Positions 1-45,211 of a stretch of DNA of 45,211 nt are shown here, in pieces (within the stretch, counting starts at the first letter, position 1; every line of letters starts with the position of its first letter). Below the pieces are notes generated by a model. It was not told the DNA's origin, searched no databases, and worked only from the letters and a program-made list of their open reading frames with translations. Source of the DNA: a virus; IMG/VR virus record IMGVR_UViG_3300046721_000221, positions 1 to 45,211 of that record. One strand, written 5' to 3'. The position numbers were made by a program, and so were the translations under genes.

Positions 1-88
1 GGTCGTCAAGATCGCGTACGAGATCCGGTTACGCAGAGTAACTACCGCTTGCGTTCATCGATGCCGACCGACCGAGGGGTAAGCGGGC

Positions 89-1294
89 ATGGCGACCACT
101 CAGCAGAGCACCGTCGCCACCGGCAGCACTTACGGTTTCGTCGGGCGTGGGATCGACGTCGACCCGGCCGGCTACGAAGTGTCGCCGCAGGCCTTTGTTG
201 ACGTGCGCACCAATGGCGCCGACTCGACCGGGGTTGCGGACAGCACGGCTGCTATCCAGAAGACGATCAACGGGCTGCCGACGAACGGCGGGGCGGTGTA
301 TTTCCCGGCCGGTACGTACAAGATTACTGATGCGATCGCGTTGCGCTCGAAACTGTTGCTTGTCGGTGACGGCGACGGCGCCTCGGTGATCATCCAGTAC
401 ACGGCGAACAAGGATGCGTTTTCCGGTGCCGCGCTGAGCCGGGTCGCCGTTCAGGGCTTGTATCTGCAGGGCACGGGTGCGGGTACCGGCTCGGGTCTGA
501 ATCTGACGAAAGGCGCGAACGCGGCGGTTTCGTATGTGAGTGTTCGGGATGTCACGTTCGATTCCTGGGGGCAGGATGGCGTGGCGGTCGAGAATCCGAT
601 CGTGTCGGTGTTCAGCCGGGTAGTTGCGCAGACGTGCGGCCGGTATGGCATCAATTTGTACGGCCAGGTTGCGGGCGCCGCGGGTACGTCGACGGCGCTG
701 TCCGGCTGCTACGGGAATGCGTGCGGCACGGCAGGTATTCGCCTGTACAACATGTCGTATTGCAGTTTGAGCGGCTGCGCCGCTGACCATAACCCGATCG
801 GTCATTTGATCGACACGTGCCAGAGTGTGGCGTTGCAGGGTGTCGGCGCTGAGGGGAACACGACGGCCGGCGTGAAGGTGAACGCCGGTTACGGGATCAC
901 CGCCGCGGGCTGCTGGGTGTACGACAACCGCGGCATCGGGATTTACGTCACCGGTAGCGCGAACACGGTGAGCCTGATCGGCGCGACTGACAACACCCCC
1001 AACGGCACGGCAACCGCGTTCATCAAGGCCGACACGGGCTCCCACGTCACGTTGATGGGCTGCAGCAATACGACGGCGAACAGCCTGGCGTCGGGGACGG
1101 CGAATGTGGCGTCGGATGCGTCCGGCGCGGGCCAGTTCCAGGGCTACGCGGCCCTGTTGGCGGGCGGTGAGTTCGACGCCGATCTGACGTGTTTCGTGTC
1201 GTCGAAAGGCATCGTGCTATCGGACCGTTCGGACGGGCACCGGTACCGGTTGAAGGTCACGGCGGGTGTTTTGGCGGTCGAGCAGGCCGCTTGA
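89..1294 (+). CDS. Beta-helix tailspike / pectate-lyase-like tail protein
   Basis: 401 residues with the hallmarks of the pectate lyase superfamily 3 right-handed beta helix: an early segment 'FVDVRTNGADSTGVADSTAAI' type, followed by 'GGAVYFPAGTYK' and then many short rungs rich in Gly, Val and Ser. In phages this fold forms trimeric tailspikes that bind or cleave host surface glycans. Catalytic residues cannot be assigned from sequence alone, so enzymatic activity is open. The ATG follows GAGGGG at a workable distance. It is the only structural gene left of the terminase. If the molecule is circular it follows the HNH region and is separated from the tail genes, which would be unusual. Confidence 0.8.
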   Translation: MATTQQSTVATGSTYGFVGRGIDVDPAGYEVSPQAFVDVRTNGADSTGVADSTAAIQKTINGLPTNGGAVYFPAGTYKITDAIALRSKLLLVGDGDGASVIIQYTANKDAFSGAALSRVAVQGLYLQGTGAGTGSGLNLTKGANAAVSYVSVRDVTFDSWGQDGVAVENPIVSVFSRVVAQTCGRYGINLYGQVAGAAGTSTALSGCYGNACGTAGIRLYNMSYCSLSGCAADHNPIGHLIDTCQSVALQGVGAEGNTTAGVKVNAGYGITAAGCWVYDNRGIGIYVTGSANTVSLIGATDNTPNGTATAFIKADTGSHVTLMGCSNTTANSLASGTANVASDASGAGQFQGYAALLAGGEFDADLTCFVSSKGIVLSDRSDGHRYRLKVTAGVLAVEQAA

Positions 1295-1302
1295 CGTGAT
1301 GT

Positions 1303-1545
1303 TCACAGGTGCATCCGCCGTTTGAGCTCGAGTGCCGCCGCGCGGTCGTGCGCGAACCCGGTGCACCTGCAGACGCCCCAGGTGTGACCGACGATGCCGA
1401 GCGCGATGCATTCGGGATGGATGGCGCCTTGCCGTCCTCCCGTGTCGTCGACGATGCCGATCGTCTGCCCGTCGTCGTCCGCGGTGATGGTTTCCCCGCA
1501 GATTTCGCAGGGCATGCCGGCCCACGGCTTCTCGAGGGTGCTCAT
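1303..1545 (-). CDS. Small Cys-rich putative zinc-binding protein
   Basis: 80 residues when started at the ATG that overlaps the stop of the upstream leftward gene (ATGA). Two metal-binding pairs are visible, CEIC near residue 13 and CRC near residue 60, with HPEC between them, so a zinc ribbon is likely. No enzymatic motif is seen. It is convergent with the tailspike gene and leftward inside a rightward block, so it needs its own transcription. Function unknown. A longer reading to 1692 exists in this frame but would overlap the neighbour heavily. Confidence 0.6.
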   Translation of the reverse strand: MSTLEKPWAGMPCEICGETITADDDGQTIGIVDDTGGRQGAIHPECIALGIVGHTWGVCRCTGFAHDRAAALELKRRMHL

Positions 1546-1895
1546 ACCATCGGTACCTTCCACCAGGGCGCCCGTTCGCCGGCGACGCGGCCGCCGATGG
1601 CGGCTTTCTTGTACCCGGCCGGCTCGCCCTCGATGTCCGGGCTCCAGGCGAGCGCGGCGAGATGCGCGGCGCCGCCTTTCTGATAGCACCACCCGTAGCA
1701 GGGGCCGCCGTAGAGGCCGGGCTCGGAGAGCAGTAGCCGGTCATTGAAGATCATGACGGCGATTTGCACGGCCCACCCGCCGTAATAGCCGATCGTGGTC
1801 ACGCCGTAGTCGTCGATCGCTGCCGGCACCCATCGGATGGGCGAGTCGTCCCGTGCGGGGATGCCGCCGACGAGGCGTGCGCCTAGGCGGTACAT
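1542..1895 (-). CDS. Hypothetical protein, leftward insert before the terminase
   Basis: 117 residues, not recognised. The middle is aromatic and Gly-rich (YYGGWAVQIAVMIF), and a CYGWCY motif near residue 68 could bind metal or form a disulfide. It overlaps the downstream leftward gene by four bases, so the two are probably translated together. The start at 1895 has no strong Shine-Dalgarno sequence. Confidence 0.55.
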   Translation of the reverse strand: MYRLGARLVGGIPARDDSPIRWVPAAIDDYGVTTIGYYGGWAVQIAVMIFNDRLLLSEPGLYGGPCYGWCYQKGGAAHLAALAWSPDIEGEPAGYKKAAIGGRVAGERAPWWKVPMV

Positions 1896-1992
1896 CAGGC
1901 GTTCCGCTCATTCATTGCCGCACCTTATGCCCTCGCGCGACGCGCGGGCACGAACCATCGCCGTGCGATACGGCTAAGGGGGTACACCGATC

Positions 1993-2409
1993 ATGCCCGG
2001 ACCGCCGCCCGCCGAACACAAGCGCCGCCGCAACGCCGACGCCTACGCCGGCCTGCATTCCACGGTCGTCGACGACGGTGAGCTGACCGGCCCGGCGCTC
2101 GAGGGCGCCTCGTGGTCGGCTGCCGCCCGCTCGTACTGGGAGATTTGGCGCACCAGCCCGATGGCGAAAGCGTTCCTGCAGACCGACTGGGCCCGGCTGC
2201 GCATGGTACTGCTGCTGGTCGAGGACTACCTGACGCATCCGACCGCCCAAAAGCTGACGGCGATTCAGAGCAACGAGGCCGCGCTGGGTGCGACGGTCGC
2301 GGATCGGCTGCGTCTGCGGATGCGGGTTGTGAAGCCGGATGCGGTGCCGGAGGAGGCTCCGGCTGGGGTGACGGCGCTCGATGAGTACCGCAAGTCTCTC
2401 GCTGGCTGA
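1993..2409 (+). CDS. Terminase small subunit
   Basis: 138 residues. The beginning (MPGPPP, then a KRRRN basic patch) and the mid-protein helical region with 'YWEIWRTSPMAKAF' and 'LVEDYL' are typical of actinophage small terminase subunits, which bind the packaging site and recruit the large subunit. It lies 66 bp before the large subunit. The ATG is preceded by AAGGGGG about ten bases upstream. The assignment rests on sequence style and position; no catalytic motif is expected in this family. Confidence 0.8.
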   Translation: MPGPPPAEHKRRRNADAYAGLHSTVVDDGELTGPALEGASWSAAARSYWEIWRTSPMAKAFLQTDWARLRMVLLLVEDYLTHPTAQKLTAIQSNEAALGATVADRLRLRMRVVKPDAVPEEAPAGVTALDEYRKSLAG

Positions 2410-2475
2410 CCCGGGCCGCCCCGCTCGCGGGCTAAGGCGCCCTCCCGTTACTAGACGCGACCCGGGCCTGCGCTC

Positions 2476-4083
2476 ATGGTAGCGGCAGCCGTTTCGCTGG
2501 CTGACCCGGTCCGGATCGGCCCCGAAGGCCTCCCGAAGCACACGATCGGCTGGCATGCCCTCTCGTGGTCGGCGGAGTACCTGCGGCAGCCGGACGGCCC
2601 GGACGCCGGCCAGCCGTGGCGCTACACCCGCGAGCAAGCCCGGTTCGTGCTGTGGTGGTACGCGACCGACCCGCTTGGCCGGCGGTTCATCTACCGGCGT
2701 GGCATGTTCCGGCGGATCAAGGGCCACGGGAAGGATCCGCTCGGCGCGTCGCTGTGCGCGGTCGAGCTGTGTGGCCCGTGCCGGCCGGATGGCCTGGATG
2801 CCCGGGGTGAGCCGGTCGCGATCCGGCACCCGTCCCCCTGGGTGGTCACCGCCGCGGTGAGTCTGGATCAGACGAAGAACACAATGCGGCTGTTCCCGAG
2901 CCTCTTCTCCGATCAAGCCCTGGAAGAGTTCCGTATCGATCTCGGCAAAGAGATCATCTATTCGGCGAACGGCCTGCTCGAGGCGGTCACGAGCTCGCCG
3001 CGGGCGCTCGAGGGAAAACGCCAGACGTTCGCCCTGAAAAACGAGGGTCACCACTGGCTTGAAAGCAATGACGGGCTTGCGATGGCGGAGGTCATCGCCC
3101 GGAACCTGACGAAAGCCCGCGGTGGCGACGCCCGTTCGCTGGCGATCAGCAACGCCCACAATCCGGGCGAGGGATCGGACGCCGAAGCGGACTACGACGC
3201 GTTCCTGGCGTCACAGACGGGCCGCGCCGCGAACGATTTTCTCTATGACTCGGTTGAGGCGCCCGCCGGCATCGACATCACCGACCCGGAGCAGGTCCGC
3301 CAGGGCCTGATTGCGGCCCGCGGTGACTCCGACTGGCTCGACCTCGACCGGCACGTCGCCGAGATTCTCGATCCGCGTACCCGCGAGGGCATGGCCCGGC
3401 GTTTCTACTTCAACCAAATCGTGGCGGGCGACGACGAATGGTTGTCCCGCAAATCATGGGATGACCTGGCCGCGCCGCGCGACGTACCGCCCGGATCCCC
3501 CCTCGTGGCGGGCTTTGACGGCAGCGATACCGACGATTGGACGGCTATTCGCTGCGAAACGCAGGACGGCTACCAGTTCACGCCGCGGTTTGCTGATGGT
3601 AAGCCGATGATCTGGGATCCGGGCCAGCACGGCGGCTACATTCCGCGCGGTGAGGTCAATGCCGCGGTTGCGTATCTGTTCGACACGTTCAACGTGATCC
3701 GGCTGTACGCCGATCCACCGTATTTTCAGTCGGAAATCGATGAATGGTCGTCGATCCACGGCGATACCGCGGTGGTCCGGTGGGCGACGTACCGGCCGCG
3801 GCAGATGGCCGAGGCGCTCGAAAGGTTCCGGACCGACGCATTGTCGGGGCAGATCACGCACGACGGCTGCCCGATCACCAGTAAGCACATCGAGAATTGC
3901 CACGCTGACCGCCGGCCACAAGGGGTGTTGATCCGCAAGGATCGAGCTGTCAGTCAGCGGAAAATAGACAGTGTGCTATCGAGCACGCTTGCGCATGAGG
4001 CCGCGTTCGATGTGACCGCGGCTGGTCTATGGGGTGGCGTCCGGCGGCTTACGCGGGTGACGGGCCGGGTTCGCGGCTACTGA
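2476..4083 (+). CDS. Terminase large subunit
   Basis: 535 residues; ATP-driven DNA packaging motor and genome-cutting nuclease acting at the portal vertex. The N-terminal ATPase domain carries a Walker A-like KGHGKD (residues 82-87), the degenerate form common in actinophage terminases. The C-terminal RNase H-like nuclease has the acidic signature GFDGSD with Asp348 and a second conserved acid near YADPP (Asp413). Length fits the family. It is followed by the portal, with a short antisense gene overlapping its last 35 bases. Confidence 0.93.
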   Translation: MVAAAVSLADPVRIGPEGLPKHTIGWHALSWSAEYLRQPDGPDAGQPWRYTREQARFVLWWYATDPLGRRFIYRRGMFRRIKGHGKDPLGASLCAVELCGPCRPDGLDARGEPVAIRHPSPWVVTAAVSLDQTKNTMRLFPSLFSDQALEEFRIDLGKEIIYSANGLLEAVTSSPRALEGKRQTFALKNEGHHWLESNDGLAMAEVIARNLTKARGGDARSLAISNAHNPGEGSDAEADYDAFLASQTGRAANDFLYDSVEAPAGIDITDPEQVRQGLIAARGDSDWLDLDRHVAEILDPRTREGMARRFYFNQIVAGDDEWLSRKSWDDLAAPRDVPPGSPLVAGFDGSDTDDWTAIRCETQDGYQFTPRFADGKPMIWDPGQHGGYIPRGEVNAAVAYLFDTFNVIRLYADPPYFQSEIDEWSSIHGDTAVVRWATYRPRQMAEALERFRTDALSGQITHDGCPITSKHIENCHADRRPQGVLIRKDRAVSQRKIDSVLSSTLAHEAAFDVTAAGLWGGVRRLTRVTGRVRGY

Positions 4084-4309
4084 CAATCGCTTCGGTCTGC
4101 TGGGTTCGATGCCATCGGATTGCGAGAGCGGCGACCTGAACGGCCAGGATCAACTGCGGTGCGCCTGACTGAATCAGCCCCAGCGCGAACGTCATCACCG
4201 CGTCATGTTCTTCGAGATTGTCGTACTTCCCCGCGATCTCGAGCGACTTTTCGATCTGCCCGGCAAGCATTTCATTGAGCACTGTGTTGATCAGCGTTTC
4301 GTTGAACAT
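4049..4309 (-). CDS. Small antisense protein between terminase and portal
   Basis: 86 residues when started at 4309 (MFNETLIN). An amphipathic N-terminal half (EKSLEIAGKYDNLEEHDAV) is followed by a hydrophobic helix (GLIQSGAPQLILAVQVAALAI). It overlaps the 3' end of the terminase gene and leaves 34 bp to the portal start, so it occupies an otherwise empty gap. No strong ribosome-binding site is visible. It resembles no family I can name. The coherent residue composition favours a real gene over a shadow. Confidence 0.5.
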   Translation of the reverse strand: MFNETLINTVLNEMLAGQIEKSLEIAGKYDNLEEHDAVMTFALGLIQSGAPQLILAVQVAALAIRWHRTQQTEAIVSSREPGPSPA

Positions 4310-4343
4310 CCGCACAGCATAGTTAGCCGGTTGGGGTGGAGCT

Positions 4344-5771
4344 GTGGCTGACGCGCCCCTGTCCCCGATCTGGTGGGTCAAACGCCTGCACAAGTGCCTG
4401 CTCGAGCGCACCCGTACCACCCGTGAGCGGCTGTCCATCGACGACCTTGACAAGTACTACCGGGGCAGGCCCACCCGTATCCCCTGGCTACCCGAGCAGG
4501 CACGCGACGAGTTCTATCGCCTCCTCGATTTGACCAAGTCCAACTACATGGGCTTGGTGGTCGACGCGACGGCGGAGCGGCTGTGTGTGGAGGGTTTCCG
4601 GATCGGTGGCGACGCCGAGGCGGACTCGGAGACCTGGGATATCTGGCAGCGCAGCAACTTCGACAACGATTCGGATCAGGCCATTCTTGAGGCGTTGATC
4701 ACCGGTCAGTCGTATGTGCTGGTGTCGCCGGGTGGGTCCGAGGGTGACCCGGCCGCGCTGTATGCCGAGCATCCGTCTCAGGCGGTCGTCGAATACGTGC
4801 CCGGAACGGGCCGGCGTGAGGCCGCAGCGGGCCTGAAAGTGTGGGTCGACGACTGGACGGGGCGATGGCTAGCCACCCTGTACCTCCCTGATGCGATCTA
4901 CAAATTCCAGGCAGTGAACGTGAAAACGGCCGGCGTCGACGGCATCAACTGGCAGCGCCGCACCGTTGCTGGCGAGTTGTGGCCGCTGGCCAATCCGCTC
5001 GGCGATGTGCTGCTGGTCGAGCTGCCGAACAATCCGCGGCTGCTGACCGGCGGCGTATCCGAGATAGCCGACGTCACCGCCGTCCAGGACCGGATTTGTA
5101 AAACCCTCGCCGACCGGCTGATGACCCAAGATTTCGGCGCGTTCCCGCAAAAGTGGGCGTCCGGTTATCCGGAGGAAGACGGGCAGGGCCGGCAGACCCG
5201 CGTCGACATCGGCCGCAACCGGATGGTCACCTCCGACGTCGCCGAAACCAAATTCGGCCAGTGGGACTCCGCACCGCTCGACCCCTACAGTGCGGCGAAA
5301 CGGGAAGATGTCAAAGACATCGCGTCACGCACGCGCACTCCCGCGCAATACCTGCTCGGCGAGATGAGCAACGTCAACGGCGAGACGCTGAAAGCAGCCG
5401 AATCGGGTCTGGTTTCCAAGGTCAGGCAGCGGCAGCGCTCCTACGGCGAGGGCCTCGAGCGGGTCGTCTCTCTCGCCCGCCGCGCCCAGGGGCTCGGCGG
5501 GCCGGCCGAAACCATCGAGACGATCTGGCGAAACCCGGAATTCCGCACCGAGGGTGAGCTCGTCGACGCCCTCGTGAAGATGTCGACGATCGGCGTGCCG
5601 CATGAGGCCTTGTGGGAACGCTGGGGTGCGACGCCGTTGGAGATCGGCCGCTGGAAGGCGATGGCGGAAGAGCAGGCCACCCGCGACATTGCCGGCCAGA
5701 TCACCGCGCTTGCCGGGCAGCAGTTGCCGGACCAGCAGGCCGGCTACCCGCCCGCCCCGCCGCAGGACTGA
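4344..5771 (+). CDS. Portal protein (SPP1 gp6-like)
   Basis: 475 residues. It forms the dodecameric ring at one capsid vertex through which DNA enters and leaves. The N-terminus (RLSIDDLDKYYRG, then NYMGLVVDATAERL) and the 'ISQSYVLV' type segment, here ITGQSYVLVSPG, match the SPP1 gp6-like portal family, as does the late region TPAQYLLGEMSNVNGE. The GTG start at 4344 is preceded by GGGGTGGA. The gene lies between terminase and the MuF-like gene, the standard order. Confidence 0.92.
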   Translation: MADAPLSPIWWVKRLHKCLLERTRTTRERLSIDDLDKYYRGRPTRIPWLPEQARDEFYRLLDLTKSNYMGLVVDATAERLCVEGFRIGGDAEADSETWDIWQRSNFDNDSDQAILEALITGQSYVLVSPGGSEGDPAALYAEHPSQAVVEYVPGTGRREAAAGLKVWVDDWTGRWLATLYLPDAIYKFQAVNVKTAGVDGINWQRRTVAGELWPLANPLGDVLLVELPNNPRLLTGGVSEIADVTAVQDRICKTLADRLMTQDFGAFPQKWASGYPEEDGQGRQTRVDIGRNRMVTSDVAETKFGQWDSAPLDPYSAAKREDVKDIASRTRTPAQYLLGEMSNVNGETLKAAESGLVSKVRQRQRSYGEGLERVVSLARRAQGLGGPAETIETIWRNPEFRTEGELVDALVKMSTIGVPHEALWERWGATPLEIGRWKAMAEEQATRDIAGQITALAGQQLPDQQAGYPPAPPQD

Positions 5772-5774
5772 CCG

Positions 5775-6749
5775 GTGCCGGCCGTCGCCGACATCGCGGC
5801 CCGGCACGCCGCCATACAGGCCGGCATCGCCCGCCGGGCGGCCGCCGACGCGGCCCGGCTGTGGGCCGAAATCGACCCGAACCACATCGCGCCTTCGTGG
5901 CTGGCGAGACTCCCCCGCGCGTACGCCGGGCTGTCTGCCTCGCAGACCGCGGCCGCCGGCCTTGCGGACAGCTACACCGATCGGGTGCTCGGTACCCGCG
6001 ACGCGGCCGCCCGGGTCGTTCCCGCCGCGTTCGCTGGGGTCGCCTCGGACGGCCGGCCACTCATGACCTTGCTGCAGCAGCCGGTTTTTACGACGCTGCG
6101 GCAGATCGCCGGCGGCACCTCTCCGGCGCGGGCTCTCGCGTCGGGCCGGTATCTGCTCGACATGATCGTCCGCACGCAGGTCGCCGACGCCGGGCGTACC
6201 GCGGTGGGTGCGGCGATCACCGCCCGGCCGCACGCCACCGGCTACGTCCGGCAAGTCGTGGGCAACACGTGTGCCCGCTGCCTCATCCTGGCCGGCCGGC
6301 ACTACCGCTGGAACGCCGGGTTCAAGCGCCACCCACGCTGCGACTGCATCCACATCCCGACCGCCGAGAACGTGCCCGGCGACATCGCCACCAGTCCGCG
6401 GGTCGCGTTCGACGCGATGTCCCCCGCTGAACAGGATCGGGTTTTCGGTCAGGCGGGTGCGCAGGCGATCCGCGATGGTGCCGACATGGCGCAGGTGGTC
6501 AATGCGCGCCGCGGGATGCAAACCGCGTCGGCGTTCGGCCGTGACGTGCTGGTGACGACCGAAGGAACCACTACCCGCGGCATTGCGGGAAACCGGCTCG
6601 GCGCCCGGTTCGCGGCGCAGAAAAGCGCGCAGGACCGCTACCGCCGCGCCACGAACGTGCGCCTCATGCCGGAAGAGATCTACCGCGAGGCCGGCACCGA
6701 CCGGGCCGAGGCGGTCCGGCTGCTGCGGTTGCACGGCTATCTGATCTGA
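5775..6749 (+). CDS. MuF-like head morphogenesis / minor capsid protein
   Basis: 324 residues, GTG start three bases after the portal stop. The middle holds the MuF-type metal-binding signature: C166, C169, then HPRCDC with H186, C189 and C191. MuF-fold proteins associate with the portal and the early procapsid; some carry toxin or protease domains. No such domain is obvious in the C-terminal third, which ends in a basic helical region. No separate capsid protease is seen, so whether this protein is processed or acts in maturation is unknown. Confidence 0.85.
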   Translation: MPAVADIAARHAAIQAGIARRAAADAARLWAEIDPNHIAPSWLARLPRAYAGLSASQTAAAGLADSYTDRVLGTRDAAARVVPAAFAGVASDGRPLMTLLQQPVFTTLRQIAGGTSPARALASGRYLLDMIVRTQVADAGRTAVGAAITARPHATGYVRQVVGNTCARCLILAGRHYRWNAGFKRHPRCDCIHIPTAENVPGDIATSPRVAFDAMSPAEQDRVFGQAGAQAIRDGADMAQVVNARRGMQTASAFGRDVLVTTEGTTTRGIAGNRLGARFAAQKSAQDRYRRATNVRLMPEEIYREAGTDRAEAVRLLRLHGYLI

Positions 6750-6791
6750 CGTTCCCCGCGCGATGCGGGGCGAGCAAGGGAGACAGCCGCG

Positions 6792-7310
6792 ATGGCTGAA
6801 GACACCACCACCGACGCCGGCACCGCGACGGACACCGACGCCGACAACACCACCACGACCGGCCAGCAGACCGCGGCGACCGATCTGGGCGACGCCGGCA
6901 AGCGGGCCCTCGCCGAGGAACGCCGGGCCCGCAAGGCCGCCGAGCGCGAGCTCGAGGCGCTCCGTAAGACGGCGATGACCGAGCAGGAACGCGCGATCGC
7001 CGACGCGAAGACGGCGGCGCTCACCGAGGCGACCCGGGCCGCCGGGCCGCGCCTGGTCCGCGCCGAACTACGCGCGGCCGCCGCCGAGGCGGGCCTGTCC
7101 AAGGCCGCACTTGACGGCTTCCTGGAGTACGCCGACCTCGCCCGGTTTTTGACCGACGACGGTGAGCCGGATTCGAAGACGATCGCGGCCGCGGTGAAGC
7201 GCCTCGGCGGCGGCACGGGTCGCGCCGATTTCGACGGCGGCGCCCGCGGCGGTACGGCCCGGCCTCAGAACATGAGCGATTTGATCCGCCAAAAGGCCGG
7301 CGTCATTTAG
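6792..7310 (+). CDS. Capsid scaffolding protein
   Basis: 172 residues. Acidic Thr/Asp-rich N-terminus, long charged helix (residues about 38-80, EERRARKAAERELEAL, EQERAIADAKTAAL) predicted as coiled coil, and a small C-terminal region ending SDLIRQKAGVI. This composition and the position directly upstream of the major capsid gene are typical of siphovirus scaffolding proteins, which direct procapsid assembly and are then lost. Confidence 0.85.
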   Translation: MAEDTTTDAGTATDTDADNTTTTGQQTAATDLGDAGKRALAEERRARKAAERELEALRKTAMTEQERAIADAKTAALTEATRAAGPRLVRAELRAAAAEAGLSKAALDGFLEYADLARFLTDDGEPDSKTIAAAVKRLGGGTGRADFDGGARGGTARPQNMSDLIRQKAGVI

Positions 7311-7352
7311 ATCCCCTGTAGCGCTCCGATGGGGCCTACCTGAACTAAGAAG

Positions 7353-8306
7353 GTGAGTCCCATCGCATACAATAACTTGACCAGTCGGACGGATGCTGCG
7401 GCGCTCATTCCCGAGGAAGTCTCGACGGAAATGATGCGCCGTGCGACGGACCAGTCCGCCGTGCTGCAAATGTTCCGGCACGTTCCGGTCGGACGCGCCC
7501 AGGTGCGTTTCCCGGTGCTGTCGGCGCTTCCGGTCGCCTACTGGGTTTCCGGTGATACCGGCCTGAAGCAGACCAGTGAAGTCAACTGGACGAACAAGTA
7601 TCTCAACATCGAAGAGATCGCGGTCATCGTTCCCGTTCCGGACAATGTTGTCGCCGACGTCGACGTCAATATTTGGGACGAAATGGAACCGTACGTCCGT
7701 GAGGCGTTCGGCCGCACCCTCGACGCTGCCGTGTTCTTCGGAACAAACGCGCCGTCGTCCTTTCCGACGTACATTCAGTCGGCCGTTTCCGGCGCGGCCA
7801 ACACGGTCACCGCGAACGCCGCGGCAACCGCGGGTGCCGGCCTTGGCGACCTCGACGGGGCGTACGGCAAGTTGGACGCCGACGGGTTCGACGCGTCCGG
7901 CATCGTCGCCGCAACCTCGTGGCGGGCACGCCTGCGCTCCTCGCGGGACTCCACCGGCCAGAAGATCGACCCGACTCGCATCGGCGGTGACCTGAAGACG
8001 GTCGACGGCCTGCCGATCGCCTACCCGATGCGCGGGCTTTTCCCGACCGGCTCGGGTGGCGTGTATGCGTTCGTCGGCGACTGGAGCGAGTTCGTCGTGG
8101 GTGTCCGGTCGGACATCTCGATCAAGATCCTCGACCAGGCGGTCATTCAGGACAACACAGGGACAATCATCTATAACCTCGCACAGCAGGACATGACGGC
8201 CGTAAGGCTGACATTCCGGGTGGGGTGGCAGGTGTCGAACCTGATCAACTACGACCAGCCGACCGAAGCGAACCGGTACCCGGTCGCGTCGATCCTCATC
8301 CCGTAA
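7353..8306 (+). CDS. Major capsid protein (HK97 fold)
   Basis: 317 residues. Conserved features of the actinophage HK97-fold capsid family are visible: the N-terminal LIPEEVSTEM, the 'PVAYWVSG' segment, the 'EIAVIVPVPDNVVADVD' strand and the terminal PTEANRYPVA. GTG start preceded by AAGAAGG at good spacing. No separate protease gene is present nearby and no long delta domain is encoded, consistent with the separate scaffold gene. Confidence 0.93.
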   Translation: MSPIAYNNLTSRTDAAALIPEEVSTEMMRRATDQSAVLQMFRHVPVGRAQVRFPVLSALPVAYWVSGDTGLKQTSEVNWTNKYLNIEEIAVIVPVPDNVVADVDVNIWDEMEPYVREAFGRTLDAAVFFGTNAPSSFPTYIQSAVSGAANTVTANAAATAGAGLGDLDGAYGKLDADGFDASGIVAATSWRARLRSSRDSTGQKIDPTRIGGDLKTVDGLPIAYPMRGLFPTGSGGVYAFVGDWSEFVVGVRSDISIKILDQAVIQDNTGTIIYNLAQQDMTAVRLTFRVGWQVSNLINYDQPTEANRYPVASILIP

Positions 8307-8318
8307 GGAGCCAGACTG

Positions 8319-8726
8319 ATGACCGCACCTTTCGGCACGTCGCGACAGGTAGTCGTCGGCCCGCAGGCAACCGCGGGATCCGACCTCAATACGAACATCT
8401 GGGTGGTGCCCACCGCGTCCACGGTCACGGCCGTCACCTACGCCCCGGTGACCGCGATCACCGGGGCCAACACGAACACCCGCAGCGTCAGCCTCGTGAA
8501 CAAGGCGCTCGACGGCACCGGTACGACGGTGGTCGCGACGATCCAGTACAACTCCGGTGTCAACGCGGCCGCGTCCGACGAGAACACCGTCACCCTCAGC
8601 GGCACGCCGGCAAACCTCGTGCTGGCCGCCGGCTCGGTGCTGCAGTGGCAGTCCACGCACATCGGTACCGGCATCGCCGATCCGGGCGGGCTGGTAAACG
8701 TCACGACCGCGGCGACGTACGCGTAA
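8319..8726 (+). CDS. Putative capsid decoration / head fibre protein
   Basis: 135 residues, mostly Thr, Ala, Val and Gly in alternating patterns suggesting an all-beta fold, without charged helices. The ATG is 12 bases after the capsid stop and preceded by AAGGAG, so it should be translated strongly. High expression potential and position suggest a decoration protein on the capsid surface, but I recognise no specific family. A generic structural label is safer. Confidence 0.75.
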   Translation: MTAPFGTSRQVVVGPQATAGSDLNTNIWVVPTASTVTAVTYAPVTAITGANTNTRSVSLVNKALDGTGTTVVATIQYNSGVNAAASDENTVTLSGTPANLVLAAGSVLQWQSTHIGTGIADPGGLVNVTTAATYA

Positions 8727-8736
8727 GGAGATCGCA

Positions 8737-8970
8737 ATGGCCACCGAGAAGGACAAGGCACCCCCCCCGGACGCCGAGGTTCAGAAGCGCGTCGACGCCG
8801 AGCTTGAGCAGGGGTTCAGGGGCATCGAGGTCGACCCGACGCCGAATGAGAACTATTCGGTCGAGGGTGTGACCAGCGGGAAGCCGACGCCGGAGACGGA
8901 CGACGGCGCGGCGGAGAAGGCCCGCAAGCATGCCCTCGGTGTCGAGCGCGGCGACGCCGGCGTCATCTGA
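8737..8970 (+). CDS. Small acidic hypothetical protein after the capsid genes
   Basis: 77 residues, strongly charged (many Glu, Asp and Lys), probably disordered at the N-terminus (KDKAPPPDAEVQKR). Preceded by AAGGAG. Co-transcribed with the capsid gene and followed by a large hairpin, so it closes this transcription segment. Function unknown. A six-residue C run near its start (codons 8-9) is a spot where a sequencing error would break the frame. Confidence 0.7.
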   Translation: MATEKDKAPPPDAEVQKRVDAELEQGFRGIEVDPTPNENYSVEGVTSGKPTPETDDGAAEKARKHALGVERGDAGVI

Positions 8971-8985
8971 GGCACGACGCAAAGA

Positions 8986-9053
8986 GAACCGGTGCCGGGG
9001 CCTTCCGTGAGAGGCCTTGGAGAAACTTTCCACCCGGCCCGGGGCACCGGTTC
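8986..9053 (+). terminator. Long hairpin after the capsid operon
   Basis: Eleven perfectly paired bases (GAACCGGTGCC at 8986-8996 with GGCACCGGTTC at 9043-9053), extended by further GC pairs, enclose an inner GGCC/GGCC stem. No U tract follows. It sits just upstream of the connector gene. It could attenuate read-through from the highly expressed capsid genes, protect the 3' end, or be an RNA processing site. Confidence 0.55.
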
Positions 9054-9073
9054 GCGTATCACGCTAACAGAAC

Positions 9074-9685
9074 ATGGGGGCACCGGTCGTGAGCGACATG
9101 CTGGTGACCCTCGAAGAACTCGCCTCCTACCTGCAGGAGGATGTCGACACCGCCACGGCCACCTTGGCGATCGAAATCGCGACCGGGCTTGTCCAGGCGG
9201 CAACGTGTCAGCGTTTGATCTACGTGGCTGACGACCCGTTCGTGCTGTACGTCGACGAGTACGACACAAGCCCTTGGCTCGAGCTGCCGGAGCTCCCGGT
9301 GACCGCGTTCAGCTCAATCCAGGTCGGCGCGACCGCAGTCAGCGACGTCACCGCGGACCTGTCACGTGGCAGGCTGTACCGGCGTACCGGCTGGCGGTCG
9401 GTGGCGGTCTATCCGTGGAATCAGCCGAGCACCGTGTCTGGTGTTTACAGTCACGGCTATCAGGTCGGCGACCGGAAGCTGCAGTTGGCCCGGTCGGTGA
9501 CTCTGGTCATTGCGGCGGCGGCGTACGGCAATCCGATCGCGGCGACCCGCGAGCAGATCGACGACTACGCAATCCAGTACACGGAGACGGCCACCGCCCG
9601 GCTTGATGCGATGCCGTCGACGGTGGCCGCGTTGCGCCGGGTGTACGGCCGTGGGCCGCGTTCGGCGCTGCTGCTCAGGGGTTAG
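9074..9685 (+). CDS. Head-tail connector (HK97 gp6-like adaptor)
   Basis: 203 residues. The N-terminus MLVTLEELASYLQ followed by 'ATATLAIEIATGLVQAATCQ' is the pattern of the gp6/gp15 adaptor family, which stacks on the portal ring after packaging. The C-terminal half ends in a helical arm (STVAALRRVYGRG). Three starts are possible: ATG 9074, GTG 9089 and ATG 9098. The last begins exactly at the conserved MLVTLEEL and may be the true one. Confidence 0.8.
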   Translation: MGAPVVSDMLVTLEELASYLQEDVDTATATLAIEIATGLVQAATCQRLIYVADDPFVLYVDEYDTSPWLELPELPVTAFSSIQVGATAVSDVTADLSRGRLYRRTGWRSVAVYPWNQPSTVSGVYSHGYQVGDRKLQLARSVTLVIAAAAYGNPIAATREQIDDYAIQYTETATARLDAMPSTVAALRRVYGRGPRSALLLRG

Positions 9686-9896
9686 GGATTTTCAGGTATC
9701 CGCGCAGCCATGCGGGTGTAAGCCCGTCCGGGTAGGCCGGGTCGGCGAGCATCTCTGTGACCTGCTCGCGGGATAGGACGAGGTAGTTCTCATCCTGGCG
9801 CAACTCGTGCGCCATCCGCTCATGCTTCGCACGGCGGCGTGCCGCGACCGAAGCTTCGGTCGCGGCGCTCGTGTTGGGAGTCTTCGGGGCGGGCAT
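9675..9896 (-). CDS. Small leftward hypothetical protein
   Basis: 73 residues from the ATG at 9896, which overlaps the upstream stop by one base. Basic N-terminal half (ARRRAKHERM), then LREQVTEML-type helix, here LSREQVTEMLADPAYPDGLTPAWLRGYL. Its end overlaps the connector gene end by 11 bases on the opposite strand. Not recognised. With its partner it forms a leftward two-gene island in the structural block. Confidence 0.6.
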   Translation of the reverse strand: MPAPKTPNTSAATEASVAARRRAKHERMAHELRQDENYLVLSREQVTEMLADPAYPDGLTPAWLRGYLKIPNP

Positions 9897-10099
9897 CAGG
9901 CGTGCCGCCGGTCGTTGATCACGTTCATAACTTCCGGCAGGTTGCCGATGACCGCCGTGCCGACGAAGCCATCGTGGGCGTACATAGAGACCCTCGCGTC
10001 GTCCGAGGTCCCCTCGGTGAAGACGAGCTTTGAAATCAGCCGGCCCCATAGCCGGAAGCGCTCGTCGTGAGCTAGATGGACTTTCAGTGCTCTCGCCAT
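9896..10099 (-). CDS. Small leftward hypothetical protein
   Basis: 67 residues starting MARALKVHLAHDERF. It has a compact mixed composition with a hydrophobic core (SKLVFTEG, FVGTAVIGNLPEVMNVIND). First gene of the leftward two-gene island. The 120 bp upstream contain TAACACGCTAACACG on the plus strand, possibly promoter or operator sequence. Not recognised. Confidence 0.6.
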   Translation of the reverse strand: MARALKVHLAHDERFRLWGRLISKLVFTEGTSDDARVSMYAHDGFVGTAVIGNLPEVMNVINDRRHA

Positions 10100-10220
10100 A
10101 CCTAACACGCTAACACGTCGAGCGTCTGAACGTCTAGGGCGGCTTACAACATAACCCGCCTTTTGGTGTATTCCCAGCAGGGCCCTAGGAATTAGTCGAT
10201 CTCTCCGGGAGGGGCCCGCT

Positions 10221-10841
10221 GTGGACCTCGCACGCGCACATGACCGCCTCGGCCTGGCCGTGACGGCGCCACTGTCTGACCGGTCGTTCGGTAGCACCCG
10301 GTGGCGCGTCGACCGGTGGGACGCCGAGCAGACCGCCTACACGCGGCACAAGACCGGCCTTGCCGCGCCGCAGGCTGCCGACTTCCGGCATCTCGACGTG
10401 ACCCCGTACTACGTCTCCGAGGTGGTCGGCAATCTCATCACCACGGCCGGTTGGACGCGGTTGATGAACCTGCTCACCAACCAGGGCGCCACGCAGGCGC
10501 TGACATCCACCGCGGTACGCATCGGCGTCGGCAACTCCAACACCGCTGAGGCGTACGGGGACACCGACCTCGGCGCGTCGGCCGGGGCGTCCAACCGCTA
10601 CTTCCAGCCGGTCTCCGGCGCGGGCTCGCTCGGTACCCGCACCCTTGCCTTCTCTGCGACGTTCGGCACGGCCGACGGCAATTTTGCGTGGAACGAGTTC
10701 GGGTTGGATGTCGGTACGCCGACCGTGTCGGGCGGCACCACCGTCGCCGCGCTGCTGTTCAACCATAAGGCCGGCATCGCGCAGGGCACGAAAGCCAGCG
10801 GCCAGACGTGGACCGCGACCGCCACGATTACCTTTAGCTGA
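10221..10841 (+). CDS. Putative minor tail / structural protein
   Basis: 206 residues, GTG start after GGGAGGGG. N-terminal charged region (residues 1-55), then a segment VSEVVGNLITTAGWTRLMNLL that I recall from actinophage structural proteins, then a beta-rich domain ending in TATITFS. First of four consecutive Thr/Ala/Gly-rich structural proteins between connector genes. Its role in the tail or neck is inferred from composition and context. Confidence 0.7.
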   Translation: MDLARAHDRLGLAVTAPLSDRSFGSTRWRVDRWDAEQTAYTRHKTGLAAPQAADFRHLDVTPYYVSEVVGNLITTAGWTRLMNLLTNQGATQALTSTAVRIGVGNSNTAEAYGDTDLGASAGASNRYFQPVSGAGSLGTRTLAFSATFGTADGNFAWNEFGLDVGTPTVSGGTTVAALLFNHKAGIAQGTKASGQTWTATATITFS

Positions 10842-10847
10842 TCTTCG

Positions 10848-11552
10848 ATGGCGCCGACCCTCGCCGCGTCGTACTTCCTGCAGCAGAACACGACCACCAA
10901 CACCGCGCTCACCACGTCGAGTTTCACACCCGCCAACGGTGAAGTGATCATCGTCAAGTTGTCCACGTATGACACGTCGATCGCGATGGGCGCACCGACC
11001 GGCGGCAGCCAGACGTACACCAGCCGCATCACGGTCGCGCCGGGCGGGTTCCGGCCGTGGGCCGGCATCTACACGGCGGTCATCTCCGGCTCACCCGGCT
11101 CGATGACGATCAGCAGCACGCCGGCGGCCTCGGCCCGCTACTCGATGTGCGTCGAACGGTGGACGTCCGCGCAGCTCGCCGGTACGCCGGCCACCAACAG
11201 CGGCGGCACCACGAACGGTGGCAGCGGCGCCGCGTCGAGCTCGCTAACCACGACGGCCGCGAACTCGATCCTTTCCTGGGTGGCCAGCGACGCCCAGTCA
11301 CTCGACCCCGCCACCCGGGCGTATCTGGCCAGCGCCACCGATGAGGGTGTCCGGGACGGGCACGCCGGATCGAACGGGGTGGAGTACTACGGCTACCAGT
11401 CGGCGCCGTCTGCCGGTAGCACATCGTTCGGTTTGTCGGCGCCGACCGGCATGCAGTGGGACATTGCCGGCATCGAAGTTCAGGCCGCTGCCGCTTCCGG
11501 TGTCGACCCGGTCATTGTGCGCCGCCCATCCCGCGGCCTCTACCTGCGTTAG
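10848..11552 (+). CDS. Putative structural protein, lectin-like beta fold possible
   Basis: 234 residues, beta-rich with Ser/Thr/Gly-rich loops. It starts six bases after the previous gene. The pattern 'FLQQNTTTNTALTTSSFTPANGEVIIVKLSTYD ... WTS' resembles jelly-roll-like phage tail domains, but no family is certain. A basic tail (VRRPSRGLYLR) ends the protein. Probably part of the tail fibre or neck decoration cluster. Confidence 0.65.
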   Translation: MAPTLAASYFLQQNTTTNTALTTSSFTPANGEVIIVKLSTYDTSIAMGAPTGGSQTYTSRITVAPGGFRPWAGIYTAVISGSPGSMTISSTPAASARYSMCVERWTSAQLAGTPATNSGGTTNGGSGAASSSLTTTAANSILSWVASDAQSLDPATRAYLASATDEGVRDGHAGSNGVEYYGYQSAPSAGSTSFGLSAPTGMQWDIAGIEVQAAAASGVDPVIVRRPSRGLYLR

Positions 11553-11563
11553 GAAGGCCCGGC

Positions 11564-12040
11564 ATGTCGCAGGGGCGTATCTACACGGTGACATTCACGG
11601 CCACCGCGGTTACCGCGCAGGTGGACGTGTTCGAGATCCGGCCGGCCGACGACAAGCCGTGCGAGGTCCTCGGCCTGTTCATCGGCCAGTCCTCGGATTT
11701 CGGTGACGCGCAGGCGGAACTGATCGCCTACAGCGTCATCCGCGGATTCACGACCTCCGGTTCCGGTGGCAGCACACCCACGCCTACCCCGGTGGAACGT
11801 TCCGACGCGGCCGCCGGCTTCTCGGCGGAAACGCTGAACACCACCCTGGCCAACACCGGCACCACCACGACCGTGTGGGCGGACACGTTCAACGTCGCCG
11901 CTGGCGAAAAGTTGTGGTTGCCGGAGGGCTGCGAGTGGTCGGTAACCCAAGCTGACACGTCCCTGGTGGTGCGGCTGGGTGCGGCCCCGGCGGACTCGCT
12001 GACGTTGTCTGGGACCCTCGTCGTGCGCGAGCAGGGCTGA
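11564..12040 (+). CDS. Putative structural protein
   Basis: 158 residues from the ATG at 11564 (MSQGRIYTVTFTATAV), preceded by AGGAAGG. An N-terminal beta domain with 'DDKPCEVLGLFIGQSSDFGDAQAELI' is joined by a Gly/Ser/Thr/Pro linker (GSGGSTPTPTPVE) to a second beta domain. Very similar arrangements occur in phage head or tail proteins. No specific name can be defended. Confidence 0.7.
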   Translation: MSQGRIYTVTFTATAVTAQVDVFEIRPADDKPCEVLGLFIGQSSDFGDAQAELIAYSVIRGFTTSGSGGSTPTPTPVERSDAAAGFSAETLNTTLANTGTTTTVWADTFNVAAGEKLWLPEGCEWSVTQADTSLVVRLGAAPADSLTLSGTLVVREQG

Positions 12041-12043
12041 CCG

Positions 12044-12817
12044 GTGGGTTGGCCGCGGCGCGGCCCGGTACGCCGCAAGGGCAGCGCCCGCCGGCGGATT
12101 GTCTCCGGTGTCGGGCCCACCCTGATAGCGCTCGCCGATACGGGATCGTCGTCGGAAACCCTCGCGGTGTCGGTGGCGGCGCCGCTCACGGACACCGGTG
12201 CGGCAGCCGACGTACTGACCTCCACGGCGGCTGCCGCACCGGCCGACACGGGCAGCGCCGCCGACACCATCACCGCCGCCGCCGCGGCCCCCCTTGCTGA
12301 TGCGGGTGCCAGCTCTGAGGCGCTCACCGCCGCGGTCGCGGTTCCCCTCGCTGACAGTGGCGCGGCTGCCGACGCCCTCGACAACGGTGTCGGCACCAGC
12401 AAGGCACTCGCCGACGCCAGCGCGAGCGCCGAAGCGCTCACCGTCGCGGCGGTCAGCGCGCTGACGGACACGGCCAGCGCAGCGGACGCCCCCCTCGTGG
12501 TGGGCTCGATCCCCCTGGCGGACAGCGCCACGGCTGCCGATGCTCTCGCGACGCCGGCCAGGACCGCCCCGCTTGCCGATGTTGCCGCGGCCGCCGAGGC
12601 GCTCACCGCGGCTGCCGCCGTAGCCCTGGCAGACGCCGCAGCCGCTGCGGACACGGCGACCGGTGCCGACCTGTCGAACGTGCACAAAGATCTGGCCGAC
12701 GCGGGTTCGGCCCGGGATCACGTGCACGCCCGGCTGCATCGAATCATCACGACGACGACCCGGCCGAATACGGGCCGGACCGCCCGCCCGAACGCGGGGA
12801 TCACTTACCGGCCGTAA
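12044..12817 (+). CDS. Ala/Asp-rich repeat protein
   Basis: 257 residues with about eleven imperfect repeats of 17-22 residues built on LADxGxxAExLTxAAAxP (from about residue 28 to 235). A basic N-terminus (MGWPRRGPVRRKGSARRR) and basic Thr/Arg/Asn-rich C-terminus flank the repeats. It starts GTG three bases after the previous stop. A repeat rod or spacer between other tail or fibre parts is plausible. The repetition could let length change by recombination. Confidence 0.75.
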   Translation: MGWPRRGPVRRKGSARRRIVSGVGPTLIALADTGSSSETLAVSVAAPLTDTGAAADVLTSTAAAAPADTGSAADTITAAAAAPLADAGASSEALTAAVAVPLADSGAAADALDNGVGTSKALADASASAEALTVAAVSALTDTASAADAPLVVGSIPLADSATAADALATPARTAPLADVAAAAEALTAAAAVALADAAAAADTATGADLSNVHKDLADAGSARDHVHARLHRIITTTTRPNTGRTARPNAGITYRP

Positions 12818-12824
12818 AACGGGT

Positions 12825-12885
12825 GCAGCCCCGCTCGACCAGGCGCAGGTCAGGCGGGGCTGCCGGTAGGGAAGCTTCGCTTCCC
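12825..12885 (+). terminator. Tandem hairpins after the repeat-protein gene
   Basis: Two perfect hairpins in a row: GCAGCCCCGC/GCGGGGCTGC (12825-12834 with 12854-12863) and GGGAAG/CTTCCC around the loop CTTCG (12869-12885). No U run follows, so termination would be partial or Rho-linked. They mark the border between the fibre-like genes and the next connector genes. Confidence 0.55.
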
Positions 12886-12923
12886 GTGAGCAGCATTGTA
12901 GACCATGTCCGGGGGTGGCGGTT

Positions 12924-13322
12924 ATGACGCGTGCCCGGGTGCTTGCGCGCGGCCGGATCGCAGCCGAGGCGGGAATGGTCGACGCCTGCGTCATCCGCCG
13001 GCGTACCGGGTCGGCGACCGACCCGGACACCGGCGCGTCGACACCGACCTACAGCACGCTTTATGCAGGCGTATGCAAGATCCAGAATTCCCATGCTGAG
13101 GCTGGGCGTACGGACGTCGGTGAGGACTATCTGCTGCTGTTGCGCCTCGAAGTGCACCTGCCGATCGCTGTGATCGGGCTGCAGGTGGGCGACGAAATCA
13201 CCGTCACCGCTGCCGCCTATGACGCCGATCTGCCTGGCCGGGTGTTCCGTATCCACGATCTTGCGCATAAAACGTTCGCGACGGCCCGCCGGGTCGGGGC
13301 CCTCGAGAAGACGGGGTCGTGA
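12924..13322 (+). CDS. Head closure / connector protein (DUF6093-like)
   Basis: 132 residues from ATG 12924, which has GGGGGTGG five bases upstream; a GTG nine bases earlier is also possible. The segment VDACVIRRRTGSATDPDTGASTPTY followed by a beta core matches my memory of the DUF6093 proteins that occupy the head-completion position in actinophages. It would join the adaptor ring to the tail. Family assignment from recall, not from a search. Confidence 0.7.
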   Translation: MTRARVLARGRIAAEAGMVDACVIRRRTGSATDPDTGASTPTYSTLYAGVCKIQNSHAEAGRTDVGEDYLLLLRLEVHLPIAVIGLQVGDEITVTAAAYDADLPGRVFRIHDLAHKTFATARRVGALEKTGS

Positions 13323-13323
13323 C

Positions 13324-13716
13324 ATGCCTGCCGTCTATTTCGACGCCCACGAACTGGTGGCGCTCACCAGGGACATCGAGCGGGCCGCGGCGATCACCCC
13401 GAAGGCCGCCGCCGCCGTGGTGACGAAGGCCGCTGTCAACGTCAAGGCGGATGCCCGCCGGCGGGCGTCCGGCCTCGCGCACGCGCCCGCGTACCCGTAC
13501 AGCATCACGTTCGACGATGTGACGGTCACCCGGATTTGGGTGCAAACCTACGTCGGCCCCGATAAGGCGAAACGGCAGGGTGCGCTGGGCAACATCATCG
13601 AATACGGCACCCGCAACAACCCGCCGCACCCGCACCTCGGCCCGGCCGCGGAGGCGGAAGAGCCACGGTTCGCGCGGGCAATGGAAGAACTCGCCGCGAA
13701 AGCCCTCGACACGTGA
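13324..13716 (+). CDS. Tail completion / neck protein (HK97 gp10-like)
   Basis: 130 residues. N-terminal helix with 'LVALTRDIERAAA', the 'KAAVNVKADARRRA' amphipathic helix, then 'YPYSITFDDV' and the late 'IIEYGTRNNPPHPHLGPA' motif. The last is the classic Y-G-T-x-x-x-x-P-H-P pattern of the HK97 gp10 family. It overlaps the next gene by four bases (GTGA). Confidence 0.82.
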   Translation: MPAVYFDAHELVALTRDIERAAAITPKAAAAVVTKAAVNVKADARRRASGLAHAPAYPYSITFDDVTVTRIWVQTYVGPDKAKRQGALGNIIEYGTRNNPPHPHLGPAAEAEEPRFARAMEELAAKALDT

Positions 13717-14126
13717 GCACGCTGCAGGACCACGCGAACGCGGTGCTCAATCTCCTACGTGCCGATGCGTTGCTGACCGTCTATGACGGGCAGGTCACCG
13801 GAACTGCCGACCATTACGTGCTGGTTTACACGTTCCGGCAGTTGCCCGGCGGTGACCTCGCCCCGGACAAGACCCCGCTGACCGGTGATTCGATCACCGT
13901 TGACATGCGGTTTTACTGCCATTGTGTCGGCGCCGACGCCATCGCGTCCCGCGCCGTTCAGGCCCGCGTTCAGGCCGCGCTGTTGGATGTGACGCCGACG
14001 GTTTCGGGCCGGGCGTGTTTCCCGATCCGCTGGGTTGAGGGCACGCAGACGGACCGCAATGAGGAAACGCTGAGTCTGGTGATCGACGCCGTGGATGTGT
14101 ACGGACTGACGTCCGTTCCGGGCTGA
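13713..14126 (+). CDS. Tail terminator protein
   Basis: 137 residues, GTG start overlapping the previous stop. A start of two helices (LQDHANAVLNLLRADALLTVYDG), then a beta sheet and a final strand 'LSLVIDAVDVYGL'. Size, order and pattern agree with the gpU-like tail terminators that cap the tail tube and join it to the head. Followed immediately by a terminator. Confidence 0.75.
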   Translation: MSTLQDHANAVLNLLRADALLTVYDGQVTGTADHYVLVYTFRQLPGGDLAPDKTPLTGDSITVDMRFYCHCVGADAIASRAVQARVQAALLDVTPTVSGRACFPIRWVEGTQTDRNEETLSLVIDAVDVYGLTSVPG

Positions 14127-14145
14127 CCCTCCCCCGCTATTCGTA

Positions 14146-14174
14146 CCCCGCGCCTCCGTGGTGGGCGGGGTTTT
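14146..14174 (+). terminator. Intrinsic terminator after the tail terminator gene
   Basis: CCCCGC (14146-14151) pairs with GCGGGG (14165-14170) and TTTT follows. It separates the head-tail joining genes from the tail tube genes. Confidence 0.7.
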
Positions 14175-14207
14175 CGCCCTGCCCGAAACCATTGAGGAGG
14201 CGGCCGG

Positions 14208-14540
14208 ATGACACTCCGGACACCGCAGTCGGTTGTTGCCGCCGGCACCACGCCGACGGCGATCACCCCTACCGCATCGGACACCATTCCGGCCGCCAGT
14301 TTCGGCCCGAACGGCGTTTTCATGCGGGTCATCACCACCGGCACATCTACCAACGTCGCCACCCTCGATCCGGGTTTCACACCCTCGAGCAATCCGGGCA
14401 CGGTGACCGCCGTGGCAGCCCCGTCGACGGGGGTGCGGATGGTGCTCATTCCGCGGACGGCGATCGATTCCACCGGCGTGGCCACGGTGACTTTTTCCGG
14501 CGCTCTCACGGGCGTGACCTATGAGATTTACACGGCCTAG
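14208..14540 (+). CDS. Small beta-rich structural protein
   Basis: 110 residues, Thr/Ala/Gly/Val-rich, ending 'LTGVTYEIYTA'. Preceded by GAGGAGG with good spacing, so strong translation is expected. It follows the terminator and leads into the major tail gene. It may be a virion decoration protein. No family recognised. Confidence 0.7.
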   Translation: MTLRTPQSVVAAGTTPTAITPTASDTIPAASFGPNGVFMRVITTGTSTNVATLDPGFTPSSNPGTVTAVAAPSTGVRMVLIPRTAIDSTGVATVTFSGALTGVTYEIYTA

Positions 14541-14552
14541 GGGAGACCGGAA

Positions 14553-14888
14553 GTGACTACGAAAAACGTGTACTGGATCGCCGACGCGAACGGCGTCAAG
14601 GCGTGCGTGACCGGTGCCGCCGCCCGCGATTTCTGGACAAAGGTTCAGGGCTACACGGAAACGAGCGAGCCCGCCGGGCAGGAATTCCAGTGGGTGCGTA
14701 ACACCGCGCACGGCGGCCGGGGCGTCATGAATCACGAGGCGGTGCTACTGCACGCCGGCCTCGGCTGGGTGCCCTCGGACCCGGAACCCGTTCCGGGAAC
14801 GCCGGAGCAGCCGGCCGAAACCCCCGAGGCGCCGCCGCGAATGGCCGCGCCCGTCACCCCGCCGCCGGCGGAAACCGTAAAGGAGTAG
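14553..14888 (+). CDS. Hypothetical tail-region protein with Pro-rich tail
   Basis: 111 residues, GTG start. The N-terminal 70 residues (NVYWIADANGVKACVTGAAARDFW) look like a small globular domain; the rest is a Pro/Glu-rich disordered tail (PEPVPGTPEQPAETPEAPP). Similar proteins lie beside the major tail gene of other actinophages. Function unknown. Confidence 0.7.
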   Translation: MTTKNVYWIADANGVKACVTGAAARDFWTKVQGYTETSEPAGQEFQWVRNTAHGGRGVMNHEAVLLHAGLGWVPSDPEPVPGTPEQPAETPEAPPRMAAPVTPPPAETVKE

Positions 14889-14895
14889 CGGCCCG

Positions 14896-15375
14896 ATGGC
14901 TGATATCACCGCCGATGGCAAAACCCGCGTCTACTGGGTGACGACCATCGCCAACATCAACGCACCCACCACGACCGAACTGAATGCCGGTATTGCGCTG
15001 CAGTCGACGATGACCGCCGATGGCCTGGCCGGTTTCCAGCCGGCCACCGCCGACGTCGACACCAGCGCCCTCGACTCGACGTTCAACACGATGGTCAACG
15101 GGCGTACCAGCTTCTCGAACACGCTGCTGCGGCTCAAGAAGCAGTCCGGCACCGACACCATTTTCACGACGCTGACCCGCGACACGGCCGGCTACGTGGT
15201 GATCCGGCGGTCGGTTACCGCAACAACCGCGTGGGCGTCGGCCGACAAAGTCGAGGTTTATCCGGCACTGTGCGGCGAGGTCAGCCGAATGGACCCGGAA
15301 CCGAACACCGTGGAGAGGTACGAAATCCCCATCAAGATTACCGCCTCGCCGGCGTTGCGGTCGGCCGTCGCCTAG
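14896..15375 (+). CDS. Major tail protein (tube)
   Basis: 159 residues. N-terminus MADITADGKTRVYWVTTIAN and the mid-protein motif 'TLLRLKKQSGTDTIFTTLTRDTAGYVVIRR' are characteristic of actinophage tail tube subunits of this short type. Preceded by AAGGAG. It lies upstream of the tail chaperone and tape measure genes as expected. Confidence 0.88.
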   Translation: MADITADGKTRVYWVTTIANINAPTTTELNAGIALQSTMTADGLAGFQPATADVDTSALDSTFNTMVNGRTSFSNTLLRLKKQSGTDTIFTTLTRDTAGYVVIRRSVTATTAWASADKVEVYPALCGEVSRMDPEPNTVERYEIPIKITASPALRSAVA

Positions 15376-15545
15376 CGGGCGAGCAGCGGGTAGACGGTGG
15401 CTGCCATTCCGTAGCAGGCGCCCGCCAATCCGAGTCCGGCGGTGAGTAGGCCGACAACTGAACCGCGCATCGCCGAGATGGCAAGCGTGATCGGCGACGC
15501 GATCAGAAGGAAAAGCGACACCGCAAGGGCGACCACAGGATTCAT
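15372..15545 (-). CDS. Small membrane protein, leftward
   Basis: 57 residues from the ATG at 15545. Two hydrophobic segments (about residues 4-23 and 29-52) separated by SAMRGS predict two membrane helices. It converges on the major tail gene with four bases of overlap. A short antisense membrane protein next to late genes could affect superinfection or lysis, but there is no direct evidence. Confidence 0.6.
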   Translation of the reverse strand: MNPVVALAVSLFLLIASPITLAISAMRGSVVGLLTAGLGLAGACYGMAATVYPLLAR

Positions 15546-15602
15546 GCCCCGCAGTGTACGGGACACGTTTCACCGTTCTATCCACCTTGTAAGTACTGGC
15601 AG

Positions 15603-15637
15603 CCTCGGAAACCCCCAACGGTTTCGCGAGGTTTTTT
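15603..15637 (+). terminator. Strong intrinsic terminator after the major tail gene
   Basis: CCTCG plus GAAAC pair with GTTTC and CGAGG around a short loop, followed by six T. It would end transcripts of the abundant tail tube gene. Confidence 0.85.
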
Positions 15638-15638
15638 C

Positions 15639-15680
15639 GTGCCCGCGGCCGCCCCCACTCCCGAGAGTGGCCGCGGGCAC
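15639..15680 (+). other. Perfect 12-bp inverted repeat before the tail chaperone gene
   Basis: GTGCCCGCGGCC (15639-15650) pairs perfectly with GGCCGCGGGCAC (15669-15680), with an inner ACTC/GAGT pair. It begins two bases after the terminator T run and ends 20 bp before the next ATG. It may be a second terminator, or a translation or mRNA-stability element for the chaperone gene. Confidence 0.6.
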
Positions 15681-15700
15681 TTCCATCGGGAGTCCAGGAC

Positions 15701-16255
15701 ATGACCGACATCAAAAGCCTTATCGCCGCGGCGAAGCTACCGGAGCGCACTGTCCCGATCTGCCTGCGCGGCGACCTCGTCGCCGAGTATGAGGAGCTCG
15801 ACAGGCAGCTCGAGGAAGCGAACCGGCGGAACTCTGACAGCCTCGCCGGCAGCGGCGCCGGGGATTTGGTCGACCAGATCGAGGCGCTGCAAGAACGAAT
15901 GCGCGCGGCCACTATCACATTCCGGCTGCGCGCCCTGCCTAAACCCCGGTGGCGGGCGCTGCTCGCCGAGCATCCCCCGCGCAAGGGCGACGACGACAGG
16001 CCGGATCCGGAAGACGCCGCGATCGGCGTCAACACGGAAACCTTCTGGGATGCCATCGCCCGCGAATGCCTCGTCGACCCGGTCGTCGACGATGAGACGT
16101 GGGAGGCGATGGCCGGCCCCGACGGGAAGCTGACCGACCGGCAGATCGGGCAGTTGGCCGATGCGGCGTGGGCGGTCAACAGGGGTGACGTTTCCGTCCC
16201 TTTCTCGCACGCCGTATCGCAGGCGAGGCGGAATACCGGCACCGCATCGAATTAG
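15701..16255 (+). CDS. Tail assembly chaperone, short form
   Basis: 184 residues, the zero-frame product. N-terminal 'MTDIKSLIAAAKLPERTVPICLRGDL', a charged helical middle and a C-terminus ending GTASN. Proteins of this type bind the tape measure and recruit tail tube subunits (gpG analogue). It carries a -1 slippery heptamer at codons 166-168, so a longer fused product is expected. Confidence 0.85.
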   Translation: MTDIKSLIAAAKLPERTVPICLRGDLVAEYEELDRQLEEANRRNSDSLAGSGAGDLVDQIEALQERMRAATITFRLRALPKPRWRALLAEHPPRKGDDDRPDPEDAAIGVNTETFWDAIARECLVDPVVDDETWEAMAGPDGKLTDRQIGQLADAAWAVNRGDVSVPFSHAVSQARRNTGTASN

Positions 16256-16626
16256 CCGAGAAACTCGGCATCCCGCCGTCGCAGCTCGACGGCCGCGAAC
16301 CCGCCGAAACCACCGCCTACGAATACGACGCCGGCGGCCGGCTGATACAGGCCACCACTGTTCGCGAACCCCGGTTCACGGAACTCGACCGCGGCGAGCT
16401 GCTCGCCCTCGCCCTGTACCGCACGTGGCTTTGCCCGTGCGGGTGCGGGTTTCTGGGTGAGGACACGTTTTCGCATGAGGAGACCGGGCCGTCGTTTACT
16501 GCCGGTCATCAGGCGTGCAGGGCGTCCCTGGCCCTGATCGAAGCTAAGCGGGCCGCGACCAATCCGGACCGGCCGAATCCGAACGCGGGCGCCCGCGTCT
16601 GGCATCTCACCATGGATCGGCGGTGA
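15701..16626 (+). CDS. Tail assembly chaperone, -1 frameshift fusion (gpG-T-like)
   Basis: Joined reading: 15701-16204, step back one base, then 16204-16626, giving 308 residues. The site is C CCT TTC (16198-16204), a canonical X XXY YYZ heptamer in the zero frame. The -1 frame opens after a stop at 16186 and runs 140 residues, continuing LARRIAGEAEYRHRIELAEKL, a segment typical of actinophage gpT-like extensions. It also has a CPCGCG metal-like motif. Codon 16252 is a TTA. The fusion ends three bases before the tape measure start. The frameshift is inferred from the sequence, not measured. Confidence 0.85.
16198..16204 (+). other. -1 ribosomal frameshift slippery site CCCTTTC
   Basis: C|CCT|TTC in the zero frame re-pairs as CCC|TTT after slipping back one base. 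It lies after the last stop in the -1 frame (TGA 16186-16188) and before the zero-frame stop, the only window where a shift would work. No obvious pseudoknot was identified by eye downstream. Confidence 0.85.
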
Positions 16627-16629
16627 CCG

Positions 16630-19600
16630 GTGGGGCGCACCGTATCGATCAAACTGCTCGCCGACGTGGCCGGCTACATGACCGGCATGCAGCGTGCCGC
16701 GACCGCGACCAAGGAATTCTCGGGTGAGCTGAACAAGACCGCGTCCGGCGGCAAGGCCGAGCAGATCACCAGGGCGACCGCGGCGATCGGTGTCGGCATG
16801 CTCGGCGTGGCGGGTGCCGCCGTCAAAATGTCGATGGATTTTGATAAGTCGATGTCCGCGGTGAAAGCGGCCACGAACGACAGCTCGAAATCGGTTGCCG
16901 ACAACACCAAAAACATGAACGACCTGCGCGCGGCAGCGCTGCAGGCGGGCAAGGACACCAGCTTCTCCGCGACCGAAGCGGCGAACGGTATCACCGAGCT
17001 CGCCAAGGCCGGCGTCAAGACCGCCGACATTCTGCACGGCGGACTCAAAGGCGCCCTCGATCTCGCGGCCGCCGGGCAGATTTCTGTCGCCGACGCCTCC
17101 GAAACGGCCGCGTCGGCAATGACGCAGTTCAAGCTGTCCGGATCGGCCGTGCCGCATATCGCCGACCTGCTCGCCGCGGGCGCAGGCAAGGCGCAGGGCT
17201 CGGTCCGCGACATGGGGATGGCGCTCGGTCAGTCCGGCTTGGTCGCCTCGCAGTTCGGGCTGAGTATCGAGGATACGACGGGCACGCTTGCCGCTTTCGC
17301 GCATGCCGGCCTCATCGGATCCGACGCCGGGACCAGCTTCAAGACGATGCTCCTGGCGCTCGCCAACCCGGCCGCCAAAACCAAAGAAACAATGGACGAG
17401 CTTGGCATCTCCGCGTACGACGCTCAAGGCAACTTCGTCGGCATCACCAAACTCGCCGAGCAGCTGAAGACGAAACTCGGCGGGCTGACCCAGGCGCAAC
17501 GTGACGCCGCGCTCGCCCAGATTTTCGGCACCGACGCGATCCGCGCCGCGAACGTCCTGTATCAGGAGGGCGGCAAAGGGATCCAGGGCTGGATCGGCAG
17601 CGTCAATGACGCCGGCTATGCCAGTAAGACCGCGGCGACGATGACCGACAACCTTGCCGGTGATCTTGAACGTTTGAAGGGTTCCCTCGAGACGCTGGCC
17701 ATCGAGTCCGGTTCGGGCGCGAACAGCGGCCTGCGGATCCTGGTGAAGACTCTCGATGAGTTGGTTGGCGCATTCGCTGACATGCCGCCGGCGGTCGGTG
17801 GCACGGTTGTCGTTCTTTCGGGCATCGGTGGCGTCATCCTGCTCGCTCTGACCGGTTTCTTGAAGCTGCGCACATCGATTGCCCGGACCGTCGAGCAGTT
17901 GAATGCGATGGGGCCGGCCGGTGAGCGCGCGGCCGGCGGGATAAGCAGGCTGGCGGGGTTCGCCGGCAAGGCAAGCCTCGTCCTGGCCGGCCTGGAAATC
18001 GTCGGGGAGATCGCGAAGCAGTTCGACACGGCCAGCGTGAACGCGGACCGGTTGACGAAATCGCTCGGCCAGCTCGCCGACACGGGCAAGGTGACCGGCG
18101 AACTCAGCGACGTTTTCGGCGACAACCTGAAAGACCTAGGCAAGAACGCACAGGCCGCCGACGCGGCGTCGCATGGTTTCTGGGGTGCGCTGAACGACAT
18201 AGCTGACACCGTTCCCGGCGTCGGCAACATGGTGCAAACCCTCAACGACCACATTTACGGCCTGTCGTTCGACAAGGCCAAAGAAAACATGCAAGGCCTC
18301 GACCAGGCGCTCACCGATTTCATGACGACCAGCGGGGACGCCGTCAAGGCGTCAGAGCTGTGGAACAGGATCCTTTCCGAATCGGGCCTCGACACCCAGC
18401 AGCTCGCGAAGCTGCTGCCGAACGCGTACACCGAGGTCGGGAAACTCAATCAGGCGCAGGACGATGCGTCGCGTGCCGGCGCGAAAATGGGTGCCAGCGG
18501 CAAGGTTGCCGCGGACGGTACGAAAGCCGCCGGGGACGCCGCCGGGCAGGCCGCCACCGACACGAAGAAATACACCGATGCCGCGACCGCTGCCGCCGGG
18601 GCCGCAAGGGGTCAGCGCGACGCGCTCAAGTCCCTGTCGGACTTCATGAAAGCGGAAACCGATCCGATCTTCGGCTTCATCAAGGCCGAAGACGATCTGA
18701 CCGCAGCCCACAAGAATTACTCGAAAGCCGTCAAAGAACACGGTGCGAAGAGCAAAGAGGCCAAGGCCGCGGACCGTGAGCTAGCGGCTGCGGCGATTGT
18801 TCTTCAGGGTGCGGTCGGCGACGTGTCGAGCTCGTTCAACGGGAAGCTGTCGCCCGCTCTGGTCGACACGCTGAAAAAGGCCGGCCTCACCAAGAGTGAG
18901 ATCAAAAACCTTGAAGGTCAGTTCAAGGACGCGAAAAAGGCCGCTGACCAGTACGACGGCAAGTATGAGGCGAAGACGTCGGCGCCGGGCGCGGCGCAGG
19001 CGAAGAAAGATCTCGACCTCGCGTACTCGGCGGCCAACCATTTCGCGGGCCCGTACTCGGCGAATTTGAAAGTCACCAATCAGACCAAGGTTGAGGCTGA
19101 GCTGCGGAAGCTGTCGGCGATGCAGCAGGCGCTCAAGAGCGCGAACACCCTGAGCCACTTCAACGGCGACGGGCCGGGTTTCGCCGGCGGCGGCTGGACC
19201 GGGCCCGGCGCGAAGTATCAGCCCGCGGGCGTTGTGCACGCTGACGAGTTCGTGGTGAACAAGAGCGCACGGGCGCCGCTCGAGAATGCCAGGCCGGGCG
19301 GGCTGGACTACATGAACCGGACCGGGCAGTGGCCCGGCTATGCGGCCGGCGGCATGGTGTGGCCGTATCCGGTGAACGCCAGTAAAACGAAGGTGCCGTC
19401 GCCGTCCTTCTCGGCTCCCGGCGGGGGCGGCGGTCCGGGCTACAAGTGGATGGAAGCGGTTGTCAGGACCGCGTTCCCGGGCATGCCGATTTACTCCGAC
19501 TATCGGCCGGGTGCGCGCACGCTGACCGGCAACAGGAGTTACCACGGCTTCGGCCGGGCGGTGGACTTCGCCCCGTCGAGGCCGCTCGCCGAGTGGATCA

Positions 19601-19983
19601 ACCTGCATTTTATGCGCGCCACCAAAGAGCTCATCACGCCGTGGCAGTCGCTGAACATCCACAACGGCTCACGGCACCACTATTCGGCGCTGATCGAGAA
19701 CCAGCACAACTTCGCCGGCGGGAACGCCCACGACCACTGGGCGATGAGGAACGGCGGCGTCATCTCCGAGCCGATTTTCGGTGTCGGCGCAAGCGGACGA
19801 ACCTACAGTTTCGGCGAAAACTATCAGGCCGAACGGGTCACCCCGATGTGGCAGAACGCCACCGGCGGCGGCGGCAATGTCACGGTGATTCTCGAAAACC
19901 GCGGTGTCATCGGGTCCCGTATGGAACTCGAAACCTGGCTTGCCGGATCAATCGATGATCTGAAACGTAAAGGCAAGATCTGA
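16630..19983 (+). CDS. Tape measure protein with internal M15-like peptidase domain
   Basis: 1117 residues, the longest gene, GTG start right after the chaperone fusion. Residues about 60-420 match the TP901-type tape measure core (ETAASAMTQFKLSG, GMALGQSGLVASQFG). A hydrophobic stretch at about 392-418 may cross a membrane during DNA entry. Residues about 930-1040 form an M15-like peptidase: SYHGFGRAVDF with H972 and D979, and HDHW with H1034/H1036 as zinc ligands. It sets tail length and probably cuts cell wall during injection. The Gly-rich FNGDGPGFAGGGWTG region links the two parts. Confidence 0.92.
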   Translation: MGRTVSIKLLADVAGYMTGMQRAATATKEFSGELNKTASGGKAEQITRATAAIGVGMLGVAGAAVKMSMDFDKSMSAVKAATNDSSKSVADNTKNMNDLRAAALQAGKDTSFSATEAANGITELAKAGVKTADILHGGLKGALDLAAAGQISVADASETAASAMTQFKLSGSAVPHIADLLAAGAGKAQGSVRDMGMALGQSGLVASQFGLSIEDTTGTLAAFAHAGLIGSDAGTSFKTMLLALANPAAKTKETMDELGISAYDAQGNFVGITKLAEQLKTKLGGLTQAQRDAALAQIFGTDAIRAANVLYQEGGKGIQGWIGSVNDAGYASKTAATMTDNLAGDLERLKGSLETLAIESGSGANSGLRILVKTLDELVGAFADMPPAVGGTVVVLSGIGGVILLALTGFLKLRTSIARTVEQLNAMGPAGERAAGGISRLAGFAGKASLVLAGLEIVGEIAKQFDTASVNADRLTKSLGQLADTGKVTGELSDVFGDNLKDLGKNAQAADAASHGFWGALNDIADTVPGVGNMVQTLNDHIYGLSFDKAKENMQGLDQALTDFMTTSGDAVKASELWNRILSESGLDTQQLAKLLPNAYTEVGKLNQAQDDASRAGAKMGASGKVAADGTKAAGDAAGQAATDTKKYTDAATAAAGAARGQRDALKSLSDFMKAETDPIFGFIKAEDDLTAAHKNYSKAVKEHGAKSKEAKAADRELAAAAIVLQGAVGDVSSSFNGKLSPALVDTLKKAGLTKSEIKNLEGQFKDAKKAADQYDGKYEAKTSAPGAAQAKKDLDLAYSAANHFAGPYSANLKVTNQTKVEAELRKLSAMQQALKSANTLSHFNGDGPGFAGGGWTGPGAKYQPAGVVHADEFVVNKSARAPLENARPGGLDYMNRTGQWPGYAAGGMVWPYPVNASKTKVPSPSFSAPGGGGGPGYKWMEAVVRTAFPGMPIYSDYRPGARTLTGNRSYHGFGRAVDFAPSRPLAEWINLHFMRATKELITPWQSLNIHNGSRHHYSALIENQHNFAGGNAHDHWAMRNGGVISEPIFGVGASGRTYSFGENYQAERVTPMWQNATGGGGNVTVILENRGVIGSRMELETWLAGSIDDLKRKGKI

Positions 19984-21527
19984 TGCCAGCCGACTATCAG
20001 CTTTTGATCGACTGGCTTGGCAACGGGTTCGCCGACACGGCAGGCGATGATGTCACCGGGCGCACCCTCGACCAGCGCACCACCGTCGGCGCGAAGTACG
20101 GCCGCGATCAGGCCCGCCAGTTCTCACCGACGGCGCCTGGCGAGCTGCATTTTGAGCTGAACAACATGTCCGGCGACTACTCGCCGGAGAACGCCGCCTC
20201 CCCGCTCTACGGGCATGTCGTGCCCGGTGTCCGCGTTCAGCTGCAGGCCACCGCCGGTGGGACCACGACCGGCATCTACTCCGGCTACATCGACGACCTT
20301 GACATCAAACCGGGTTTGAACGACCGGTCGGTACCGGTCACGTGCACCGATGCTCTCGGCCGGCTGCGCGGTGTTTCGATCACCACCCCGCTGTATCAGG
20401 GGATTCGGACCGGGACGGCGATCGGCTACCTGCTCGACGCGGCCGGGTTCCCGCCGGACAAGCGGGACCTCGACGCCGGCGTCTCCTACCTGCCGTACTG
20501 GTGGCTGGACGACGCCGACGCGTACGACGCGCTGATGCAACTGGTCGACTCGGACGGGCCGACCGCGTACGCCGGGTTCGACACGCAGCGCAATTTCGTC
20601 TTCCGGGACCGGCATCATCGGCTCACCCGTACCGCGTCGCTCACCGTCCAGGCGACGTGGCGGTCGTCGGGGGTCGAGCCGGTGATCTCCGACCCGGTCG
20701 TTTATGACCATGGTTTCAAGGAGATCGTCAACTCGGTGTCGACCGAGGTGCCGCTACGCACGATCGACCCGGGCCTGTCGCAGGTGTGGACGTCGCAGGG
20801 GCAGATTTCGATTCCGGCGGGCGGGTCGGTGGCGGTCACCGCCAGGGCCGCCGGGCCGTTCCTCAACGCCGTCACACCGGACCAGGACACCGACTGGACC
20901 CTGGTGTCCGGTGATGCCGCGGTGTCGCTGTCGCAGACCTCAGGCCAGTCGACGGTCATCACGATCACCTCGACCAGCGGCGGCGTCATCCAGGATCTCG
21001 CACTGCGCGCCAACGCCATCCAGTCGACCAGTGTCCTGGTGACCGCGAACGATGTGATCAGCATCGGCACATACGGACCCCGGTCGATGAAGGAAGGCCG
21101 GCTGCCGGTGTGGGCGAACGCCTACGACGCGGCCGCCATCCTGGCGTTGATCGTCGCCAAGCGCGGCGAGCGGCTGCCGTCGGTGTCGGTGACGATGCGC
21201 GGCGGCGCGAACGCAACCCGCCTCACCGAGTGCCTGACCCGGGACCTGTCCGACCGGATCCACCTCACCGAAACGCTCACCGGCCTCGACGCCGACTGCT
21301 TCATCGAGCAAATCCAGCACGCGATCGGCCAAGGCGGCACCGAGCATGTCACAACGTTCGGCTTGGAGAAGATCCCGCCGGCCGTGGCGAACCCGTTCAC
21401 GTTCGACGTGTCCGGGCAGGGCTTCAACGACGGCCTGTTCAGTGCCGGCTCGCTCGACGTCGCGGAAACCATGTTCCGTTTCGACACCGCCGGGCAGGGG
21501 TTCGACGACGCCCTGTTCGCCTACTGA
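19983..21527 (+). CDS. Baseplate / tail-tip hub protein
   Basis: 514 residues, ATG overlapping the tape measure stop by one base. An N-terminal beta domain with 'ITPTAPGELHFELNN' style segment (SPTAPGELHFELNNMSGDYS) and 'YIDDLDIKPG' resembles the tail proteins that follow the tape measure in siphoviruses. There is a central Ig-like beta stretch at about 255-345. The C-terminus holds a duplicated motif, FTFDVSGQGFNDGLF then FRFDTAGQGFDDALF. Position says distal tail or baseplate. Confidence 0.8.
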   Translation: MPADYQLLIDWLGNGFADTAGDDVTGRTLDQRTTVGAKYGRDQARQFSPTAPGELHFELNNMSGDYSPENAASPLYGHVVPGVRVQLQATAGGTTTGIYSGYIDDLDIKPGLNDRSVPVTCTDALGRLRGVSITTPLYQGIRTGTAIGYLLDAAGFPPDKRDLDAGVSYLPYWWLDDADAYDALMQLVDSDGPTAYAGFDTQRNFVFRDRHHRLTRTASLTVQATWRSSGVEPVISDPVVYDHGFKEIVNSVSTEVPLRTIDPGLSQVWTSQGQISIPAGGSVAVTARAAGPFLNAVTPDQDTDWTLVSGDAAVSLSQTSGQSTVITITSTSGGVIQDLALRANAIQSTSVLVTANDVISIGTYGPRSMKEGRLPVWANAYDAAAILALIVAKRGERLPSVSVTMRGGANATRLTECLTRDLSDRIHLTETLTGLDADCFIEQIQHAIGQGGTEHVTTFGLEKIPPAVANPFTFDVSGQGFNDGLFSAGSLDVAETMFRFDTAGQGFDDALFAY

Positions 21528-21539
21528 AGGCAGGGGCGC

Positions 21540-21998
21540 ATGTCCGGGCCAAGCTTTGTGATCGAGACACCCGCCGAAGTAGCGATCGCGGGTGTCGCCT
21601 ACGCCGAGGCGAACTGGGGCCGCTGGGTGGCCCGCTGCCCCCGCCCGTGGTGCACCAACGCGATGCCACTCGAACCGGGGCAGGTCGAGTTCCTGTGTGT
21701 CGGCGGGCCGGACGCTTGTGGCTACGCCACGGTCGTGGTCTGGCCGGCCGACCCGCAGGCCATCGAGGCGATCCTCGGCATGCGACCGATCCGCCGCACC
21801 CAGAACTGGCTGCCGGGTGAGCTTCTTGAGGACTTGCTCGCGGAGAACGCGGCACACGGCTGCCTGCCGGCGGAGATGATCACCGCCGCGCCGGGTGAGC
21901 GTCCGATCCTTTTGCGCACCGCCGGGCAGGTTGCTGTCGGCGGTCTGCTTCACCAGCAACTCGAGGCGGCCGGTCGCCGCGAGATCGGAGGGCAGTAG
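21540..21998 (+). CDS. Small tail-region protein with Cys4 motif
   Basis: 152 residues. C33, C38, C53 and C60 (CPRPWC then CVGGPDAC) form a plausible zinc site after an N-terminal helix. The C-terminus has 'LLHQQLEAAGR'. It lies between baseplate genes and is probably a minor tail or assembly factor. No family name can be given. Confidence 0.65.
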   Translation: MSGPSFVIETPAEVAIAGVAYAEANWGRWVARCPRPWCTNAMPLEPGQVEFLCVGGPDACGYATVVVWPADPQAIEAILGMRPIRRTQNWLPGELLEDLLAENAAHGCLPAEMITAAPGERPILLRTAGQVAVGGLLHQQLEAAGRREIGGQ

Positions 21999-22000
21999 CC

Positions 22001-22549
22001 ATCGCCTGGACCACCCCGCTGACCGCGGTCGCCTCGACCGCGCTCACCGCAGCCCAGTGGAACGCCTCGGTCCGCGACAACCTCTTGACGACCGCGCCCG
22101 CGCTGGCGAACCAGGCCGGCAGCATTTTCGCCGGTACGGGCACGAATTCGATTGCGCAGCGGGCTCCCGGGCAGTTCGCGGTGGCCGGCGGTGAGACGAC
22201 CACCAGTACCAGCTACACCGGCACCTTGTCCGGTGGTGCCGGCACGGCCGGGCCGGGGTTCCCGATCGGCACCGGCGTCAAAGCACTCATTTCGTTTCAC
22301 TGCCGGCAGTCGACCAGCACGGCGACCACGAACGTATGGACTTCGGTGGCCGTGTCCGGGGCGACAACGCTCGCCGCTTCCGACTCCTGGGCGACATCGA
22401 TGGACATCGTCTCCTCGCAGATCTTCCACGGCCTCACCTACGTCGAAACCGGTTTGACGGCGGGCACGAACACGTTCCAAATGCAGTACCGGGTGTCCGG
22501 CGGTACGGGCACATTCGCTACCCGCCGCCTCAACTGCGTCCCGTTCTGA
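22001..22549 (+). CDS. Minor tail protein with apparent ATC start
   Basis: 182 residues if translation begins at ATC 22001. No ATG, GTG or TTG lies in frame between the last stop and a TTG at 22085, but the peptide from 22001 reads IAWTTPLTAVAS ... LTAAQWNASVRDNLL, the well-known N-terminus (normally MAWTTP) of a phage tail protein family. GGAGGG at 21987-21992 stands 8 bases before the ATC. The rest is a beta-rich domain ending 'RRLNCVPF'. An A-T-C start or a sequencing error for ATG are the two readings. Confidence 0.75.
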   Translation: MAWTTPLTAVASTALTAAQWNASVRDNLLTTAPALANQAGSIFAGTGTNSIAQRAPGQFAVAGGETTTSTSYTGTLSGGAGTAGPGFPIGTGVKALISFHCRQSTSTATTNVWTSVAVSGATTLAASDSWATSMDIVSSQIFHGLTYVETGLTAGTNTFQMQYRVSGGTGTFATRRLNCVPF

Positions 22550-22559
22550 GGAGCTCCTC

Positions 22560-23339
22560 GTGGCCGGCTGGACACTGACCCTCGGACTGCAAAACCTGCG
22601 CGCCCAGGTCGACGCCGCGTTCCCTGACCGGGACAAGGCCTCGGACGGGACGATCGGTGACACCGCGCATCAGGCCCGGACCTCAGGTCACAACCGCGAT
22701 GACACGCCGGGATCAAAACCGGAGTGGGACGGCGATCCGGATTCGACCCCCGAAGTGCGGTCGTGGGACATGGACACCGACCTGCGCGCCGCACCGGCCA
22801 CCGCCCAGCAGGTCGTCGACCACATCCGGGCCCTGCCGGGTGTCAGCGGTGTGCTGCGGTACATGATCTTCAACCGGCGGATCTATCGGGCGTCGAACGG
22901 CTGGAAAGCCGAGCTGTACATCGGGGCGTCCGCGCACACCGAGCACATCCATTTTTCCGGCGCCTACAGCCAGGCGGCCGACAACAACACTCGTTTCGAC
23001 TTCCGGCTGGGGGAGATTCCCGTGGCACTGACCGCCGCCGACAGGACATGGATTGCCGGGCAGATCAACGCCGCCGTGGCGAAGGTGATCGCCGACAACA
23101 CCGTCAAGATCGACGACTTCCTCAACGTCAAGATCGGTGACAAGGCCTACCCGGGGCGCACCGCCGGGGATCGGCTACGCGATGACGCGAAACTGCGCGG
23201 CGTCTGGTGGGGCGATGCCGCGGACACCAGAAACGCGGCCCTGTCGCCGGCGTCGCCGCTGGCCCGGGTCATCAAGGCCGCCGACAAGATCCTCGCCCTG
23301 AACACCGGGGACACGGCACCCGTAGTGCGGGAAAGCTGA
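22560..23339 (+). CDS. Endolysin, M15-like zinc peptidase
   Basis: 259 residues, GTG start behind GAGGAG. Zinc-site motifs: SGHNRDD (H44, D47), WDMDTDL (D70, D72) and HTEHIHFSG (H129, H131). This is the layout of D-Ala-D-Ala or L-Ala-D-Glu carboxypeptidase-like endolysins. The C-terminal 100 residues lack a recognisable wall-binding repeat but contain a helical region (DDFLNVKIGDKAYPGRTAGDRL) that may mediate binding. It opens the lysis cassette. Confidence 0.87.
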   Translation: MAGWTLTLGLQNLRAQVDAAFPDRDKASDGTIGDTAHQARTSGHNRDDTPGSKPEWDGDPDSTPEVRSWDMDTDLRAAPATAQQVVDHIRALPGVSGVLRYMIFNRRIYRASNGWKAELYIGASAHTEHIHFSGAYSQAADNNTRFDFRLGEIPVALTAADRTWIAGQINAAVAKVIADNTVKIDDFLNVKIGDKAYPGRTAGDRLRDDAKLRGVWWGDAADTRNAALSPASPLARVIKAADKILALNTGDTAPVVRES

Positions 23340-23344
23340 GCGCT

Positions 23345-23761
23345 GTGGGCGCCCCCCGCGGCCGTACCCCCGCATGGTGGTGGGCGCGGCACGTCGGGCG
23401 GCGCGGCGAGTTCCTCCTGTTCCTGGTCATCCTCGACGTGCTGTACGGGCTGTCGCTGCTCAGTCCGATGGCGTCGGCCCGGCAGACGCCGACGGTCCGT
23501 TTCCTGGCCGCAGTGATGCCCCTCCCGTGGTGGGCGGTGTTGTGGCTGGCCGTCGGCGCGGTGTGCCTGGTGGGTGCGTTCACTGTCGCTGACCGGTTCG
23601 CGTTCGCTGCGGCGACAGGCCTGAAGGTGCTGTGGGGGTCGATGTTCCTGCTCGGCTGGCTTGCCGGTGTCATCGAGCGGGGCTGGGTGTCGGCGGTGAT
23701 CTGGCTGATTTTCGCGGCCTGGGTGATGCGGCTCGCGTCGTGGCCTGAGCCTGCCGGGTGA
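23345..23761 (+). CDS. Four-helix membrane protein, lysis cassette
   Basis: 138 residues from GTG 23345, five bases after the endolysin stop. Four hydrophobic stretches can be read: FLLFLVILDVLYGLSLL, WWAVLWLAVGAVCLVGA, a VLWGSMFLLGWLAGV segment and SAVIWLIFAAWVM. The N-terminus is basic and Trp-rich (RGRTPAWWWARH). Candidate holin or inner-membrane accessory. A membrane protein in this place is expected, but the holin role is inference. Confidence 0.7.
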   Translation: MGAPRGRTPAWWWARHVGRRGEFLLFLVILDVLYGLSLLSPMASARQTPTVRFLAAVMPLPWWAVLWLAVGAVCLVGAFTVADRFAFAAATGLKVLWGSMFLLGWLAGVIERGWVSAVIWLIFAAWVMRLASWPEPAG

Positions 23762-23763
23762 TG

Positions 23764-23866
23764 TGGTGGCCGTGGAGGGGATCGAACCCTCATGCCCATC
23801 CCTTCACCAGGGGTAAGGCAAACCCGATTTTAAGGCGGGCGCGTTTACCGATTTCGCCACACGGCC
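23764..23866 (-). tRNA. tRNA-Leu (anticodon TAA), long variable arm, CCA encoded
   Basis: On the minus strand the acceptor GGCCGTG pairs with CACGGCC, followed by A and an encoded CCA. The anticodon loop is CTTAAAA, giving anticodon TAA. The T arm is GAGGG-TTCGATC-CCCTC. The variable arm is unusually long for a class II tRNA, containing TGCC/GGCA and an inner CCCT/AGGG helix. The last anticodon-stem pair is mismatched (C-T), a blemish that does not remove the identity. It reads UUA, a rare codon in GC-rich actinobacteria. It is antisense to the lysis genes. Confidence 0.93.
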
Positions 23867-23905
23867 GTATGCCCTCAACGATCGTAGCGGCCGAGAGGTA
23901 ACGCG

Positions 23906-24271
23906 GTGGATACCTCGATCACTGTCGCCGGTATAGCCGCGATCGTCTCCGGCGCCACCGCCGTCTTGACTTTCCGCAGCGCCGCCGCCGCCAACGCGGC
24001 GAACGCCAGAAAAGTTGATCTCGAAGAGCACCGCGACGCCCTCGGCCGGCTACGGCAGATCATCGACGAACAAGACCGGCACATCGAACGCGTCCGGGCC
24101 CAGCTCGATCGGGTGCAAGAGCAGTTGGCCCGCGAGCAGGACGTGTCGATGGCGCTGCGCGTTCAGGTCCGCTCGCTGCAGGCGCAGGTTGACGAACTGA
24201 TGAGGTCACGGGCGCGGCTCGAGGAGATGCTGTCGTCGGGGCAGCTGCGAGAGAAAGGGCAGGGCGAATGA
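23906..24271 (+). CDS. Membrane-anchored coiled-coil protein
   Basis: 121 residues, GTG start. One N-terminal membrane helix (about residues 5-24, TVAGIAAIVSGATAVLTF), then a long coiled coil (residues 35-110, DRHIERVRAQLDRVQEQL). It overlaps the next gene by four bases. Small proteins of this shape occur beside phage lysis genes and may act as spanin-like or holin-regulating parts. The host, if Gram-positive, has no outer membrane, so a classical spanin is unlikely. Confidence 0.68.
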   Translation: MDTSITVAGIAAIVSGATAVLTFRSAAAANAANARKVDLEEHRDALGRLRQIIDEQDRHIERVRAQLDRVQEQLAREQDVSMALRVQVRSLQAQVDELMRSRARLEEMLSSGQLREKGQGE

Positions 24272-24534
24272 CCACGGACGGAATGAATGCCGATTACACG
24301 CCACCAGTCGAGACGGACGCCCGGAACCGCGGCTGGCGCACCCTGATGCAGGGGCTCGGCCTGGACGTGGCCGTAGCGGCTGCCACAGCCCTCGTGGCGG
24401 GCGCTGCCGGCGGCGTCGAATGGACCCGCCTGTACTGGATCGCGCTCGGCCTCGCCGTCGCTAAGAGCGCCGTCCAGGGGGCCATCTCGTACTTCGCGCG
24501 CAAGTTCGTTCCGCCGGCCACGGTTGGCGCCTGA
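24268..24534 (+). CDS. Putative holin, two membrane helices
   Basis: 88 residues with a polar N-terminus and two hydrophobic helices (VAVAAATALVAGAAGG and YWIALGLAVAKSAVQGAI), then a short basic tail (FARKFVPP). Start overlaps the upstream stop (ATGA), and the stop overlaps the next start. The best holin candidate in the cassette, which would release the endolysin. Which of the three membrane proteins acts as holin is not decided by sequence. Confidence 0.68.
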   Translation: MTTDGMNADYTPPVETDARNRGWRTLMQGLGLDVAVAAATALVAGAAGGVEWTRLYWIALGLAVAKSAVQGAISYFARKFVPPATVGA

Positions 24535-25331
24535 TGCTGACCGGCGTCACCGTCGACCCGAAACAGTACGAGGCGCGGATCCCCGTGTTTCCCGGGTCGC
24601 GGATGTGCCGGGTGTTCGGCTACCGGGGCCGCGGGTTGCCGGCCTGGAAGCCCGCCACAGGGGACGGGCGGGTGGCGCGGCTGCGTGAGCTCGCGCCGGG
24701 CATCGTGCCCGCCTGCGTCTTCCAGGACTGGACGGATGATACGACCACCCAGGCGATGGTGACCGCATGGCTCGACGAGGTCGACGCCGACGCCCGGCTG
24801 ACCTGGAAGCACGAGGCGGACCGGAAACGGGAAGATCCGACCGTGTACCGGCGCCGCTGCTACCTGCTCGCCCAATGGGTGTGCGAACACCCCCACGGCC
24901 ACTATGTGACCGTGATACCGACGCAGACGTACCAGTGGACGATGGGCGGTGCGGGGAAAGGCAACGGCGATTGGTCAACCTATTACACCGGGATCGGCAC
25001 GGCCGGCATCGACGTGTACGCGAATTCGTGGGAAAACTCCTACCCCGACCCGGGCGCATTCTTGGCGCCGCTGTGGCGGTACCGCGACACCATCGGCCAG
25101 CCGCTGGAGTTCCCCGAGTTCGGCGCGGCGCGCGTTGCGGGCGACGCTGACGGCCGCCGGCGGGCCGACTGGCTGTACGAGTGCGGAACGATGATGCGCG
25201 CCCAGGGTGTCACCGCCGTCGCCTACTGGGATGATCTCGGCAGCAACGGCACCGACCTGCGGCTGTGGACCGATAGGCCCGCCACCCCGGAAGTTCTCGC
25301 GTGGCGGGCTGTGATGGGTGCGGCGGTATAA
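24534..25331 (+). CDS. TIM-barrel glycoside hydrolase-like protein
   Basis: 265 residues. No signal peptide. The order of strands and acidic motifs suggests a (beta/alpha)8 hydrolase with a first acid in TWKHEADRKRE (residues about 98-108) and a second in LEFPEFGAARV (about 194-204), resembling the GH26-type acid pair. It shares one base with the holin candidate, hence is part of the lysis transcript. It may cut host surface glycan or cell-wall polymer. The substrate is unknown, and the family call is by eye. Confidence 0.65.
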   Translation: MLTGVTVDPKQYEARIPVFPGSRMCRVFGYRGRGLPAWKPATGDGRVARLRELAPGIVPACVFQDWTDDTTTQAMVTAWLDEVDADARLTWKHEADRKREDPTVYRRRCYLLAQWVCEHPHGHYVTVIPTQTYQWTMGGAGKGNGDWSTYYTGIGTAGIDVYANSWENSYPDPGAFLAPLWRYRDTIGQPLEFPEFGAARVAGDADGRRRADWLYECGTMMRAQGVTAVAYWDDLGSNGTDLRLWTDRPATPEVLAWRAVMGAAV

Positions 25332-25365
25332 AACAGTCCCGACTGCCGCAGGTATCGTGCCTGTC

Positions 25366-25671
25366 ATGACAGACACCATCACCCCAGCATTGAACCCTGA
25401 CGCCAACATCAGCCCGATCTGCGCGGTCATACTGAACACCATGCTGGCACGCCCCCGGAGCCCTTACTTCTGTGACGGCCTGGCTAAGGTTTTGGACGCT
25501 AACCGCAGCAGCCTGCGCTATCTGCTCCGGAACCTGGAGAATGCGGGATGGCTTGTCAGTGAGATGGAGCCGCGGGGACGATATCAGCAGCGCCGCTACT
25601 ACCGGTTCACCCCGGAAGGGGTGAAACTCGCCCGCGCGGAAGTCAAGAAGTGGGACTTCAAGGACGCGTAA
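25366..25671 (+). CDS. Winged-helix transcriptional regulator (PadR/MarR-like)
   Basis: 101 residues from ATG 25366. Helix-turn-helix with LAKVLDANRSSLRYLLRNLENAGWL, followed by a wing and 'RYYRFTPEGVKLARAEV', the usual PadR/MarR C-terminal pattern. Upstream sequence carries GCAGGTATCGTGCCTGTC, an imperfect inverted repeat that could be an autoregulatory site. It stands at the right end of the late rightward block. A candidate binding partner for the repeated operator, though nothing proves it. Confidence 0.78.
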   Translation: MTDTITPALNPDANISPICAVILNTMLARPRSPYFCDGLAKVLDANRSSLRYLLRNLENAGWLVSEMEPRGRYQQRRYYRFTPEGVKLARAEVKKWDFKDA

Positions 25672-26026
25672 GAACTTTCGTTTCCCCCTTGACGGGGAAA
25701 ACTTCGTCGTAGCGTTCTGCGATCAGTTCAGGATCCCAGCGGGTGCCGGGCGGCGCGAGATACCCGTCGGGATAGTCGTACTCCGCCCACGCCCACGACC
25801 GGTCATAGCGGTGTCTGAAAAGCGTTCGCGTCGTCGTACACAGTGAGCAGCTCGCATAGTATTCGGTGAGCTCGAGCGGCACGGTGAGCCTGTCGGCCTG
25901 CATCCTGACGTGTTGCGGATGCTGCTGCGCGCGGGCCGGCCAGTGATGGCGCCGCGTCATCAGACATTCAAGAAACTCGTCGGGAATAGCCCGGTAGGCC
26001 GCCGGGTCGGTACACATCGGAGTCAT
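25658..26026 (-). CDS. Small CxxC protein, leftward
   Basis: 122 residues from ATG 26026 (a GTG two codons upstream is possible). CSLC near the middle and aromatic-rich 'YDRSWAWAEYDYPDGYLAPPGTRWD' suggest a small zinc-binding or nucleic-acid protein of a type seen in actinophages. Convergent overlap of 14 bases with the regulator gene. Function unknown. Last gene of the leftward block. Confidence 0.65.
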   Translation of the reverse strand: MTPMCTDPAAYRAIPDEFLECLMTRRHHWPARAQQHPQHVRMQADRLTVPLELTEYYASCSLCTTTRTLFRHRYDRSWAWAEYDYPDGYLAPPGTRWDPELIAERYDEVFPVKGETKVLTRP

Positions 26027-26055
26027 TGACACAACCTAGCGGCCCAGACGCACAG

Positions 26056-26108
26056 TCAGGCCCGGCGGCACGCCCTACCCCCTCGGTGGGACGTGCCGCC
26101 GGGCCTGA
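26056..26108 (+). terminator. Strong intrinsic terminator, 17-bp stem
   Basis: TCAGGCCCGGCGGCACG (26056-26072) pairs perfectly with its complement at 26092-26108, followed by seven T (26109-26115). Read rightward it would end late-operon transcripts that run past the winged-helix gene. Read leftward the stem could still cause pausing of the leftward unit but lacks a U tract. Confidence 0.85.
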
Positions 26109-26122
26109 TTTTTTTGTTACGG

Positions 26123-26314
26123 TTAGATCAGAGCCGACGGGTTGACACAGTTGTCGATTGTCTCCCGCGCCTCGTCGTAGGCGACCTCGGAGACGAGTCT
26201 GGCGATCGTGGCCATTTCGGCGTCGTTGCCGCTGTCCCAGGGGAGTCCTGCGGCGAGCCATACTCGGCGCATGTAGTGGCCGAGTAGTTCGGCGAGCTTT
26301 TCAGTGGAGTCCAT
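26123..26314 (-). CDS. Small leftward hypothetical protein
   Basis: 63 residues, helical and charged (KLAELLGHYMRRVWLAAGLPWDSGNDAEMATIARLV). The start shares one base with the stop of the upstream gene (TGATG). Not recognised. Part of the leftward operon that begins near operator 26809. Confidence 0.6.
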   Translation of the reverse strand: MDSTEKLAELLGHYMRRVWLAAGLPWDSGNDAEMATIARLVSEVAYDEARETIDNCVNPSALI

Positions 26315-26643
26315 CAGGAATTTTCCAATGACGTCGGCAGGCTGCGGCGATGCGACTCGAACGACAGAACCGCGGCCGGGTTGTAGCCGACCATCCAGTC
26401 CGTAAACGCCTGCGCGTCTTCACTCGGCCATGTTGCTACGATTTCCTTGGCCTGCCACCTGGGCGGATTGGTGATGCGCAGCAGGGCGCGCGAGGTGGTG
26501 AGGTAGCGATCGTACGTCTCTATCACGGCAGCCGAAGAACCCGTGTCCGCGGCCTCGTGAAACGCCTTGCGTGCAGCGTCGTTCTCAGCGATCAGCCGAG
26601 CCAGTAGCGCATCGCGGGCCGGGTCGGCCATCTGCTCAGCCAC
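26314..26643 (-). CDS. Leftward hypothetical protein
   Basis: 109 residues, GTG start overlapping the stop of the 49-residue gene upstream by eight bases. Helical N-terminal half (ALLARLIAENDAARKAFHEAA) and a 'SRALLRITNPPRWQAKEIVATWPSEDAQAF' segment. No family recognised. Operon member. Confidence 0.6.
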   Translation of the reverse strand: MAEQMADPARDALLARLIAENDAARKAFHEAADTGSSAAVIETYDRYLTTSRALLRITNPPRWQAKEIVATWPSEDAQAFTDWMVGYNPAAVLSFESHRRSLPTSLENS

Positions 26644-26785
26644 GGCGCGCCGCCTCGGGTGCGGGGACGATCACGATGATCTGGTCGCTGTCGGCTGCCA
26701 TCGCGTCGGCGACGAGTTGCCGGGTGACGGTCGCCGTGGCCGGCGGGATGTGGCGGTCGAGCGGGTCGGGTTTGCGGGCTTTCAT
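26636..26785 (-). CDS. 49-residue leftward protein
   Basis: Reads MKARKPDPLDRHIPPATATV then TRQLVADAMAADSDQIIVIV, ending at a TGA within the next gene's start region. The ATG is preceded by AGGGGTTCACCG, a leader sequence repeated exactly in front of the gene at 33724. First gene behind the operator at 26807-26826. Too short for automatic cut-offs but well supported by start context and overlap. Function unknown. Confidence 0.6.
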   Translation of the reverse strand: MKARKPDPLDRHIPPATATVTRQLVADAMAADSDQIIVIVPAPEAARRG

Positions 26786-26806
26786 CGGTGAACCCCTAAC
26801 ATTCGC

Positions 26807-26826
26807 GTGTTAGACACGTACAACAT
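26807..26826 (-). promoter_or_regulatory. Palindromic operator, copy a
   Basis: Minus-strand reading ATGTTGTACGTGTCTAACAC, a variant of the 20-bp palindrome found four times. It lies 21 bases upstream of the first gene of the leftward 26.1-26.8 kb operon, where a repressor could block a promoter. Half-sites are GTTGTAC and GTCTAAC around a two-base centre. Confidence 0.7.
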
Positions 26827-26850
26827 TAGGCGGGGCTGGGTTGAAACGCA

Positions 26851-26894
26851 ACACACCCCCCTGCCGCAATACGCCCAACAGCAGGGGGGTGTGT
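26851..26894 (-). terminator. Leftward terminator hairpin
   Basis: ACACACCCCCCTGC (26851-26864) pairs perfectly with GCAGGGGGGTGTGT (26881-26894). Read leftward, TTGCGTTTC follows. It lies between the end of the 27.0 kb gene and the operator of the next unit, so it separates two leftward transcripts. The 137 bases from 26895 to the next gene show nothing I can identify. Confidence 0.65.
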
Positions 26895-27031
26895 CACTTG
26901 TGATGCGTTCCGTGCCCCGGAACAGCGGAGAACCCCGGACATGCGCGAACGGGAAACACCAGCCACGGAACACCGTAGCCCGCAGGCCTGCAGGCGTGGC
27001 GCCGATTCGGCGGATCGTTCACCCGGGCGGG

Positions 27032-27310
27032 TTACCGGTCGACCCAGCCTGTCCAGTCCCGGCCGCCGGCGTCGAGGTTGGGAATTATCGTGGCGTAGCG
27101 CAGTGCCACGTGGTGGGCGAGCGGAAGCCCGTTCAACTGCTCCCACCCCTCGACAACGACGACCAGGGTGCCTTCATAGTCCTGGTGGATCACTACGCCT
27201 GTCGCCTGCTCGCCGCGCATGAGCGCTTCCGGCGTGTTGGCGTATTCGCTTACTCCGACCGGGAAATGCACCCACGTACCTTCGAGATTGCGCCTATGTT
27301 CGTCGATCAT
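27032..27310 (-). CDS. Leftward hypothetical protein
   Basis: 92 residues from ATG 27310, which has GGGGAGG about eight bases upstream; an ATG two codons earlier is closer to that site and less likely. Starts MIDEHRRNLEGTWVHFPVG, with a beta-rich middle (GVVIHQDYEGTLVVVVEGWEQ). A single-gene unit with its own operator and terminator. Not recognised. Confidence 0.65.
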   Translation of the reverse strand: MIDEHRRNLEGTWVHFPVGVSEYANTPEALMRGEQATGVVIHQDYEGTLVVVVEGWEQLNGLPLAHHVALRYATIIPNLDAGGRDWTGWVDR

Positions 27311-27333
27311 GGACATCGCCTCCCCATCGATGC

Positions 27334-27353
27334 ACGTTAGACACGTACAACGT
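27334..27353 (-). promoter_or_regulatory. Palindromic operator, copy b
   Basis: Minus-strand reading ACGTTGTACGTGTCTAACGT, a 20-bp near-perfect palindrome with matched outer bases. It lies 23 bases upstream of ATG 27310 and thus covers the expected promoter area of this single-gene unit. Confidence 0.75.
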
Positions 27354-27384
27354 AGGTCGGTGCGTGGGATCACGTCAAGACACA

Positions 27385-27426
27385 AAGAGGCACCCCGCAC
27401 GTGAAAGGGGATGCGGGGTGCCTCTT
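27385..27426 (-). terminator. Leftward terminator, 15-bp stem
   Basis: AAGAGGCACCCCGCA (27385-27399) pairs perfectly with TGCGGGGTGCCTCTT (27412-27426). Leftward reading gives TTTGTGTCTTG after the stem. It ends the transcript of the large leftward block (33.7-27.4 kb). Confidence 0.8.
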
Positions 27427-27444
27427 GCGCGGACGGGAAAGCCA

Positions 27445-27960
27445 CTAGCGGCCCCTGTCCGGGGGTAGCGTCGCGTCCCCGGGCGCGGATACGCCCGGCG
27501 CCGGATCGCTCCCGTCCGATACCGGGGGGTGCCCCGGCACCAGTCCATTCTCACCGGTCGCACCCGTTTCGCCGGTAGGCGCGCCGGAAACATGCCGCAA
27601 CACCCTGCCCTCCCCCAGCTTCTCGGCCAGCCGGGGGGACCGTTTCTCGAGCGCCGCTACCACGACGGCCATCGGCTCATGCAGCAGCACCACAATGTGC
27701 GCGCGTTCGGCGGCCATGACGATATGCTGGAACATCATCAGGCAATCCAAGTGCGCGAGCGTATCGGCCAGGCCGTCCACGATGTGCAGTTCGAAGGCAG
27801 GCTTCTGCTTCCAGCCCGGCAGCACCAGCAGCGGCACCCCTTCCCGCTCGACGGCGAGTGTGGCGATCCTGTCCTCGGCGAACTCGCGCACCCCTTCCAG
27901 CCGGAGGCAGGTACCCGGCACCGCGTGCCGGAAGATGTCGATGCGTTTCAGGCTTTCCAC
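27445..27960 (-). CDS. Leftward hypothetical protein
   Basis: 171 residues, GTG start. The first 110 residues form a mixed alpha/beta unit (IATLAVEREGVPLLVLPGWKQ, IVMAAERAHIVVLLHEPMAVVVAALE). The C-terminal 50 residues are Gly/Pro-rich and disordered, with repeated TGETGATGE. Last gene of the leftward transfer-like operon. No family recognised. Confidence 0.65.
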   Translation of the reverse strand: MESLKRIDIFRHAVPGTCLRLEGVREFAEDRIATLAVEREGVPLLVLPGWKQKPAFELHIVDGLADTLAHLDCLMMFQHIVMAAERAHIVVLLHEPMAVVVAALEKRSPRLAEKLGEGRVLRHVSGAPTGETGATGENGLVPGHPPVSDGSDPAPGVSAPGDATLPPDRGR

Positions 27961-27963
27961 GGT

Positions 27964-28461
27964 TCAGACCTTCGATCCCGTCAGGTGCGGCGCCACCCGC
28001 TTGATCAACTGGGAGCGCAGGAATTCCCACCCCGCTACAGTCGTATACGGCAAATCGAAAATGTTGCACATCAGCCACCATCCCCCATTCCGGTCGATGA
28101 CCCGCGACGCCCGGAGCACAGCCTCCCCGCTGGACGCCTTCGCCATGACCAGCGGCGCCTCAAGGATCGTCTCGTAAAGAACAGCCCACTCCCGGACCGA
28201 AGTAAACCGGCGGTCGCTGTGCGTCAACTCCGGGCCGGCCGAGAACTGGAGATTGATGCCGGCTTCCCATGAGAGACGGCGGTCGTCGTACCGCTCGACC
28301 CACAGCAGCGCCCGCGCGCCCCCGTGGTACGTGAACATTCTCGACGCAGTCTCGCCGGCGGCTGACCCGGTTTCGTGGCGGGCGATCTTCCAGTGCCGCT
28401 GTCCCGCGGCGAATTCGCGGAACTGCCGGTCGTCGTGCTCCCTGATCTCCTGGCTGCCCAC
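27964..28461 (-). CDS. Leftward hypothetical protein
   Basis: 165 residues from GTG 28461, chosen because AGAGAGGG stands eight bases upstream; GTG 28470 would sit on top of that site. Charged N-terminus, then 'ARALLWVERYDDRRLSWEAG' and 'VIDRNGGWWLMCNIFDLPYTTVAGWEFL'. Not recognised. The leader resembles that of the next gene upstream. Confidence 0.65.
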   Translation of the reverse strand: MGSQEIREHDDRQFREFAAGQRHWKIARHETGSAAGETASRMFTYHGGARALLWVERYDDRRLSWEAGINLQFSAGPELTHSDRRFTSVREWAVLYETILEAPLVMAKASSGEAVLRASRVIDRNGGWWLMCNIFDLPYTTVAGWEFLRSQLIKRVAPHLTGSKV

Positions 28462-28469
28462 GTCTGGCA

Positions 28470-28492
28470 CCCTCTCTCCCGGTCGATAAGAT
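28470..28492 (-). repeat. Repeated leader element, copy 1
   Basis: Minus strand ATCTTATCGACC then GGGAGAGAGGG. The same element, with two substitutions and one base fewer, lies at 29013-29034 upstream of the next gene. It contains the ribosome-binding site. Duplication of a leader or a common regulatory site. Confidence 0.6.
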
Positions 28493-28500
28493 CGATTCTG

Positions 28501-29001
28501 TTAACTACGTCCGATTCCCGCCAGGTGCTCGCGGCGACGCCGCGCAGCCGTGGGCGGCGCGATCGGATGCTCGGACCCAGCGCCGCAGGTGCAGCTCCAC
28601 ATGGCCGTTGCCAAGCCCAACCCGTTAGGGTCTTCGGCCGGGGTAACCACCGCTGTGTGCTCGTCGTCGGACTCGCGGATCGCGACTACGGCCGGATGCT
28701 GCATGGCCTTGGCGACGGTTTCGACCATCCAAAGCGGCGGCGCGTCGCCGCGGAAGTCCGGGAGGACCCTCCCGTCGTCCTCAATGCTGAAGCCGCCGGT
28801 CGTGTACCGACTGCTGACGATCCGCCGGCCCTTGGCGCTGATGTAGGAGGGCCGGCCGTCCATGAACGAGACGGTGGCGACCTCTGGCATGAACGGGCTA
28901 CGGCTGTGGTCGCGCATTGACGGCGCGTCAGCCACGTCGAAGTTCAAGTTCAGCTCCACACTGCTGCAAACGGTGGGTGCGGTGAAAACGAGGCTGGTCA
29001 T
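28501..29001 (-). CDS. Leftward hypothetical protein
   Basis: 166 residues. 'SIEDDGRVLPDFRGDAPPLWMVETVAKAMQ' in the middle and CTC near residue 139 with His nearby. No recognised family. Same leader type as the following gene, so the two may be regulated together. Confidence 0.65.
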   Translation of the reverse strand: MTSLVFTAPTVCSSVELNLNFDVADAPSMRDHSRSPFMPEVATVSFMDGRPSYISAKGRRIVSSRYTTGGFSIEDDGRVLPDFRGDAPPLWMVETVAKAMQHPAVVAIRESDDEHTAVVTPAEDPNGLGLATAMWSCTCGAGSEHPIAPPTAARRRREHLAGIGRS

Positions 29002-29012
29002 TGGGGGTCAGT

Positions 29013-29034
29013 CCCTCTCTCTGGTCGATAACAT
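29013..29034 (-). repeat. Repeated leader element, copy 2
   Basis: Minus strand ATGTTATCGACC then AGAGAGAGGG, 11 bases before ATG 29001. Partner of the copy at 28470-28492. Confidence 0.6.
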
Positions 29035-29043
29035 GCTTTACGT

Positions 29044-29265
29044 CTAGCTTCCGAAGATCATGATCACGATGCCGCCGACGATGACCAGCAGGAACAAGCC
29101 GACCGGGCCGGCCGCCCCCGCCCAGTGCTTGCGGGCAACGCCCCAATGTTCCATCGCTAGATCCCGCTGCTGCTGAAACAGGACGTACCGCTTGCCAGCA
29201 ATCCACCCGGGGACACTGCCGAGCACTAACCCGAGGCCGAGCGCGAACGCGATCCCCATGATCAT
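29044..29265 (-). CDS. Small two-helix membrane protein
   Basis: 73 residues. An N-terminal hydrophobic helix (IAFALGLGLVLGSVPGWIAG) and a C-terminal one (GPVGLFLLVIVGGIVIMIFG) flank a polar stretch. It overlaps the upstream gene by four bases. Small membrane proteins next to translocase and spread genes are common in actinobacterial plasmid transfer regions. Specific function unknown. Confidence 0.65.
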   Translation of the reverse strand: MIMGIAFALGLGLVLGSVPGWIAGKRYVLFQQQRDLAMEHWGVARKHWAGAAGPVGLFLLVIVGGIVIMIFGS

Positions 29266-29465
29266 TTCCCCCTGGCCCGGCGGCCGCGCTCGAGGATCGA
29301 CCGTTCCGCCTGCGCGTCCGCGGCGGACAGCAGCCCCTCGGCGAGGTCGAACAGGTCGCCGTCCGTCGACCCTTCCGTCTCGAAGATCGCCACCTCGGGA
29401 TCACCGAACGCGGGATCGAAGGCGACCGCTATCGTGACCTTCGCTCGACTGTCTCCCATGATCAC
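29262..29465 (-). CDS. Small leftward hypothetical protein
   Basis: 67 residues, acidic centre (ETEGSTDGDLFDLAEGLL) and basic C-terminus (RGRRARGK). ATG at 29465 is preceded by GGAGGGTG. It begins a coupled pair with the membrane protein. Not recognised. Confidence 0.6.
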   Translation of the reverse strand: MIMGDSRAKVTIAVAFDPAFGDPEVAIFETEGSTDGDLFDLAEGLLSAADAQAERSILERGRRARGK

Positions 29466-29514
29466 CCTCCGTCACTCCACACGGAACGCACCACACGCAC
29501 CGCACCATTCACAC

Positions 29515-29582
29515 CACCGTGCACACCGCCCCTATACAGCACCCGGCCGTGATCGTGCGCACCGTGCACACCATGCGCACAC
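29515..29582. repeat. GTGCAC-containing direct repeats
   Basis: CACCGTGCACACC occurs at 29515-29527 and again at 29570-29582, in the 148-bp gap between the translocase gene and the next leftward gene. Each copy has a GTGCAC palindrome. Purpose unknown; a transfer or regulator binding site is possible. Confidence 0.45.
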
Positions 29583-29613
29583 CCGGCCGCTTGATCACAA
29601 TGGGTTACGCCCG

Positions 29614-31578
29614 TCACGGCCGCGAACCCGCCGCCGCCGGCATCCGCTCACGCTGCACAACACGCCACACGCCACGCTCGCCCGGACGCGGCTCACGCAA
29701 CACGCCCTCGTCGCACAGCTGCCGCAACGCGTTACGCATCCACGACGACGACAGCCCCGTCTGCGCCAACACATCGGCCAAATCAGACATCTCCACGTGC
29801 CCGGCGCCCGCGGACATCAGTGCGAACACGTGCGAACGCAATAAGCCGAGCGCCTCGGCCGGCAGCATCTTCTTCCGGTCGTCGCCGAACGGAATGCGCG
29901 GCATCCCCGGCGGGACCACGATCGGTTCCGACGGGTCCACATCGTCCGGCGGATCGTCCGGGTCGACACCCGGCGGAACACCCTCGTCATCGTCGTCTTC
30001 CGCGTCGTCGAGGTCAGGCTCCTGCCCGCCACGCGGGGGCGTGTACGGCTCGACCTGCGTGGGCTCCTCACGGCCGGCGTCGTTCCAGCCGAGCACCGCG
30101 GCGACATCCCGCTCACGGTCCGCGTCGTGCTGAATGAACGACCGGCACGGCGCCGACCAGGACTCCTCGTCACGCCCGGACCACAGCAGATAGAAGTATC
30201 CGGGCTTGCCGTTCTTCCACTTCCACGGCGCCGCACCCGCGGCCGCGACCTCATCGGGCAGGGCGCCCTCAGCGTCGCCGTCGTTCTGCACGCCGAGCAC
30301 GCACCACGTGGTCATGTTCGACCGGGCCGAGGTGGGCAGCCGGTCGTACGTGGCCCGCTGCAGCTCGAGCACGACGCACATGCCGACCGACCGCACCGCC
30401 TCAGACAGATCCACGATGTTTGATTCGCGGATGAACGAGGCCGCCTCGAAGATCACATACGTTTCGAACTGGATACCGCAGCCGCGTTCCCACTGTTTCA
30501 GTCCGCGCGCCCCGAGCTGCTTCGACCGGTCGGCGATCCGACGCTCGAGATCCTCAAGGAAGTCAAGCGCCTCCGCACTGTCGTCGATCGCCCGGGTCGC
30601 AGCCCGCTTCACCCATCCCGGCAACTGCCCGGACTTCCGGCAGTCGATCACATACGTGTCGTTGTCCGGCCTGGTCACGGCCTCCTTCACGAACCGCAAC
30701 AGCAGTTCCGTCTTCCCACTACCGGACATGCCGACGACGCCCATCACACCGACCGCGTTGCGGTGCACGGCCGGGTCACCCGGCAAAATGATCTGCGCGG
30801 GCTCCCCGGAATCCGCCAGACCCAGCACGATCGGGTCGGCGATCGACAGGCCCGGCTCGATACCAGGGTCGGGGATCGCGTCCCGCAGTTGATCGCGGGG
30901 GACGACATGGACCGTCCCGGACCGCTCCGAATCCGGGTCGCCGATCGTGCGCACCGAGGTAGCGCGTACATCCAGAAGCGACGCCACCTCACGTTTAGCG
31001 GCCTGCACTTCCTCGAACGAGCGGCCCGGCGGCATCTCGATCGCCGCAGTGACTTTCGCGCCGTCGACCACCGGCCGGCCGAACCGCACCCCCTTCAACT
31101 GCTTCACCGCATCACCGAGCTCGGCAAGTTCACCATTCAGGACTTGTCCGTGGCTGCCGTCGTCGCCGCGGGCCTGCCGCATGATCCGGTACAGGGCGCA
31201 GTCGAACGAGATGACCAGCGCGAAGAGCAGCCAAAACCCGAACTTTGGTTTCGTGAACGGGCCCTCCAAGATCGCCGGAATGCACCAGGCGATCGCCAAC
31301 CCGGCGTTGATGGTCGCCATCACTTGCATGACGACACCCCGCGGACGGGACAGAAAAAACGTGAAGAGCAGAATGCCGACCGACGCGAACGCGACTGCCA
31401 CCCCGGTCCAGCCCGCCGAGGCCGCGGATGTGCCGTACGCACGGTGCACACCCCACGTGGCGGGCAGCGCCACCAGGCAAAACAGCGGCGCGACCAGATA
31501 CGGCCACAACGGGATGCGCACCGTGTGCACGCTGGCGTAGCCGTCGTTCTGCGGCCGCATGCTTGGTTTCTTGGCCAC
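29614..31578 (-). CDS. FtsK/TraB-like DNA translocase
   Basis: 654 residues, GTG start one base after the upstream stop. Four N-terminal membrane helices are likely (about residues 24-50, 56-77, 86-104, 114-131). FtsK/HerA-type motor with Walker A GMSGSGKT (283-290) and a Walker B-like YVIFEA (374-379) where the usual Asp is Phe. The late motif 'LELQRATYDRLPTSARSNMTTW' fits the FtsK family. An acidic Asp/Pro linker joins a C-terminal winged helix (about 575-645), as in the TraB proteins that move plasmid DNA between actinobacterial cells. No relaxase is seen. The role in a phage is inferred. Confidence 0.85.
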   Translation of the reverse strand: MAKKPSMRPQNDGYASVHTVRIPLWPYLVAPLFCLVALPATWGVHRAYGTSAASAGWTGVAVAFASVGILLFTFFLSRPRGVVMQVMATINAGLAIAWCIPAILEGPFTKPKFGFWLLFALVISFDCALYRIMRQARGDDGSHGQVLNGELAELGDAVKQLKGVRFGRPVVDGAKVTAAIEMPPGRSFEEVQAAKREVASLLDVRATSVRTIGDPDSERSGTVHVVPRDQLRDAIPDPGIEPGLSIADPIVLGLADSGEPAQIILPGDPAVHRNAVGVMGVVGMSGSGKTELLLRFVKEAVTRPDNDTYVIDCRKSGQLPGWVKRAATRAIDDSAEALDFLEDLERRIADRSKQLGARGLKQWERGCGIQFETYVIFEAASFIRESNIVDLSEAVRSVGMCVVLELQRATYDRLPTSARSNMTTWCVLGVQNDGDAEGALPDEVAAAGAAPWKWKNGKPGYFYLLWSGRDEESWSAPCRSFIQHDADRERDVAAVLGWNDAGREEPTQVEPYTPPRGGQEPDLDDAEDDDDEGVPPGVDPDDPPDDVDPSEPIVVPPGMPRIPFGDDRKKMLPAEALGLLRSHVFALMSAGAGHVEMSDLADVLAQTGLSSSWMRNALRQLCDEGVLREPRPGERGVWRVVQRERMPAAAGSRP

Positions 31579-31579
31579 G

Positions 31580-31948
31580 TCAGGACGCCTTGAACTTGAA
31601 CGTCGACCCGGCCGGCCGGTAGCCGGCCGCCTCGAGCTCAGGCATGAACGCGGCCTCGAATTTGTTCCGCGCCGTGATGATGTACCGCGACGCCACGACC
31701 AGCGCCTCAGCCGACTGTGCGATCGGCTTGGACACCATGTGCGCCCGGTACCGCGACGACACGCCGGCAACGAGGATGCCGCGGGAAACTTTCCTCAACT
31801 GCGCGTCGATCTCGGCGGACACGATGCCGAGCTCGAGCGAACCCGCGTGCAAGATGCGGCGCCCCTGCTCGAACCATTCAATTAGCTCGATATTGTTGTT
31901 GATGGGTGCCTGTGGGGTGAGGAAACCGTGGCGATCTTGATCTGCCAT
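31580..31948 (-). CDS. Transfer-operon protein, unknown function
   Basis: 122 residues. Helical; contains 'NNIELIEWFEQGRRIL' and ends 'FEAAFMPELEAAGYRPAGS', a type I associate with small proteins beside traB-like genes in actinobacterial integrative elements. One base separates its stop from the translocase start, so tight coupling is likely. Confidence 0.68.
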   Translation of the reverse strand: MADQDRHGFLTPQAPINNNIELIEWFEQGRRILHAGSLELGIVSAEIDAQLRKVSRGILVAGVSSRYRAHMVSKPIAQSAEALVVASRYIITARNKFEAAFMPELEAAGYRPAGSTFKFKAS

Positions 31949-31968
31949 AATGGCCCTGCCTCATTTCG

Positions 31969-32058
31969 TCAATCCGGATCGGGGCCCGCGGGTGCCGGAA
32001 CCTGACCGGCGATGGCTTGCCCGGCACCCCGCGGAACTTTGTTGAGTTCGACCGTCAC
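31969..32058 (-). CDS. Possible 29-residue leftward peptide
   Basis: A GTG at 32058 opens MTVELNKVPRGAGQAIAGQV, ending PDPD. It fills the gap between the SpdB-like and next gene, and its start overlaps a perfect palindrome at 32057-32081. Small genes are common in such operons, but this may be chance. Confidence 0.25.
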   Translation of the reverse strand: MTVELNKVPRGAGQAIAGQVPAPAGPDPD

Positions 32059-32081
32059 CGGGCCGGAAATTCCGGCCCGGT
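32057..32081 (-). terminator. Perfect palindrome in the transfer operon
   Basis: ACCGGGCCGGA pairs with TCCGGCCCGGT across three bases. It lies just after the SpdB-like gene. No U tract. Could attenuate read-through or process mRNA. Confidence 0.5.
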
Positions 32082-32092
32082 ACCAAACCCGC

Positions 32093-33193
32093 CTACGCGG
32101 CAGATGTGGCCTCACCCCCCGCGGAACTACCGCCGACCCAGCCGGGCGGAATGAACTCGCGGGCATAACGCTCGGTGTTACCGATCGCCACCGCGACCAC
32201 CTTGACCGCCTCGTCGCGGGTCATCCCCGCGGGCAGTCCGGCAAGGGTCGCCTCAACATGCGCCTGCGTCTCCGCGCGTGGCCTGCGCTGACGCATCGGG
32301 CGCACGTTCGCCGGCGGGGCGGACATCGGCGCCCGGCGCTCAACAGTCAACATCGCTGCCGTCCGTTCCTTCAAGGCGGCCTCCACCCGGATCCGCTCCG
32401 CCTCGGCCCGCTCCCGCTCTGCAGTCGCCTCGGCGACGACCCGGGCAGCCTCAGCCTCCCGGATAAGTCGCGCCTCGAGCTCGCGCCGCTCCCTGGCCAA
32501 TTGCGCCTGCCGGACCTCGGCACGCTCCGCGGCCTCAAGCTGGGCACGCTCGGTGATACCGGCCTGCTCGATCTCGACCCGCCGGCGTTCCAGTTCCGCA
32601 GCCTGCTCCCGCTCGGCGCGGGCAAGTTCCGCGGCTTGTTCCGCGCGCTGGTCCTCCAGCTTCCGCGCTTGTTCCGCGCGAAGTTCCTCGGCTTGTTCCG
32701 CGCGGCGCCGGTCAGCTTCCGCCTGACGTTCCGCCGCGGCCGCGATCCGTTCGCGATCCTTCTTCGCATATTCGAGGTCGCCGAGCACCATTTTGAACAA
32801 CACCAGAACGGCCAGCATCGGCAGCGCGGCGAGCAAATACTTGTCGCCGTGCAACCGAACCCCGGCAGCCGTGATATTGGCAGTCAGCGACAGCAGCGAT
32901 GAGCCGAGGAACACCGCCAACGGCATGCCGGTGCTGCGTTCGCGTTCCACCCGGTCACGCCAGGACAGGAAGCTGACCGTCGGAAGAATCTCGGAGATCA
33001 CCGCGTTCGCCCAGCACAGCCAGTTGGCGGTCTGCGGCAACGCCTCCCGCGTCCAATCGTGCATGTGGCTGAACGCGCCCGCGAACCCCGCCAGGGCAAC
33101 GAACGCGAGCCCGCCGAAACGGATGATGTTGTTCGAGTTCACCACCAGGGCAGCCCGCCACGAGGGGGGCGCCGTGGTCACCTGAGCAGTCAT
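32093..33193 (-). CDS. SpdB-like DUF2637 membrane protein
   Basis: 366 residues from ATG 33193 (overlaps the upstream stop). Four membrane helices in residues about 22-140 with 'FGGLAFVALAGFAGAFSHM' and 'WANAVISEILPTVSFLSWR', the DUF2637 pattern of spread proteins of Streptomyces-type plasmids. A long Ala/Glu/Arg-rich coiled coil follows (about 142-290), then a basic, possibly DNA-binding C-terminal region. Such proteins help plasmid DNA spread within mycelium after transfer, together with a TraB motor, as found here two genes downstream. Confidence 0.82.
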   Translation of the reverse strand: MTAQVTTAPPSWRAALVVNSNNIIRFGGLAFVALAGFAGAFSHMHDWTREALPQTANWLCWANAVISEILPTVSFLSWRDRVERERSTGMPLAVFLGSSLLSLTANITAAGVRLHGDKYLLAALPMLAVLVLFKMVLGDLEYAKKDRERIAAAAERQAEADRRRAEQAEELRAEQARKLEDQRAEQAAELARAEREQAAELERRRVEIEQAGITERAQLEAAERAEVRQAQLARERRELEARLIREAEAARVVAEATAERERAEAERIRVEAALKERTAAMLTVERRAPMSAPPANVRPMRQRRPRAETQAHVEATLAGLPAGMTRDEAVKVVAVAIGNTERYAREFIPPGWVGGSSAGGEATSAA

Positions 33194-33363
33194 CCTTGAA
33201 TCCCTGTCGTCGTCTTCACCTTGATGTTGCTTTCGCGGGCCGCGGTCCGGCGGCACCCCTTGCAGCGGGATTCGACCCGCCCGGTGCGCCGCGACCGGTA
33301 GAACTCCCACACCGGAAGATCACGGCTGCAGCCGTTGCAGTGCTGGAAACCGAGCCGGGTCAC
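33190..33363 (-). CDS. Small zinc-ribbon protein
   Basis: 57 residues from GTG 33363. CNGC near residue 9 and CKGC near residue 35 form a CxxC...CxxC ribbon, with Trp/Phe between (LPVWEFYRSRR). Similar short ribbons accompany phage and plasmid DNA-handling genes. Overlaps neighbours on both sides, so co-translated. Confidence 0.65.
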   Translation of the reverse strand: MTRLGFQHCNGCSRDLPVWEFYRSRRTGRVESRCKGCRRTAARESNIKVKTTTGIQG

Positions 33364-33542
33364 CGCGCCACCCCCGTCACGGTCAGCGGTCCGGCCGGCT
33401 GCCTGCGCCGCCACCGGTCACCGCAGCACTGCCGCGACTTCCGGCACCGGCACACCTCGTAGTTGCCGACCCCGCCCGCCACGACAGCCCAGTACTCCGC
33501 CCGGTGGTGGTGCCACGGGGCGAGGCCCGCCAAGACGGTCAT
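33360..33542 (-). CDS. Small leftward Cys/Arg-rich protein
   Basis: 60 residues from ATG 33542. Cys-rich middle (CRCRKSRQCCGDRW) suggests metal binding. Stop overlaps the next start. No known family. Confidence 0.55.
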   Translation of the reverse strand: MTVLAGLAPWHHHRAEYWAVVAGGVGNYEVCRCRKSRQCCGDRWRRRQPAGPLTVTGVAR

Positions 33543-33724
33543 CACGCCACCGCCGTTGCGATCGCGAGCGACACCGCCGAGGCGAGCAGCGCCCAGAAAA
33601 CGCAGGTCAGCGGTGCATCGAAGGCATGGCGGTCGTCAGCCCTGCGCCTGTCGCGGTAGACGAGGCAGATCCAAGCCAATACCACCATCACCACCGCGGC
33701 GACTGCTGCCGTATGCTTGTCCAT
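33542..33724 (-). CDS. Small two-helix membrane protein
   Basis: 60 residues. Helices at about 8-23 (VAAVVMVVLAWICLVY) and 40-58. The start context AGGGGTTCACCGATG is identical to that of the 49-residue gene at 26785. First gene of the leftward transfer-like transcript. Function unknown. Confidence 0.6.
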   Translation of the reverse strand: MDKHTAAVAAVVMVVLAWICLVYRDRRRADDRHAFDAPLTCVFWALLASAVSLAIATAVA

Positions 33725-33773
33725 CGGTGAACCCCTCTCATGCGGTGTCGCTGCCGTAGATGGATGGGGAACG

Positions 33774-33805
33774 TGCCCGGTACCTGTTCGCGCGGGTGCC
33801 GGGCA
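33774..33805 (-). terminator. Leftward hairpin after the 33.8 kb gene
   Basis: TGCCCGGTACC (33774-33784) pairs with GGGTGCCGGGCA (33794-33805) with one wobble or bulge. It separates the single gene at 33.8-34.1 kb from the transfer-like operon. Confidence 0.5.
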
Positions 33806-33813
33806 TTGTTCGT

Positions 33814-34125
33814 CTATTCGGGGGTGGGCGAGTCCGGCTCGCCCGGGTCGCCGCGGCGGACCGGCGGAACCTCGTGGGTGCTCGCCTCGACCCGCATCAC
33901 CATGGCGATCAGATCGGTGTCTTTCAGCCCCTCGGCGAGTTCCAGGGCGACCATGATGATCGTGTCGGCCGACGGCTTCCGGCTGCGCAGCGTGGTAACC
34001 CGCCCGATCAGGCGCCGGATGATCGCGTTGGTCGGCCCACTGATCCGCTGACTGCCCGCCCGCTCGAGCGACTCCCAGGCGACACGCTCCGGCCCTGTTC
34101 TACGCTGCTCGGTGCCATTTGCCAT
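33814..34125 (-). CDS. Leftward regulator-like protein
   Basis: 103 residues from ATG 34125, preceded by GAGGGG. Basic helical middle, 'TNAIIRRLIGRVTTLRSRKPSADTIIMVALELAEGL', suggests a small DNA-binding or partition-type protein, but no HTH can be fixed. It lies directly behind two operator copies, a place often held by an autoregulated repressor. This makes it a candidate repressor by position only. Confidence 0.6.
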   Translation of the reverse strand: MANGTEQRRTGPERVAWESLERAGSQRISGPTNAIIRRLIGRVTTLRSRKPSADTIIMVALELAEGLKDTDLIAMVMRVEASTHEVPPVRRGDPGEPDSPTPE

Positions 34126-34155
34126 CAACGTGACCCCTCAGTTCGTCCCTGCCCG

Positions 34156-34175
34156 ACGTTGTACGCGTCTAACGT
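34156..34175 (+). promoter_or_regulatory. Palindromic operator, copy c
   Basis: ACGTTGTACGCGTCTAACGT, symmetric except for the inner G/A and T/C positions. It lies 30 bases upstream of ATG 34125. Copy d is 68 bases further on, making this a two-operator region. Confidence 0.75.
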
Positions 34176-34223
34176 AGGATCGCCGGCGGCCGGTGGCAAG
34201 ACCTAGCTGTCCGTCGGCGTGTC

Positions 34224-34243
34224 ATGTTGTACACGTCTAACAT
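34224..34243 (+). promoter_or_regulatory. Palindromic operator, copy d
   Basis: ATGTTGTACACGTCTAACAT. Outer bases change in step with copies b and c (AT...AT versus AC...GT), as expected if symmetry is selected. Lies between the leftward gene and the strong hairpin at 34273. Confidence 0.75.
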
Positions 34244-34272
34244 AGCAGGCGGGGGAAGACACCCCCCGGACA

Positions 34273-34317
34273 CAGAAACACCCCCCGCGAGGGCTGCCCT
34301 CGCGGGGGGTGTTTCTG
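34273..34317. terminator. Very strong bidirectional hairpin, 19-bp stem
   Basis: CAGAAACACCCCCCGCGAG (34273-34291) pairs perfectly with its complement at 34299-34317 around a seven-base loop. It separates the operator region from the rightward operon. A rightward transcript from the operator zone would meet it after about 30-50 bases, so it may act as attenuator or insulator. Confidence 0.8.
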
Positions 34318-34361
34318 CATGTCCGCATGGATCTTCATCCATACGCAGCTACCGCACCGCC

Positions 34362-34520
34362 ATGCGGGCATACGCTGCGAAAACCACCACGGACAAGCCA
34401 GGAAAACTCAGAGACTTGGCCGGCACCCAAACTGGGGGAATGAGTGCCGGCCAACCCTGCGACCACGCCCTGTGCACCGAAAACCAGACTTTTGGCGGGC
34501 GCGACCGCAGCCCACCGTAA
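34362..34520 (+). CDS. Possible small early protein
   Basis: 52 residues if read from ATG 34362 (MRAYAAKTTTDKPGKLRDLA); an inner ATG at 34440 follows TGGGGGA too closely. It is the only open frame of sensible composition in the 460-bp gap. A hairpin TTGGCCGGCAC/GTGCCGGCCAA (34416-34426 with 34444-34454) overlaps it, which argues rather for a leader. The rest of the gap shows nothing recognised. Confidence 0.28.
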   Translation: MRAYAAKTTTDKPGKLRDLAGTQTGGMSAGQPCDHALCTENQTFGGRDRSPP

Positions 34521-34588
34521 ACCGCACCACCCCGCAGACGCGAGCACCACACCCCCCGGCGTCACACGAACGAGAACAAGGGGGACCC

Positions 34589-34783
34589 ATGCTCGCCTAC
34601 CTGCTAGCCGCCGCCGGCGTCGCCTGGCGCGCCCTCCGCGGCCGGCCCTGCGCCTGCGCCTCCTGCCGCGGACACCGCGCCTTCATCCGCGAATCCGCCA
34701 CCGCCTACCGGGCCGAAGTGCGCTCCCTCACCGGCGAACAGCCGGTCGTCCGCCTCGGCGCCGACCTGTGGGGCGCCCAGTGA
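34589..34783 (+). CDS. Small Cys-rich early protein
   Basis: 64 residues from ATG 34589 behind AAGGGGG. Short N-terminal hydrophobic segment, then CACASCRGH, a possible metal site, and a basic helix. Overlaps the next gene by four bases (GTGA). First confident gene of the rightward early operon. Not recognised. Confidence 0.65.
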   Translation: MLAYLLAAAGVAWRALRGRPCACASCRGHRAFIRESATAYRAEVRSLTGEQPVVRLGADLWGAQ

Positions 34784-34920
34784 TCATCTTCCTGATCCTG
34801 TTGCTGTCCTTCGTCAACCTCACCGTCGGCGTCCTGGCCGGCTACATCATCGGCACCCAGCGCACCGCCGACGCCCTGAAACTGGCCGGCGTGACCCTCA
34901 CCAAACCGGTCGGCCCGTAA
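34780..34920 (+). CDS. 46-residue single-helix membrane protein
   Basis: GTG 34780 overlaps the previous stop. Reads MIIFLILLLSFVNLTVGVLAGY, a membrane helix, followed by a short polar tail. The stop TAA shares its last base with the next ATG. Too short for usual length cut-offs but placed by overlaps on both sides. Function unknown. Confidence 0.65.
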   Translation: MIIFLILLLSFVNLTVGVLAGYIIGTQRTADALKLAGVTLTKPVGP

Positions 34921-35117
34921 TGACCTACGAATGCCGTGAACAGGGATGCGGTAGAGGGCCCGCCACCGGGCATGCCCTCTACCGGACCTCACCGAAAGGT
35001 GACAACTTCGAAGGCGCCTGCGATGAACATTTCAGCGGCGAGACCGATCCGATAGTGCAGGCCATCCAAGACCGGAACCTCGGCACAAAATCCCGCCCTC
35101 CCCGCCCGGAGCGGTAA
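34920..35117 (+). CDS. Small Cys/His protein
   Basis: 65 residues. C5, C10 and later CDEH give a possible zinc site. Operon member between two tightly packed small genes. Not recognised. Confidence 0.65.
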   Translation: MTYECREQGCGRGPATGHALYRTSPKGDNFEGACDEHFSGETDPIVQAIQDRNLGTKSRPPRPER

Positions 35118-35339
35118 ATGGAACCGCGCCTCAAAGGGCACAGCATCCACCCCGGGGCCGGCGGTGCATACGCCTACGCGCTGCGCGCCCAAACCCGCGG
35201 GCGGAAAGCGCAGACCCCCGGCGCGGCCTACTGCCAATGCGGCGCCTACTCACCCATCCTGCCGTCCATCATCGACCGGGTCGCCTGGCATCAAAAGCAC
35301 GTCGCCGACGTCATCGCCGGGAAAACGGCCCTGCTGTGA
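35118..35339 (+). CDS. Small CxC protein
   Basis: 73 residues. Contains YCQCGAYSPILPSIIDRVAWHQKHV, where CxC and two His (HQKH) form a probable metal centre. Directly follows the previous stop. Related sequences occur in actinophage early operons. Function unknown. Confidence 0.65.
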   Translation: MEPRLKGHSIHPGAGGAYAYALRAQTRGRKAQTPGAAYCQCGAYSPILPSIIDRVAWHQKHVADVIAGKTALL

Positions 35340-35521
35340 AGCGACTCTTGCCAAACGGGAACATCGAGTTAACCGTGCAACTAATGCCCGAGGCGTATGC
35401 GGCATTGACGAATACGATGGAACTTGAAGCGCTGATCGAGGTTGACGCTATCAACCTCGCCATAATGCTTCACAGTGAGATTGTCAAAGCAAGCCAAGAG
35501 CAAAAGCGGCCGACAAAATGA
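35336..35521 (+). CDS. Small early protein with a TTA codon
   Basis: 61 residues from GTG 35336 overlapping the previous stop. Leu12 is coded by TTA (35369-35371), one of very few in the window. Acidic helical C-terminal half (TMELEALIEVDAINLAIMLHSEIV). It overlaps the nuclease start by four bases. Confidence 0.65.
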   Translation: MKRLLPNGNIELTVQLMPEAYAALTNTMELEALIEVDAINLAIMLHSEIVKASQEQKRPTK

Positions 35522-36447
35522 CCGGCCTCAGCGACCAGGAATTCGCGGAAATGCTCGCCGTTGCGCACCTGCGAGCGGCCGGCATGACCCCGGAAGTCAT
35601 CACAGCACCACCAAAAGCGCCCGCCACGAGAGGTGGCACGGCCTCCCGTGGCGGGCCCGAAACCCCGCCGTCGACACTCGCCGAAATGCGCGACGCCCTG
35701 CAGCGTTTCGAAAACAGCCGGCCGCGAACCGTACAGAAAACACTCGGCCCGTCCGAACTCGGCACCCCCTGCGACCGGCAGATAGCCTTGAAACTGGCCG
35801 GCGTGCAATGCCGCGACCGCGGGTTGCCGTGGGCGCCGATGTGCGGCACCGCTGTGCACGAGCTCATGGAAAAAGTGCTCCGCGCCGAAAACGAGCGCCT
35901 CGGCCGGGAACGGTGGATCATCGAGCAGCAGGTTCAGCTGGATGACGAGCTGTCCGGGCACGGTGACGCGTTCGATGTCGATTGGGGGATGGTCGTTGAC
36001 TGGAAATACACCGGCACCACCGCCCGGCGAAAAGCAGCCCGTAAGACCGTGCCCAATTCTGAACTTGTGTCGATGGAGTACCGGACGCAAGCACACCTAT
36101 ATGGGCTCGGCCATCGGAACGCGGGCCGCGTCGTGCGCTTTGTACGACTCGTTTTGCTGGCCCGTTCACACGACTACTCTGAATCGGTCGAATGGACAGA
36201 GGCGTACAACGAGCAGCTAGCCGTCGACGCCATGATGCGCTTCTACGCCATCCGCGACCGGGTCGTCAACATGGGCGCCGCGCGGGAACCCGAGCGGCTC
36301 ATCGCCGTTGAAGCCGCACCCGGCGAGGCCTGCAAATGGTGCCCGTTCCAGCGCGTCACACCACCCGGCGGGCTGCACGTCGACGCCACCGGATGTGCGG
36401 GTAACACCGAAGCGCACGCCAACGTAGAACTCTTTTTCGGGAGATGA
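35518..36447 (+). CDS. Cas4/RecB-like exonuclease with Fe-S cysteines
   Basis: 309 residues. PD-(D/E)XK core: GTAVHELMEKVL with H114, GHGDAFDVDWGMVVDWKY with D150, D161 and K163, then QAHLYGLG with Q191 and Y195. Four cysteines at C85, C272, C275 and C293 match the Cas4/AddB-type Fe-S cluster. Such enzymes resect DNA ends for recombination or replication. No cas genes or CRISPR array lie nearby, so it is a stand-alone phage nuclease. Confidence 0.88.
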   Translation: MTGLSDQEFAEMLAVAHLRAAGMTPEVITAPPKAPATRGGTASRGGPETPPSTLAEMRDALQRFENSRPRTVQKTLGPSELGTPCDRQIALKLAGVQCRDRGLPWAPMCGTAVHELMEKVLRAENERLGRERWIIEQQVQLDDELSGHGDAFDVDWGMVVDWKYTGTTARRKAARKTVPNSELVSMEYRTQAHLYGLGHRNAGRVVRFVRLVLLARSHDYSESVEWTEAYNEQLAVDAMMRFYAIRDRVVNMGAAREPERLIAVEAAPGEACKWCPFQRVTPPGGLHVDATGCAGNTEAHANVELFFGR

Positions 36448-36821
36448 CCTTGAAGGTAGCTGTCATTGCTGTAGCCGCACTGCTATCCCTGGGCGCGTGT
36501 TCCAGTGACGCCGACGTCGCATCAAAGAATCTGTCCAAGGATGCCGACAACTTCAAAATCAACCGGCGGGTCGTCTTCTACAACGGCATCACCGGCGACT
36601 ACATGCTGTCCATTGAGGGCTTCTGTTCCGTCGACCCGGCCGACGCGACAAACCTCACCGTCACCTGCAAAGTCGGCGACGGCTACAAGAAACACTTCCT
36701 CGGCCGCTCCGACAACGTTACATGGTTCGCCGAGCAGCTCGACGCGCAAAACGTCGGCACCGACCACTATCGGGTCATCTTCAAGCCGTCGGTCATCGTG
36801 CCGGACATCGAAGGTCGCTAG
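36444..36821 (+). CDS. Small lipoprotein, beta-sandwich type
   Basis: 125 residues, overlapping the nuclease stop. Signal peptide with lipobox LGAC, C19. After the signal come 'NLSKDADNFKINRRVVFYNGITGDYML' and 'CKVGDGYKKHFLGRSDNVTWFAEQL', a pattern I know from actinophage beta-sandwich lipoproteins. A lipoprotein made early and displayed on the host membrane suggests a role in superinfection exclusion, but that is inference. Confidence 0.8.
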   Translation: MTLKVAVIAVAALLSLGACSSDADVASKNLSKDADNFKINRRVVFYNGITGDYMLSIEGFCSVDPADATNLTVTCKVGDGYKKHFLGRSDNVTWFAEQLDAQNVGTDHYRVIFKPSVIVPDIEGR

Positions 36822-36850
36822 GAAACATCGAACACGGGGGATCACGGAAA

Positions 36851-37564
36851 ATGACACTGTCAACAGGCGCGCAGCAGATCGAGGATTTTTTCACGGGCGG
36901 GGTGCCGGCCGTCAAATTCCCGGACGGCGCCTACGGAACCGTCATCGGCGGGGAGATCACCGCCGACCCGCGCATGCAGCAGCAGCGCGACTACACCACC
37001 GGCGACCCGATCTGCTACCCGGACGGCAACCCGGCCATGCAAATGGTCATCGTCGTCCAGACCGGCCAGCATGATCCGGGCATCGAAGGCGACGACGGCA
37101 ATCGTGCCCTCTACGTCAAGGGCCAGATGAAACAGGCCGTCGGTGAGGCGCTGCGCAAGCACGGCGAGAAAGCGCCCCGCCGCGGCGGGAAGCTATGGCT
37201 GAAGTATCTGGAGGACAAGCCGGTCACGTTGAAGAACGGCCGGCCCGGCAACCCGCAGAAAATCTACGCCGCCAAATACGAGCCACCCGCGCAGGCCGCC
37301 GCCAGCCAGTTCTTCGACGACCCGGCCGTCGACCCGCGGACCACCTACCTGACCAACCCGCCCGGCCACGGTGGCAGCACGGTGCCGGTCAGCGCAGACA
37401 GCATGCGCTCGACCGCCATCGCCGCCGACGCGGTAGCACCGCCCCCCGGTATTCCCGCGCCCGCGTGGCAGGCGATGACTCCTGAGCAGCGGCAGCAGAT
37501 GCGTGAAGCGCTCGCCGGGGCGAGCGCGGCCGGGTCCGGGTTCGCCGAGGAGGCACCGTTTTAG
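36851..37564 (+). CDS. SSB-like single-strand DNA-binding protein
   Basis: 237 residues from ATG 36851. N-terminal beta-rich OB-like region (GTVIGGEITADP, AMQMVIVVQTG, ALYVKGQMKQAVGEAL), a Pro/Ala-rich linker, and a C-terminus FAEEAPF that mimics the acidic DDDIPF tail of bacterial SSB. Located between the nuclease and primase genes. The tail would contact partner proteins of replication. The family call is by pattern only. Confidence 0.72.
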   Translation: MTLSTGAQQIEDFFTGGVPAVKFPDGAYGTVIGGEITADPRMQQQRDYTTGDPICYPDGNPAMQMVIVVQTGQHDPGIEGDDGNRALYVKGQMKQAVGEALRKHGEKAPRRGGKLWLKYLEDKPVTLKNGRPGNPQKIYAAKYEPPAQAAASQFFDDPAVDPRTTYLTNPPGHGGSTVPVSADSMRSTAIAADAVAPPPGIPAPAWQAMTPEQRQQMREALAGASAAGSGFAEEAPF

Positions 37565-37653
37565 GCGGTGCGACACGCCGTACGGCTGAATGATCTATAC
37601 AGGGGGAGGGATCATGCGCTACGGTGCCACTCGGTACCAAAACAGGAGGGTTG

Positions 37654-37965
37654 ATGTCTGCACAGACCACAGCGATCCCCGCTGCGCTGCGATCCACGCA
37701 GTACACCGCGGGCACGCCACTCGAACAACTGCCCGCCCACCTCGAACTCACCACCATCGAGGCCGCCCCACTCATCGGCATCAAGCCCGGCACCCTGAAC
37801 AAATGGCGCCAATACAAGATCGGGCCCGCCTACGTGGAATACGGCAACGGCAAAAAGCCGCGCATCAAATACCGGGTCGACGACCTGCGAACCTTCCTGC
37901 GCGACCGCTACGCCCGCCGCGTCGACCCATCGGAAGGAACCCACACACCCGCACCAACCGCCTGA
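37654..37965 (+). CDS. HTH protein (excisionase / MerR-like)
   Basis: 103 residues from ATG 37654 behind AGGAGGG. Residues about 32-85 form the winged HTH of the excisionase type: LTTIEAAPLIGIKPGTLNKWRQY then 'PRIKYRVDDLRTFLRDR'. Could be a regulator or DNA-bending factor. No integrase is present, so an excision role has no partner in the window. Confidence 0.75.
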   Translation: MSAQTTAIPAALRSTQYTAGTPLEQLPAHLELTTIEAAPLIGIKPGTLNKWRQYKIGPAYVEYGNGKKPRIKYRVDDLRTFLRDRYARRVDPSEGTHTPAPTA

Positions 37966-37982
37966 CAGCGGACAAAAAGATT

Positions 37983-38011
37983 GGGTGCCCGGCCTCGTCC
38001 GCCGGACACCC
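37983..38011 (+). terminator. Hairpin between HTH and primase genes
   Basis: GGGTGCCCGGC (37983-37993) pairs with GCCGGACACCC (38001-38011), one mismatch. No U tract. Possible attenuator upstream of the primase gene. Confidence 0.5.
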
Positions 38012-38076
38012 GATATCAACCACAACGCTCGCACCATCCTACCCGAGGGCAGGCCTGGTGCGCGAGGGGAACCCTC

Positions 38077-39054
38077 ATGCCAACTGACGGCATCAATACC
38101 CGCATGCGCGACGAGGCACTCGCCTACGCCTCCCGCGGCCTTCTCGTCTTCCCGCTCTGGTGGATCGTCGACGGCGCGTGCGCGTGCCGCGACAAGGCCG
38201 CCTGCGGCAACCGGCCCGGCAAACACCCCTGCATCCCGGGCGGCGTCAACCGGGCCAGCAACGACGAACGCCAGGTAGAACGCTGGTGGACGTGGCGCCC
38301 GCACGCCAACATCGGTATGCCGATGGGCGCCAACAACCTCGCCGCGGTCGACGTCGACGCCGGCCACGGCGGGTACGAAACCCTCGCCATCCTCGACGCC
38401 TATTGCCTCGAGCGCGGTGTCGACCCGGCCGCCACCCGCGCCATCGGCACCGGCGGCGGTGGCGAACACCGCATCTACTGGCAACCCGCCGGCGGCATCC
38501 CCTCCAAGCGGCGCGCGTTCGGCGACGACGCGCCCGGCGTCGACACCCGCGGCCGCGGCGGCTACCTCGTCGCCCCACCCTCCCTACACGCCTCCGGTCG
38601 CCGCTACGAGGTCATCGACAACGGGCACACCATCGCACCGTGGCCGGCACCGCTCACCGCCCTGCTCGAGCAGGCGCCCCGCGACGAAACCGGCCTACCC
38701 GAAGGCGTCATCGCCTGCGGGCCACCCGGCGCACAGCTCAGCGACCGCGGGCGGGGCGCAGTCTGGGCATTCGCAGCCCTGCTCGAGGAGTCGAAGAAGA
38801 TCGCCGATTGGCCGCTCGCCGAAGGCTCCGGCAAAAACGACGCCCTCAACGCGTCCGCCTACAAGCTCGGCCGCCGCGTCGGCGCCGGATACATCGACGA
38901 GGCATCGTGCGAGCAGGCGCTCTACCAGGCCGCCTCACGCTGGATCGGCCACGGCCACACCGACCGCAGCATCCGCGCCACCATCCGATCCGGGCTCACC
39001 GCCGGCATCCGCAAACCCCACCCCGGGCCTGCCACGAGGGGGGCGGCGTCGTGA
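38077..39054 (+). CDS. Prim-Pol primase (bifunctional DNA primase/polymerase)
   Basis: 325 residues from ATG 38077. Prim-Pol fold: a Cys-rich insertion (CACRDKAACGNRPGKHPC) then GGVN, AAVDVDAGHGG with D92 and D94, GGGGEHRIYW with H131, and VDTRGRGGYLVAPPS with D156. These build the nucleotidyl transfer site of the archaeo-eukaryotic primase family. It primes, and may extend, DNA at the phage or plasmid-like origin together with the SF3 helicase four genes on. C-terminal 100 residues are helical. No family A or B polymerase is in the window. Confidence 0.9.
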   Translation: MPTDGINTRMRDEALAYASRGLLVFPLWWIVDGACACRDKAACGNRPGKHPCIPGGVNRASNDERQVERWWTWRPHANIGMPMGANNLAAVDVDAGHGGYETLAILDAYCLERGVDPAATRAIGTGGGGEHRIYWQPAGGIPSKRRAFGDDAPGVDTRGRGGYLVAPPSLHASGRRYEVIDNGHTIAPWPAPLTALLEQAPRDETGLPEGVIACGPPGAQLSDRGRGAVWAFAALLEESKKIADWPLAEGSGKNDALNASAYKLGRRVGAGYIDEASCEQALYQAASRWIGHGHTDRSIRATIRSGLTAGIRKPHPGPATRGAAS

Positions 39055-39833
39055 GCGCAACCGTTCCGCTCGTCGTCTACGACCTGTACTCCTGCGCAGG
39101 CGGCGCCACCAAGGGCTATCAGCGTGCCGGCCTCTACGCGGTCGGCGGCGACCGGAAGCCGCGCATCAACTACTGCGGCGACGAATTCCGCAAAGGTGAC
39201 GCCCTCGACATGCTCGCCGATCTTGTCAACCGCGGCGTGATCTGGACGGACGCTTTTGGGTGGGTGCGCCCGGCCATCATCCACACATCCCCGCCCTGCC
39301 AGGCCCAGAATCCGCTCACCACCGGGACGAATCGGTCACGCGGATGGGGCCGCAAGCATGTGCAACTCGTCCCACCGACCCGCGAGCTGCTCGACGCCAC
39401 CGGCATTCCGTACGTCGTCGAGCAGCCACAGGGGCACGGCGGACTGATCCGCACCGACCTGCGACTGTGCATGGACATGTTCCCGATCGGCGAACCGCCG
39501 TGGGTGCAACGTCACCGCGACTTCGAGATCTCCGGCTTCACCGTGCCGCAGCCGCCCCACCCGAAAGGCCCGGTAAAAGGGCATCAGGGCTACGTGCGCG
39601 GTCACCGGCACGGCATCGTCCGCGGCGGCCGCGACGCCCCGTACATCGCCGCGTACGGCGACGGCGGCGGCAAAGCCACCGAGGGGGAGATGCAGCACGC
39701 GTTGGGCATCGACTGGACCGACGTCCGCGAGGAACTCACCGAGGCGATCCCGCCCGCCTACACCGAGTACATAGGACGATCGTTCCTGGATTCCCTTGCG
39801 GCGCAAGGCCGGCTGAACGGGGTGGCGTCATGA
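39051..39833 (+). CDS. DNA cytosine-5 methyltransferase
   Basis: 260 residues, GTG start overlapping the primase stop. Motif I DLYSCAGGATKGYQRAG (SAM binding), motif IV SPPCQ with catalytic C83, and a motif VI-like VVEQPQG with E124. Compact, with a small target-recognition region (about 140-220). No restriction partner nearby, so a solitary modification enzyme that may protect phage DNA or mark its origin. Confidence 0.85.
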   Translation: MSATVPLVVYDLYSCAGGATKGYQRAGLYAVGGDRKPRINYCGDEFRKGDALDMLADLVNRGVIWTDAFGWVRPAIIHTSPPCQAQNPLTTGTNRSRGWGRKHVQLVPPTRELLDATGIPYVVEQPQGHGGLIRTDLRLCMDMFPIGEPPWVQRHRDFEISGFTVPQPPHPKGPVKGHQGYVRGHRHGIVRGGRDAPYIAAYGDGGGKATEGEMQHALGIDWTDVREELTEAIPPAYTEYIGRSFLDSLAAQGRLNGVAS

Positions 39834-40018
39834 TCTGTCACTTGGTCTACGTCGCTTGCGATCAATGCGGCGCCCCGATCGGCACTACCGATGACCTGGC
39901 TGACGATGCCAAGGAAGCGCGCCGCACCGCGCGGCGGCTCGGCGCCACCCGCGCACGACGGGCGGACGGGAAGCTTGTTGACCTGTGCCGTGCCTGCTCT
40001 GAGGGGGTGACGTCATGA
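39830..40018 (+). CDS. Small zinc-ribbon protein
   Basis: 62 residues. CDQC near residue 10 and CRAC near residue 54, separated by an Arg-rich helix (EARRTARRLGATRARR). ATGA overlap with the methyltransferase, and four-base overlap with the next gene. Probably nucleic-acid binding. Confidence 0.68.
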   Translation: MICHLVYVACDQCGAPIGTTDDLADDAKEARRTARRLGATRARRADGKLVDLCRACSEGVTS

Positions 40019-40329
40019 CCGACCCGATGGGCACCCTCCCCCTGTTCGACGCCCCCGAACCCGAACAGCTCAGGCCGGCCGAAACCATGCGCGAGGCAGC
40101 CAGCCGCGCCGTCCCGCAATGGCGCACCTACAGCGGCACCCGCGTGCCCTGCGACGAATGCATCGTCTACCTGCACGAGCACCACGGGAAAGGCCCACAG
40201 GCCCGCTCGGCGCGTCGTGTGCGCATTCTCGGCAAACAGCAGTGGCGACTCTGCCCGCAGCACGCCGAACCGCGGGAACGCGCCGACAAGGCGACCGCCG
40301 AGCGGCGCAAGGCCCGGGGTGCGGCATGA
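40015..40329 (+). CDS. Zinc-finger-like protein
   Basis: 104 residues. CDEC near residue 46, then CPQH near 80, and a basic C-terminal helix (RERADKATAERRKARG). Coupled to both neighbours. Possibly a primase or helicase accessory factor by location. Not recognised. Confidence 0.65.
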   Translation: MTDPMGTLPLFDAPEPEQLRPAETMREAASRAVPQWRTYSGTRVPCDECIVYLHEHHGKGPQARSARRVRILGKQQWRLCPQHAEPRERADKATAERRKARGAA

Positions 40330-40616
40330 CAGGAACACCCGGGACACAGACTGATCTTGAGAGCTACCTGGACTCGCTGCCATGGCGCCACACGGCAGCC
40401 GGAGGCCGCATGCATTGTCTGCCGTGGGAGCTCCCGCAAGCGCGGTGCGGCGTATCGCCGGCTTGGCACAACGCCGACGGGCGCCGGGAGGCGGGGCCGG
40501 ACGCGGAGGGCTGGCTCGGCGCCGGGCGGCACGCTGCTCCTACGGGTCGACCCGACAAGCCTCGGTGCCGCCGCTGCGTTGCACTGATCACCGCTGACCG
40601 GGGTGCTGCTGCATGA
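40326..40616 (+). CDS. Hypothetical early protein
   Basis: 96 residues from ATG 40326. Starts TGTPGTQTDLESYLDSLPW, ends with CRRC near residue 84, so a metal site with earlier Cys is possible. Fills the space up to the helicase start with a four-base overlap. Not recognised. Confidence 0.6.
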   Translation: MTGTPGTQTDLESYLDSLPWRHTAAGGRMHCLPWELPQARCGVSPAWHNADGRREAGPDAEGWLGAGRHAAPTGRPDKPRCRRCVALITADRGAAA

Positions 40617-42133
40617 CCGAACCCGCCCCGGAAACCGGGCTAGCCGCGCGGATCAACGCCATCGCCCTCGCCGGCGACACCGACCCGCTCTACGGCATGC
40701 CCGAACCCGGCCCCGAAATCGAACTCCCGCCCCCGACGGCCCCGCTGGCCGCCGGGCGGGAAATCGTGCGCCGGGCCCGGCTCGCCGGGGCACTGCCCTA
40801 CCGGTACTGGCGCGGCGACTTCTACCAGCACACCGGCACCCACTACGAAATCGTCGACAAGACGATCATCAACAAGTGGCTGTACCTGACCACCGAAAAC
40901 GCCTACTTCACGGTGATGAAAAAGGGCGTCAACGAGGGCCGCGCCTGGAACCCCGACAGCGTCAAGATCGGAAAACTGCGGCACGCCCTCTCCGACGGGC
41001 TCCTCACCCACGACGGCGAAGAAGAACGCTGCATCGCCATGCAAAACGGCGTATACAACATCAAAACCGACCGGATGGACCCGCACAGCGACCGCCGCTT
41101 CAACCTCACCGTCCTACCCTTCGCCTACGACCCGGCCGCCGGCTGCCCCCGCTGGCTCGCGTTCCTCGACGAAGTCCTCCCCGGCGACCGCGAAGCGCAA
41201 GACTTCCTCGCCGAATGGTTCGGCTACGTGCTCTCCGGCCGCACCGACCAGCAGAAAATGCTGTCCCTCGTCGGCCACAAACGCTCCGGCAAAGGAACCG
41301 TCGCCCGCATCTTGGAGGCACTCCTCGGCCCCGCCGGCGTCACCAGCCCCACCATCAACCAGCTAGGTGGCAACTTCGGCGAACAATCCCTCATCGGCAA
41401 AAAACTGGCCGTCATGTCCGACGTGCGCTGGAACAACGGCAACGCCGTCGCCGAAGCCGTCCCCGTCCTCCTCGCCATCGTCGGCGAAGACTCCCGCGAC
41501 GTCGCCCGCAAAAACCGCGACAACTGGCACGGCTACCTCGGCGTCCGCTTCATGATGATGTCCAACGAGACACCCAACTTCCGCGACGCCTCCGGCGCCC
41601 TCGCCGGCCGCATGCTGCAAGTCCATTTTTCGCAGAGCTTCTACGGCCGGGAAGACACCGGACTGACCGACGCGCTACGCCAGGAACTCCCCGGGATCTT
41701 CAACTGGGCCGTGGCAGGCCTCAAACGCTTCGCGCAACGCGGCCGTCTCGTGCCACCCGCCAGCGGTGAAGCCCTCGCCGACGAAGTACGAAGGCTAGCC
41801 TCCCCTTACCAAGCGTTCATCGAAGACTTCTGCGAAATCGACGAGCAGGCCGAAACCGCCGTCCCCGAGCTCCTCGCCGCGTACGGACAGTGGGCCCGAC
41901 GGGAAGGCCGCACCCAAGACCAGCAGACCACCTCCAGCCTGTCCCGTGGCCTGCGGACCACCGAGCAGCGAATAGCCGTCGCCGGCCGCCGCACCCTGCC
42001 CAACGGGCAGAAAGTCACCGTGCTACGCGGGCTGAAACTCGCAGCCCCCGCGGCGCCCGTCTGGCTGGCCCAGGATCAGGCTGCGGACAGGCAGCTCTAC
42101 CAGCAAGGCGCGTTCGAAGTTGACGACGACTGA
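40613..42133 (+). CDS. SF3 helicase / D5-P4 type primase-helicase
   Basis: 506 residues. The D5 N-like region (about 40-200) with 'FYQHTGTHYEIVD' precedes an SF3 helicase: Walker A GHKRSGKGT (221-229), Walker B KLAVMSDVR with D270, and the late 'FMMMSNETPNF' and 'GALAGRMLQVHF' motifs. C-terminal winged region. Unwinds DNA at the origin in viruses and plasmids that lack a DnaB-type helicase. Situated right before the repeat-rich origin candidate. Confidence 0.9.
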   Translation: MTEPAPETGLAARINAIALAGDTDPLYGMPEPGPEIELPPPTAPLAAGREIVRRARLAGALPYRYWRGDFYQHTGTHYEIVDKTIINKWLYLTTENAYFTVMKKGVNEGRAWNPDSVKIGKLRHALSDGLLTHDGEEERCIAMQNGVYNIKTDRMDPHSDRRFNLTVLPFAYDPAAGCPRWLAFLDEVLPGDREAQDFLAEWFGYVLSGRTDQQKMLSLVGHKRSGKGTVARILEALLGPAGVTSPTINQLGGNFGEQSLIGKKLAVMSDVRWNNGNAVAEAVPVLLAIVGEDSRDVARKNRDNWHGYLGVRFMMMSNETPNFRDASGALAGRMLQVHFSQSFYGREDTGLTDALRQELPGIFNWAVAGLKRFAQRGRLVPPASGEALADEVRRLASPYQAFIEDFCEIDEQAETAVPELLAAYGQWARREGRTQDQQTTSSLSRGLRTTEQRIAVAGRRTLPNGQKVTVLRGLKLAAPAAPVWLAQDQAADRQLYQQGAFEVDDD

Positions 42134-42148
42134 GGCACGCTGACCCGC

Positions 42149-42475
42149 ATGACCTACAAACCAGCCGCGCCCTGCATGGACTGCAACACCGACACCGCAC
42201 CCTGCGAAAACAGGCAAGGCTGCCCTAACAAACGCGGCTGCCGGCACAACGGCAGCGGACACTGGGAGTGGTACATGGTGTGGCCCGCCATCTGGGCGTG
42301 CGCCGTCGGCCCAGACGCCCCCGGCTACCTGTGCATCCGCTGCCTAGAGCGGCGCCTCGGCCGGCCGCTCACCGGCGACGACTTCACCCTCGCCCCCGTC
42401 AACCTGCCCAGCCGCCTCGACTCCCCGCAGCTCACCGCCGCGAAGCAGCGGTGGAGCGCGTTCGACGACGACTAG
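42149..42475 (+). CDS. Small Cys-rich protein before the repeat block
   Basis: 108 residues. Several pairs: CMDC, CENRQGC, CIRC. Zinc-ribbon composition with Trp-rich middle (GHWEWYMVWPAIWAC). It closes the rightward replication operon. Repeats begin 12 bases after its stop. Might bind DNA at those repeats, but no evidence beyond location. Confidence 0.65.
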   Translation: MTYKPAAPCMDCNTDTAPCENRQGCPNKRGCRHNGSGHWEWYMVWPAIWACAVGPDAPGYLCIRCLERRLGRPLTGDDFTLAPVNLPSRLDSPQLTAAKQRWSAFDDD

Positions 42476-42486
42476 CGACACCCGCT

Positions 42487-42938
42487 GGACAGGTAAACAC
42501 GCTCGGACAGGTAAGCGGACAGGTAACTGATTACCTGTCCGCTTCTGTTTGCCCAGGTCAGGGCACGTGCGCGGACAGGTAGACAGGCAGGACAGGAAAT
42601 TTCGGCCATACCTCTTTTTATAAAAGTTACTAAGGGGACCCTAACTACTTTCAAACTCAGACTCTCAGTTAGGAAATTACCTGTCTTACCTGTCCAATAA
42701 GGGGTCTGACCTGCGAAGACAGGAAAATTTTGCCTGTCCGATTACCTGTCCATTACCTGTCCTCTGGACAGGTAATTACCTGTCCGCGGCCGGCCGGACC
42801 ACGCTCGAGGGGCGCAGGGCCGCGCCTCGTGGCAGGCGCAGTAGGCCGCAAGGGGCCGGATTACCTGTCCGCAGCCGGGTTTCCTGTCCGCGGACAGGAA
42901 TTACCTGTCTTACCTGTCCGCGAGGCCACTACCTGTCC
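42487..42938. repeat. ACCTGTCC iteron block, origin candidate
   Basis: About nineteen copies of TTACCTGTCC or its complement GGACAGGTAA (including GGACAGGAA-type variants) in 452 bp, on both strands and often back to back. At 42766-42785 two copies form the perfect palindrome GGACAGGTAATTACCTGTCC. A separate A+T-rich stretch at 42600-42680 (CTCTTTTTATAAAAGTTAC) lacks copies and may be a melting region. No gene is seen here. Next to the helicase gene, an origin is the leading reading. A cis transfer site for the translocase is the alternative. Confidence 0.85.
42766..42785. other. Perfect 20-bp palindrome inside the iteron block
   Basis: GGACAGGTAATTACCTGTCC reads the same on both strands. 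It joins two repeat units head to head with no spacer, and is likely the best binding site for a dimeric protein or a cruciform-forming element. Confidence 0.85.
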
Positions 42939-42990
42939 CGCCGTCCTAGGAAGCCGTAAGAACGTGTGCGCCGCTCACCTGCGCTCTGAG

Positions 42991-43053
42991 ATGATCGACG
43001 TCGACGACACGCGACCCCCCGGCGTGCACGACGACGGGGGAGACGTCTGGTGA
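42991..43053 (+). CDS. Possible 20-residue leader peptide
   Basis: ATG 42991 opens MIDVDDTRPPGVHDDGGDVW and ends in a TGA overlapping the nuclease GTG. It could couple translation of the nuclease. Weak case; no clear ribosome-binding site. Confidence 0.25.
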   Translation: MIDVDDTRPPGVHDDGGDVW

Positions 43054-43403
43054 GTCGCAGCAAGCAAAAGGGCACACGGTGGGAGTCGGCCATCGTCGAC
43101 TACCTCATCGGGCACGGCTTCCTGTACGCCGAACGCCGCACGCTGAGCGGCGCCCAGGACCGCGGCGACATCGCCGGCGTACCCGGATGGGTGCTCGAGG
43201 CCAAAAACTGTTCAGCGGCGTCCCTGGGCGCCTGGATGGACGAAGCCACGATCGAGCAGGCGAACGCGGGCGCCGCCTACTCCGCTGTCTGGCACCACCG
43301 CCGCGGGAAGAGTTCGCCGGCCGACGGGTTCGTCACCATGACCGGGGCGGCGTTCGTTCGGTTGATCCGGCAGGCCGGCTACGGCACGCCGGAGGAGGAG
43401 TAG
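43050..43403 (+). CDS. Holliday-junction-type nuclease (Hjc/VRR-like)
   Basis: 117 residues, GTG start. GTRWESAIVDYL with E12, DRGDIAGVPGWVLEAKN with D40, E50 and K52: the minimal E-D-ExK nuclease of archaeal Hjc and phage resolvase-like proteins. It could cut branched DNA made during replication or recombination near the origin. A single small domain with no other motif. Confidence 0.82.
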   Translation: MSRSKQKGTRWESAIVDYLIGHGFLYAERRTLSGAQDRGDIAGVPGWVLEAKNCSAASLGAWMDEATIEQANAGAAYSAVWHHRRGKSSPADGFVTMTGAAFVRLIRQAGYGTPEEE

Positions 43404-43406
43404 ACC

Positions 43407-44069
43407 GTGGCCGCGCCGCAAACCGCCCTCGTTGACGACGTCACCGAAATGCTCATCCTCTGGCCCCACCTGGCCGCGGCCCTCGAGCGCGACCAAGGCG
43501 CCATCAGCGAAGAGAAGGTGTCCGGCGACCCGGGCACCTTCGGGTTACCTGTCAACGCCGACGTGCTCGAAGCGCTACGCGCCCTCGGCGAAGAGGTGCC
43601 CGCTCTTGCCCGGTGGGCGGCCGGCGTCGTCGCCGAACCTGCGGCGGCCCGCCCCGTCCCCGACCACCTGCGCCACCTCCCCCGCTTCCACGAGCGGATG
43701 TTGGTCACCGCGGCAGTCCAAGAGGCCGCCCAGCTCGCCGCGGCCGTGCACAGCCTCGTGCGGCAGGTGAAGCTGGCCGTCGGGTTGCGCACCGTCGACA
43801 GGCGCCTCGGCCAGTTCTGCCCGCTGCATGACGACCCGTTCCGCGAGCTCATCGCCCCCGGCGACGAGGGCGTGTTGCGGTACCGCCGCCTCGACCGGGA
43901 CGGGCAGCCGATCGCGCCCGCCGTCGAATGGCGCCGCTCCGACTGTGCCCTGTGCCGGCACTGTGGCGCCGCCTGGGCGCCCAGCCAATACTTGCTGCTG
44001 GGCAAGCTTCTGCGCGAGGCCGATACGCGCAGGCTCGCCGTGGAGATCGAGGCACGGGGGGCCGCATGA
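43407..44069 (+). CDS. Zinc-ribbon protein with a TTA codon
   Basis: 220 residues, GTG start three bases after the nuclease stop. Helical N-terminal part (VQEAAQLAAAVHSLVRQVKLAV) and a C-terminal ribbon: CPLH near residue 137 then CALCRHC near 185. L47 is coded by TTA in TTACCTGTC, which is also one iteron-like unit lying inside the gene. Role unknown. Overlaps the next gene. Confidence 0.7.
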   Translation: MAAPQTALVDDVTEMLILWPHLAAALERDQGAISEEKVSGDPGTFGLPVNADVLEALRALGEEVPALARWAAGVVAEPAAARPVPDHLRHLPRFHERMLVTAAVQEAAQLAAAVHSLVRQVKLAVGLRTVDRRLGQFCPLHDDPFRELIAPGDEGVLRYRRLDRDGQPIAPAVEWRRSDCALCRHCGAAWAPSQYLLLGKLLREADTRRLAVEIEARGAA

Positions 44070-44236
44070 GTCAACGTTTCGTCTCAACCGAGGTAGCCGC
44101 CGCTGCGCTTGGCATTACGCCGGCCACGGTGCGCAAGTGGCGTCAGCGGAAATGGCTCAGTCGTCACGGCACTCGCCGGCAGGCCCTCGTCGATTTGCTC
44201 GAATGTGAGCGCATCCGATGCGGCGAGTCTGGATAA
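44066..44236 (+). CDS. Small HTH protein
   Basis: 56 residues from ATG 44066. RFVSTEVAAAALGITPATVRKW is a MerR or excisionase-like helix-turn-helix. A short basic region follows. Probably a regulator or a DNA-binding accessory. The gene ends the dense rightward cluster. Confidence 0.72.
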   Translation: MSQRFVSTEVAAAALGITPATVRKWRQRKWLSRHGTRRQALVDLLECERIRCGESG

Positions 44237-44271
44237 TGGGTAGATCAGCACCCGGCGCCCTGGCGTCACCG

Positions 44272-44329
44272 CCCCGGGGCTGTGTAATGCCCCGGGAAAC
44301 GTGGCTCACGGGCGCCGCGAATCCCGGGG
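44272..44329. other. CCCGGGG-rich structured gap
   Basis: CCCCGGGG, CCCCGGG and CCCGGGG occur within 58 bases. The first two form CCCGGGG-10-CCCCGGG; the third gives an alternative pairing. Just after the HTH gene. Could be a terminator or a switch. Nothing else is recognised in 44237-44420. Confidence 0.4.
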
Positions 44330-44420
44330 TTTCAAATTTTCCGGATGCGCTTGACACCATGATCGACCCCGTGTCACGCTAATCCACGGCGGAATGTGTC
44401 GTGAGCAGCGTGACGTCGAA

Positions 44421-44455
44421 CAGAACGGGCACCCCTCGACGAGGTGCCCGTTCTG
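44421..44455. terminator. 13-bp stem terminator, bidirectional
   Basis: CAGAACGGGCACC (44421-44433) pairs perfectly with GGTGCCCGTTCTG (44443-44455). It lies between the HTH gene and the convergent frameshifted gene and can end both. Its end TTCTGCAT is like that of the hairpin at 34317. Confidence 0.75.
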
Positions 44456-44466
44456 CATATCCGGGG

Positions 44467-44659
44467 TTATAGAGTCGCCCGCCCCGTGGACGCAAGATCC
44501 CAGATCAGATTTGCTGCAGCAATCCACGCCTCCTGCCGATCAGTCGGCATCTCGCCGAATGTCGGCAGCTCCTCCCCCGTGAATGCTCTTGAAGCCCACT
44601 GCTTTGCAGTACGCGGTATAGGCGAGGGTTCCTCGCGATTCGCGCGTGGTAGTTGTCAT
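44467..44659 (-). pseudogene. Frameshifted small phage gene
   Basis: From ATG 44659 the peptide runs MTTTTRESRGTLAYTAYCKA then VGFKSIH, and meets a run of five G (plus strand C 44574-44578). With four G it would continue GEELPTFGEMPTDRQEAW and IAAANLIWDL to a TAA at 44467. The combined 63 residues match a small protein family common in actinophages. With five G the frame stops at 44540. So the gene has one extra base: a mutation, a homopolymer error, or a programmed shift. Confidence 0.7.
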
Positions 44660-44684
44660 GCCCGCAGAATACGGGGACGCGATC

Positions 44685-45053
44685 ATGGCCAAAGCCAAGC
44701 GGGTATGCAAACGCCCAGGCTGCCCCACCCTCGTCGACGCCGGCTACTGCACACCATGCGCACGCGAGGCCGACGCCACTCGTGGTAGGCGACAAGCCCG
44801 CGGCTACGACCGCCAGCATGAGCGGCTACGCCGGCACTGGCTACCCCTCGTAGCACAGGGCTCGGTGCACTGCGCCCGCTGCTCACGGCCCATTCTGCCC
44901 GGCGAACCGTGGCACCTTGACCACACCGACGACAGGCGCGGATACCTAGGTCCTAGTCATGAGCGATGCAACAACGCGGCTGGCGGACGTGCCACACACG
45001 CACACCGGGACGTTCACCCACCGCTACCTGTCGACCGCATGCCTGCACGGTGA
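44685..45053 (+). CDS. HNH endonuclease
   Basis: 122 residues from ATG 44685, GGGGA seven bases upstream; another ATG at 44658 is possible. N-terminal Cys4 (C8, C13, C22, C25), then the HNH module: CARC, LDH (H80) and SHERCNN with H92 and N96. Phage HNH proteins near the terminase genes take part in packaging cleavage. If the molecule is circular it lies upstream of the tailspike and terminase genes. Confidence 0.87.
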   Translation: MAKAKRVCKRPGCPTLVDAGYCTPCAREADATRGRRQARGYDRQHERLRRHWLPLVAQGSVHCARCSRPILPGEPWHLDHTDDRRGYLGPSHERCNNAAGGRATHAHRDVHPPLPVDRMPAR

Positions 45054-45186
45054 GCACGTCTACTGCGCGAGCAGCCAGGGACAGGCAGGCAGCAAGAAGC
45101 CTGCCACCTGCAAGTTCTGCGATGCCCGATGCGTGTGTGTCTGCCATCCACAGTCACCCTCAGTGATGCAGGTGGGTGGGGAGTGA
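44959..45186 (+). CDS. Small Cys-rich protein overlapping the HNH gene
   Basis: 75 residues from ATG 44959, or 65 from GTG 44989. YLSTACLHGEHVYC then CKFCDARCVCVCH looks like a two-part zinc protein of a type common in actinophages. The 95-base overlap with the HNH frame is large, so a later start is possible. Function unknown. Confidence 0.65.
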   Translation: MSDATTRLADVPHTHTGTFTHRYLSTACLHGEHVYCASSQGQAGSKKPATCKFCDARCVCVCHPQSPSVMQVGGE

Positions 45187-45211
45187 CCCCTGTGCCTGGT
45201 GTGACCAGGAC

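Follow-up and report, generated by a model that had tools for sequence, protein, structure and literature searches.

In the SaPI Rep/ori and SCCmec Cch2 systems (Ubeda 2007, as cited in PMC7581432), a self-loading SF3 helicase is combined with short iterons that lie directly downstream of the helicase gene and are recognized by the C-terminal domain of the protein, and two hexamers are proposed. The alpha protein of phage P4 belongs to the same helicase family (TIGR01613, "P4 family"), carries a Toprim-type primase and binds its origin repeats through a winged helix (PMC4234260). In Streptococcus phage Sfi21, the annotated origin (AF115103, 34487-34784, 302 bp) is a non-coding stretch straight after a D5/P4-family primase-helicase gene, with convergent pairs of 9-bp period (TTTAGTTACTTAGTTA / TAACTAAGTAACTAAA) around an A+T-rich centre. 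Herein we compare with these systems a locus in a 45,211-base stretch of DNA (the window), which is a whole IMG/VR virus record and carries terminase, portal and tail genes. The array, its position, its symmetry and the co-variation of its repeat with the helicase C-terminus, all taken from sequence comparison, indicate that positions 42487-42938 are very probably a phage replication origin of the SaPI/P4/Sfi21 type, whose repeats the neighbouring D5/P4-family SF3 helicase would read through its C-terminal winged helix. The array belongs to a known type of origin, of which an additional conserved element, here called the C-box, makes it a variant, and the surprise lies mostly in this box and in clean natural swaps of helicase tail and repeat. 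Compared with SaPI and SCCmec, the window differs in host group, in iteron and in having far more copies than the three of Cch2, and its primase is encoded by a separate gene while C-boxes flank the core. The separate primase gene is of AEP type, unlike the Toprim-type primase of P4 alpha, whereas Sfi21 departs from the window in its repeat (GTAACTAA), in the very low G+C content of its centre and in that no C-box was seen there.

The initial annotation had described about nineteen copies of a 10-bp unit on both strands of one non-coding stretch, and our count agreed closely with this. Between 42476 and 43049 the unit TTACCTGTCC occurs 11 times exactly, 18 times with at most one mismatch and 20 times with at most two, compared with zero, one and 29 occurrences, respectively, in the remainder of the window. 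The 8-mer ACCTGTCC is found 14 times in the window, 13 of them within the array, where dinucleotide shuffles of the whole window gave a mean of 1.46 and a maximum of 4, and no cluster of more than four 8-mer copies per 400 bp was found elsewhere in the window. The copies are split about equally between the strands (12 plus and 9 minus in the seed count), and the stretch is non-coding by GC-frame analysis, with flanking genes that end at 42475 and begin at 43050. The array begins 354 bp past the helicase stop, with one small gene in between. A DnaA-box origin was rejected, in line with the initial annotation, since TTATCCACA-like boxes do not compose the array and all 20 sites fit TTACCTGTCC at up to two mismatches. 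GC skew tracks gene direction and is therefore uninformative on the origin here. The sole copy outside the array with at most one mismatch is a lone near-exact iteron, TTACCTGTCA, at 43545-43554 inside the gene 43407-44069.

Internally, the array is symmetric (Table 1). Two inner iteron groups in opposite orientation flank an A+T-richer region, as in the SaPI-type Rep/ori module, and inverted copies of the C-box (GTTTNCGCAGGTCAG) stand outside these groups, at 12 nt on the left and 11 nt on the right. The left inner group was assigned by eye, because its degenerate middle copy caused the automatic pair scan to miss it, and by its sequence it appears to be the equivalent of the left tandem pair in relatives. 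The perfect 20-bp palindrome that had been reported from the sequence was recovered as two abutting inverted iterons. The A+T-rich segment said to adjoin the repeats is real, at 62% A+T in a genome of ~67% G+C, but it is mild and lies inside the array, between the repeat groups.

Table 1 Coordinates of the features discussed, in order of position in the window
Feature	Position	Strand	Details
TraB-like translocase	29614..31770	-	NCBIfam plasmid_TraB 338 bits, below cut-off 800; phrog_24831
AEP-type primase/polymerase gene	37981..39054	+	phrog_5852 E 1.2e-22; phrog_1156
SF3 helicase, D5_N / P4 family, proposed initiator	40613..42133	+	TIGR01613, Pfam D5_N, DUF5906
Helicase C-terminal winged helix, proposed repeat reader	41831..42040	+	residues 407-476, AlphaFold2
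Iteron array	42487..42938	both strands	20 copies of TTACCTGTCC
Left C-box	42546..42560	+	TGTTTGCCCAGGTCA
Left inner iteron group	42573..42599	+	GGACAGGTAGACAGGCAGGACAGGAAA, ~9-bp period, partly degenerate
A+T-richer spacer, proposed unwinding element	42600..42676		77 bp, 62% A+T
Right inner iteron pair	42677..42695	-	9-bp period, inverted relative to left group
Right C-box	42706..42720	-	inverted, GTCTTCGCAGGTCAG on - strand
Perfect 20-bp palindrome	42766..42785	.	GGACAGGTAATTACCTGTCC, two abutting inverted iterons
RusA-like nuclease	43050..43403	+	phrog_244 E 1e-25

The genes on either side of the array were as the initial annotation had proposed, namely an SF3 helicase before it and a Holliday-type nuclease, here RusA-like, after it. 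The helicase exceeded the cut-offs of all three models (173 against 108.7 for TIGR01613, 37.6 against 22.4 for D5_N and 49.3 against 27.6 for DUF5906), and its predicted fold best matched the SaPI5 primase-helicase 7OLA (E 6e-17). AlphaFold2 placed a winged helix at its C-terminus (strand 407-416, helices 417-430 and 440-450, wing strands 455-461 and 467-476), with a mean pLDDT of 84 for the helicase and values mostly of 74-92 in the winged helix. The primase shares homology with the sequence ahead of the helicase domain in L160, L161, L165, L171 and L268; the two are a single protein in many relatives (open frames of ~750-900 aa) and separate genes here. The order helicase, non-coding gap and resolvase also occurs in the mycobacteriophages Chris and MalagasyRose and in a Listeria phage. 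Further upstream, a recombination directionality factor gene at 36444-36821 (phrog_478, E 1.4e-51) suggests a temperate phage.

Both the repeat and the helicase were used as queries. At the DNA level the array showed no direct similarity to any known phage, and an exact-motif search for TTACCTGTCC arrays returned 75 viral and 72 genome loci, nearly all of which were dismissed as chance, minisatellites or coding repeats, with a helicase alongside only in L012. Among the viral contigs, L009, L023, L052, L063 and L046 hold close GGACAGGTAA pairs that apparently are repeats within coding sequence and may be chance or unrelated in-gene repeats. The helicase-only query against viral contigs found no relative, while an alignment-based query yielded 80 loci with helicase relatives, the closest being ~50% identical. 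In ~20 non-redundant relatives, the locus has its densest short-repeat array immediately past the helicase gene and on both strands, with seed scores above those of shuffled controls (seed score against shuffle maximum: 12.5/4.0 in L217, 12.0/5.5 in L180, 11.5/5.0 in L167 and 10.5/4.0 in L184). The motif differs among these arrays: ACCCTGCACA is shared by L164, L167, L169 and L170, while CCGGCACA is found in L158, TGTCCCGG in L161, GTAGTCAC in L173, TGTAGCAGC in L174, TGGCACAGGT in L184, CCCGTGCAC in L180 and AGGTCCGCA in L217. The initial annotation had counted absence of the repeats from all close relatives against its proposal; the exact motif is indeed absent, but an equivalent array with a different motif stands at the same place, which is what turnover of origin and initiator predicts.

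The geometry is shared as well. In most of the relatives examined, an inner tandem iteron pair with copies 9-10 bp apart lies on each side of an A+T-richer spacer, the two pairs being mutually inverted (convergent), with spacers of 68-145 bp between the automatically found pairs. In mycobacteriophage Chris, 10 sites of GAACAGAT occupy the 412-bp gap that separates the primase/helicase gene from that of the RusA-like resolvase, and the tandem pairs on its two sides face opposite ways. The corresponding gaps of MalagasyRose, a Listeria phage and Javan628 contain arrays that are weaker or different. In the stretch examined, an array after the helicase gene was not seen in about half of the more distant relatives, nor in the Streptomyces phages Wentworth, Dryad and Yara (~37% identity). 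Judged from its coordinates, the array of one side clade (L200, L203, L207, L218) seems to lie just upstream of the primase-helicase gene and not downstream. The iteron origin tied to an SF3 helicase that the initial annotation had put forward was supported by a position and a geometry common to ~20 relatives, and by a motif that tracks the helicase C-terminus, as described below.

Multi-copy inverted operators exist in phages, and an array between two gene blocks and ahead of a nuclease gene might instead act in operator or promoter control, or as a partition centromere, with a repressor or a ParB-like protein bound to it. We consider this improbable, given that the array follows the helicase stop in many divergent genomes, that symmetric tandem pairs about an A+T-rich spacer fit origin opening, and that the co-variation is with the helicase.

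This co-variation was clearest in a low-G+C family (L012, L239, L240, L243, L244, L247, L249, L250), to which L012 led through an 8-mer shared with the window. The L012 array lies directly behind a helicase of the same D5/P4 family; because L012 was found by its motif, the identity of the motif was selected and only the position beside the helicase is independent. L244 and L239, at 96.8% identity over the available part of the ATPase core, fall to 62.5% across the final ~50 residues and carry the repeats GGACAAGT and GGAAGGGT, respectively, while L244 and L249 are 78.9% identical in the core and 87.5% in the C-terminus and have an identical repeat. More broadly, L244, L249 and L012 have the tail KIRSNGSWY and the repeat GGACAAGT/GGACAGGT in common with cores only 79-82% identical, L239 and L240 combine the tail KITSNGVHY with the repeat GGAAGGGT/GGAAGGTT, and L243, L247 and L250 carry GGGATAGT. 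The partial rank correlation between motif and C-terminus, given the core, was 0.62 (p 0.0015) in this family and 0.31 (p 0.0095) in the family of the window, while that between motif and core, given the C-terminus, was not significant in either; across all 28 loci both partial correlations were small (C-terminus 0.15, core 0.13). Within the low-G+C family, the repeat motif therefore appears to be tied to the helicase tail of ~50 residues rather than to the ATPase core, and a correlation that persists with the core held constant supports the C-terminal winged helix as the putative reader of the repeat.

The same data bear on whether the array could be an origin whose iterons are read by another protein that recruits the helicase, such as the Cys-rich 108-residue protein suggested in the initial annotation or a different DNA-binding protein of the phage. 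Two pWTY27 proteins, RepA and RepB, do divide iteron binding and primase functions between them (PMC3583192), but the Cys-rich gene had no homologue in the 17 relatives examined, the repeat changes coincide with changes in the last ~50 helicase residues while the core is nearly constant, and in SaPI Rep and Cch2 it is the C-terminal domain that binds (PMC7581432), so that a separate reader is very unlikely.

By analogy with SaPI Rep and SCCmec Cch2, from which self-loading as two rings, spacer opening and two forks are derived, the helicase would bind the 10-bp iterons through its C-terminal winged helix, and the tandem pairs, about one helical turn apart and opposed across the 77-bp A+T-richer spacer, would nucleate two helicase rings. 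The outer iterons may raise the local concentration or regulate, ATP-driven remodelling would open the spacer and two forks would depart in opposite directions, while the separately encoded AEP primase presumably makes the primers. One more replication factor, possibly from the host, would probably be recruited or positioned by the inverted C-boxes that lie outside the pairs. An origin and initiator defined in this way would serve a whole clade of mostly uncultured, actinobacteria-associated phages, and the natural series of matched helicase tails and repeats could be used for decoding DNA recognition by SF3 initiators. Equivalent systems exist in an easily handled host, namely the mycobacteriophages Chris and MalagasyRose on M. 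smegmatis, which makes the proposal testable.

The TraB-like motor noted in the initial annotation does match the plasmid_TraB model, although it falls under the model cut-off (Table 1), and this plasmid-type protein is encoded alongside phage terminase, portal and tail genes. It had no tblastn match in 50,697 phage records, and no homologue among 20 array-bearing or related records, several of which are fragments and which were searched without a positive control. That the array is instead the clt/TRS recognition locus of this translocase, for cell-to-cell DNA transfer, draws on the plasmid_TraB match and on TraB proteins reading repeated 8-bp motifs via a C-terminal winged helix (pSVH1, cited in PMC3583192), but it is highly improbable in view of the ~11 kb between array and traB-like gene (in pWTY27 the clt and the tra gene overlap; PMC3583192), the equivalent arrays in relatives where no TraB homologue was found and a motif that tracks the helicase C-terminus. 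TraB could use the same repeats in this genome as well.

We finally turn to the C-box. Within 7.0 kb of arrays the pattern TTTNNNCAG[CG]TCA was counted 16 times, at 13 of 20 loci, and not once in 254 kb of flanking sequence; since it had been chosen after viewing those array loci, the box was sought elsewhere. In 60 actinobacterial genomes GTTTNCGCAGGTCAG was found 129 times and its reversed control not at all, with six of the copies lying no more than ~330 bp before dnaN. The 50 actinobacterial dnaA-dnaN regions (L346-L375 and L382-L401) were then scanned for a DnaA-like box with CAG[CG]TCA after it, a module pattern written once all 50 were in hand. This module is present in 32 regions on the strand opposite to dnaN and in one on the same strand, with zero matches for reversed controls, and was carried by 14 of the 20 regions fetched after the element was first noticed. 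In 32/50 genomes the chromosomal GTTTNCGCAGGTCAG element stands beside a TAG-trio-like sequence, with ~14 nt between it and a tandem pair of DnaA-like boxes. Plus-strand CAGGTCA upstream of dnaN was tried as a second oriC box and rejected as mostly dnaA coding sequence. The actinobacterial chromosomal oriC (dnaA-dnaN) resembles the phage arrays in having the same C-box near a tandem pair of initiator boxes, but differs in that these are DnaA boxes, that there is one C-box and not an inverted pair, and that its orientation relative to the initiator pair is unlike that in most phages.

A pattern search for the C-box among viruses gave 39 loci, some in iteron arrays with other neighbouring proteins and some without iterons, and the box is thus not specific to this helicase. 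In L278, L283, L293, L294 and L307, C-boxes lie within other iteron arrays with no D5/P4-family helicase detected nearby (the neighbour in L307 is a different AAA+-type protein, 7729-9441, minus strand), which makes the box common to several origin types. Two or three C-boxes stand close together with no obvious matching iteron array in L277, L289 and L305. A tentative reading, which we hold to be possible rather than probable, is that a host replication factor, one that acts beside the DnaA boxes at actinobacterial oriC, would load or dock at the C-box, and that many actinobacterial phages took the box into otherwise self-sufficient iteron origins, which would then be part SaPI-type helicase origin and part host oriC module. 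No mention of the C-box sequence strings in connection with replication was found in the open-access papers searched, although subscription papers could hold one, and PMC8287927, on broadly conserved origin unwinding, makes no mention of the motif. Should the box prove to be a host-factor site, it would point to a part of actinobacterial oriC that is apparently undescribed in the open-access papers searched. A hairpin as a general rule for the C-box was discarded, its partner arm not being conserved in chromosomes. Other chromosomal copies lie away from oriC, and several of these are near tRNA ends or resemble terminator hairpins, from which the box may also have a role in transcription.
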